This document shows positions 1 to 35,941 of a DNA stretch of 35,941 bases, in pieces. The stretch is from an uncultured Lachnospiraceae bacterium (GTDB lineage: Bacteria; Bacillota; Clostridia; Lachnospirales; Lachnospiraceae): NCBI GenBank assembly GCA_947626795.1, contig CANQTH010000024.1:1-35941 (forward strand). Direction: 5' to 3'. The position numbers and the translations under genes were made by a program. The notes beneath the pieces were generated by a model. It was not told the DNA's origin. It ran no database searches and saw nothing but the letters and a program-made list of their open reading frames with translations. Numbering within the stretch: position 1 is the stretch's first letter; each line of letters starts with the position of its first letter.

Positions 1-10
1 CTGAGATCGT

Positions 11-610
11 ATGCTTTTTCAATACTTATGCGGCTTTAAAGCAGTTTTCTATTCCACACATTCTGATGATGAGCCTTTTATTTTAAAGAATTTAATTGAA
101 AAAACCAGGATTGCATTTGTTCCGCTGTATATGGATGTACAGCAGTTAATAAATTATAAACAATATTGCAAGCCGCTTGAAAAGAATGATAGGGTAAAGG
201 CAAATTCACTGTTGGAATTTCATTTCTATGATGAAGTTATGGAATTTATGCTGGCAAACAATTGTAAATTGGAACAGGAAATTATTAGTTGGTTATATGA
301 AAGAAATTGATTATGGCGAATATTTTACCTGTGTCTGTTTTGGGGAAGGAGAGCTGGATAAATTTCTTGGCACGTATGGTAAAGCAAATGATTTTTTGGA
401 TGCTTATAATAAATACACCAATGTTGTGGAATGGGTGGAGGACTGCCTGAATATAATTCTTTAGGTGAAGCGTATATTAATACTTCAGAAGAGTTTAAAG
501 ATGCGTTGGTAGTTGCAGATTACTATATGGAAATAAATGCTACTGGGGATAGCTTTATCTCTAGGATGCAGCATACTGTTTTGTATGGGAGCGCAATAAA
601 AAAATATACG
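11..610 (+). pseudogene. Broken low-GC ORF cluster, unknown function
   Basis: Three overlapping reading-frame pieces follow one another: 11-310 (99 codons), 297-464 (55 codons, starting at an ATG inside the end of the first) and about 431-610 in the first frame again. Read through with two frame changes, near 297-305 and near 430-440 (a G-rich run), they give one plausible hydrophilic protein of about 200 residues with aromatic- and acid-rich composition. The DNA is clearly more AT-rich than everything downstream, which suggests acquired DNA. No good ribosome binding site precedes any of the three starts, and a stop lies just before the first ATG in its frame. It could instead be two short overlapping genes. 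I do not recognise the family; small low-GC proteins like this are often immunity or accessory genes, but nothing here proves that. Confidence 0.45.
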
Positions 611-639
611 GATACGGTATGCAGCGAGACGAGGGCGGA

Positions 640-757
640 ACGTATTTCGGAAACACCGCACACATACATCGTCAGCGTAGCGAAAGCAGAAAACCGTGAA
701 TGGGAAAAGTATTGTTCCGCCTGGTCAAAGACGAAATGGGTGAAGACAAAAAAATAA
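640..757 (+). pseudogene. Remnant of an FN3-type surface-protein C terminus
   Basis: The last codons of the frame ending at 757 read SAWSKTKWVKTKK, the same as the end of the intact surface protein that stops at 3975. At DNA level 716-752 and 3931-3967 match with a single mismatch. The preceding residues (TYIVSVAKAENREWEKY) also resemble the last strands of that protein's FN3 domain. Base composition switches from AT-rich to GC-rich at about 610-640, so the frame 431-757 is a chimera of the broken upstream ORF and this tail. I infer that a paralogous surface gene once lay here and was mostly deleted. Confidence 0.6.
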
Positions 758-777
758 GCACAAAGGAGAAGAAGATC

Positions 778-3700
778 ATGTTAAAAAAGGCGCGAAACTA
801 TTTGGGATTCCTCGCCATGGCGCTGCTATTGGCACTCGCGGCGGGCGGTCCGCAGGAAAAGGCATACGCGGAAGCGGGCGGATATTCCATACAGGAGCTT
901 AGCGGCGATACGATCCGCTATTCTTCCGCGCGGACGCTGTGTCGGCAGTACCCGTGCGAGGAGCTGGGCGGGATCTATTTTTTGAACGGCACGAAGCTGG
1001 CTTTTTATTCCCTGTCCGGCCAGACGACCGTGGAAGCGGGGGAGTTCCCCGGGCTGGCGGACGTCTACGAGGAAGGCGGGACGCTCTACATTTTGGAAAA
1101 TACGGACGGCGGCGCGGTGGTGGAAGAGTATGCGCTGGCGGAGCAGAAGGTCGGGAAAACCGTTTCCCTGAGCCTGGAGCAGGCCGAGTATATCGGCGTT
1201 GACAGCCTGGGGCGTCTTTACATAGCGGCGGCGGATGGGCAGGGCCACAGCATCCACCTGCTAAATGCGGACGGCGCGGAGCTTTCGAGCGAGCAGCTAA
1301 AAAACGCTTCGTATGAATTTGTGGGGTTCGATTCCAAGACGGGGAATTTCTATTTCGAGGGATATATCAACTGGGTGTATTGGGGATACGACCACGATAT
1401 GCGCGCGGTGATGTGCGGGAATGTCGTGGGCGATCAGATCCAGGTCAGCGACAAATACATCAGCCTCCTGTATCAGATGTATTACAATGACCATCAGAAG
1501 ACGGCGGAGTTTTTTGCGGATCGTTATCTGGCGGTGCAGGCGTATACTAACAATTATTTTGAGGCTTATACGTCGCTTCTGGCGGTCGATTCCAACCGCT
1601 TTGACATATCCGGGACGTCGCTTCCCGCCGTCTTTAACCTGGAAAGGGCGACGGAATGGGACAGCGTCGGGATCGGGGCGCTGTACCGCGCCGCAAGCGA
1701 CAGCCTGATCGTCAGCGTCGGGGACGGCGCGCTTACGGAATATCAGATCAAGGACAGCAGCGTTCTGGCTGAATTTACGGCGCAGCATCCGATCTTTTCC
1801 CTGCTCTGGTACGGGGACAGCGTGGCCGCCATTGAAAAAGAGGGCGACGCGTTTTATCTGGAAATGATCCCCTGGAAGGCCTCTTCGTCTTTATCGCTGA
1901 GCGCGGAGAAGACGTCGCTTCTGGTCGGGGAAGAAGCGGAGATCCAGATCCTGTCGGATTCCATGCTGGACGAGGCCGCCGTATTTACAAGCAGCGACAG
2001 CAAGGTGGCTTCGGTGACGCAGGGCCGGAAGGTGACGGCGCTCAAAGCGGGGACGGCGGTCATTACGGCTTCCCTTCCGACAGGGGCGTCCGCGTCGCTT
2101 TCCTTCCAGGTGTCGGATAACCCGGCCATGAAGGCTCCGACGCTGGTCACGGAGGCGGGGAAAGGCGCGGCGGCGTCCAGGCGGAACCTGGGTCAGAACG
2201 ATTATACTGTGTGGTCGTACCCGATGCGGTCGTACCTTTACGAGGATGCGGACGGCTCCCTCGTCCGTGTCGAGGCGGCCGAGCCAAAGGTCCTCATCGA
2301 GAAGCTTGACAAAAGCAGCGGCGCGCTGCTCTCTTCTTCCACCGTGGAGATGGAGCTTCCGGTCTTTGGCGGATTTTATGCGGGAAGCGACGCCAACTAC
2401 CTGGTTTTCGGGCAGAACAATCCGAAAGAGGCGGATATCGAGGTCGTGCGCATTGTAAAATATTCCAGGCAATGGCAGCGTCTGGGGGTGGCGTCAGCCG
2501 TCGGCGCGAACACGTACATCCCCTTTGACGCGGGCAGCCTCCGGATGGCGGAGACGGAAAAGAGCCTGTATGTGCATACCTGCCATGAGATGTACGGGAC
2601 GGAAGACGGGCTGCACCATCAGGCCAACATGACGTTTGTCGTGGACAAGGCGACGATGGCGATGACGGATTCTTATACCGACGTGATGAATATCGGATAC
2701 GGCTATGTGAGCCATTCGTTCAATCAGTTCATCCAAACGGACGGGAAGACGGTCTACCGGGTGGATCACGGCGACGCGAACCCGAGGGGGATCGCCATTA
2801 CCGCCTGCAGCGTAGACGGGAAGATTACGGACGTTTCCTACAACGTGCCAATGGAGTTTGACGGTGGATCCGGGGAAAATTACACGGGCGCGTCGATCGG
2901 CGGGTTTGAGCTGTCGGAAAACCGCTGCCTGATCGTTGGGAACCAGGACGCAGGCGGGAAAAAGGGCGCGGCGCGGAACGTCTTTTTGGCCATTGCGGAC
3001 AAAGCGCTCAATCATGTCAATACGGTTTTCCTGAGCAATTATAGCGCGGGCGGGAGCCTCAGCGCGGGGACGCCGCAGCTTGTGAAGGTCAGCGGTACGC
3101 TGTTCCTTGTCTTGTGGACGGAAACGGATGACGGCAGCGGCGAGACGCGCGGCAGGATGGTGCTTGTGAACGAGGACGGGACGGTCTGCTCGGACGTCGT
3201 CACCACGGCGGAGTGCCTCTCCGACTGCCAGCCGATCCTCTGCAGCGACGGGAACGTCCGCTGGTATGCCTCCGACGGGAAGAAAACGTCGCTTTACGCG
3301 GTAAACCCGTACAAGCTGAAGGCCTATGACCATGCAAAGCATACATGGGCGAACGAAAAGGTGGTAAAAGCGAGCGTGTCCAAAAACGGGAGCATTGAGA
3401 AGACCTGCTCCAAATGCGGGGCGAAGAGCCGGACGGTGATCTACGCCGCCAAATACATCAAGCTCTCAAAAGCGACTTTCACATACAACGGGAAGACGCA
3501 AAAGCCGACCGTCACGCTCATGGACAGCAAGAAGAAAAAGCTGAAAAACGGCACGGATTACACGCTTACGTATTCCGGGGGATGCAAGGACGTCGGGAAG
3601 TATAAAGTGACGGCGGTCTTTAAGGGGAAGTATAAGGGGACGCACAGTTCCGTCATAACGATACGGCCAAAGGGGGTCGGGGTCTCGAAGATCGAGCCGG

Positions 3701-3975
3701 GCGCGACGAGTTTCCGCGTGAAATGGAAAAAGCAGACGGTCCAGACGAAAGGATATGAGCTGCAGTATTCCACGACCGGCAAGTTTTCCAAGAAAAATAC
3801 GAAGAGCGTGATGCTGAAAAATACGACCACGGCCAAGAAAGTGACGGGCGTGAAGCGGAACAAGAAATATTATGTGCGGATCCGGACTTACAAAGAGACG
3901 GCGGCAAATGGGAAAAAAGAAAAAATTTACTCCGCCTGGTCGAAGACGAAATGGGTGAAGACAAAGAAGAAATAG
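778..3975 (+). CDS. Secreted surface protein with Big2-like, Ig-like and FN3-type C-terminal domains
   Basis: 1065 residues. The start at 778 is chosen because AAAGGAGAAG precedes it and the protein then opens with a classic signal peptide (MLKKARNYLGFLAMALLLAL, likely cleavage near AYA-EA at about residue 30); an in-frame start at 700 would lie inside the upstream remnant. Order after the signal: a beta-rich, propeller-like region (about 35-365), a Big2-type Ig-like domain (about 370-447, SLLVGEEAEI...KVASVTQGRKVTALKAGTAVITA), a second beta-rich region (about 460-840), a CSKCG metal-like knuckle near 877, a lysine-rich MBG-like module (about 900-963), and a terminal FN3-like domain (about 970-1065). 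No LPXTG or membrane anchor is visible, so retention at the wall, if any, is by another route. It stands alone, with a terminator directly after it. Role is unknown; adhesion or wall association is inference from the domains. Confidence 0.85.
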   Translation: MLKKARNYLGFLAMALLLALAAGGPQEKAYAEAGGYSIQELSGDTIRYSSARTLCRQYPCEELGGIYFLNGTKLAFYSLSGQTTVEAGEFPGLADVYEEGGTLYILENTDGGAVVEEYALAEQKVGKTVSLSLEQAEYIGVDSLGRLYIAAADGQGHSIHLLNADGAELSSEQLKNASYEFVGFDSKTGNFYFEGYINWVYWGYDHDMRAVMCGNVVGDQIQVSDKYISLLYQMYYNDHQKTAEFFADRYLAVQAYTNNYFEAYTSLLAVDSNRFDISGTSLPAVFNLERATEWDSVGIGALYRAASDSLIVSVGDGALTEYQIKDSSVLAEFTAQHPIFSLLWYGDSVAAIEKEGDAFYLEMIPWKASSSLSLSAEKTSLLVGEEAEIQILSDSMLDEAAVFTSSDSKVASVTQGRKVTALKAGTAVITASLPTGASASLSFQVSDNPAMKAPTLVTEAGKGAAASRRNLGQNDYTVWSYPMRSYLYEDADGSLVRVEAAEPKVLIEKLDKSSGALLSSSTVEMELPVFGGFYAGSDANYLVFGQNNPKEADIEVVRIVKYSRQWQRLGVASAVGANTYIPFDAGSLRMAETEKSLYVHTCHEMYGTEDGLHHQANMTFVVDKATMAMTDSYTDVMNIGYGYVSHSFNQFIQTDGKTVYRVDHGDANPRGIAITACSVDGKITDVSYNVPMEFDGGSGENYTGASIGGFELSENRCLIVGNQDAGGKKGAARNVFLAIADKALNHVNTVFLSNYSAGGSLSAGTPQLVKVSGTLFLVLWTETDDGSGETRGRMVLVNEDGTVCSDVVTTAECLSDCQPILCSDGNVRWYASDGKKTSLYAVNPYKLKAYDHAKHTWANEKVVKASVSKNGSIEKTCSKCGAKSRTVIYAAKYIKLSKATFTYNGKTQKPTVTLMDSKKKKLKNGTDYTLTYSGGCKDVGKYKVTAVFKGKYKGTHSSVITIRPKGVGVSKIEPGATSFRVKWKKQTVQTKGYELQYSTTGKFSKKNTKSVMLKNTTTAKKVTGVKRNKKYYVRIRTYKETAANGKKEKIYSAWSKTKWVKTKKK

Positions 3976-3985
3976 GATTAAATAG

Positions 3986-4017
3986 GATAGGGGGCTTGCC
4001 CCCTATCTTATTTTTTT
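3986..4017 (+). terminator. Rho-independent terminator of the surface-protein gene
   Basis: A perfect 9-bp stem (GATAGGGGG at 3986-3994, CCCCCTATC at 3999-4007) with a CTTG loop is followed by TTA and seven T residues. It begins 11 bases past the stop. It overlaps the stop codon of the converging flippase gene; on the minus strand no T tract follows the stem, so it serves mainly the plus strand. Confidence 0.9.
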
Positions 4018-5343
4018 GGCGTTCCAGCCGCGCAGCAAAAGGAGCAGCGCCCCGCCCGCCATCAGGGCCTGGCTTGCGAGCAGGCCCCATAAGTATCCTT
4101 TGATCCCGGCGAGCGGGATGGCGAACAGCACGAATCCGATGCGCGCGCCAAGCCCCAGGACGTTTAAGAAGAACGTGGCGGTAGTCCGGCCAAGGCCGTT
4201 CAAGATGCTGTGCAGCGTAGTCGAGAGGTACAAAAACGGGCAGATCCAGCCCAGGGTCCGGATAAAAGTCCCGGCGAGCGCGTTCCCGAACAAAGCCGTC
4301 CCGGCCCAGCGCCCGAAGGCCAGGAAAAGAAAGGTGCAGCCAAAGCCCAAAAGCAGGCTGCCAAAGCAGGTTTTTTTCACGGTGGCCGCGATGTAGCGGC
4401 GGTCTTTTTTTCCCTGCGCTTCCGCGATGGCCGGAAGGAGCATGACGGAGACGGAATTTGTCAGCACGGAAGGGAATAATACCATGGGGAGGGCCATCCC
4501 GGTGAGCGTGCCGTAGACGCTTAGGGATTCCGTGGCGGAATAGCCGTACAGCCGAAGCTGGCCCGGGATCATGACGGCCTCCATGCTCTGCAGGAGGTTG
4601 ACGAGGACGCGGTTGGCGGCGAGGGGGCAGGACATTTTGAAGATCTGCTTTAGCGCAAACAGGCGGCTGCCCCGGCTCTTTGCCCTGCGCAGGAAGCTGA
4701 TGGAGAAAAGCGCGGAGGCAAGCTCCCCGGCCGCCATGCCCCACATGACGAGGCTGATGGAGATCGCGTGACGCTGTTCCATGGAGATCTCAAAAAAAAG
4801 CCAGACGCAGGACACGCGCACGATCTGTTCCAAAAGCTGGGAGGCGGCCGGGACAAACGTCTTTTTCTTGCCGTAAAAATAGCCGCTGATGCAGGAGTGG
4901 ATGGAGCAGAACGGGACGGTGAGGGCGAGGATCTCCAACAGGGGCGCGCAGCGCGCCTCTTCCAGGAAATGGACGGCGATCGGCTCCGAAAAATGGTAGA
5001 GGGCGGCCGCGCAGAGTAAGGAGAGGGACAGCGAGAGCGCAAGCCCCGCCGATAAGTAGCATGTTTCGTTGCAGGAGGCTTTTTGGCCCGGGACGTCCCG
5101 GGCGATGGCGGCCTGCGCGGCGAAGCGCGAGATCGCGGTCTGGATGGCGGCCGACGTCATGGAGAACAGGAGGGCGTAGATCGGGACGGTGAGCTGGTAA
5201 AGGCCCATCCCTTCCGCACCGATCGCCTGCGAGAGGAATATCCTATAAAAAAAGCCGATGGCGCGGGAAAGCAGCCCGGCAAACGTTAAAAGCAGCGTCC
5301 CCGTGAAAAGCGGGTGGCTGCGCAGGGAAGGAAGGTTCTTCAT
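4003..5343 (-). CDS. SpoVB/MurJ-like polysaccharide (lipid-linked oligosaccharide) flippase
   Basis: 446 residues, about 12-14 hydrophobic segments. The opening residues (GTLLLTFAGLLSRAIGFFYR, then IGAEGMGLYQL, VPIYALLFSMTSAAIQTAIS) are typical of the MOP-superfamily flippases annotated as stage V sporulation protein B or polysaccharide biosynthesis protein, which move lipid-linked wall or spore-cortex precursors across the membrane. Length fits the family slightly on the short side (usual 450-530). An upstream in-frame GTG at 5352 lies inside the AGGTG ribosome binding site, so the ATG at 5343 is preferred. Genes on both sides are on the plus strand, so it is a single-gene unit. SpoVB itself cannot be told apart from other family members here. 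Confidence 0.8.
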   Translation of the reverse strand: MKNLPSLRSHPLFTGTLLLTFAGLLSRAIGFFYRIFLSQAIGAEGMGLYQLTVPIYALLFSMTSAAIQTAISRFAAQAAIARDVPGQKASCNETCYLSAGLALSLSLSLLCAAALYHFSEPIAVHFLEEARCAPLLEILALTVPFCSIHSCISGYFYGKKKTFVPAASQLLEQIVRVSCVWLFFEISMEQRHAISISLVMWGMAAGELASALFSISFLRRAKSRGSRLFALKQIFKMSCPLAANRVLVNLLQSMEAVMIPGQLRLYGYSATESLSVYGTLTGMALPMVLFPSVLTNSVSVMLLPAIAEAQGKKDRRYIAATVKKTCFGSLLLGFGCTFLFLAFGRWAGTALFGNALAGTFIRTLGWICPFLYLSTTLHSILNGLGRTTATFFLNVLGLGARIGFVLFAIPLAGIKGYLWGLLASQALMAGGALLLLLRGWNAKKIR

Positions 5344-5420
5344 AAAGATCACACCTGTTTTTTCCCTATTCTATGAGAGAGACCCTGGCAAAATGCATGA
5401 AGCGTTACCGTTCGCTGGAA

Positions 5421-5562
5421 GTAACAGTTCAGCCCGGGACTTTGCGCTTGCTGCAAAGTCCGCAAGAACGTGTAAATTTTGCCGAGTGGGAATCCGGCTC
5501 TTTGCCGAAGGCAAATTTGAAATGAGCCGGATTCCATAACTGTGAGGCCGAAGGCTGAACTG
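5421..5562. repeat. Structured inverted-repeat element, copy A
   Basis: A 142-bp element starting GTAACAGTTCAGCC and ending GGCTGAACTG; the last four bases of the right end seen in copy B are missing. Inside are the same hairpins as in copy B (GGACTTTGC/GCAAAGTCC and GAATCCGGCTC/GAGCCGGATTC with an inner TTTGCC/GGCAAA stem). It is about 90 percent identical by eye to 8944-9089. It lies 11 bp upstream of the -35 of the iscR promoter and fills most of the 311-bp gap between the flippase and iscR. Reading frames across it are not genes. Confidence 0.9.
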
Positions 5563-5573
5563 AAAAAATGCTC

Positions 5574-5602
5574 TTGACAGGGGGCTGAAATCGTGATAAG
5601 AT
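5574..5602 (+). promoter_or_regulatory. Sigma-A-type promoter of the isc operon
   Basis: TTGACA at 5574-5579, a 17-bp spacer, and TAAGAT at 5597-5602. Transcription should start near 5609, which excludes the in-frame TTG at 5607 as the iscR start and supports the one at 5655. Confidence 0.85.
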
Positions 5603-5614
5603 TCGTTTGGTTAA

Positions 5615-5638
5615 ATATCCGAGTAAAACACTAGGAAT
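5615..5638. promoter_or_regulatory. IscR/RrF2-type operator
   Basis: ATATCCGAGT-AAAA-CACTAGGAAT is an imperfect dyad that fits the type-1 IscR site pattern (ATAnYYGACTnnnnnnAGTCnnnTAT). It lies just downstream of the predicted transcription start and 17 bases before the iscR start codon, where a bound repressor would block transcription. Family knowledge predicts autorepression by the iron-sulfur-loaded regulator. Confidence 0.75.
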
Positions 5639-5654
5639 TGACAGGGGTGATATC

Positions 5655-6077
5655 TTGAAGCTATCGACAAAAGGAAGATACGGTCTGCGCGCCTTTATCG
5701 ATCTGGCGGTCTGCGCGGAGGAAGCCCCGGTTTCTTTGGCCAGCATCGCGCAGCGGCAGGAGATATCGGTGAGCTATTTAGAACAGCTTATGGCGAAGCT
5801 CAAGCGCGCCGGGCTGGTCGAGAGCGTCCGGGGCGTCAACGGCGGCTACCGCCTGGCGAAGCCGGCGGACGAGATCTCCGTGGGGGAAGCGCTGCGCGCG
5901 CTGGAAGGCGACATAACCCCGGTGGAATGCCCCGGGATCGGGAACGACCCGTCCGCGCAGTGCAGCAGTTCAGAGCAGTGCGTCAGCAAGATCGTATGGA
6001 AGCGCATCAACGACAGCATCAACAATACCGTGGACGGCATTTTCATCGGAGAGCTGGTGCGGGAAAGCAGAAAATAG
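5655..6077 (+). CDS. iscR: RrF2-family iron-sulfur-sensing transcription regulator (IscR-like)
   Basis: 140 residues, normal for the family. The start is TTG with AGGGGTGA 5 bases upstream, giving MKLSTKGRYGLRAFIDLA, the standard RrF2 opening. Residues about 5-60 form the winged helix (YGLRA, ISVSYLEQLMAKLKRAGLV, GVNGGYRLA). Three cysteines in the pattern C-x10-C-x5-C (ECPGIGNDPSAQCSSSEQC) near residues 90-107 fit a [2Fe-2S] ligand set. It leads the operon with iscS, iscU and mnmA, and has an IscR-type dyad in its leader, so it most likely represses the operon when clusters are plentiful. CymR-type regulators are related, but they usually lack these cysteines. Confidence 0.9.
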   Translation: MKLSTKGRYGLRAFIDLAVCAEEAPVSLASIAQRQEISVSYLEQLMAKLKRAGLVESVRGVNGGYRLAKPADEISVGEALRALEGDITPVECPGIGNDPSAQCSSSEQCVSKIVWKRINDSINNTVDGIFIGELVRESRK

Positions 6078-6136
6078 CAACAGGGACGCCGGGACGCCCG
6101 GGGCTTGGGCAAAAGCGGCGGACGCAGGAGGGAAAT

Positions 6137-7315
6137 ATGGGAAAAATGATCTATTTGGACAATGCGGCGACGACGCGGACCGCGCCGGAAGTAGTCGACG
6201 CGATGCTTCCGTTCTTTTCGGAATTTTATGGGAACGCGTCGACGGTATATGAATTTGGCGGGAAGAGCAAGGAGGCGATCTCTAAGGCGAGGGAGATCAT
6301 CGCGCGGGCGATCGGCGCGAAGGAAAACGAGATTTATTTTACCGCCGGGGGCAGCGAGTCGGACAACTGGGCGCTCAAGGCGACGGCGGAGGCCTGCAAG
6401 GGCAAGGGCAACCACATCATCACGAGCAAGATCGAGCATCACGCCGTTTTGCATACCTGCCAGTGGCTGGAGCAGCACGGGTTTGAGGTGACATATCTGG
6501 ACGTCGACGAGTTCGGCACGGTCAAGCTGGAAGAGCTGAAGAAGGCGATCCGCCCCACGACCATCCTGATCTCTATCATGTTCGCGAACAATGAGATCGG
6601 GACGATCGAGCCGATCGAGGAGATCGGGAAGATCGCGAAGGAGCATGGGATCCTCTTCCATACGGACGCGGTGCAGGCGTTCGGGCAGGTTCCCATCGAC
6701 GTGGACCGGATGGGCATCGACATGATGAGCGCGAGCGGCCATAAGCTCAACGGGCCGAAGGGGATCGGATTTTTGTACATCCGAAAAGGCGTGAAGATCC
6801 GCTCCTTTATCCATGGCGGCGCGCAGGAGCGTAAGCGCCGCGCGGGGACGGAGAACGTGCCTGGGATCGTGGGCCTTGGGAAGGCCACGGAGCTTGCCAT
6901 TGCGAACATGGAGGAGCGCACGGCCAGGGAGCGGGAGCTGCGCGACCGCCTGATCAGCCGGATGTTAAAGGAAGTCCCGTTCACCCGGGTGAACGGCCAT
7001 CGGGAGAACCGCCTGCCGAACAACGCGAATTTCTGCTTCCAGTTCGTGGAGGGGGAATCTTTGCTGATCATGCTGGACATGAAGGGCATCTGCGGCTCGT
7101 CCGGGTCGGCCTGCACGTCCGGCTCGTTGGATCCCTCCCATGTGCTTTTGGCGATCGGGCTGCCGCATGAGATCGCGCACGGGTCGCTGCGCTTGACGCT
7201 GGGGGCGGACACGACCGAGCAGGATATCGACGACACCGTGGACGCGGTAAAGGAGATTGTGGCGCAGCTTCGGGAGATGTCGCCGTTGTACGAGGATTAT
7301 ATGAAAAAAGCGTAA
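6137..7315 (+). CDS. iscS: Cysteine desulfurase (NifS/IscS type)
   Basis: 392 residues. PLP-dependent removal of sulfur from cysteine, giving alanine and an enzyme persulfide that feeds iron-sulfur clusters and thio-tRNA. MIYLDNAATT is the usual N terminus. The PLP lysine is K203 in SGHKLNGPKG, with the supporting ETES/GGSESDN and HH motifs upstream. The active-site cysteine is C326 in GSSGSACTSG, the longer-loop arrangement of the NifS/IscS subgroup. The start at 6137 has AGGAGGG four bases upstream; the longer open frame runs back into iscR and is discarded. 59 bases separate it from iscR and 54 from iscU. It could equally be called nifS, as there are no nitrogen-fixation genes here. Confidence 0.95.
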   Translation: MGKMIYLDNAATTRTAPEVVDAMLPFFSEFYGNASTVYEFGGKSKEAISKAREIIARAIGAKENEIYFTAGGSESDNWALKATAEACKGKGNHIITSKIEHHAVLHTCQWLEQHGFEVTYLDVDEFGTVKLEELKKAIRPTTILISIMFANNEIGTIEPIEEIGKIAKEHGILFHTDAVQAFGQVPIDVDRMGIDMMSASGHKLNGPKGIGFLYIRKGVKIRSFIHGGAQERKRRAGTENVPGIVGLGKATELAIANMEERTARERELRDRLISRMLKEVPFTRVNGHRENRLPNNANFCFQFVEGESLLIMLDMKGICGSSGSACTSGSLDPSHVLLAIGLPHEIAHGSLRLTLGADTTEQDIDDTVDAVKEIVAQLREMSPLYEDYMKKA

Positions 7316-7369
7316 CGGGGCGGAACGGTCACAAAAAGCAGGCCGATGACGGCAGGGAGGAAAAAAGGA

Positions 7370-7807
7370 ATGTATAGTGAAAAAGTAATGGACCATTTTA
7401 AGAACCCGCGGAACATGGGGGAGATTGAGAACGCGAGCGGCGTAGGCACGGTAGGGAACGCGAAGTGCGGCGACATCATGCGTATTTTCCTGGACATTGA
7501 CGACGACGGGATCATAAAGGACGTGAAGTTCAAGACGTTTGGCTGCGGCGCGGCCGTCGCGACCAGTTCGATGGCTACGGAGCTGGTAAAGGGGAAGAAC
7601 ATACAGGAGGCGCTGCAGGTGACGAACAAGGCCGTCATGGAAGCGTTGGACGGGCTTCCCCCGGTAAAAGTGCATTGCTCCCTTCTCGCGGAGGAGGCCA
7701 TCCACGCGGCGCTCTGGGATTACGCCGAGAAAAAGGGGATCCGGATCGAGGGCCTGGAAAAGCCGAAGAACGACATCAGCGAGGAAGAAGAGGAAGAGGA
7801 CTATTAA
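7370..7807 (+). CDS. iscU: Iron-sulfur cluster scaffold protein (NifU/IscU N-terminal type)
   Basis: 145 residues. It accepts sulfur from the desulfurase next door and builds clusters for transfer to apoproteins. The three scaffold cysteines are present: NAKCGD, FGCGAAVA and VHCS. MYSEKVMDHFKNPRNMG is the standard opening, preceded by GGGAGGAAAAAAGG; the ATG at 7346 is less well placed. The C terminus ends in an acidic run (SEEEEEEDY), longer than usual but not disruptive. It is the single-domain form, without the NifU ferredoxin or Nfu domains. Confidence 0.95.
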   Translation: MYSEKVMDHFKNPRNMGEIENASGVGTVGNAKCGDIMRIFLDIDDDGIIKDVKFKTFGCGAAVATSSMATELVKGKNIQEALQVTNKAVMEALDGLPPVKVHCSLLAEEAIHAALWDYAEKKGIRIEGLEKPKNDISEEEEEEDY

Positions 7808-7859
7808 GGAAAAAGAGGCGGCCGCGGGACGATGGGCGGCCGCGTGAGAACAAGCGCAT

Positions 7860-8933
7860 ATGGAAAAGAAAAAAGTTGTGGTGGGGATGTCCGGCGGCGT
7901 GGACTCTTCCGTGGCGGCCTGGCTGCTGAAGGAAGAGGGCTACGACGTCATCGGCGTCACGATGCAGATCTGGCAGGATGAGGAGGAAGCGGCCCTGGAG
8001 GAGAACGGGGGCTGCTGCGGCCTGTCCGCCGTGGAGGATGCGAGGCGTGTGGCGCAGATGTTGGATATCCCGTATTATGTTATGAATTTCAAATCGGAAT
8101 TTCGGGCAAACGTCATTGATTATTTCGTGGCGGAGTACCGAAGGGGGCGCACGCCGAACCCCTGCATCGCCTGCAACCGCTATGTGAAGTGGGAGTCGCT
8201 TTTGCGCCGCGCGCTGGGCATCGGGGCGGAATATATCGCGACCGGGCATTACGCTAAGGTCGCGCGGCTGCCGAACGGGCGGTACGCGCTGCGCAAGTCC
8301 GCCGACGGGACGAAGGACCAGACGTACGCCCTCTACAACCTGACGCAGGAGCAGCTTTCCCGCACGCTGATGCCCTTGGGAGGCCATACGAAGGAGGAAG
8401 TCCGCGCGATCGCGGGGGAACTCGGGCTTTTGACGGCGCGCAAGCCGGACAGCCAGGAGATCTGCTTTATCCCGGATCACGATTACGCGGGATTCATTGA
8501 GCGGGAGGCCGGGGAAGTCCCGCCGCCCGGGAATTTTGTCTCGACGGACGGGGAGATCCTCGGCAGGCACAAGGGGATCGTCCAGTATACGGTCGGGCAG
8601 AGGAAGGGGCTTGGGATCGCCCTTGGCAGCCCGGCGTTCGTGGTGCGGATCTGCCCGGAGCGCAACGAGGTCGTGCTGGGCGGCAAGGACGACGTGTTGG
8701 GGGATTTTCTTCGCGCGGGCCAGGTGAATTTCATGGCGGTCCCGGACTTGGAAGGGGAGATGGAGGCGACGGCGAAGATCCGCTACAACCACGGCGGCGC
8801 GCCCTGCACGATTCGCAAAGAAGGGGAGAAGATCGCCTGCCGCTTCCATGAGCCGGTGCGAGCCATAACGCCGGGTCAGGCGGCCGTGTTTTACGACGGG
8901 GACACGGTTTTAGGGGGCGGCGTGATCGAATGA
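7860..8933 (+). CDS. mnmA: tRNA-specific 2-thiouridylase
   Basis: 357 residues, as expected. It adenylates and thiolates the wobble uridine U34 of Glu, Gln and Lys tRNAs with sulfur relayed from the desulfurase. The PP-loop is GMSGGVDSS at the N terminus. The two catalytic cysteines are C102 (NPCIACN) and C202 (SQEICFIPD). GHYA and KDQTYAL follow the family pattern. It is last in the isc operon, 52 bases after iscU, which gives it a direct sulfur donor. No clear Shine-Dalgarno is seen; the spacer instead holds two GCGGCCGC palindromes (7815-7841) that could pair, so translation may be weak or coupled. Confidence 0.95.
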   Translation: MEKKKVVVGMSGGVDSSVAAWLLKEEGYDVIGVTMQIWQDEEEAALEENGGCCGLSAVEDARRVAQMLDIPYYVMNFKSEFRANVIDYFVAEYRRGRTPNPCIACNRYVKWESLLRRALGIGAEYIATGHYAKVARLPNGRYALRKSADGTKDQTYALYNLTQEQLSRTLMPLGGHTKEEVRAIAGELGLLTARKPDSQEICFIPDHDYAGFIEREAGEVPPPGNFVSTDGEILGRHKGIVQYTVGQRKGLGIALGSPAFVVRICPERNEVVLGGKDDVLGDFLRAGQVNFMAVPDLEGEMEATAKIRYNHGGAPCTIRKEGEKIACRFHEPVRAITPGQAAVFYDGDTVLGGGVIE

Positions 8934-8943
8934 GGGATGACTG

Positions 8944-9089
8944 GTAACAGTTCAGCCCAGGACTTTGCACTTGCTGCAAAGTCCGTAAGAACGTAAAAAT
9001 TTTGCCGAGTGGGAATCCGGCTCTTTGCCGAAGGCAAACTTGGAATGAGCCGGATTCTGTAACTGTGAGGCCGAAGGCTGAACTGTTAC
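8944..9089. repeat. Structured inverted-repeat element, copy B (best preserved)
   Basis: 146 bp with perfect 14-bp terminal inverted repeats: GTAACAGTTCAGCC (8944-8957) and GGCTGAACTGTTAC (9076-9089). Inside, GGACTTTGC/GCAAAGTCC (8960-8968 and 8976-8984) makes a 9-bp hairpin, and GAATCCGGCTC/GAGCCGGATTC (9013-9023 and 9047-9057) an 11-bp hairpin with a nested TTTGCC/GGCAAA stem. The whole could fold as a branched structure on either strand. No transposase gene is present. It starts 10 bases after mnmA and ends 11 bases before the promoter of the HD-GYP gene, just as copy A does at iscR. Confidence 0.92.
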
Positions 9090-9100
9090 GCATTTTTCAC

Positions 9101-9129
9101 TTGGAATTGGCGTGGAAATGATGTATAAT
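9101..9129 (+). promoter_or_regulatory. Sigma-A-type promoter of the c-di-GMP gene pair
   Basis: TTGGAA at 9101-9106, 17-bp spacer, perfect TATAAT at 9124-9129. The leader from about 9136 to 9223 carries an AGGAGG at 9143-9148 with no convincing gene start after it. Confidence 0.8.
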
Positions 9130-9223
9130 AGGAACAATAAGCAGGAGGTATCTCCGGAATTGGAAGGGGAAGCCGCCATTTGCGCTGCAGATGGGGCTTA
9201 GGGCAGGTACAAGGTGGAAGACA

Positions 9224-10321
9224 TTGGTTAAGAGAAGATTTGTGCGGACGAGGACATTGGAAAGCGGGATGCGGATCGACCAGGCGATCGTCGACCGTTC
9301 CGGCAGGGTATTGATCGCGCGCGGCGCGCCGCTGGATGACTACCTGATCGATTCCCTGATGAAAATGGGGATCATGGGCGTCTATATCCGGGAAGGGGAA
9401 GAGGATCCCAAGGAAGAAGAGCCGAAAGTGCCGGAAGCGGTCCAAAAGACGATTGAAAAGGAAAAGAAGCCCGACCCCGCGAAGGTCAAGCTCTCGGAAA
9501 GCGTGAAGAAGCGGGTGTCGGAAGGCATCCAGTATTTGTACAGCAATACGGACTCCGAGGATTTCACGGACACGACGAACCATATTACCGAGGATCTGAT
9601 GAGGGCGATCGACGACAACCAGGCGATCGCGGTCGATATCAGCACGCTGAAGATCAGCGACGAATATACGTTCAAGCACAGCGTGGACGTCGCGACGATG
9701 GCCATGATCGTGGCGAAAAAATACGGGCTTTCGGACAAGGAAGTGTATGACATCGGGATTTCCGGGCTTTTGCATGACGTGGGCAAGTCCAAGATCCCGA
9801 ACGAGGTCTTAAACAAGGCTGGGAAGCTGACGGACGAGGAATTTGCGCTGATGAAGAAGCATTCCGTTCTGGGATATGGGATCTTGAAGGGCAAGGACGA
9901 GATCACGGAGCCGATCTCCCTCGGCGTGCTTCAGCACCATGAGAAGCTCAACGGCAAGGGCTACCCGATGGGGGCGGCGAAGAACCAGATCCATTTATTC
10001 GCGAAGATCCTGACGGTGGCGGACATTTATGACGCGCTGGTGACGGAGCGCGTCTATAAGAAGGCATTTTCCCAGCGGGACGCGCTGGAGATGATCATGT
10101 CCATGACGGAGGAGCTGGACATCGACGTCATGAGGAGCTTCATGGATAGCGTGATCCTGTACCCGGTGGACTGCATCGTGGAATTGAGCAACGGCGAGAA
10201 GGCGAAAGTCGTCGCGAATAAGCCGGGGAATATCCTGCGGCCCACGGTGGTGGGGCTAAAGAGCGGGAAAGTCTACAATCTTGCGGACGATTTAGGCTGC
10301 GCGAGCATTGTCATAAAATAA
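9224..10321 (+). CDS. HD-GYP domain protein, probable c-di-GMP phosphodiesterase
   Basis: 365 residues if started at TTG 9224, which has AAGGTGG 6 bases upstream; an ATG at 9191 in the same frame has no ribosome binding site. The N-terminal 70 residues are a DUF3391-like/roof segment (DQAIVDRSGRVLIARG), then a charged linker (about 65-90), then the HD-GYP catalytic domain (about 120-320). Metal and catalytic motifs are intact: HSVDVA, H184-D185 in LLHDVGKSKIP, H238-H239-E240 in HHEKLNGKGYP, and DIYDAL. The family breaks c-di-GMP down to pGpG or GMP. No membrane segment is seen. It sits next to a diguanylate cyclase gene, so the two likely set opposing activities. Confidence 0.9.
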   Translation: MVKRRFVRTRTLESGMRIDQAIVDRSGRVLIARGAPLDDYLIDSLMKMGIMGVYIREGEEDPKEEEPKVPEAVQKTIEKEKKPDPAKVKLSESVKKRVSEGIQYLYSNTDSEDFTDTTNHITEDLMRAIDDNQAIAVDISTLKISDEYTFKHSVDVATMAMIVAKKYGLSDKEVYDIGISGLLHDVGKSKIPNEVLNKAGKLTDEEFALMKKHSVLGYGILKGKDEITEPISLGVLQHHEKLNGKGYPMGAAKNQIHLFAKILTVADIYDALVTERVYKKAFSQRDALEMIMSMTEELDIDVMRSFMDSVILYPVDCIVELSNGEKAKVVANKPGNILRPTVVGLKSGKVYNLADDLGCASIVIK

Positions 10322-10325
10322 AACC

Positions 10326-10458
10326 GTAACGATTCAGTTCCTTCATAGTTACGATGCGAAAATGCATGAAAGATCGCTTCGCGATGGCATTTTTGCACCA
10401 TTGGATCATGTTCTTACGGTCTTAGCGGCAAGCGCTTCGGCCTGTTCTGAACAGTTAC
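10326..10458. repeat. Inverted-repeat element variant, copy C
   Basis: Left end GTAACGATTCAG (10326-10337) and right end CTGAACAGTTAC (10447-10458) pair at 10 of 12 positions and resemble the ends of copies A and B. The interior differs: GCGAAAATGC/GCATTTTTGC flanks an ATCGC-TTC-GCGAT hairpin. It fills the gap between the HD-GYP and GGDEF genes, so it may be transcribed with them. Confidence 0.65.
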
Positions 10459-10491
10459 ATAAAATCTTAAAAGGCGAGGAAGGGGAGAGCG

Positions 10492-12141
10492 GTGAAAAAG
10501 AGAAAAGCAGAAGTAGCCATCTATATTTCCTACGCCGCCTGCGTGATAATGGTGATCTCGTTTTTCCTGTATACGTGCGTGAACATGAAAAACAACGTGT
10601 TTTCGGAGCGCGCCGGGGAGACTTTCCGTAAGGTGGCGGAATATACGAGCGTCAAGACGGCGGACGAGAACGCCCCGCTGGGGGTGAAGAGCAAGTATAT
10701 GATGCAGTTCACGGACATTGCCAGGGGCGGGGGAAGTCTGGTCTTTTACTCGATCCACCAGGATGTGGAGGTTTATATCGGGAACGAGCTGGTCTATGAC
10801 CTGCGCCCGTCCGACGAGAACCTGTTCGGGAAGACGCCGGGGAACAACTGGAATACCATCCTGCTCTCGAAGGAGGACAACCGGAAGAAGATCGAAGTCA
10901 TACTGACCCCGGTCTACGAAAGCTCCATTGGGCAGGAGCCGGAGTTTTACGTGGGGTCGCGTTACCTGATCTGGATCAGCATCTTCAAGGAGAACTTCCT
11001 GCCGGTCCTGATCAGCGCGCTGGCGATCGTCTTCGGCGTCATCTTCCTCGTGTTCACGCTGATCAACCGCAACAATCCGGAGACGGACGGGAGCCTGGCC
11101 ATGATGGGGATCTTCTCGATCATGATCGGCACATGGAAAATGGCGGACATCTCGGCGATGTCGCTGCTGTTCCAATTTTCCATCCCGCTGGCGGCCGTCC
11201 CGTTTTTGGCGCTGATGCTGGTAGAAGTGCCGTTCTTCCTGTATGTGCGCTGCCTTTTTTCCAGGAAAAATTCCATCATGTGGTATCTGCCGTGCTTCTT
11301 TAGCGTGTTTGTTTCCGTGCTGAGCCTGGGGCTGCAGATCTTCCGGATCGCGGATCTCCGGGAGACGCTGTGGATGAACCATGTCGTGATGGTCCTGATG
11401 ATCGTCGTGTTCTTCTATATGCTGCTGCGGGAGCGGCGGAAGGTCGGATGGAACAAGCAGCTCCGCATCCTGGTGAAATGCGTGCTTGTCTGCGTCCTGG
11501 GGCTGGCGGTGGACATTACGTCCTATTATATGACCAAAGGGTCGTCGATGATGATCTTCGGGATGGCGGCGTTCCTGGTCTATATCATCGTGTTGGGCGT
11601 CCGCTCCTTACGCGAGAACAAGCGGCTGGTGAAGATGGCCGTGAACGCCAAGAAATATGAGCGGATGGCGTACCACGACCAGCTCACGGGGGTGTTCAAC
11701 CGCACCGCGTACGCGGAATTTATCGGGCGGAAGGGATTTTCGCCGGAAGGCTGCATCGTCGTCATGTTTGACTTGAACAACCTGAAAAAATGCAACGACA
11801 CGTTCGGCCATGAGAAGGGGGACCGCTACATCAAGTACAGCGCGCGGCTGATCGTGAAGGTGTTCGGCGATATCGGGAACTGCTACCGCATGGGCGGCGA
11901 CGAGTTCTGCGTCCTGCTGAAGGGCATTTCCGTGGCGGAATGCAGGAAGCGGATCGCCTTGCTGCGGAAGGCGGCCGACGCGAGCAACCGGCGCAACCCG
12001 GACGAGTTCCCGATCCAGATCGCGAGCGGGTACGAGGAGTATGACAAGACGCTGGATTATGACTTGGGCGATACGCTGCGCCGCGCGGATAAGATGATGT
12101 ACCATGAGAAATTCGTGATGAAGCAGCATACGGCGTCATAA
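10492..12141 (+). CDS. Membrane-bound diguanylate cyclase (GGDEF)
   Basis: 549 residues with a GTG start preceded by GGAAGGGGAGA. Residues about 9-28 are one membrane segment, about 30-165 an extracytoplasmic domain, and about 165-375 some seven more membrane segments, a layout like the 7TMR-DISM sensors. A short helix leads into the GGDEF domain (about 390-549) with DQLTGVFNR, FDLNNLKKCND and an intact GGDEF at 468-472. Active members make c-di-GMP from two GTP. No RxxD inhibitory site is found five residues before GGDEF, so product inhibition by that route is not expected. Family knowledge suggests that the outer domain senses an unknown ligand. It follows the HD-GYP gene, separated by repeat copy C. 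Confidence 0.9.
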   Translation: MKKRKAEVAIYISYAACVIMVISFFLYTCVNMKNNVFSERAGETFRKVAEYTSVKTADENAPLGVKSKYMMQFTDIARGGGSLVFYSIHQDVEVYIGNELVYDLRPSDENLFGKTPGNNWNTILLSKEDNRKKIEVILTPVYESSIGQEPEFYVGSRYLIWISIFKENFLPVLISALAIVFGVIFLVFTLINRNNPETDGSLAMMGIFSIMIGTWKMADISAMSLLFQFSIPLAAVPFLALMLVEVPFFLYVRCLFSRKNSIMWYLPCFFSVFVSVLSLGLQIFRIADLRETLWMNHVVMVLMIVVFFYMLLRERRKVGWNKQLRILVKCVLVCVLGLAVDITSYYMTKGSSMMIFGMAAFLVYIIVLGVRSLRENKRLVKMAVNAKKYERMAYHDQLTGVFNRTAYAEFIGRKGFSPEGCIVVMFDLNNLKKCNDTFGHEKGDRYIKYSARLIVKVFGDIGNCYRMGGDEFCVLLKGISVAECRKRIALLRKAADASNRRNPDEFPIQIASGYEEYDKTLDYDLGDTLRRADKMMYHEKFVMKQHTAS

Positions 12142-12226
12142 GCGCGGGCGGGGATCCGCTCTTATGACAGGCACGATTGCCAAAAAGCAGAAGAAAGGTT
12201 CAGATCAGATAAAGCAGGAAACGGAT

Positions 12227-13132
12227 ATGACAACCATAGAGAGAATAAACAAATTAAAAAAAGAGCGCAAGGCAGTGATCCTGGCGCATTATTACGTAAA
12301 CGACGAGGTGCAGGCGATCGCCGACCACATCGGGGATTCCTTTTATTTGAGCAAAGTGGCGACTACGGTGGACGCGGAGACGATCTTGTTCTGCGGGGTC
12401 ACGTTCATGGGCGAGAGCGCGAAGATCCTAAACCCGCAGAAGACCGTGGTCATGCCGGATATGCTGGCGGATTGCCCGATGGCGCACATGGCGGACATTG
12501 GGAAGATCGACGAGGTCCGCGCGGCGCATGAGGACGTGGCCGTCGTCTGCTACATCAATTCCACGGCGGAGCTGAAGGCGTGTTCGGACGTGTGCGTGAC
12601 GTCTTCTAACGCGCTGCGGATCGTATCAGCCCTGCCGAACCGGGACATTTATTTCATACCGGACGAGAACCTGGGGCGTTACGTGGCGTCTAAGCTTCCG
12701 GAGAAGCATTTTATCTTCAACGACGGCTTCTGCCATGTGCATAAGAGCATCAAGGCGGAGAACGTGAGGAAGGCGCGGGAGGCCCATCCGGACGCCCCTG
12801 TCCTCGTGCATCCCGAATGCACGATGGATGTGATCGGGCTGGCGGATTACGTGGGAAGCACGTCCGGCATCATCGACCGCGTGGCGGAAAGCGCGGCGGA
12901 GGAATTTATCATCGGAACGGAGATGGGCATCTTGTACGAGCTTAAGCGGGACAATCCCGGCAAGCGGTTCTATTCCGTGGGACACCGCCAGTTCTGCCCG
13001 AACATGAAGCGCATCACGCTGGAAAAGGTGGCGGACGCCTTGGAGAAGATGGAGAACACTATCGAGATGGAAGAGGGGCTGCGCCGGAGGGCGAACGAGC
13101 CGCTCAAGCGGATGCTGGAATTAGCAAAGTAA
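12227..13132 (+). CDS. nadA: Quinolinate synthase A
   Basis: 301 residues, the usual bacterial length. It condenses iminoaspartate with dihydroxyacetone phosphate to quinolinate, the precursor of NAD, using a [4Fe-4S] cluster. KAVILAHYYVNDEVQAIADHIGDSF is a hallmark opening; candidate cluster cysteines lie in LFCGVTFMGE, ACSDVCVTSSNA/HPECTMD and QFCPNM. The start at 12227 has GCAGGAAACGG upstream and gives the standard N terminus; the open frame back to 12164 overlaps the spacer. nadB and nadC, its usual partners, are not next to it, which is unusual; they must be elsewhere or the iminoaspartate comes from another enzyme. A terminator candidate follows 92 bases later. Confidence 0.93.
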   Translation: MTTIERINKLKKERKAVILAHYYVNDEVQAIADHIGDSFYLSKVATTVDAETILFCGVTFMGESAKILNPQKTVVMPDMLADCPMAHMADIGKIDEVRAAHEDVAVVCYINSTAELKACSDVCVTSSNALRIVSALPNRDIYFIPDENLGRYVASKLPEKHFIFNDGFCHVHKSIKAENVRKAREAHPDAPVLVHPECTMDVIGLADYVGSTSGIIDRVAESAAEEFIIGTEMGILYELKRDNPGKRFYSVGHRQFCPNMKRITLEKVADALEKMENTIEMEEGLRRRANEPLKRMLELAK

Positions 13133-13170
13133 AAAGCAATTGCCCGGCCAGGGGCGGATCCCGAGACAGG

Positions 13171-13193
13171 GAAGCCGGAGGCTGGGCTGTTAC
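13171..13193. repeat. Decayed right end of the inverted-repeat element
   Basis: GAAGCCGGAGGCTGGGCTGTTAC resembles the right end of copy B (GAGGCCGAAGGCTGAACTGTTAC) with a few changes. No left end is recognisable nearby. Confidence 0.4.
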
Positions 13194-13223
13194 GGAAAAG
13201 AGGCGGGGCTGCCGCAGGAAGGG

Positions 13224-13290
13224 TCCGGCGCAGGATATGGGGGATGTCCGAATCAAGGGGCGACCTATCTATCCTGCGCCCGGATTTTTT
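13224..13290 (+). terminator. Long-stem terminator candidate after nadA
   Basis: TCCGGCGCAGGATA (13224-13237) pairs with TATCCTGCGCCCGGA (13270-13284) apart from one bulged base, and six T residues follow (13285-13290). The 32-base loop is large for a terminator, so this may also be the end of an independent structured RNA. The remainder of the gap to the next gene (13133-13406) shows no gene. Confidence 0.7.
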
Positions 13291-13406
13291 GAGCGGCGGC
13301 CTCGTTATTCCCGCGGGCAAAGAGCTAAGCGGACGCGTTTGCACGTCCATTTGGCGGCTGCCGCAAGCGGGTCTTGATCGGGAAAATGGTGACAGGAGGT
13401 ACTGAA

Positions 13407-14777
13407 ATGGATAATGAGAAAACAACAGAAATTTTTGCGAACGCGCCGATCCCAAAGGCGGTCGTCACGAATATCGTGCCGTCGATCATCAGCATGATCA
13501 TGGTCTTGATCTATAACCTGGCGGACACGTTCTTCATTGGGCAGACGAAGGACGCGTACATGGTCGCGGGCGTTTCCGTCGCGACCCCGGCGTTCCTGGT
13601 CTTCATGGCGGTGGGGATGATGTTCGGCGTGGGCGGCACGTCCCTGATCTCGCGCAAATTAGGCGAGGGCGACCATGGGACGGCGCGGAAGGCGTCTTCC
13701 TTCTGCTTTTGGACGGGCTTTGCGATCGGCATGGCCGCGCTGATCTTCCTGTTTTTGCTCGCCGAGCCGATCTGCCGGGCGATCGGGGCCAGCGACGACA
13801 CGGTCGGCTATGCGTCGGAATATATCCGGATCGTGGCGGCCGCGGTACCGTTCCTGATCATAAGCAACGCGTTCAGCAATATCATAAGGGCTGAGGGAAA
13901 GCCGCAGGTCGCGATGTTCGGGATGGTCATCGGCAACCTGATCAATATCGTGTTAGATCCCGTCATGATCTTGGGGATGGACTTAAACGTGGCGGGGGCG
14001 GCGATCGCCACGGTCCTGGGGAACGTCTTTTCCGCGTGCTATTACGCCCATCATTTGGCGCGGAAGAGCGAATTGCTGTCGATCCGCCTGAAGGATTATA
14101 TGGCGGGGAACGGCATTGCGAAAAATGTGCTTACGATCGGCGTGCCGTCCGCGTTAAACAGCGTGCTGATGAGCTTTTCCAATATCCTGGTCAACAACCT
14201 GATGGTCGGGTACGGCGACATGGCGGTGGCCGGGCTTGGCGTGGCGATGAAGGTCAACATGATCGTCGTCATGCTCCTGATCGGGCTTGGGACGGGGATC
14301 CAGCCGCTGCTGGGCTATTGCTATGGCGCGGGGAACCGGAAACGGTACATGGGGATCCTGCGGTTTTCCTGTATGCTGGCGCTGGGGATGAGCCTGGTTA
14401 TGACGGCCCTGTGCTATTTTGGCGCGGGATTTTTGGTGCGCGCCTTCCTCGACAATGAGGACGCGTACGCATACGGCATTCTGTTCGCGCGTACATACAT
14501 TTATTCCGGGCCGATTATGGGCCTGCTGTTCGTGTTTATCAACGCGATCCAGTCGATGGGCGCCGCGCTGCCCGCGCTGATCCTGAACATAAGCAGGCAG
14601 GGCCTGATCTACATCCCCGTGCTGTTTTTGTTCCAGCATATTTTCGGAAACGAGCGGATGCTGGCCGCGGCCCAGCCCGTGACGGATTATGCATCGGCCG
14701 CGCTCGCCATCCTTCTTTTCTTCGTGAGCTACCGGAAGTATTTCAAGAGGCAGCAGGAGCGGGTGGGGAGTTTGTGA
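13407..14777 (+). CDS. MATE-family multidrug/sodium antiporter
   Basis: 456 residues with about 12 hydrophobic segments in two related halves. Exports drugs or metabolites in exchange for Na+ or H+. Family features are the opening PIPKAVVTNIVPSIISMIMV, NLADTFFIGQ, and GVPSALNSVLMSFSNILVN at the start of the second half. The ATG at 13407 has AGGAGG 7 bases upstream; the longer frame to 13374 is discarded. Substrate cannot be predicted. It is followed by the restriction-modification pair, with a clear drop in G+C, so it marks the left flank of that insert. Confidence 0.92.
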   Translation: MDNEKTTEIFANAPIPKAVVTNIVPSIISMIMVLIYNLADTFFIGQTKDAYMVAGVSVATPAFLVFMAVGMMFGVGGTSLISRKLGEGDHGTARKASSFCFWTGFAIGMAALIFLFLLAEPICRAIGASDDTVGYASEYIRIVAAAVPFLIISNAFSNIIRAEGKPQVAMFGMVIGNLINIVLDPVMILGMDLNVAGAAIATVLGNVFSACYYAHHLARKSELLSIRLKDYMAGNGIAKNVLTIGVPSALNSVLMSFSNILVNNLMVGYGDMAVAGLGVAMKVNMIVVMLLIGLGTGIQPLLGYCYGAGNRKRYMGILRFSCMLALGMSLVMTALCYFGAGFLVRAFLDNEDAYAYGILFARTYIYSGPIMGLLFVFINAIQSMGAALPALILNISRQGLIYIPVLFLFQHIFGNERMLAAAQPVTDYASAALAILLFFVSYRKYFKRQQERVGSL

Positions 14778-14856
14778 GGGCGATCTGCCCCAGAAGATGT
14801 GGGAGGCTCCTCCCATTGGATGGGTCAGGGCATGAATCGGAAGAAAGAGGTGGAAA

Positions 14857-15801
14857 ATGGCATATCCATTTGAAAATAAGAAGATTACCCCGGATATAAG
14901 GACGGGTGAATTGTTTCAGATACATGGCATGCAAGATTATTATCTGGGGGTGACGTTCCGCTACCATGCAAAGACATGGAACGGCTGCATCCCGGTCAAG
15001 TCCAAATACCAGGGGACGGATATCCCGCTCACGGAAGACGATGTGAGGGCGTGGGTATCGCAGTGCTATACAGAATTAGACCCGGGAAGGAACGACGTGT
15101 GGCAAAAGGAGCAACGCCATTATTGGGAAGGCAGGCAGGCGTTTGACACGCAGGCGGTTTTTGACGCGTTAAACGGAACGGACGTCCTGACAAAATGGCA
15201 ATGCAGAAAATGCGGCCCGGTCCCGCAGGCGAATCCGCAGGCCGGGGCCAGGATAAAAAAATTACGGGAGAGCGGGTATTATATCGCCACATTGAAGAAA
15301 GAATGCCCTACGTGCGGGAAAAAGGAATATTTTGACTTGCTGATCCGGTTGCCCAGAAAAGCCGCTGGCAATGAGAAGCGTTTTTCTATTTCGGTTAAGC
15401 TCCAAAACAGGATCAAATCGGTATTGCCGTTGAAGGACGCTTGTTTTGATTCGCCGCAGGCGGCCCAGGAATTGATCATTGACCACAAATTTCCGTCCTC
15501 AAGATGGGTCAATGGGGAAACAGTGAACGAGACGGAGATGTCCGAAGAAGAAATCCGGAAGAAATTTCAGTTGCTGACAAATCAAACGAACCTTCAAAAG
15601 GAAAGATATTGCAAGCGATGCGTTTCCGAAGGGATAAGAGGGGATTTCTTCGGAATCCGATGGTTTTATGAGGGGGATGAAAAGTGGAGAGGGGCGTCGA
15701 AGGCGGATGAAAACGGCTGCATTGGATGTTGCTGGCACGATCTGAACGAATGGAAAAAACGCTTTCACGAATATTTGAAAGAAAAAGAGAAAAAGTGTTG
15801 A
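14857..15801 (+). CDS. Probable type II restriction endonuclease, HNH (beta-beta-alpha-metal) type
   Basis: 314 residues; ATG with AAGAGGTGG just upstream. Three CxxC pairs are visible: C116/C119 (CRKCG), C150/C153 (CPTCG) and C252/C255 (CKRC), suggesting structural zinc. D209-H210 in IIDHKFPSSRW and N245 in TNQTNLQKERYCKRC are placed as in HNH nucleases with a zinc knuckle. A CIGCCWH cluster lies near the C terminus. It sits directly before a C5-methyltransferase gene on the same strand in DNA of lower G+C than both flanks, the usual setting for a restriction enzyme. I do not recognise the exact subfamily, and the recognition site is unknown. The 79-bp gap before it holds a GTGGGAGG/CCTCCCA dyad of no clear role. 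Confidence 0.75.
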   Translation: MAYPFENKKITPDIRTGELFQIHGMQDYYLGVTFRYHAKTWNGCIPVKSKYQGTDIPLTEDDVRAWVSQCYTELDPGRNDVWQKEQRHYWEGRQAFDTQAVFDALNGTDVLTKWQCRKCGPVPQANPQAGARIKKLRESGYYIATLKKECPTCGKKEYFDLLIRLPRKAAGNEKRFSISVKLQNRIKSVLPLKDACFDSPQAAQELIIDHKFPSSRWVNGETVNETEMSEEEIRKKFQLLTNQTNLQKERYCKRCVSEGIRGDFFGIRWFYEGDEKWRGASKADENGCIGCCWHDLNEWKKRFHEYLKEKEKKC

Positions 15802-15826
15802 TAATCGAACAAATGTTTGATACAAT
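15798..15826 (+). promoter_or_regulatory. Promoter of the DNA methyltransferase gene
   Basis: TTGATA at 15798-15803, 17-bp spacer, TACAAT at 15821-15826. The -35 overlaps the stop codon of the nuclease gene. This gives the methyltransferase its own promoter, independent of the nuclease. Confidence 0.7.
15806..15819. promoter_or_regulatory. LexA-like (SOS) box inside the methyltransferase promoter
   Basis: CGAACAAATGTTTG fits the Bacillus-type LexA pattern CGAACRNRYGTTY in all of its positions, and is a near-dyad. It lies wholly in the spacer between the -35 and -10, where binding would block RNA polymerase. By established knowledge LexA is cleaved after DNA damage, so the gene would be turned up in the SOS response. 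This is inference from one site. Confidence 0.6.
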
Positions 15827-15889
15827 AATGCCAGGATGCCATATGGCTATAGTGGATGCGGGTGGGAAGCATCAGGAAGGAGAGACGCA

Positions 15890-17239
15890 ATGATCCGGAC
15901 AGTTGGGAGCATTTGCTCGGGGATTGAGGCTGCTTCTGTTGCGTGGGAGCCGTTGGGATTGAATTTTAAATGGTTTTCGGAAATTGCGCCATTCCCAGCG
16001 AGAGTGTTAAGCGAGAAATTCCCCGGGATAGAGAATATTGGCGACATGAACAAGATTCCGAAGGCTTTGTTTGAGGACGCCATATGCGCGCCGGATTTTA
16101 TCTGCGGCGGGACGCCGTGCCAGGCTTTTTCCTTGGCTGGAGAGAAAAGGGGGCTTGACGACGAACGCGGGAATTTGACATTGCGGTTTGTCGATATCAT
16201 CGAGGCGAACGACGCAGTCCGTAGGAAGAAAGGGAAGGATGCCAGCGTGGTATTTTGGGAGAATGTCGAAGGCGTCCTTACAGATAAGACAAATGCGTTC
16301 GGATGCCTGATATCGTCCCTGGCGGGGCTGGATACGATGATCTCCATGAAAAAATGGCCGAGTGCAGGCGTGCTGGAAGGAAAGAAACGGAACGTCGCCT
16401 GGCGGGTCCTGGACGCAAAATATTTCGGGCTTCCCCAGCAGAGGAGGCGTCTCTATGTGCTGGCGGGAGGGAAGGGATTCCATCCGGAGGACGTGTTGTT
16501 TGAGGTTCACGGGCAGGAGTTTGAGGAATATCCTGCGGGCGATCTGACTTTTGAGAAAGACGGGCATTTTTTTGAGATCTTTCGGGAATATTCGGATTGT
16601 CTGTATTCCGCTTATGCGACAAAATGGAATGGGAATGCGGCGGCATATAACGGATCTTTATTTGTAGTGCAGGATCAGAGGATCCGGAGGCTTTCCCCGT
16701 TGGAATGCGAACGCCTGATGGGATTTCCAGACGGCCATACAAATATAAAAGGGGCTACGCGGACGAACCGATACCAAGCGATCGGTAATTCCTGGGCAGT
16801 CCCAGTCGTCCGTTGGATTGGGGAAAGATTGATCTCGGAATTGGGAAAAGGCTTGATAAGCAGCTATAAATCAGAATTTATGGAGAATAAGATCGTGGAT
16901 AGAGCAGATGCGTTTCTCTATGATTTCCATGAGGGAACGGTTAAGGCAGGGGACAAAGCGCAGGTTAACTGCACCGAGCGGCCGGAAAAATGCGTCTTCC
17001 GGACTCTGCGCGATATTGTGGACGCAGATGCCCCGGAAGAGATTTACTTATCGCCGGTAGGATGCCATGGGATCCTGCGCCGGAAACGAGAGAGGAATTT
17101 AAGCATAAATCCCCGGTTGGAGGAGGCTTTGGCCAGAGTGGCGGGAGAAATGCCGGAGGCGGAGATCGAAAAAAAGTCACGGATCCAACCAAGGGGGAAA
17201 TTTAGCGATCAGAAAAACGGACTGCTGTTTACGGGTTAG
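15890..17239 (+). CDS. DNA (cytosine-5) methyltransferase
   Basis: 449 residues. Start 15890 is chosen for AGGAAGGAGA 6 bases upstream and because MIRTVGSICSGIEAAS begins with motif I. Motifs in order: SICSGIEAAS (I), GGTPCQAFSLAG with catalytic C77 (IV), WENVEGVL (VI), QQRRRLYVLA (VIII), a short target-recognition stretch (about 200-265), LSPLECERLMGFPDGHT (IX) and YQAIGNSWAVPVV (X). It transfers methyl from AdoMet to a cytosine, protecting sites from the neighbouring nuclease. Residues about 330-449 are an extra tail; RTLRDIVDADAPEEIYLSP and GCHGILRR resemble a segment I know from phage-encoded C5 methyltransferases (YLSPKACxGILRRA). That points to phage descent. G+C is lower than the flanks. 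Confidence 0.93.
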   Translation: MIRTVGSICSGIEAASVAWEPLGLNFKWFSEIAPFPARVLSEKFPGIENIGDMNKIPKALFEDAICAPDFICGGTPCQAFSLAGEKRGLDDERGNLTLRFVDIIEANDAVRRKKGKDASVVFWENVEGVLTDKTNAFGCLISSLAGLDTMISMKKWPSAGVLEGKKRNVAWRVLDAKYFGLPQQRRRLYVLAGGKGFHPEDVLFEVHGQEFEEYPAGDLTFEKDGHFFEIFREYSDCLYSAYATKWNGNAAAYNGSLFVVQDQRIRRLSPLECERLMGFPDGHTNIKGATRTNRYQAIGNSWAVPVVRWIGERLISELGKGLISSYKSEFMENKIVDRADAFLYDFHEGTVKAGDKAQVNCTERPEKCVFRTLRDIVDADAPEEIYLSPVGCHGILRRKRERNLSINPRLEEALARVAGEMPEAEIEKKSRIQPRGKFSDQKNGLLFTG

Positions 17240-17328
17240 AGGCGGCGCGCCGGATAGAAGAGAGCGCGTCCCGCTACGCTCAGTCGTTTCCAGCTTCCAT
17301 GCCGTGGTGCAGGCGGCGCGCCAGATAG
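17240..17328. repeat. Partial duplication of the 3' end of yhhQ
   Basis: AGGCGGCGCGCC followed by (A/G)GATAG occurs at 17240-17257, directly after the methyltransferase stop, and at 17311-17328 inside yhhQ, 71 bp apart. Read on the minus strand the outer copy encodes SVAGRALFYPARR, similar to the real C-terminal SLADTPFIYLARR. The outer copy therefore looks like a decayed second copy of the yhhQ end at the edge of the restriction-modification insert. Confidence 0.55.
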
Positions 17329-17987
17329 ATGAACGGCGTGTCCGCGAGGCTGGTGACGATGAAGATGACATAGCTGGAAAGCGCGATGGAGATCAGTGTG
17401 GCCGCATCATGGACGCCCCAGAACGCGCCCCAGGTGAACAGGACCGCGTTCAAGAGCTGGGAGATCAGCGTGGAGCCGTTGTTCCGCAGCCACAGGAATC
17501 TCTGGCGGCTGCCGAACCGTTTGTCTGTCCAGTCCCACCACTTATGATAGAGCCATACGTCGAAGAGCTGGACGATGACGTAGACGATGATCCCAACGGC
17601 CAGAAGCCGGGGCGTGTTGGAAAAGACCGTCCGGATGGCGGGCGACGCGAAGTCGTTCTCGTTCGGCGCGTAAAAAAGCCAGGACTGGCTGATGAGCAGG
17701 AAAGAGACGGAAGTCGCGATCCCCAGGTACACGGCTTTCTGCGCGGCCTGCTTCCCGTAAAGCTCGCTTAAAATGTCCGTGACCAGGAACGTGGACGCGA
17801 ACAGGATGTTCCCGAGCGTCATTTCCATGCCGAAAGCGTCCACGATGATCAGAACCTCGATGTTCGCGGCGATCGTGGCGACCGCCGTCCACAGGTAAAG
17901 CCCCTGTTCCCGGAACAGGCGGAACAGGATGAGGACGGCGGAAAACGTAAGGATCAAAGATAAGATTAAAAGGGTTTCATTGCGCAT
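17280..17987 (-). CDS. yhhQ: Queuosine-precursor transporter (YhhQ/VUT family)
   Basis: 235 residues, six or so membrane segments. The start at 17987 gives MRNETLLILSLILTFSAVL and has AGGAGG 9 bases upstream; the longer frame would run into the leader. Family features: NILFASTFLVTDILSELYGKQ, VSFLLISQSWLFY, and LLNAVLFTWGAFWG. The family imports preQ1/preQ0 (or queuine in some bacteria) across the membrane for tRNA queuosine. A preQ1-I riboswitch with a terminator lies in its leader, which strongly supports this job and predicts shut-off when preQ1 is plentiful. It converges with the methyltransferase gene and is divergent from murE. Confidence 0.93.
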   Translation of the reverse strand: MRNETLLILSLILTFSAVLILFRLFREQGLYLWTAVATIAANIEVLIIVDAFGMEMTLGNILFASTFLVTDILSELYGKQAAQKAVYLGIATSVSFLLISQSWLFYAPNENDFASPAIRTVFSNTPRLLAVGIIVYVIVQLFDVWLYHKWWDWTDKRFGSRQRFLWLRNNGSTLISQLLNAVLFTWGAFWGVHDAATLISIALSSYVIFIVTSLADTPFIYLARRLHHGMEAGND

Positions 17988-18050
17988 ATCAAAATGCCTC
18001 CTATGTAAAAGTATTTTTTCATAAGACGTCCGGGCAGCGTCCCGCAGGCA

Positions 18051-18076
18051 AAAGAAAAAGGCACGAAAAACGTGCC
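18051..18076 (-). terminator. Riboswitch-controlled terminator before yhhQ
   Basis: On the minus strand GGCACG-TTTTT-CGTGCC is followed by a T-rich run (TTTTTCTTTT). It sits 46 bases downstream of the preQ1 aptamer and 64 bases before the yhhQ start. Sequences on both sides of it (CGTCCGGGG and CCCGGACG on the minus strand) can pair around it and may take part in the on/off switch. Confidence 0.85.
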
Positions 18077-18120
18077 ATCGATCGAAAAGCCCCGGACGGA
18101 GTCTTCTCCTATCTGAATCA

Positions 18121-18166
18121 ATTCCCGTAGTTTTGTTTAGAGACAGGATGGTCACGAACTGTCTTA
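18121..18166 (-). promoter_or_regulatory. preQ1-I riboswitch aptamer
   Basis: Minus-strand sequence AGACAG-TTCGTGACCATC-CTGTCT forms stem P1 with its loop, followed by the A-rich tail CTAAACAAAACTACGGGAA. CGTG in the loop can pair with TACG of the tail to make the required pseudoknot. Size, loop and tail match the compact preQ1-I class; the tail is very close to the known thermophile example (TTAACAAAACAAGG). The gene downstream is a queuosine-precursor transporter, an established target. An extra hairpin (ATCCAGAC/GTCTGGAT, 18184-18206) lies upstream. Confidence 0.9.
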
Positions 18167-18223
18167 TAATCATGTTCCTGCGTATCCAGACAGCAAGGGG
18201 TCTGGATGTGTAAGAACAAGAAT

Positions 18224-18252
18224 ACTATATCATATTTATCCCGGCGGCACAA
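18224..18252 (-). promoter_or_regulatory. Promoter of the yhhQ leader
   Basis: On the minus strand TTGTGC (18252-18247), 17-bp spacer, TATAGT (18229-18224). It precedes the riboswitch at a suitable distance and is back to back with the murE promoter. Confidence 0.7.
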
Positions 18253-18261
18253 GCGCAAAAC

Positions 18262-18290
18262 TTGCCAAATCCCAAAATATATCATATAAT
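18262..18290 (+). promoter_or_regulatory. Promoter of the murE operon
   Basis: TTGCCA at 18262-18267, 17-bp spacer, perfect TATAAT at 18285-18290, 35 bases before the murE start. No other good promoter is seen before the next terminator, so it may drive the genes through rlmN. Confidence 0.8.
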
Positions 18291-18325
18291 AAATCAAATG
18301 TGTTTTTAGGGAAAGAGGAAAGGCA

Positions 18326-19813
18326 ATGGAAAAGCTGGAAAAGTTATTGGAACGCCTGGATTACGCCGTGGTCCAGGGGGACATGGAAAAAGAGATCACG
18401 GCGCTTGTGTACGATTCCCGGAAACTCACGGAAGGCTGCCTGTTCGTGTGCATCAAGGGAACGGCTGTGGACGGGCATACGTTCCTAAAAGACGCGGCAG
18501 AGCAGGGCGCGGCTGCGGCCTTGATCTTGGAAGACCGGGAGGGGGAGCTTCCCCCGGAAGTGGAAAAAAGCGGCATGACGGTCGTTAAGACGGCGGATAC
18601 CCGGTACGGGCTGGCGCTGGCGTCGGCGGCATGGTTCCACGATCCGGCCCAAAAGCTGAAGGTGATCGGCGTGACGGGGACGAAAGGCAAGACGACGACG
18701 ACTTATATGGTAAAATCCATTTTGGAACACGCGGGCTACAAGGTGGGCCTGATCGGGACGATCGAGGCGATCATCGGCGACACGTCGATCCCGGCCAACA
18801 ACACGACGCCGGAATCCTACGTGATACAGGAGTATTTCCATCGGATGGCGGAGGAAGGCTGCCAGTGCGTGGTGATGGAAGTGTCGTCACAGGGCCTGAT
18901 GATGCACCGGACGGCGGGGTTCACGTTTGAGATCGGCATCTTTACGAACATCGAGCCGGACCATATCGGCCCGAACGAACACGCGTCCTTCGAGGAATAT
19001 CTTGCCTGCAAAGGGAAGCTGTTCCGCCAGTGCAGGCTGGGCGTCGTGAATATCGACGACCCCCATTGGGAACAAGTATTGGAGGGGCATACCTGCGCGC
19101 TGGAGACGTTCGGCTTCTCGGAAAAAGCCGATCTGCGGGCGGCCGACGCGCGCCTCGTCAAGCGGCCCGGGTACCTGGGCGTTTCCTACACGGCGAAAGG
19201 GGCGGAGGAGATCGACGTGGAGATCGATATGCCGGGCAAGTTCAGCATATACAATTCCCTGACGGCGATCGCCGTCTGCCGTCATTTCCAGGTGGGGGCG
19301 CAGGACGTCCGGCAGGCGCTGAAAGAGGCGAAGGTGAAAGGCCGGATCGAGATGGTGAAGGTGTCGGACGAATTTACGCTGATGATCGATTACGCCCATA
19401 ACGCCATGAGCTTAGAGAGCCTTTTGACGACGCTGCGGGAATATGAGCCGACGCGCCTGGTCTGCCTGTTCGGGTGCGGGGGCAACCGTTCCAAGCTGCG
19501 CCGCTATGAGATGGGCGAGGTATCCGGGCGGCTGGCGGATCTGACGGTGATCACCTCCGACAATCCACGGTTTGAGGAGCCGCAGGCGATCATAGACGAT
19601 ATCAAGACCGGGATCTCTAAGACGGATGGGCGCTATGTGGAGATCGCCGACCGGAAAGAGGCGATCCGGTACGTGATCGCGCACGGGCAGCCAGGGGACG
19701 TCATCGTGCTGGCGGGCAAGGGGCATGAGGATTACCAGGAGATCAAAGGGAAAAAATATCCCATGGATGAGCGGACGCTGATCCGGGAAGTGTTGGAAGA
19801 ATTAAGGGCATAG
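18326..19813 (+). CDS. murE: UDP-N-acetylmuramoyl-L-alanyl-D-glutamate ligase (MurE)
   Basis: 495 residues, normal. It adds the third amino acid to the wall precursor in the cytoplasm, using ATP. N-terminal UDP-binding domain (LVYDSRKLTEGCLFVCIKG), ATP-binding TGTKGKTTTTYM near residues 117-128, the central NNTTPESYVIQ and EVSSQGL, and the C-terminal ligase domain with DYAHNA. The amino-acid pocket reads TSDNPRFEEP; DNPR is the motif of meso-diaminopimelate-adding enzymes, whereas lysine enzymes usually have DNPA. The start has AGAGGAAAGGC upstream. Finding murE alone beside priA, away from the dcw cluster, is common in this family. Confidence 0.94.
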   Translation: MEKLEKLLERLDYAVVQGDMEKEITALVYDSRKLTEGCLFVCIKGTAVDGHTFLKDAAEQGAAAALILEDREGELPPEVEKSGMTVVKTADTRYGLALASAAWFHDPAQKLKVIGVTGTKGKTTTTYMVKSILEHAGYKVGLIGTIEAIIGDTSIPANNTTPESYVIQEYFHRMAEEGCQCVVMEVSSQGLMMHRTAGFTFEIGIFTNIEPDHIGPNEHASFEEYLACKGKLFRQCRLGVVNIDDPHWEQVLEGHTCALETFGFSEKADLRAADARLVKRPGYLGVSYTAKGAEEIDVEIDMPGKFSIYNSLTAIAVCRHFQVGAQDVRQALKEAKVKGRIEMVKVSDEFTLMIDYAHNAMSLESLLTTLREYEPTRLVCLFGCGGNRSKLRRYEMGEVSGRLADLTVITSDNPRFEEPQAIIDDIKTGISKTDGRYVEIADRKEAIRYVIAHGQPGDVIVLAGKGHEDYQEIKGKKYPMDERTLIREVLEELRA

Positions 19814-19834
19814 GCCGGAAAGCGCAGGTGGGGC

Positions 19835-22072
19835 ATGGCGGAATATGCCAATATCATCATCGATATTTCACAGGAAAAACTGGATAAGGCATTCCAATAC
19901 CGGATACCGGAGCAGATGAGAGGCGCGCTTGCGGTCGGGATGCAGGTGGAAGTCCCGTTTGGGAGCCGGGAGATGGCCGGGTACGTCGTGGGATTGACGG
20001 ACACGTTAGAATGCGACGCCGCCAAGATCAAGGAGATCAAGGCCGTGAAGGAAGGCGGCGTCCCGATCGAGTCGCAACTGATCGCGCTCGCGGGATGGAT
20101 GCGGGAGAATTACGGCGGGACGATGAACCATGCGCTCAAGACCGTGCTTCCGATCAAACGGAAGGAAAAGGAGAAAAAGCAGCGTTTCGTGAGGCTGCTT
20201 TTGGAGGAAGGCCAGGCGAGGGAGCAGCTCGCCCAGTTTGAGAAAAAGCGCCATGTCGCCCGGGCGCGCCTGCTGTCCGCTCTGATCGGGCAGGGGGCCG
20301 TCCCCTACCGGGACCTGACCGGGAAGCTGGGCGTGTCGCCCCAGGCCATCCGCGCGTTAGGGCAGATGGGGATCCTGGAAGTGGAGGAGCGGCGGGACTA
20401 CCGCAGCCCGTATGGGAAGATGGAGCGCACGCGGGAGGCCGTCGTCCTGAACGAAGGGCAGGAGGAGGCCGTCGGGCGCGTCTGGCAGGATTGGGAGCGG
20501 GGAATCCGCCGCACTTATCTGCTCCACGGGGTGACGGGGAGCGGCAAGACGGCGGTGTACATCGAGCTGATCGACCGGGCGGTAAGATGCGGGAAACAGG
20601 CGATCGTCCTCATCCCGGAGATCGCGCTGACGTATCAGACGGTGCGCCGTTTTTATCAGCGGTTCGGGGATCGCGTGTCCATCTTAAATTCCAAGATGTC
20701 CGCGGGGGAGCGTTACGACCAGTTCGAGCGGGCGAAGCGCGGGGAGCTGGACGTCATGATCGGCCCGCGCTCCGCGCTGTTCACGCCGTTTTCGAAGCTG
20801 GGGTTCATCATCTTAGACGAAGAGCATGAGGCGAGTTACAAAAGCGAGACGGTCCCGCGCTACCACGCCAGGGAGACGGCCATTGAGCGGGCGAGGATGG
20901 CGGGCGCGAGCGTGATCTTAGGCTCGGCGACGCCTTCCATCGACAGCTACCATGCGGCCATGCGCGGGGAGTACACACTTTTGGAGCTGAAAAAGCGGAT
21001 CGGAGAGAAGCCGCTGCCCGCGTGCTGCGTCGTAGACATGCGGGAAGAGCTGCGGCAGGGCAACCGATCGATCTTAAGCGGGCGGCTGCAGGAGTTGATG
21101 GAAGATCGGCTGAGCCGCCGCCAGCAGGCGATGCTGTTTCTGAACCGCCGCGGGCTGGCAGGCTTCGTCTCCTGCCGGAGCTGCGGCCACGTCCCCAAAT
21201 GCCCGCATTGCGACGTCTCCCTAAGCCAGCATGGCAACGGGCGGCTGGTGTGCCATTACTGCGGGCATGAGGAGGCGCAGCCCGCAGTCTGCCCCAAATG
21301 CGGCTCGCGCTACATCAGCGGCTTCCGGGCGGGGACGCAGAAGATCGAGGAGATCGTGAAAAAGCGGTTCCCTGCGGCGCGGGTCCTGCGGATGGATTTT
21401 GACACGACCAGGAAAAAAGACGGGTATGAGCAGATCCTGTCGGCGTTTTCCAACCAGGAGGCGGACATCCTGATCGGCACGCAGATGATCGTGAAAGGGC
21501 ATGATTTCCCGAACGTGACGCTCGTGGGCGTGCTTGCGGCGGACCTGTCGCTGCACGTAAGCGATTTCCACGCGGCGGAACGCACGTTCCAGCTCCTGAC
21601 GCAGGCGGCGGGGCGCGCCGGGCGCGGTAAGCTCCCGGGGGAAGTGGTGATCCAGACGTACAGCCCAGACCACTATGCGGTAGAGCTGGCGCGGCGGCAG
21701 GATTACCGGGCGTTTTACGAGACGGAGGCCGCCTACCGCAAGATGATGCATTACCCGCCGTGCGGCCATATGATGGTAATGCTCGTGGCCTCGCGGGACG
21801 AGATGACGGCAGCGCTTAGCGCGGAGCTTTTGGCGAAAAAGGCGCGCAGGGCGAAGGAAGAGGGCAGGGCGCCCGGCGTTTCCGTGATCGGCCCGGCAAA
21901 CGCGGCGGTGGCGAAGGTGAAGGACGTTTACAAGAAAGTCGTATATTTCAAGGACGAAAGATACGGGGAGCTGGTAAGGGTGAAGGACGCAGTAGAGCAG
22001 TTTGTGAGCAGCCATCGGGAGTTTTCCAATGTGACAGTTCAATTTGATTTCGACCCGATGGCCGGGTTTTAA
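19835..22072 (+). CDS. priA: Primosomal protein N', replication restart helicase
   Basis: 745 residues. A 3'-5' DNA helicase that recognises stalled forks and reloads the replisome. N-terminal 3'BD (AEYANIIIDIS...FQYRIPEQM), Walker A GVTGSGKTAVY near 231, DEEH box at 328-331 (ILDEEHEASYKSE), GSATPS, then the zinc-binding module of paired cysteines from about 447 (CRSCGHVPKCPHC, CHYCG, CPKCGSRY) inserted in the helicase core, and QAAGRAGRG in motif VI. All functional motifs are intact. 21 bases after murE and 24 before def, same strand, most likely one transcript. Confidence 0.96.
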   Translation: MAEYANIIIDISQEKLDKAFQYRIPEQMRGALAVGMQVEVPFGSREMAGYVVGLTDTLECDAAKIKEIKAVKEGGVPIESQLIALAGWMRENYGGTMNHALKTVLPIKRKEKEKKQRFVRLLLEEGQAREQLAQFEKKRHVARARLLSALIGQGAVPYRDLTGKLGVSPQAIRALGQMGILEVEERRDYRSPYGKMERTREAVVLNEGQEEAVGRVWQDWERGIRRTYLLHGVTGSGKTAVYIELIDRAVRCGKQAIVLIPEIALTYQTVRRFYQRFGDRVSILNSKMSAGERYDQFERAKRGELDVMIGPRSALFTPFSKLGFIILDEEHEASYKSETVPRYHARETAIERARMAGASVILGSATPSIDSYHAAMRGEYTLLELKKRIGEKPLPACCVVDMREELRQGNRSILSGRLQELMEDRLSRRQQAMLFLNRRGLAGFVSCRSCGHVPKCPHCDVSLSQHGNGRLVCHYCGHEEAQPAVCPKCGSRYISGFRAGTQKIEEIVKKRFPAARVLRMDFDTTRKKDGYEQILSAFSNQEADILIGTQMIVKGHDFPNVTLVGVLAADLSLHVSDFHAAERTFQLLTQAAGRAGRGKLPGEVVIQTYSPDHYAVELARRQDYRAFYETEAAYRKMMHYPPCGHMMVMLVASRDEMTAALSAELLAKKARRAKEEGRAPGVSVIGPANAAVAKVKDVYKKVVYFKDERYGELVRVKDAVEQFVSSHREFSNVTVQFDFDPMAGF

Positions 22073-22096
22073 GTTGTGTTTTAGGAGGAAAAGGAT

Positions 22097-22570
22097 ATGG
22101 CATTGAGGATGATCCGCCAGTTGGGGGATAAGATCTTGACAAAAACCTGCAGGGAGGTGACGGAAGTCACGCCCAAGATCCGGACGCTGATCGACGATAT
22201 GCTGGAGACGATGTACGCGGCGGACGGCGTGGGGCTGGCCGCCCCGCAGGTCGGCATATTGAAGCGGCTGGCGGTCGTGGATATCGGGGACGGCCCCGTG
22301 GTCTTGATCAATCCGCGCGTGATGGAGGCGCGTGGGGAGACGTTTGAGGACGAAGGCTGCTTAAGCCTGCCCGGGAAGGTCGGGAAAGTGCGCAGGCCCT
22401 CTTATGTGAAGGTAGAGGCGTGGAATGAGGCCATGGAGCGGTTCGAGATGGAGGCGGAGGATCTGCTCGCGCGAGCGTTCTGCCATGAGATCGACCATCT
22501 GGACGGGCATATGTATGTGGAAAAAGTGGAGGGCGGCCTGCACGACGCTTCCGAGGAGGATGAGGAATGA
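22097..22570 (+). CDS. def: Peptide deformylase
   Basis: 157 residues. It removes the formyl group from the N-terminal methionine of new proteins. The three family motifs are complete: GVGLAAPQVG, EGCLSLPG with metal ligand C88, and HEIDHLDG with ligands H130 and H134 and the catalytic glutamate. TAGGAGGAAAAGG precedes the ATG. The stop overlaps the fmt start by 4 bases, tying removal and addition of formyl together in translation. The short acidic tail (DASEEDEE) is not conserved function as far as I know. Confidence 0.96.
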   Translation: MALRMIRQLGDKILTKTCREVTEVTPKIRTLIDDMLETMYAADGVGLAAPQVGILKRLAVVDIGDGPVVLINPRVMEARGETFEDEGCLSLPGKVGKVRRPSYVKVEAWNEAMERFEMEAEDLLARAFCHEIDHLDGHMYVEKVEGGLHDASEEDEE

Positions 22571-23550
22571 GAGTGATCTTTATGGGGACGCCGGATTTTT
22601 CCGTGGGCATCCTGGAAAAGCTGATCGAGGCGGGGCATGAGATCGCGCTCGTGGTGACGCAGCCGGATAAGCCGAAGGGGCGCGGGAAGGCCGTGCAGTT
22701 CCCTCCGGTAAAAGAGGCGGCGCTGGCGCATGGCCTGGAGGTCTACCAGCCTGCGCGCATACGCGACGCGGCGTGCGCCGCCCGTCTGCGCGGTTATGAG
22801 GCGGACGTGGCCGTCGTGGCGGCCTTCGGGCAGATCCTGCCAAAAGAGATCTTGGAGGCGCCGCGCTATGGATGCGTCAACGTCCATGCGTCGCTGCTGC
22901 CGAAGTACCGCGGCGCGTCCCCCATCCAATGGGCGGTCATCAACGGGGAAGCCGTCTCCGGGGTGACGACGATGCGCATGGACGAGGGGCTGGATACCGG
23001 GGACGTCATCTTCCGGGAGGAAGTCGCGCTGGATCCAAAAGAGACGGGAGGCAGCCTGTTTGAGCGGCTGGCGCAGGCGGGCGCCGCGCTCTGCGTCAAG
23101 ACCCTGGCGGCGATCGAGGACGGGACGGCGGCTTACGAGCCGCAGGAAGACGGGGAAGCGACTTATACGCGGATCATAAAAAAGCAGTTGGGGGAAATCG
23201 ACTGGTCGAAGGGCGCGGCCCAGATCGAGCGGCTTGTCCGGGGGCTGGATCCCTGGCCGAGCGCGTACACGTATCTGGGCGGGAAGACATTGAAGATCTG
23301 GAAATCTTCCGTGAAGGAAGAAGGAAAAAGCGCGGGGGCGCCTGGCTCATCCTCAGGCGGGGACGCGAAAACGCCGCCCCCCGGGACGGTCTTATCGGCC
23401 GGGAAGGGGCGGTTCGAGGTGCAGTCCGGGGACGGCGTCCTGATCCTGGAAGAGGTGCAGTTGGAAGGGAAGAAACGGATGGCGGCGGACGCGTTCCTGC
23501 GCGGCTGCCCGGTAGAGGCCGGAAGCAGGCTTGGGAAAGAAGAAAAGTAG
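22567..23550 (+). CDS. fmt: Methionyl-tRNA formyltransferase
   Basis: 327 residues. It formylates initiator Met-tRNA with 10-formyl-tetrahydrofolate. MRVIFMGTPDFSVGILEKL opens the Rossmann domain; catalytic N/H/D residues are in CVNVHASLLPKYRGASPIQWA and GLDTGDVI. The C-terminal OB-like domain (about 210-327) has a glycine/serine/proline-rich insert (about 255-275, GAPGSSSGGDAKTPPPG) that is unusual but in frame. ATGA overlap with def. Confidence 0.96.
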   Translation: MRVIFMGTPDFSVGILEKLIEAGHEIALVVTQPDKPKGRGKAVQFPPVKEAALAHGLEVYQPARIRDAACAARLRGYEADVAVVAAFGQILPKEILEAPRYGCVNVHASLLPKYRGASPIQWAVINGEAVSGVTTMRMDEGLDTGDVIFREEVALDPKETGGSLFERLAQAGAALCVKTLAAIEDGTAAYEPQEDGEATYTRIIKKQLGEIDWSKGAAQIERLVRGLDPWPSAYTYLGGKTLKIWKSSVKEEGKSAGAPGSSSGGDAKTPPPGTVLSAGKGRFEVQSGDGVLILEEVQLEGKKRMAADAFLRGCPVEAGSRLGKEEK

Positions 23551-23566
23551 GATAGGAGGAAGGACT

Positions 23567-24280
23567 ATGCCATATTATTACGGATACTATTTTGACCCAA
23601 CGTATTTTTTGGTGATCGTCGGGGCGGTGATCTGCCTTTTGGCGTCGGCGAGGGTGAAGACGACGTTCAACCGATATGACCGGGTGCGGAGCATGTCAGG
23701 CATGACGGGCGCGCAGGCGGCGGAGAAGATCTTGCGCTCGGCGGGGATCTACGATGTGTCGGTGCAGCATATTTCCGGCAGCCTGACCGATCATTACGAC
23801 CCGCGCAGCAAGGTCCTGCGGCTCTCGGACAGCACGTATGCGTCCAATTCCGTGGCGGCGGTGGGCGTGGCGGCGCATGAGTGCGGACATGCCATCCAGC
23901 ATCAGCAGTCGTACGCGCCGTTGGCGATCCGCAGCGCGATCGTCCCGGTGGCGAATTTCGGCTCGACGATCGCCTGGCCGCTGATCTTGATCGGGCTGTT
24001 CTTCACCAGCAGCACAGGGAGCCTCTTGATCAATCTGGGGATCTTGTGCTTTTCCCTTGCCGTATTGTTCCAGCTCGTCACGCTCCCGGTGGAGTTCAAT
24101 GCGTCGCGGCGCGCCGTGCGTATTTTGGGGCAGACCGGGATCCTGGGCGAGGAGGAGCTGCGCGGGACGAGGAAAGTCTTGGGCGCGGCGGCCCTGACGT
24201 ACGTCGCGAGCGCGGCTTCTGCGATCCTGCAGCTCCTGCGGCTGGTTCTTTTGTTTGGCGGCCGGGATCGGGACGATTGA
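23567..24280 (+). CDS. Membrane zinc metallopeptidase (YugP-like)
   Basis: 237 residues. Zinc signature AAHECGHAIQHQ after one N-terminal membrane segment; further hydrophobic segments at about 125-175 and 205-230. The start at 23567 (TAGGAGGAAGG upstream) gives MPYYYGYYFDPTYFLVIVGA; an earlier start would overlap fmt. Family members are membrane proteases of unknown substrate in Firmicutes and often lie between fmt and rsmB, as here. A role in membrane protein quality control is only inference. Confidence 0.9.
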   Translation: MPYYYGYYFDPTYFLVIVGAVICLLASARVKTTFNRYDRVRSMSGMTGAQAAEKILRSAGIYDVSVQHISGSLTDHYDPRSKVLRLSDSTYASNSVAAVGVAAHECGHAIQHQQSYAPLAIRSAIVPVANFGSTIAWPLILIGLFFTSSTGSLLINLGILCFSLAVLFQLVTLPVEFNASRRAVRILGQTGILGEEELRGTRKVLGAAALTYVASAASAILQLLRLVLLFGGRDRDD

Positions 24281-24323
24281 AAGGCCGTCAGGCGTGGCGG
24301 TCGCGCGCGGAAAGGAAACGGAT

Positions 24324-25628
24324 ATGGGAAAGGTGAATCTTCGGGAACTGGTGTTGGACGCGCTGCTGGCGGTGACGCGGGACGGCGAGTACAGCCATGT
24401 CGCCATCCGCGCCATCCTGGACAAGCATCAGTATTTGGAAAAGCAGGAGCGCAGCTTCATCAAGCGGGTGTGCGAGGGGACGCTGGAGCATATGATCTGG
24501 ATCGACTATGTGCTGGATCAGTTCTCCAAAGTGAAGGCAAAGCGCATGAAGCCCGTGATCCGCTGCATTTTAAGGAGCGGCGTCTATGAGCTGAGATACA
24601 TGGACTCCATCCCGCCGTCCGCTACGTGCGACGAGGCCGTGAAGCTGGCGAAAAAGCGGGGATTCGGCAATCTTTCGGGGTTCGTGAACGGGGTGCTGCG
24701 CAGCGTCAGCCGCAATCTGGGCGGTCTTGCGCTGCCGAGCAGGGAAGAGAACCTGAACGCGTATCTGTCCGTCCGTTACTCGATGCCGGAATGGATCTTA
24801 GAGATGTGGGAAAGCTCTTACCCGGTCGGGCAGGTCGAGGGCTTCCTGCAGGCGTTTTTGGAAGAGGCGCCGACGTCCATCCGCGTCAATCCGGCGCGGA
24901 CGGGGAAGGAAGAGCTGAAACGGGAGCTGGAGGAGATGCGTATCCGGGTGTCCGAGCCGGAAGGGCTGGAAAACGCGCTTCTGATCTCCGGGTATGATTC
25001 CCTGGGGCGGATCCCCGCGTTCCGGGAAGGAAAATTTTACGTGCAGGACGTAAGCTCCATGCACGCCGCCCTGTGGGCGGAACCGAAGAAGGGGGCTTAC
25101 GTCATGGACGTATGCGCCGCGCCCGGCGGGAAGAGCCTGCATATCGCGGAACTGATGGAAGGCACGGGGCTTGTGGAGGCGCGGGATTTAACGGAGCGCA
25201 AGGTGTCGCTCATCCGGGAAAATATCCGCCGCTGCCGGATGGAGAACATTTCCGCAGTCGTGGCGGACGCGCGCGTGCTGGACGAGAGCAGGGTCGGGAA
25301 GGCCGATCTTGTGATGGCCGACCTGCCGTGTTCCGGGCTTGGCGTCCTGGGGAAAAAAGCGGATATCAAATATCGGATGACGAAAGAAGCCTGCGGGGAG
25401 CTGGCCGCCCTGCAGCGGGAGATCCTGCATACGGTGCAGCAATATGTGAAGCCGGGCGGCGTGTTGTTGTACAGCACTTGCACGATCAACGCTTCCGAGA
25501 ACGAGGAGAACGTCGCGTGGTTTTTGCGGGAGCATCCGCAGTTCATATTAGAGAGGCAGCGGCAGATCTTCCCGCAGGCCGGGAAGCAGGACGGATTTTT
25601 CCTGGCGCGGCTGACACGCCGGGCGTAG
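24324..25628 (+). CDS. rsmB: 16S rRNA (cytosine-967-C5) methyltransferase
   Basis: 434 residues. N-terminal NusB-like RNA-binding domain (about 1-140, SFIKRVCEGTLEHMIWIDYVL), then a Rossmann methyltransferase domain with AdoMet motif DVCAAPGGKSLHIAELM, ADLPCSGLGVLGKKADIKY (PCSG) and the catalytic cysteine in YSTCTINASENEENV. The start at 24324 follows AAAGGAAACGG; a longer frame overlaps yugP. All motifs are present. It follows the YugP-like gene by 43 bases; the downstream spacer is a degenerate repeat. Confidence 0.94.
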   Translation: MGKVNLRELVLDALLAVTRDGEYSHVAIRAILDKHQYLEKQERSFIKRVCEGTLEHMIWIDYVLDQFSKVKAKRMKPVIRCILRSGVYELRYMDSIPPSATCDEAVKLAKKRGFGNLSGFVNGVLRSVSRNLGGLALPSREENLNAYLSVRYSMPEWILEMWESSYPVGQVEGFLQAFLEEAPTSIRVNPARTGKEELKRELEEMRIRVSEPEGLENALLISGYDSLGRIPAFREGKFYVQDVSSMHAALWAEPKKGAYVMDVCAAPGGKSLHIAELMEGTGLVEARDLTERKVSLIRENIRRCRMENISAVVADARVLDESRVGKADLVMADLPCSGLGVLGKKADIKYRMTKEACGELAALQREILHTVQQYVKPGGVLLYSTCTINASENEENVAWFLREHPQFILERQRQIFPQAGKQDGFFLARLTRRA

Positions 25629-25633
25629 GCGGG

Positions 25634-25865
25634 GCGTCTGGAAGGGCGCAGACGGAGCGGCCAGGAAGGCGCACCGGGCAGCGCGTAAGCAAGGCATCTG
25701 GGAAGGTGCGCTAGGCGTTAAGCGAGGCGATCGGAAGGACGCAGGTGGAGCATCCGGGAAGGCGCGCCGGGCGTAAGCGGGACGACCGGGAAGGCATGGG
25801 AGGAGCGATCGGGAAGGCGCGCCGGGCAGCGCGTAAGTGAAGCGTCTGGGAAGGGCGCGGTAAGA
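25634..25865. repeat. Degenerate GC-rich tandem repeat between rsmB and rlmN
   Basis: Eight units share a core like GCGTCTGGGAAGGCGCGCC, many followed by GGGCAGCGCGTAAGC; the spacing varies from about 22 to 36 bp. No start, ribosome binding site or terminator is visible. The array fills the whole gap between the two genes. Confidence 0.75.
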
Positions 25866-25878
25866 TAAGGGGCGAACG

Positions 25879-26922
25879 ATGGAAAAAGCGGATATCAGGT
25901 CTTACGACCTGGAAGAATTGAAAGAATTCTTCGTGTCGCTGGGAGAGAAACCGTTCCGGGCGAAACAGGCGTACTCCTGGCTGCATCAGAAGCATATTAC
26001 GGATTTTGGGGAAATGACGGATTTTTCCAAACAATTACGGGAAAAGCTGGCGGAGGCCTGCACGCTTTCCGTGCTAAGGCAGGCGCGGGTGCAGCAGTCG
26101 AAGCTGGACGGCACGCGGAAATACCTGTTCGCCCTGCCGGACGGCAATCTGGTGGAGAGCGTGTTCCTGCGCTACAAGCATGGGAACAGCGTATGCGTCT
26201 CCTCCCAGGCGGGCTGCCGGATGGGATGCCGCTTCTGCGCTTCCACGCTGGACGGGCTGGCGAGGAACTTGACGCCCGGGGAGATGCTCGAACAGGTGTA
26301 CCGCATCCGGGAAGACGTCGGGGAACGCGTTTCCAACGTCGTCGTGATGGGGATGGGCGAGCCGCTGGACAATTACCAGAACCTGCTGAAGTTTTTGCAG
26401 ATCCTTACGGGCGAAGGCGGGGAAAACATCAGCGGGCGGAACGTCACGGTGTCCACTTGCGGGCTTGTGCCGCAGATGCGCAGCTTAGCGGAGGAGAAGC
26501 TGCAGCTCACGCTTGCGGTTTCCCTCCATGCGCCCACGCAGGAAAAGCGCCTCGCGCTCATGCCGATCGCGGCGAAATACGAGATCCATGAAGTGATCGA
26601 CGCGTGCAGGCATTATTTTGCGCGGACCGGGCGGCGCGTCACGTTTGAATACAGCCTGATGGCGGGCGTCAATGACACGGGGCAGGACGCGAGGCAGCTT
26701 GCGGAGCTGTTAAGGGGGCTGAACTGCCATGTGAACCTGATCCCGGTTAACCCCGTCCGCGAGCGGGGGTACGCGCAGCCGGAGCGGGCGGCCGTGCAGA
26801 AATTCAAAGAGAAGCTGGAGCGGCTCGGCGTGAACGCCACGGTGCGCCGGGAGATGGGACGGGACATCGATGGAGCCTGCGGGCAGCTCCGCAGGCGGTA
26901 TGGGAGCGGGAAGGAATTGTGA
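25879..26922 (+). CDS. rlmN: Dual-specificity 23S rRNA/tRNA adenine-C2 methyltransferase (RlmN)
   Basis: 347 residues. Radical-SAM enzyme that methylates A2503 of 23S rRNA and A37 of some tRNAs. Cluster cysteines are C113, C117 and C120 (CRMGCRFCAS), with MGMGEPLDNY and the catalytic partner cysteines C106 (VCVSSQAGC) and C334 (GACGQLRRRY). It has the family's N-terminal helical domain (YDLEELKEFFVSLGEKPFRA). Start ATG after TAAGGGGCGAACG. Length and motifs argue for RlmN, and the resistance enzyme Cfr is ruled out by sequence features such as the RlmN-type N terminus. Confidence 0.96.
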   Translation: MEKADIRSYDLEELKEFFVSLGEKPFRAKQAYSWLHQKHITDFGEMTDFSKQLREKLAEACTLSVLRQARVQQSKLDGTRKYLFALPDGNLVESVFLRYKHGNSVCVSSQAGCRMGCRFCASTLDGLARNLTPGEMLEQVYRIREDVGERVSNVVVMGMGEPLDNYQNLLKFLQILTGEGGENISGRNVTVSTCGLVPQMRSLAEEKLQLTLAVSLHAPTQEKRLALMPIAAKYEIHEVIDACRHYFARTGRRVTFEYSLMAGVNDTGQDARQLAELLRGLNCHVNLIPVNPVRERGYAQPERAAVQKFKEKLERLGVNATVRREMGRDIDGACGQLRRRYGSGKEL

Positions 26923-26929
26923 GCTGGCG

Positions 26930-27016
26930 AAGAAAAAAGCCATTGCGGTGAAGTGGGAGAGGCAGGCGAGCCAGACGGCGGGCTATGAGATCCCATATTC
27001 CACGGGCAAGAAATAA
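26930..27016 (+). pseudogene. FN3-domain fragment of a surface protein
   Basis: Frame 26930-27016 reads KKKAIAVKWERQASQTAGYEIPYSTGKK and stops. It matches the FN3 region of the intact surface protein (RVKWKKQTVQTKGYELQYSTTGK) by the run VKW-x-x-Q-x-x-QT-x-GYE-x-x-YST. No start or rest of the gene is present, so it is a short dead piece left between rlmN and prpC. Confidence 0.6.
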
Positions 27017-27065
27017 GAAGATCCCGCAGCAGAGAAGCCGGAAGGCCGAACGGCTGCGCGGCGGC

Positions 27066-27097
27066 AGGGCAAGGCGATTGTTTTTCCTTGCCCTTTT
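27066..27097 (+). terminator. Terminator between rlmN and prpC
   Basis: AGGGCAAGG (27066-27074) pairs perfectly with CCTTGCCCT (27086-27094) across an 11-base loop, followed by a TTT run. It separates the murE-rlmN transcript from the prpC unit. Confidence 0.8.
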
Positions 27098-27116
27098 GCT
27101 GCTTCTATGGTAAGAT
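27088..27116 (+). promoter_or_regulatory. Promoter of prpC-prkC
   Basis: TTGCCC (27088-27093), 17-bp spacer, TAAGAT (27111-27116). The -35 lies in the right arm of the preceding terminator, so the two elements are nested. Confidence 0.65.
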
Positions 27117-27182
27117 AAAAGAATGGATATCGGCATATTCCAGGGACAGGCAACTGCGAAAGCGGAAAGGGAGGCAAAGACC

Positions 27183-27923
27183 ATGAAGGCTTTTTCCAAG
27201 ACGGATACAGGGAAAAGACGCGAGATGAACCAGGACTATATGTATACTTCTGAGACCCCGGTTGGAAACCTGCCGAACCTCTTGATCTTGGCGGACGGCA
27301 TGGGCGGCCATAATGCGGGGGATTATGCCTCAAGGTATACGGTGGAAGCAATTGTGGATTTTGTGAAGCGCAGCAGGGACGGAGCCCCGGTCGCGGTTTT
27401 GAAAGACGCGATCTGGCAGGCGAACGAGTCGGTCATGGAAAAATCGCAGACGGATATCGACTTAGAGGGCATGGGAACGACGGTCGTGGCGGCGACGGTG
27501 ATCGACGGCGCGCTGTATGTGGCGAACGTCGGGGACAGCAGGCTGTACCTGCTAAACGATACCATCGTGCAGGTGACGAAGGATCATTCCTATGTCCAGG
27601 AAATGGTGCGCAGGGGGGAGATCGCGCCGGAAGAGGCGCGGATGCATCCGGACCGCAACATCATCACACGGGCCATCGGGGGAGGGCATGACATTGACGT
27701 GGATTTCTTTGAAGTGGAGCTTGGTAAGGGAGACAGGATCTTAATGTGTTCCGACGGCCTGACGGATATGTTGGGCGATCGGGAGATTTTTGACATAGCC
27801 GGCCGGCAGGGTTCGGCGGCGGCCGTGGGCGCGTTGGTCGACGCGGCGAATGCGCGCGGCGGGAATGACAACATTACCGTAATTTTGGCGGAGCCATTTT
27901 CAGGTGAGGTGAAAGTATGTTAA
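27183..27923 (+). CDS. prpC: PP2C-family Ser/Thr protein phosphatase (PrpC/Stp)
   Basis: 246 residues. Metal-dependent phosphatase that reverses PrkC phosphorylation. Metal-binding motifs: RREMNQDY, LADGMGGHNAGDYAS, GDSRLYLL, DHSYVQ, CSDGLTDML and GGNDNITVI, all in the expected order. The start at 27183 has AAGGGAGG 8 bases upstream; a start at 27123 lies right at the predicted transcription start. Its end overlaps prkC by 7 bases, so the pair is translated together. Confidence 0.95.
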   Translation: MKAFSKTDTGKRREMNQDYMYTSETPVGNLPNLLILADGMGGHNAGDYASRYTVEAIVDFVKRSRDGAPVAVLKDAIWQANESVMEKSQTDIDLEGMGTTVVAATVIDGALYVANVGDSRLYLLNDTIVQVTKDHSYVQEMVRRGEIAPEEARMHPDRNIITRAIGGGHDIDVDFFEVELGKGDRILMCSDGLTDMLGDREIFDIAGRQGSAAAVGALVDAANARGGNDNITVILAEPFSGEVKVC

Positions 27924-30013
27924 AAGAGGGAACTTTTATAGCGGACCGATACGAGATCTTGGGGAAAGTAGGCACCGGGGGCATGGCGGACGTCTATAAG
28001 GCGAAGGATCATATCCTCGGGCGTTTCGTCGGCATCAAGGTCTTGAAGCAGGAGTTTTCCGAAGATGTGAACTTTGTAACGAAATTCCGCACGGAGGCCC
28101 AGTCGGCGGCCGTGCTTGAGCATCCCAACATCGTCAATATCTATGACGTCGGCAGCGAGAACGCCATCCATTATATCGTCATGGAGTACGTCGAGGGGAT
28201 CACGCTAAAGACATATATCGAGAAAAAGGGACAGTTATCCTTCAAGGAGGCGGTCAGCATCGCCATCCAGGTGGGCAGGGGGATCGAGGCCGCGCATAAC
28301 AAGCATATCATCCACAGGGACATCAAGCCGCAGAATATCATCATCTCTACGGAAGGGAAGGTGAAGGTGACGGATTTCGGCATCGCGCGCGCGGCGACGA
28401 CCCACACCATCAATTCCGACGTCATGGGATCCGTGCATTACGCGTCGCCCGAGCAGGCGCGCAACGGGTTCGTGGACGGGAAGAGCGATATTTATTCCCT
28501 CGGCATCGTCATGTACGAGATGGTGACGGGGCGCGTGCCGTTTGACGGGGAGTCCACAGTCTCGATCGCCATCCAGCACTTGCAGGAGGAAATGACGCCG
28601 CCGACCGCTTACGCGCCGAACCTTCCGGTCAGCCTGGAAAAGATCATCCTGAAATGCACGCAGAAAAGCCCGGACCGCCGCTACGACGACATCGGGAGCC
28701 TGCTGGTTGACTTAAAGAAGGCCCTGATCAGCCCGGACGAGGATTTCGTCGTGATGGTTCCGGTCGGGCAGCAGGAAAAGACGAAGGTCATGAAGGCCGA
28801 GGAAGTGGAGGCCATCAAGGAGCAGACGAAGAATCTCTATTACCAGGAGGAAGAAGAAGCCGGGGACGACGAGGAAGAGGAGGAGGACGACGAGGACGAT
28901 CCGGGATTTTTGAATCCCAGGATGGAAAAAGCCGTCACGATCATGGGGATCGTGGCAGCCGTCGTGATCGTGATCATCATCGTCTACCTGATTGGGAGCG
29001 TCATGGGGCTGTTCAAGTTTGGCGGCGGGAACCAGAACGAGGGGAACGACCTGCAGCAGCCGGTTCAGGAGGACGAGGCGGAGTCGCCGGAAGAGGACAG
29101 CGACGAAGGCAAGGTCGAGATGATCGACGTAAGGGGCATGACGTTTGAAGAGGCAAGGGACGCGCTGAACGAGCGTGCGCTCGGGATCGTGCGGGGCGGC
29201 GAGGAGGCCTCGGACACTTATCCGGAAGGGCAGATCGTTTCCCAGAGCGAGGAGCCGGGCGCGATGATCGAGGAGAATACGACGGTCACGGTCATGGTCA
29301 GCAGCGGCGTCGGGGAGACCGACGTGCCGGATGTGCGCGGCCGCAGCAAGGACGAGGCGAGCGAGATCATCGGGAACGCAGGGTTTTTGGTAGGATATGA
29401 TTATGAGTACAGCGAGGAGTCGCCGGATGGGACCGTCATTTCCCAAAGCCCGGAAGCGGGCGCGAAGGCCAGGGCGGGCGATACGGTGACGATCATCATA
29501 AGCCGCGGGAGCGAACCGGTCACGGTGCCGAATGTGCTGAACCTGCCGGAGGCGGAGGCGAAGCAGCAGTTGGCCGACATGGGGCTGAACGTGGCGGTGT
29601 CTTCCGACTACAACGACGAGATACTGGAAGGGAACGTCATCAGCCAGAGCATCGTGGAAGGGAAGCAGGTGGAGCGGGGGACGACGGTCACGATCGTCGT
29701 CAGCCTGGGCAAGAAGATCACGACGCTCTACTACTCCCTGAGCAACTACACGATCAAGAAGCTCGACCGCATCCCGGACGACGCCGTGAGCGTGGAGGCC
29801 GTGATCACGCTTTACAAGATGGGCGGGGACGAGAAGATCAACACCTGGGTCGCGAATTCATTCCCCTACACGATCAACCAGGGCAATATCGAGAACTGCA
29901 CAGAGGGATATTTCCGGATCGATTGGAAATGGAGCTATCTGGACGAAGAGGGAGGCCTGATCGAGGATACGGAAGAAAGCACGATCAACAGCGTCCCGTT
30001 CAGCCAGGAGTGA
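27917..30013 (+). CDS. prkC: PASTA-domain Ser/Thr protein kinase (PrkC/Stk type)
   Basis: 698 residues. Cytoplasmic kinase (about 11-270) with GKVGTGGMADVYKAKD, catalytic HRDIKPQNI, DFGIARA and the activation-loop SPEQARNG. A very acidic stretch (about 310-330) leads to one membrane segment (about 340-362). Outside are three PASTA repeats (about 400-465, 467-533, 533-600) that bind wall fragments or muropeptides in this family, then a C-terminal domain of about 100 residues of unknown fold with conserved-looking aromatic residues. It senses wall status and signals growth and germination in relatives. Coupled to prpC. Confidence 0.95.
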   Translation: MLKEGTFIADRYEILGKVGTGGMADVYKAKDHILGRFVGIKVLKQEFSEDVNFVTKFRTEAQSAAVLEHPNIVNIYDVGSENAIHYIVMEYVEGITLKTYIEKKGQLSFKEAVSIAIQVGRGIEAAHNKHIIHRDIKPQNIIISTEGKVKVTDFGIARAATTHTINSDVMGSVHYASPEQARNGFVDGKSDIYSLGIVMYEMVTGRVPFDGESTVSIAIQHLQEEMTPPTAYAPNLPVSLEKIILKCTQKSPDRRYDDIGSLLVDLKKALISPDEDFVVMVPVGQQEKTKVMKAEEVEAIKEQTKNLYYQEEEEAGDDEEEEEDDEDDPGFLNPRMEKAVTIMGIVAAVVIVIIIVYLIGSVMGLFKFGGGNQNEGNDLQQPVQEDEAESPEEDSDEGKVEMIDVRGMTFEEARDALNERALGIVRGGEEASDTYPEGQIVSQSEEPGAMIEENTTVTVMVSSGVGETDVPDVRGRSKDEASEIIGNAGFLVGYDYEYSEESPDGTVISQSPEAGAKARAGDTVTIIISRGSEPVTVPNVLNLPEAEAKQQLADMGLNVAVSSDYNDEILEGNVISQSIVEGKQVERGTTVTIVVSLGKKITTLYYSLSNYTIKKLDRIPDDAVSVEAVITLYKMGGDEKINTWVANSFPYTINQGNIENCTEGYFRIDWKWSYLDEEGGLIEDTEESTINSVPFSQE

Positions 30014-30025
30014 CGGGAAGCGGAT

Positions 30026-30937
30026 ATGCAAGGGAGGATCGTAAAAGGGATCGCGGGCTTCTACTATGTGCATATTGTGGGAGCCGGGGTCTTTGAGTGC
30101 AAGGCGAAAGGCATTTTCCGGAAAGAGAAGATCAAGCCCTTAGTCGGGGACGCCGTGGAGATCGACCCGATCAGCCTGGAAGAGAAGACGGGGAATGTCG
30201 TGCGGATATTCCCCCGGAAAAATGAGCTGATCCGCCCGGCGGTGGCGAATGTGGATCAGGTGCTCGTCATCTTCGCGGCGGATAAGCCGAAGCCCAACTT
30301 GAACCTGCTGGACCGTTTTTTGGTCATGATGGAGAGCCAGCGGGTGGAGACGGCCATCTGCTTTAACAAGGCGGATCTGGCTGGGCTGGAGGAGCTGGAA
30401 CGGCTGCGCGGGATCTACGCGGCCAGCGGCTATAAGCTCTTTTTCGTGAGCGCGAAGGAGGGCGTGGGGATCGGGCCGCTGCGGGACGCGCTGGCGCAGA
30501 AGACGACGGCGGTGGCCGGGCCGTCCGGCGTGGGAAAGTCGTCCCTGATCAACCTGCTCCAGCCGGAGGCAGGGATGGAGACGGGGGAGATCAGCGGGAA
30601 GATCGGGCGCGGGCGGCATACGACCCGCCATTCCCAGCTCATCCATCTGGAAGGCCAGTCTTATATCATGGACACGCCGGGGTTCAGCTCCTTATGCCTG
30701 ACGGCTTCCGGCGGCGGGCAGAAGGGCGCGGGCTTAGGGATAGAGGAGGAGAGCTTAAAGCTGTTTTTCCCGGAATTTTTGGAGTATGGGGAAGAGTGCC
30801 GTTTCCAGGGCTGCAGCCATATCCATGAGCCGGGCTGCGGGGTCAGGCAGGCACTTGACGAAGGGAAGATCAGTCCCGTCCGGTACGGGAATTACGCGGC
30901 GCTGTACGAGGAGCTGAAAAACATCAGAAAATATTAG
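30026..30937 (+). CDS. rsgA: Ribosome small-subunit assembly GTPase RsgA
   Basis: 303 residues. Circularly permuted GTPase that helps mature the 30S subunit. N-terminal OB domain, then motif order G4 (NKAD), G5 (SAKEG), G1 (GPSGVGKSSL), G3 (DTPG), and a C-terminal zinc knuckle CRFQGCSHIHEPGC. Start ATG with GACGGGAAGCGG upstream, 12 bases after prkC. A typical neighbour of prkC in Firmicutes. Confidence 0.96.
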   Translation: MQGRIVKGIAGFYYVHIVGAGVFECKAKGIFRKEKIKPLVGDAVEIDPISLEEKTGNVVRIFPRKNELIRPAVANVDQVLVIFAADKPKPNLNLLDRFLVMMESQRVETAICFNKADLAGLEELERLRGIYAASGYKLFFVSAKEGVGIGPLRDALAQKTTAVAGPSGVGKSSLINLLQPEAGMETGEISGKIGRGRHTTRHSQLIHLEGQSYIMDTPGFSSLCLTASGGGQKGAGLGIEEESLKLFFPEFLEYGEECRFQGCSHIHEPGCGVRQALDEGKISPVRYGNYAALYEELKNIRKY

Positions 30938-30952
30938 TGAGGAGAGGTAGTC

Positions 30953-31603
30953 ATGAATTGTTTATCGCCATCGATTTTAGCTGCTGATTTTTCGCGCTTG
31001 GGGGAGCAGGTCGCGCGCATTGACGAGGCGGGCGCCCAGTATGTGCATATCGACGTTATGGATGGGATGTTTGTGCCGAGCATTTCTTTCGGGATGCCGC
31101 TGATCCGGTCCATCCGGCCCTGCACGGAACGGATCTTCGACGTGCATCTGATGATCGAGGAGCCGTCGCGCTACATAAAGGAATTTGTGGACTGCGGCGC
31201 GGATATCATCACGGTGCATGCGGAGAGCTGCACGCATCTTGACCGGACGATCGAGGAGATCCGCGGCCTGGGCGTGCTGGCGTCCGTGGCCTTGAACCCG
31301 GCGACGGACTTAGGCGTCCTGGAATATGTGCTGCCCAAGCTGGATATGGTATTGATCATGACGGTGAACCCCGGGTTCGGCGGGCAGAAGTTCATCCCGT
31401 ATTCCCTGGACAAGATCCGCGCGCTGCGGCGCATGATCGAGAAGCGCGGGCTGAAGACGGACATCGAGGTGGACGGCGGCATCACGCTTTCCAACGTGAG
31501 GGAGATCCTGGACGCGGGGGCGAACGTCATCGTCTCCGGGAGCGCGGTATTCCGCGGGGACATCGGGCAGAACGTGAGGGACTTCCTGCAGATCATGAAG
31601 TAG
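30953..31603 (+). CDS. rpe: Ribulose-phosphate 3-epimerase
   Basis: 216 residues, TIM barrel. Interconverts ribulose 5-phosphate and xylulose 5-phosphate. Metal and catalytic residues: SPSILAADFSRLG, YVHIDVMDGMFVPSISFG, DVHLMIEEP, TVHAES, MTVNPGFGGQKFI and EVDGGI. GAGGAGAGG precedes the start, 15 bases after rsgA. The sequence following its stop repeats its own 3' end. Confidence 0.96.
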   Translation: MNCLSPSILAADFSRLGEQVARIDEAGAQYVHIDVMDGMFVPSISFGMPLIRSIRPCTERIFDVHLMIEEPSRYIKEFVDCGADIITVHAESCTHLDRTIEEIRGLGVLASVALNPATDLGVLEYVLPKLDMVLIMTVNPGFGGQKFIPYSLDKIRALRRMIEKRGLKTDIEVDGGITLSNVREILDAGANVIVSGSAVFRGDIGQNVRDFLQIMK

Positions 31604-31618
31604 GGAAGCTGTTCGCGT

Positions 31619-31718
31619 TTTATGAAGATCATAAAGCGGGGAAGCCGTTCGCGAGCGCGTATCCCAAGGCGGCTTTCCTGCCGCGCTTTATGAAGATCAT
31701 AAAGCGGGGAAGCCGTTC
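31619..31718. repeat. Repeated copies of the rpe 3' end
   Basis: A 32-bp sequence containing GAAGATCATAAAGCGGGGAA occurs at 31619-31650 and 31687-31718 (68 bp apart). The actual end of rpe, at about 31588-31616, (GCAGATCATGAAGTAGGGAA) is a recognisable third, older copy. Both later copies are past the stop and code for nothing. Confidence 0.7.
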
Positions 31719-31720
31719 AT

Positions 31721-31813
31721 AATCATTCAGCCGGGGACTTTGCGCCTGCTGCAAAGTCCGTGGGGATGCGGAGATTTGGACAGGAAGGGGAAGCCGCAAG
31801 GCTGAGCTGTCAC
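31721..31813. repeat. Inverted-repeat element, internally deleted copy D
   Basis: CATTCAGCC followed by the ACTTTGC-x8-GCAAAGT hairpin (31737-31757) matches the left half of copies A and B; GAAGCCGCAAGGCTGAGCTG with TCAC matches the right end. The middle hairpin is lost. It lies in the 305-bp gap between rpe and thiN together with the rpe-end repeats. Confidence 0.75.
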
Positions 31814-31815
31814 AG

Positions 31816-31851
31816 CCGTTCAGCCAGGAGGGAATATGGAAGGCTGAACGG
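31816..31851. repeat. Minimal inverted repeat of the same ends
   Basis: CCGTTCAGCC (31816-31825) and GGCTGAACGG (31842-31851) are perfect reverse complements 16 bases apart and share the TTCAGCC/GGCTGAA core of the element ends. It may be a solo pair of ends or an element with its interior lost. Confidence 0.6.
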
Positions 31852-31908
31852 TCGCGGCAAATTAAGAAGAGAACAGGCGGAAGGCGCGGAAAGGCGGGAG
31901 GAGAGAGG

Positions 31909-32559
31909 ATGCGGGCATTGGTCGTGACAGGCGGGCGTCTGGAGGACGCTTTTGCGGAGGATTACATCCGGCGGCACGCATGGGACATGGCGATCGCGGT
32001 GGATTCCGGCATGGGCTTTTTTTGCCGGAGCGGGCGGACGCCGGATTATATCGTGGGCGATTTCGATTCCGCCGATCCGAAGGAATTGTCGCATTTTGCG
32101 CGGGAAGGGAAGGCGAAGATCCTGCGGTTCGAGCCGGAGAAAGACGAGACGGACACGGAGATCGCCATACGGACGGCGATCGGGAAGGGCTGCGATTCCA
32201 TCCACCTGCTGGGGGCCACGGGCAGCCGCATCGACCATGTGATGGGCAACATCCATCTGTTGGGCATGGCGATGGAGCGGGGGGCGGAATGCGTCATGGC
32301 CGACCCGAACAACCGCATCCGCCTGGCGAGGAGCAGTTTTTCGCTGAGCCGGGGGGAACAGTACGGGACGTATGTTTCGCTTTTTCCGTTTACCCCGCAG
32401 GTGCGGGGGCTTACGCTGACCGGGTTCAAGTATCCGCTTCGCGACGCTGTGCTGGAATGCTATCATTCGCTGGGGGTGAGCAATGAGATTGTCGGGGAGC
32501 GGGCGGAGGTTTCCTTCCGGGAAGGGACGCTGCTTGTGATCGAATCGCGGGACAGATGA
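31909..32559 (+). CDS. thiN: Thiamine pyrophosphokinase
   Basis: 216 residues. It converts thiamine to thiamine pyrophosphate with ATP. Motifs: IAVDSGMGFF, VGDFDSAD, KDETDTEIAIR and GATGSRIDHVMGN. Start ATG with GGGAGGAGAGAGG upstream. It ends a conserved prkC-rsgA-rpe-thiN run of Firmicutes, though 305 bp of repeats separate it from rpe here, so it may have lost operon coupling. No thiamine riboswitch is seen before it. Confidence 0.94.
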   Translation: MRALVVTGGRLEDAFAEDYIRRHAWDMAIAVDSGMGFFCRSGRTPDYIVGDFDSADPKELSHFAREGKAKILRFEPEKDETDTEIAIRTAIGKGCDSIHLLGATGSRIDHVMGNIHLLGMAMERGAECVMADPNNRIRLARSSFSLSRGEQYGTYVSLFPFTPQVRGLTLTGFKYPLRDAVLECYHSLGVSNEIVGERAEVSFREGTLLVIESRDR

Positions 32560-32631
32560 CAAAAATTTACAAATTTTCATAGATTTTTAATCATTTCTAT
32601 CCAAAAATTTTATGTTTCCCCACTTAAAGTC

Positions 32632-32640
32632 TGCTATAAT
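32632..32640 (+). promoter_or_regulatory. Extended -10 promoter of the alarmone synthetase gene
   Basis: TGCTATAAT is a full extended -10. No good -35 is present at the right distance, which is usual for extended -10 promoters. The 32560-32640 stretch is very AT-rich. Confidence 0.6.
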
Positions 32641-32679
32641 AGGAGAAAAGCGAGAGAGCGGCTTTAAGGGGGGTTTTTA

Positions 32680-33333
32680 ATGTCAGACGAAGAATATTAT
32701 ACGTTTATCCAGCCGTATGCGGACGCGAAGGAAGTCCTGCTGGCCAGGCTGAACGTGTTGAAGCACAATTTATACCGCGGGTCTTCCGGCGTCCCGATCC
32801 ACAATATCCAGAGCAGGATCAAGACGAAGAAGAGCCTGGAAGGGAAATTGGCCCGGAAGGGCAAGGAGCCTACCGTGATGAATGCCAAGGATTATCTGCA
32901 GGACATCGCGGGGGTGCGCGTCATCTGTTATTTCGTGGACGACGTTTATAATCTGACGAATGCGCTCAAGCGGCAGACGGACCTGATCGTGATCCGGGAA
33001 TGCGATTATATCCGCAGCCCGAAGGCGAACGGCTATCGGAGCTACCACGTCATTGTCGCGCTTCCGGTATATTGCCTGGACGGGATGGAGTATTTCCCGG
33101 TGGAGGTTCAGCTTCGGACGATCTCCATGGATTTCTGGGCGAGCATGGAGCATCGGATCTTGTATAAGAAGAGCGAGCGGGAGAACCGGGAGGAGCTGGA
33201 AGAGGAATTGAAGGAATACGCGGATATGCTTGTCAAGATCGAGAAGCGTTTTGAGCAGCACAGCGAGGGGAAGCTGGATCTGGCCGGCCCGCAGGAGGGC
33301 GCGCCGGAGCGGGGAGCGATCGCTGGAGAATGA
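32680..33333 (+). CDS. relQ: Small alarmone synthetase (RelQ/YjbM type)
   Basis: 217 residues, single RelA/SpoT synthetase domain with no hydrolase or regulatory domains. It makes pppGpp/ppGpp from ATP and GTP/GDP under stress. Features: HNIQSRIKTKKSLEGKLARKG, DIAGVRVICYFVDDVY, ANGYRSYHVIVALP, VEVQLRTISMDFWASMEH. TAAGGGGGG lies 10 bases before the ATG. The last 20 residues are low-complexity (GPQEGAPERGAIAGE) and differ from what I expect of the family; the DNA there belongs to a repeat, so the end may have been changed. Confidence 0.93.
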   Translation: MSDEEYYTFIQPYADAKEVLLARLNVLKHNLYRGSSGVPIHNIQSRIKTKKSLEGKLARKGKEPTVMNAKDYLQDIAGVRVICYFVDDVYNLTNALKRQTDLIVIRECDYIRSPKANGYRSYHVIVALPVYCLDGMEYFPVEVQLRTISMDFWASMEHRILYKKSERENREELEEELKEYADMLVKIEKRFEQHSEGKLDLAGPQEGAPERGAIAGE

Positions 33334-33411
33334 GGAGCGGGCGCGGCTGCTTCGTCAAGTGGCATATTTTGCGAGGAGCGGAAGGCGATCGCTGGAGAAT
33401 GAGGAGCGGGC
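33316..33411. repeat. Repeat spanning the relQ 3' end
   Basis: A 27-bp sequence (GCGATCGCTGGAGAATGAGG followed by AGCGGGC) occurs at 33316-33342 and 33385-33411, 69 bp apart (23 codons). In the frame +2 relative to the window both copies encode RSLENEERA within an open frame to 33427, while relQ's own frame stops inside the first copy. A frameshift in an earlier, longer relQ tail would explain this. Confidence 0.75.
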
Positions 33412-33427
33412 TGAAATCATTTTTTAA

Positions 33428-33460
33428 GGGGCTGCCGCGCGAAGGATGCGCGGCAGCCCC
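33428..33460. terminator. Strong stem-loop between convergent genes, possible bidirectional terminator
   Basis: A perfect 13-bp stem, GGGGCTGCCGCGC (33428-33440) with GCGCGGCAGCCCC (33448-33460) and a 7-base loop. It separates relQ from the converging unknown gene. No T run follows it on either strand, so it is not a textbook terminator. Confidence 0.6.
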
Positions 33461-33487
33461 TGTATGCTCCGGGATATGATCTCCTTA

Positions 33488-34129
33488 TTATACGGATGCT
33501 TCTACTTTTGTGGAAGCGTCTTCTTCGGATGTTTCCTTGTTGACGCCAGCCCATTCGTCAAATTTCTTCATGACTGCGTCGTAAGTGCGCTGCGAGATGT
33601 CAGGCAGGTCGGAACCCCACGCCCCGGTAGCCTGCTTGAAGCCCTTTTCAAACGCCTTGCGCATCTCTTCGATCTTGGACTCGTCGCCTCCGGTTAAGGC
33701 CTTTGCAAATTCAATGATGCGATCCGAGGTCTTCTCAACGCCCCAGTAGCCGTCCTCCGCGATATCAGCCTGCGCCTGCGCCTTGATCTCCGGGCTTACG
33801 GTATAATTGCCGCTCGCGAGGAATTTCCACATACTGTCGGCCTGGCCGATCTTCGTGCCCTGGCTCGTCATCATCTTTTCCACTAAGCTCCGAAGCTGAG
33901 CCGTCCGGTCCTCGGCGTCTTTCTTTAAGCGGGCAACGATATCATCCCTGGAATAAATGCCCTTCGAAGAGGATGTGCTGGAAGCCTCGCCTTTCTCATA
34001 TACGACGCCCTCGTCTTTTGCTACGACGGAAGAAGATTCCGCCTCTTCCGCTGCTTTTGCATTCTGCTGCGCGGATGTGGAATAAGAAGCAACCGCGCTG
34101 TTTACATTGTTAATTCCATTTACATTCAT
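33488..34129 (-). CDS. Conserved-looking cytoplasmic protein of unknown function
   Basis: 213 residues, no signal peptide or membrane segment. The start at 34129 gives MNVNGINNVNSAVASYSTSA and has AAGGAGGGAC about 9 bases upstream; a longer frame to 34219 runs into AT-rich leader. The first 70 residues are serine/alanine/acid-rich and likely flexible. After SRDDIVARLKKDAEDRTAQLRSLVEKMM a helical region follows, with ADSMWKFLASGNYTVSPEIKAQAQADIAEDGYWGVE and, near the C terminus, ALTGGDESKIEEMRKAFEKGF and GAWGSDLPDISQRTYDAV. I recall similar unannotated proteins in Lachnospiraceae but no function. The short start is like that of secreted-with-flagellar or virulence-type proteins, but nothing here supports that link. 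Confidence 0.8.
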   Translation of the reverse strand: MNVNGINNVNSAVASYSTSAQQNAKAAEEAESSSVVAKDEGVVYEKGEASSTSSSKGIYSRDDIVARLKKDAEDRTAQLRSLVEKMMTSQGTKIGQADSMWKFLASGNYTVSPEIKAQAQADIAEDGYWGVEKTSDRIIEFAKALTGGDESKIEEMRKAFEKGFKQATGAWGSDLPDISQRTYDAVMKKFDEWAGVNKETSEEDASTKVEASV

Positions 34130-34251
34130 GGTCTTTGTCCCTCCTTGGCAAAAATTTGATCTGGTTATCCGTAACCTCATTGCATAGTCTCTATTATGTA
34201 TATCGGAAAAAAAAGCCAAAAATTAATATGAAGAAAAAATTCTTTGCAAAA

Positions 34252-34287
34252 ATTCCGTAACTGTGAAGCCGAAGGCTGAACTATTAC
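34252..34287. repeat. Right-end fragment of the inverted-repeat element (E)
   Basis: ATTCCGTAACTGTGAAGCCG and GAAGGCTGAACTATTAC match the last 37 bases of copy B with a few substitutions. The left part is missing; AT-rich sequence replaces it. It lies just past the stop of the second MATE gene. Confidence 0.7.
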
Positions 34288-34307
34288 AAAATCCCGTGGC
34301 CGTCTGC

Positions 34308-35726
34308 TTAGAATCGTTTGCCGATGCCCGCCATTCGGATGTAATAGCTGGACAGAAGCACCACGTCCGCGCCCGCCCACGCAAGAACCTCCGCCCAAAA
34401 GAGGCCTTCATTTCCAATAAGCCCCGGCAGAAAAAGAATGACCAATACGCGCATCACAAGCTCCGCCCCGCCCGATGCCATCGGCATGACCGTGTCGCCA
34501 AGCCCCTGCAGGGAAGAACGGTAAATATGCAGCAAATAAAGGACGGGCAGGAACGCCGCCATGACGCAAAGATAATGATAGGCGATCTCGACCGTCGCCG
34601 CCGCGTCTTTCGGATCTCCGGAAATAAATGCCCCGACGATCTGCCTGCCAAACAGGAACATCGCCGCGCTGATGAGGGCGGCTGTCACAATCCCCATCAA
34701 AGCTCCGGTATGGACGCCTTTCGTGATGCGCCTGATCTGGCCCGCGCCGTAATTCTGGCCGACATAGGTGGTGAGGGCAAAGCCATAAGAGATCGCCGCG
34801 ATTTCCAAAACGCCATACAGCTTATTGGTGGCGGTGAATCCCGCTATATACAAAACGCCGTAGCCGTTGACGACGAACTGGACGACAAGCCCGCCCACCG
34901 AAATGATCACGTTCTGAAAGGCAAACGGCATGGCAAGTTTCAGAAGTTCCGCGGCAATCCCCCTGTCAAAACGGCGTTCCGATCTCGGAGCCCGTATCGC
35001 GCCGATCTTCCTGGGCGAAAGGCGCGCGTGGGGAAGATCGGAAGTGTGCGTTCGGTCTTGCGTCCGTATCACATCGATCTTCCTGAGCGAAAGGTAGCAG
35101 ATGGCCGCCGACACAGCCTGGCCGACCAGCGTAGCGGCGGCAGCGCCCGCGACGCCCCAGTGGAACACGATCACAAACAGAAGGTCGAGGGCAATATTGC
35201 ATATGGATGCGGCGATCATGGCCTTCAAGGGCGTTTGGCTGTTGCCAAGCGAACGCAGGACAGACGCCCCGAAATTGTACGCCATGACAATGGGAATGCC
35301 CGCAAAGATCACGCTCAGATAAGTGACGGTGATCGGAAATATTTCAGCGGGAGTATGCAAAAGATGCAGGATCGGCCTTAGCGCGGCAAACGCGGCGCAG
35401 AGTACGGCCGCCGCGCACAGGATGGAAAGCCGCAGCGACGTAGCGTAAGTTTTTTTCAGCCGCCCGATGTCGTTTGCGCCAAAATCCTGCGCAAGACGGA
35501 TGGAAAACCCCTGCGCGAATCCCTGTACCATGCTCAAAACAAGCCAGTTGAGCCATTCCCCATTGCCAATAGCCGCCAGCGCATGAAGCCCGAGCGCTTT
35601 GCCGACGACCATGGAATCCACGATCGTATACAACTGCTGAAAAACATTTCCGACCATCAAAGGCAGCGCGAACGAAAAGAGGATACGTAAGGGAGGCCCT
35701 GACGTCATATTTTTTACCGATTTCAT
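34308..35726 (-). CDS. MATE-family antiporter, second copy
   Basis: 472 residues, about 12 membrane segments. Typical opening: PLRILFSFALPLMVGNVFQQLYTIVDSMVVG. Drug or metabolite export against Na+ or H+ is expected; substrate unknown. It is more distant from the MATE protein at 13407 than a recent duplicate would be. The loop between the two halves is longer than usual and contains a duplicated block (see repeat). The start at 35726 overlaps the stop of a 20-codon ORF by ATGA and has a weak GGCGGTG site of its own, suggesting translational coupling. Confidence 0.92.
   Translation of the reverse strand: MKSVKNMTSGPPLRILFSFALPLMVGNVFQQLYTIVDSMVVGKALGLHALAAIGNGEWLNWLVLSMVQGFAQGFSIRLAQDFGANDIGRLKKTYATSLRLSILCAAAVLCAAFAALRPILHLLHTPAEIFPITVTYLSVIFAGIPIVMAYNFGASVLRSLGNSQTPLKAMIAASICNIALDLLFVIVFHWGVAGAAAATLVGQAVSAAICYLSLRKIDVIRTQDRTHTSDLPHARLSPRKIGAIRAPRSERRFDRGIAAELLKLAMPFAFQNVIISVGGLVVQFVVNGYGVLYIAGFTATNKLYGVLEIAAISYGFALTTYVGQNYGAGQIRRITKGVHTGALMGIVTAALISAAMFLFGRQIVGAFISGDPKDAAATVEIAYHYLCVMAAFLPVLYLLHIYRSSLQGLGDTVMPMASGGAELVMRVLVILFLPGLIGNEGLFWAEVLAWAGADVVLLSSYYIRMAGIGKRF
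34993..35096. repeat. In-frame duplicated block in the second MATE gene
   Basis: On the plus strand CGTATC-x5-CGATCTTCCTG-x-GCGAAAGG occurs at 34993-35024 and 35065-35096, 72 bp (24 codons) apart. On the protein level it gives RKIDVIRTQDR and RKIGAIRAPRS in the loop between the two six-helix halves. Reading frame is kept. Confidence 0.75.
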
Positions 35727-35785
35727 AAAAATTTCACCGCCGTTATAATTCTTCTGCTGATTTTTTCAAATAGCGTGTCGTTCAT
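35723..35785 (-). CDS. Small ORF upstream of and coupled to the MATE gene
   Basis: 20 codons, MNDTLFEKISRRIITAVKFL, starting at ATG 35785 with GGGAGGT five bases upstream, a stronger site than that of the MATE gene. Its TGA overlaps the MATE ATG (ATGA). It may be a leader peptide that brings ribosomes to the MATE start. Basic and partly amphipathic composition is all that can be said of the peptide itself; a truncated former gene is also possible. Confidence 0.6.
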   Translation of the reverse strand: MNDTLFEKISRRIITAVKFL

Positions 35786-35819
35786 GATAAACCTCCCAAG
35801 CGCGAAATCGGACATGGAT

Positions 35820-35848
35820 ATTATAGTATGAAATCGGATGCAAATCAA
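35820..35848 (-). promoter_or_regulatory. Promoter of the small ORF-MATE unit
   Basis: On the minus strand TTGATT (35848-35843), 17-bp spacer, perfect TATAAT (35825-35820), 35 bases before the small-ORF start. No other regulatory site is clear. The remaining 93 bases to the window end (35849-35941) contain no recognisable gene. Confidence 0.75.
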
Positions 35849-35941
35849 GCGGTTTGATCAGGCGGGATGAAGTAAAAGAATTGTCAGTTGACACGAAAAA
35901 GACTGTCCCTAAAGAAAAATGACCTCAGAACTGTTTCTTTC

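Follow-up and report, generated by a model that had tools for sequence, protein, structure and literature searches.

A family of MITEs with GTAAC-type terminal inverted repeats and a compensated fold in a Lachnospiraceae genome

The window, that is, the whole stretch of 35,941 nucleotides analysed here, is contig C24 in a draft genome that totals 2.89 Mb over 144 contigs. Copy B (8944-9089, forward strand) is a full-length repeat element with perfect 14-bp terminal inverted repeats and, at 165.4 bits, the best covariance model score in a 781-kb sample made up of the window and 40 other stretches. Copy A (5421-5566, forward strand; 141.0 bits) is near full length, matching model positions 1-145, and has lost the right terminal GTTAC. 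Compared over 142 nt (5421-5562 against 8944-9085) the two copies are 94% identical, which agrees with the near-identity claimed for them in a preliminary description of this DNA. The end motif given there for both copies is true of B only, because the right end of A, GGCTGAACTGAAAA, is three mismatches away from the 14-bp end; A keeps the left end only. An 8-bp duplication is absent at either copy, the flanks agreeing at 0 of 8 positions at A and at 2 of 8 at B. In B, all on the forward strand, the 5' terminal inverted repeat (8944-8957), an exact match to GTAACAGTTCAGCC, is one arm of a terminal stem, P1. Downstream lie hairpin 1, or P2 (8960-8984), which folds with the loop CTTGC and has compensating changes in 6 of 9 pairs, and hairpin 2, or P3 (9011-9058), which folds with an inner GAA-loop hairpin and an asymmetric 3' bulge and has changes on both sides in 8 of its 11 outer pairs and in 3 of its 6 inner ones. 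The 3' fold-back, P4 (9059-9089), sets an internal GTAAC copy opposite the 3' terminal repeat, and this unit is also found alone as solo elements. The fold of B outdoes those of shuffled sequences both as RNA (z -6.90) and as DNA (z -7.65), and B has room for 48 codons at most.

With up to three mismatches allowed, the window matches the 14-mer end at 13 places, against a mean of 1.76 and a maximum of 8 in 100 shuffles, and the further traces proposed in the preliminary description have proved to be of several kinds. The sequence at 10326-10458 (reverse strand) is a full-length member of a 133-bp subfamily that has the same ends and other stems. Its standing as a variant is upheld by the model (87.5 bits) and by a 7/8 duplication in its flanks, ATAAAACC/ATAAAATC, but not by its own DNA fold, which shows no gain over shuffles (z 0.12). 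The trace at 13171-13193 is indeed a repeat fragment, here placed at 13163-13193 (forward strand); it is a degenerate 3' fold-back fragment of direct repeat family D2 (72%), had no covariance model match in the search of the 781-kb sample and was found as a direct repeat only. The sequences at 31721-31813 and 31816-31851 do belong to the family and are not two traces but a single degenerate element, 31719-31855 (forward strand; 40.2 bits). The last trace, 34252-34287, is a solo 31-bp fold-back unit at 34257-34287 (forward strand) with a 7/8 duplication in its flanks, AAAATTCC/AAAATCCC. At the gathering score the window had no match in Rfam. Three other groups of repeats were seen in the window. 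A 75-nt repeat (679-753 and 3894-3968; 75% alike) lies at either end of a 1091-aa open frame at 700-3975. Direct repeats of 54 and 90 nt that are 76-79% alike (25617-25854) close one open frame and precede the next, with no relation to the MITEs seen. Three 37-nt direct repeats, two of them 97% alike, occupy 31578-31718, immediately before the degenerate element.

The high copy number that had been predicted from these traces is borne out in the whole genome, where the 20-mer end has 157 matches at up to three mismatches and a reversed control has none. In the 781-kb sample the covariance model gave 80 matches at E <= 0.01, corresponding to about 75 places because five places matched on both strands, and the same sample holds 226 ends at up to three mismatches. 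A model search of the whole genome gave at least 109 matches, and the true copy count is probably higher. Across the genus 25 of 29 genomes matched the model, several with a single weak match; there were 88 matches in G704, 58 in G700, 35 in G716, 31 in G715 and 29 in G714, and between 0 and 8 in the other 23 besides the source genome. These uneven counts look like bursts in single lineages. In a DNA search in which few candidates were scored per genome, 20 of 299 genomes of the bacterial family matched, the source included, and in a model search with strict filters the two matching genomes among 398 of the phylum were the source genome and one of the same family. A hairpin pattern matched at least 100 stretches of named genomes, whose titles read Lachnospiraceae, or Blautia, Butyrivibrio, Roseburia, Eubacterium, Acetatifactor, Hominisplanchenecus, Mediterraneibacter and others, and in some cases no more than Clostridia bacterium or Bacterium D16-51. 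Lachnospiraceae bacterium MA2020 and Butyrivibrio hungatei DSM 14810, both cultured, are among them. The CASWRE records in this set probably represent the G225 genome, and JAETSX probably overlaps G700 in the same way, so that the sets are not wholly independent. The family had no match in the plasmids, phages and viral contigs searched.

The flanks of the elements indicate how they came to be dispersed. Among all uncut model matches of at least 70 bits, with duplication lengths of 4-12 bp compared, an 8-bp target-site duplication (at most one mismatch) was found at 23 of 51 source-genome copies, where shuffled partners lead one to expect 0.56, and at 30 of 45 copies of other genomes (0.80 expected). 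At the other lengths the largest counts were at 4 bp (5/51 with 3.12 expected, and 3/45 with 4.34 expected), and there were small excesses at 6 bp (3/51), 7 bp (2/51) and 9 bp (2/45). The target-site duplications for which the preliminary description proposed a search are thus present and are exactly 8 bp long. About half of the source-genome copies, including A and B, have no duplication. Elements are nested in L120 and L127, where excising the inner element together with one 8-bp copy rebuilds the outer end, and in G225 seven near-identical 236-bp elements occupy different sites, each flanked by a duplication of 7/8 or 8/8. All duplication-bearing elements are gene-free and 24-298 bp long, the 298-bp one being composite. 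A comparison of G715 with G716 over seven aligned pairs of stretches (97.5-99.9% identical), two of which stop at an element, gave 8 of 8 elements common to both and no filled/empty pair; two more elements had no partner stretch. Tandem copies, some directly abutting, occur at L066 15026-15317, L050 17714-17951 and L089 18895-19215, and within L050 there is an array (17758-17951) of units of about 59 bp that contain no more than the 5' end and hairpin 1. Several duplications elsewhere fall within the end of another copy, hinting that element ends themselves serve as targets.

Since their flanks carry 8-bp target-site duplications, the repeats are a family of MITEs with GTAAC-type terminal inverted repeats. 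They have the terminal inverted repeats, the duplication of fixed length, the short gene-free body and the high copy number of such elements. The preliminary description, which had offered a MITE or a REP/BIME-like repeat, is therefore confirmed in part: the MITE reading is sustained by the many copies, the exact 8-bp duplications and the compensating stem changes described below, and the REP/BIME reading is contradicted. That alternative would have the copies spread by a single-strand Y1 transposase, and the copies are indeed short, palindromic, numerous and mostly intergenic. To our knowledge REPs leave no target-site duplication. Because the copies here have paired terminal inverted repeats and exact 8-bp duplications, we reject this origin as extremely improbable. 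REP/BIME elements and REPINs resemble the family as short palindromes in many copies and differ in their end tags, REPs being described in PMC3733652 as 20-40-bp palindromes tagged GTAG or CGTC.

The most satisfactory explanation, which we consider very probable, is that a DDE transposase acting in trans moves these gene-free MITEs, recognising GTWACNGTTCA-like ends and leaving an 8-bp duplication; the copies would then be parasitic. We infer the transposase and its class from the duplication and the ends only. The full-length transposon with the same ends that the preliminary description suggested seeking was not found in the stretches searched, which were draft genomes read in part. In the 781-kb sample and other stretches the search was for duplication-flanked pairs of ends separated by as much as 6-8 kb. 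It also took in the surroundings of the G225 ends and, in 100 named stretches, the DNA within 7 kb of 102 places that have the hairpin. Duplications were found at 37 of those 102 places, with element lengths of 129-236 bp. One end pair 3.3 kb apart, in L319, has poor ends and was judged to be a chance occurrence. An IS66-type transposase as the mover is suggested by two of 30 IS66 loci of the bacterial family, which have GTAACCGTCAAATAA- or GTAAGCGTCAAATAA-type ends and exact 8-bp duplications. IS66 insertion sequences are thus like the MITEs in their GTAAC or GTAAG ends and duplication length, but they carry transposase genes, their inner end sequence is different, and the agreement with the MITE end is limited to GTAAC and the next GT. 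Moreover, PF03050 has no match in the source draft genome, there is no IS66 match in G225, which has 36 copies, and IS66 is absent from 9 of 19 copy-bearing genomes in a set that excludes the copy-rich G700, G704 and G714-G716. The GTAA end and 8-bp duplication of an IS66-derived MITE are present but the IS66 transposase in the host is not, and we regard this mover as unlikely. An IS256-type transposase also leaves 8 bp, was matched in six of seven genomes searched (above cut-off in five) and is present with an 8-bp duplication in L313. It is a highly unlikely candidate, however, because none was found in the source genome, the ends read in L313 (GATAGCGTCAAG) and L333 (GAGGCTGTAAAA) differ from the MITE ends, and the G225 copy, which is cut by a contig end, has no matching end just past its stop. 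The L313 element (1870-3225) has three identical copies in G127, with ends GATAGCGTCAAG/GGTAGTGTAAAA and an 8-bp duplication in the one copy read.

The fold-back of the MITEs also occurs by itself. Solo units with duplications are 27-31 bp long (24-35 bp at widest), and among fold-back units, totals that include the 3' ends of longer elements, a duplication was found at 4 of 37 in the source genome (0.15 expected), at 6 of 37 in the G225 loci (0.19 expected) and at 0 of 48 in L213-L292 and L360-L375. The simplest account is that the 27-31-bp units are most likely deletion products. A deletion between the 5' end and the internal GTAAC-type copy, both of which are able to pair with the 3' end, would leave a solo unit. 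Both of these copies contain GTAACTGT in G225, where such a deletion would yield an exact solo unit with the duplication kept. The other account is that solo units would transpose on their own.

The interior of the elements keeps its helices while the letters change, across subfamilies and across genera. In a set of 22 elements hand-picked for diversity (A1) the architecture is the terminal stem P1, P2 with CTTGC as its commonest loop, a GTAAGAAC-like linker, P3 with its inner hairpin and asymmetric 3' bulge, and the 3' fold-back P4. P4 shares its 3' arm with P1, so that the fold-back competes with the terminal stem. The check for compensating stem changes proposed in the preliminary description gave a positive result: both sides have changed in 23 of 40 pairs, whereas shuffles that ignore relatedness give 13.0 (sd 2.0). 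In the same 22 elements pairing fell from 88.1% to 22.5-42.2% when the partner was slid by 1-3 columns. In a freer test, in which only the loop and the flanking motifs were fixed, 28 distinct 6-base arm pairs had a mean of 4.32 Watson-Crick pairs, against a mean of 2.43 and a maximum of 3.07 in 1000 shuffles. P4 has 93.8% of its cells paired and a covariation score of 0.339 against 0.149; four of its pairs changed on both sides against 2.7, a number reached in 42 of 500 shuffles. The internal copy in P4 has GA where the terminal repeat has TC in 18 of 22 elements. As DNA, five of six elements fold better than their shuffles (z -6.3 to -8.6), the exception being 10326-10458.

Changes of this kind may have causes other than selection on the fold. 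Palindrome correction by template switching would match the arms of a hairpin and leave its loops, and it is a possible, though rather doubtful, source of the compensating changes: the loop and linker motifs are kept across subfamilies too, and correction alone does not explain that. The fold might also be kept by the host, as a regulatory RNA whose movement is secondary, and for this speak the covariation and the orientation of the copies, 60 of 83 co-directed contexts being sense and 23 antisense when pooled (p 6e-5). Between co-directed genes, called by codon usage and not by a standard gene finder, 31 copies of the 781-kb sample are sense and 7 antisense (57 of 80 matches used; 6 overlapped genes and 2 lay at edges), and in the other genomes the numbers are 24 and 12 (p 0.065). 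In the further set, which comprises these and additional source-genome copies, 73 of 84 matches were used, 10 overlapping genes and 8 lying at edges. The excess of sense copies may be due to selection against the antisense ones or to an insertion preference. Several upstream frames stop four bases into the element (distance -4), where GTAAC provides TAA. Against a regulatory RNA, the further source-genome copies alone are unbiased (5 sense, 4 antisense), the copies are degenerate and patchy, and G-U is no commoner than A-C in P2 and P3. The counts of G-U to A-C are 3 to 3 in P2 and 12 to 17 in P3 of A1, and 11 to 9 in P2 and 20 to 13 in P3 of a second set, A2 (best 60 of 80 rows); P1 has 64 to 34 in A2, which was fitted to the model. 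Near-equal numbers in P2 and P3 are as for copies decaying one by one. We therefore consider a host-kept regulatory RNA quite improbable. The role as transcribed RNA structure that the preliminary description allowed is possible, the commoner sense orientation agreeing with it and the inner stems, with G-U no higher than A-C, not. Because single copies look decayed, we infer that the fold is of use to the active element and not to the host.

Two described families resemble the MITEs reported here. BOX of Streptococcus pneumoniae, as described in PMC3049150, is similarly modular, structured and present in many intergenic copies, and is regarded there as a probable parasite mobilised in trans; by that description it differs in its boxA, boxB and boxC modules and their sequences. 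QMITE2 of Coxiella burnetii, according to PMC10969869, is likewise a MITE; it has direct repeats of 7-9 bp and a transcript that folds strongly, and differs by description in its 23-29-bp ends and 113-145-bp core. The open-access literature searched for the element, its ends or similar MITEs gave no account of this family, and an earlier one in subscription papers is possible. For a repeat family that is widespread in an abundant family of gut bacteria, the present analysis provides the sequence of the ends, the length of the duplication, the fold and a covariance model, and it raises the testable question of why a MITE conserves fold rather than sequence.

The Rfam model GA-cis (RF02987) is a lead, because structural details are shared. 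The whole model was matched by the 133-bp element L042 (E 4.7e-4) at 26.9 bits, the best score obtained and below the gathering score of 34.7 bits. L042 and GA-cis have in common an outer stem, a CGAAG hairpin, an asymmetric bulge and a fold-back with G-A opposite G-A. Four of five singly tested elements had no match to GA-cis, nor had 16 whole loci under stricter filters. GA-cis was reportedly described from Coprococcus eutactus, a species that the taxonomy places in Lachnospiraceae. We speculate, as an idea that we think has a rather small chance of being right, that the element is a mobile folded nucleic acid whose movement or persistence needs the four-helix fold, with the 3' terminal repeat switching between the 5' end and the internal copy, and that GA-cis may represent a relative's 3' half. 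In that case what Rfam lists as a candidate structured RNA would belong to a transposable element. Motif-discovery pipelines may call parts of this repeat family regulatory RNAs. In L252 a 6S RNA and a T-box leader (2979-3159 and 6820-7052), both above the gathering score, lie near an element.
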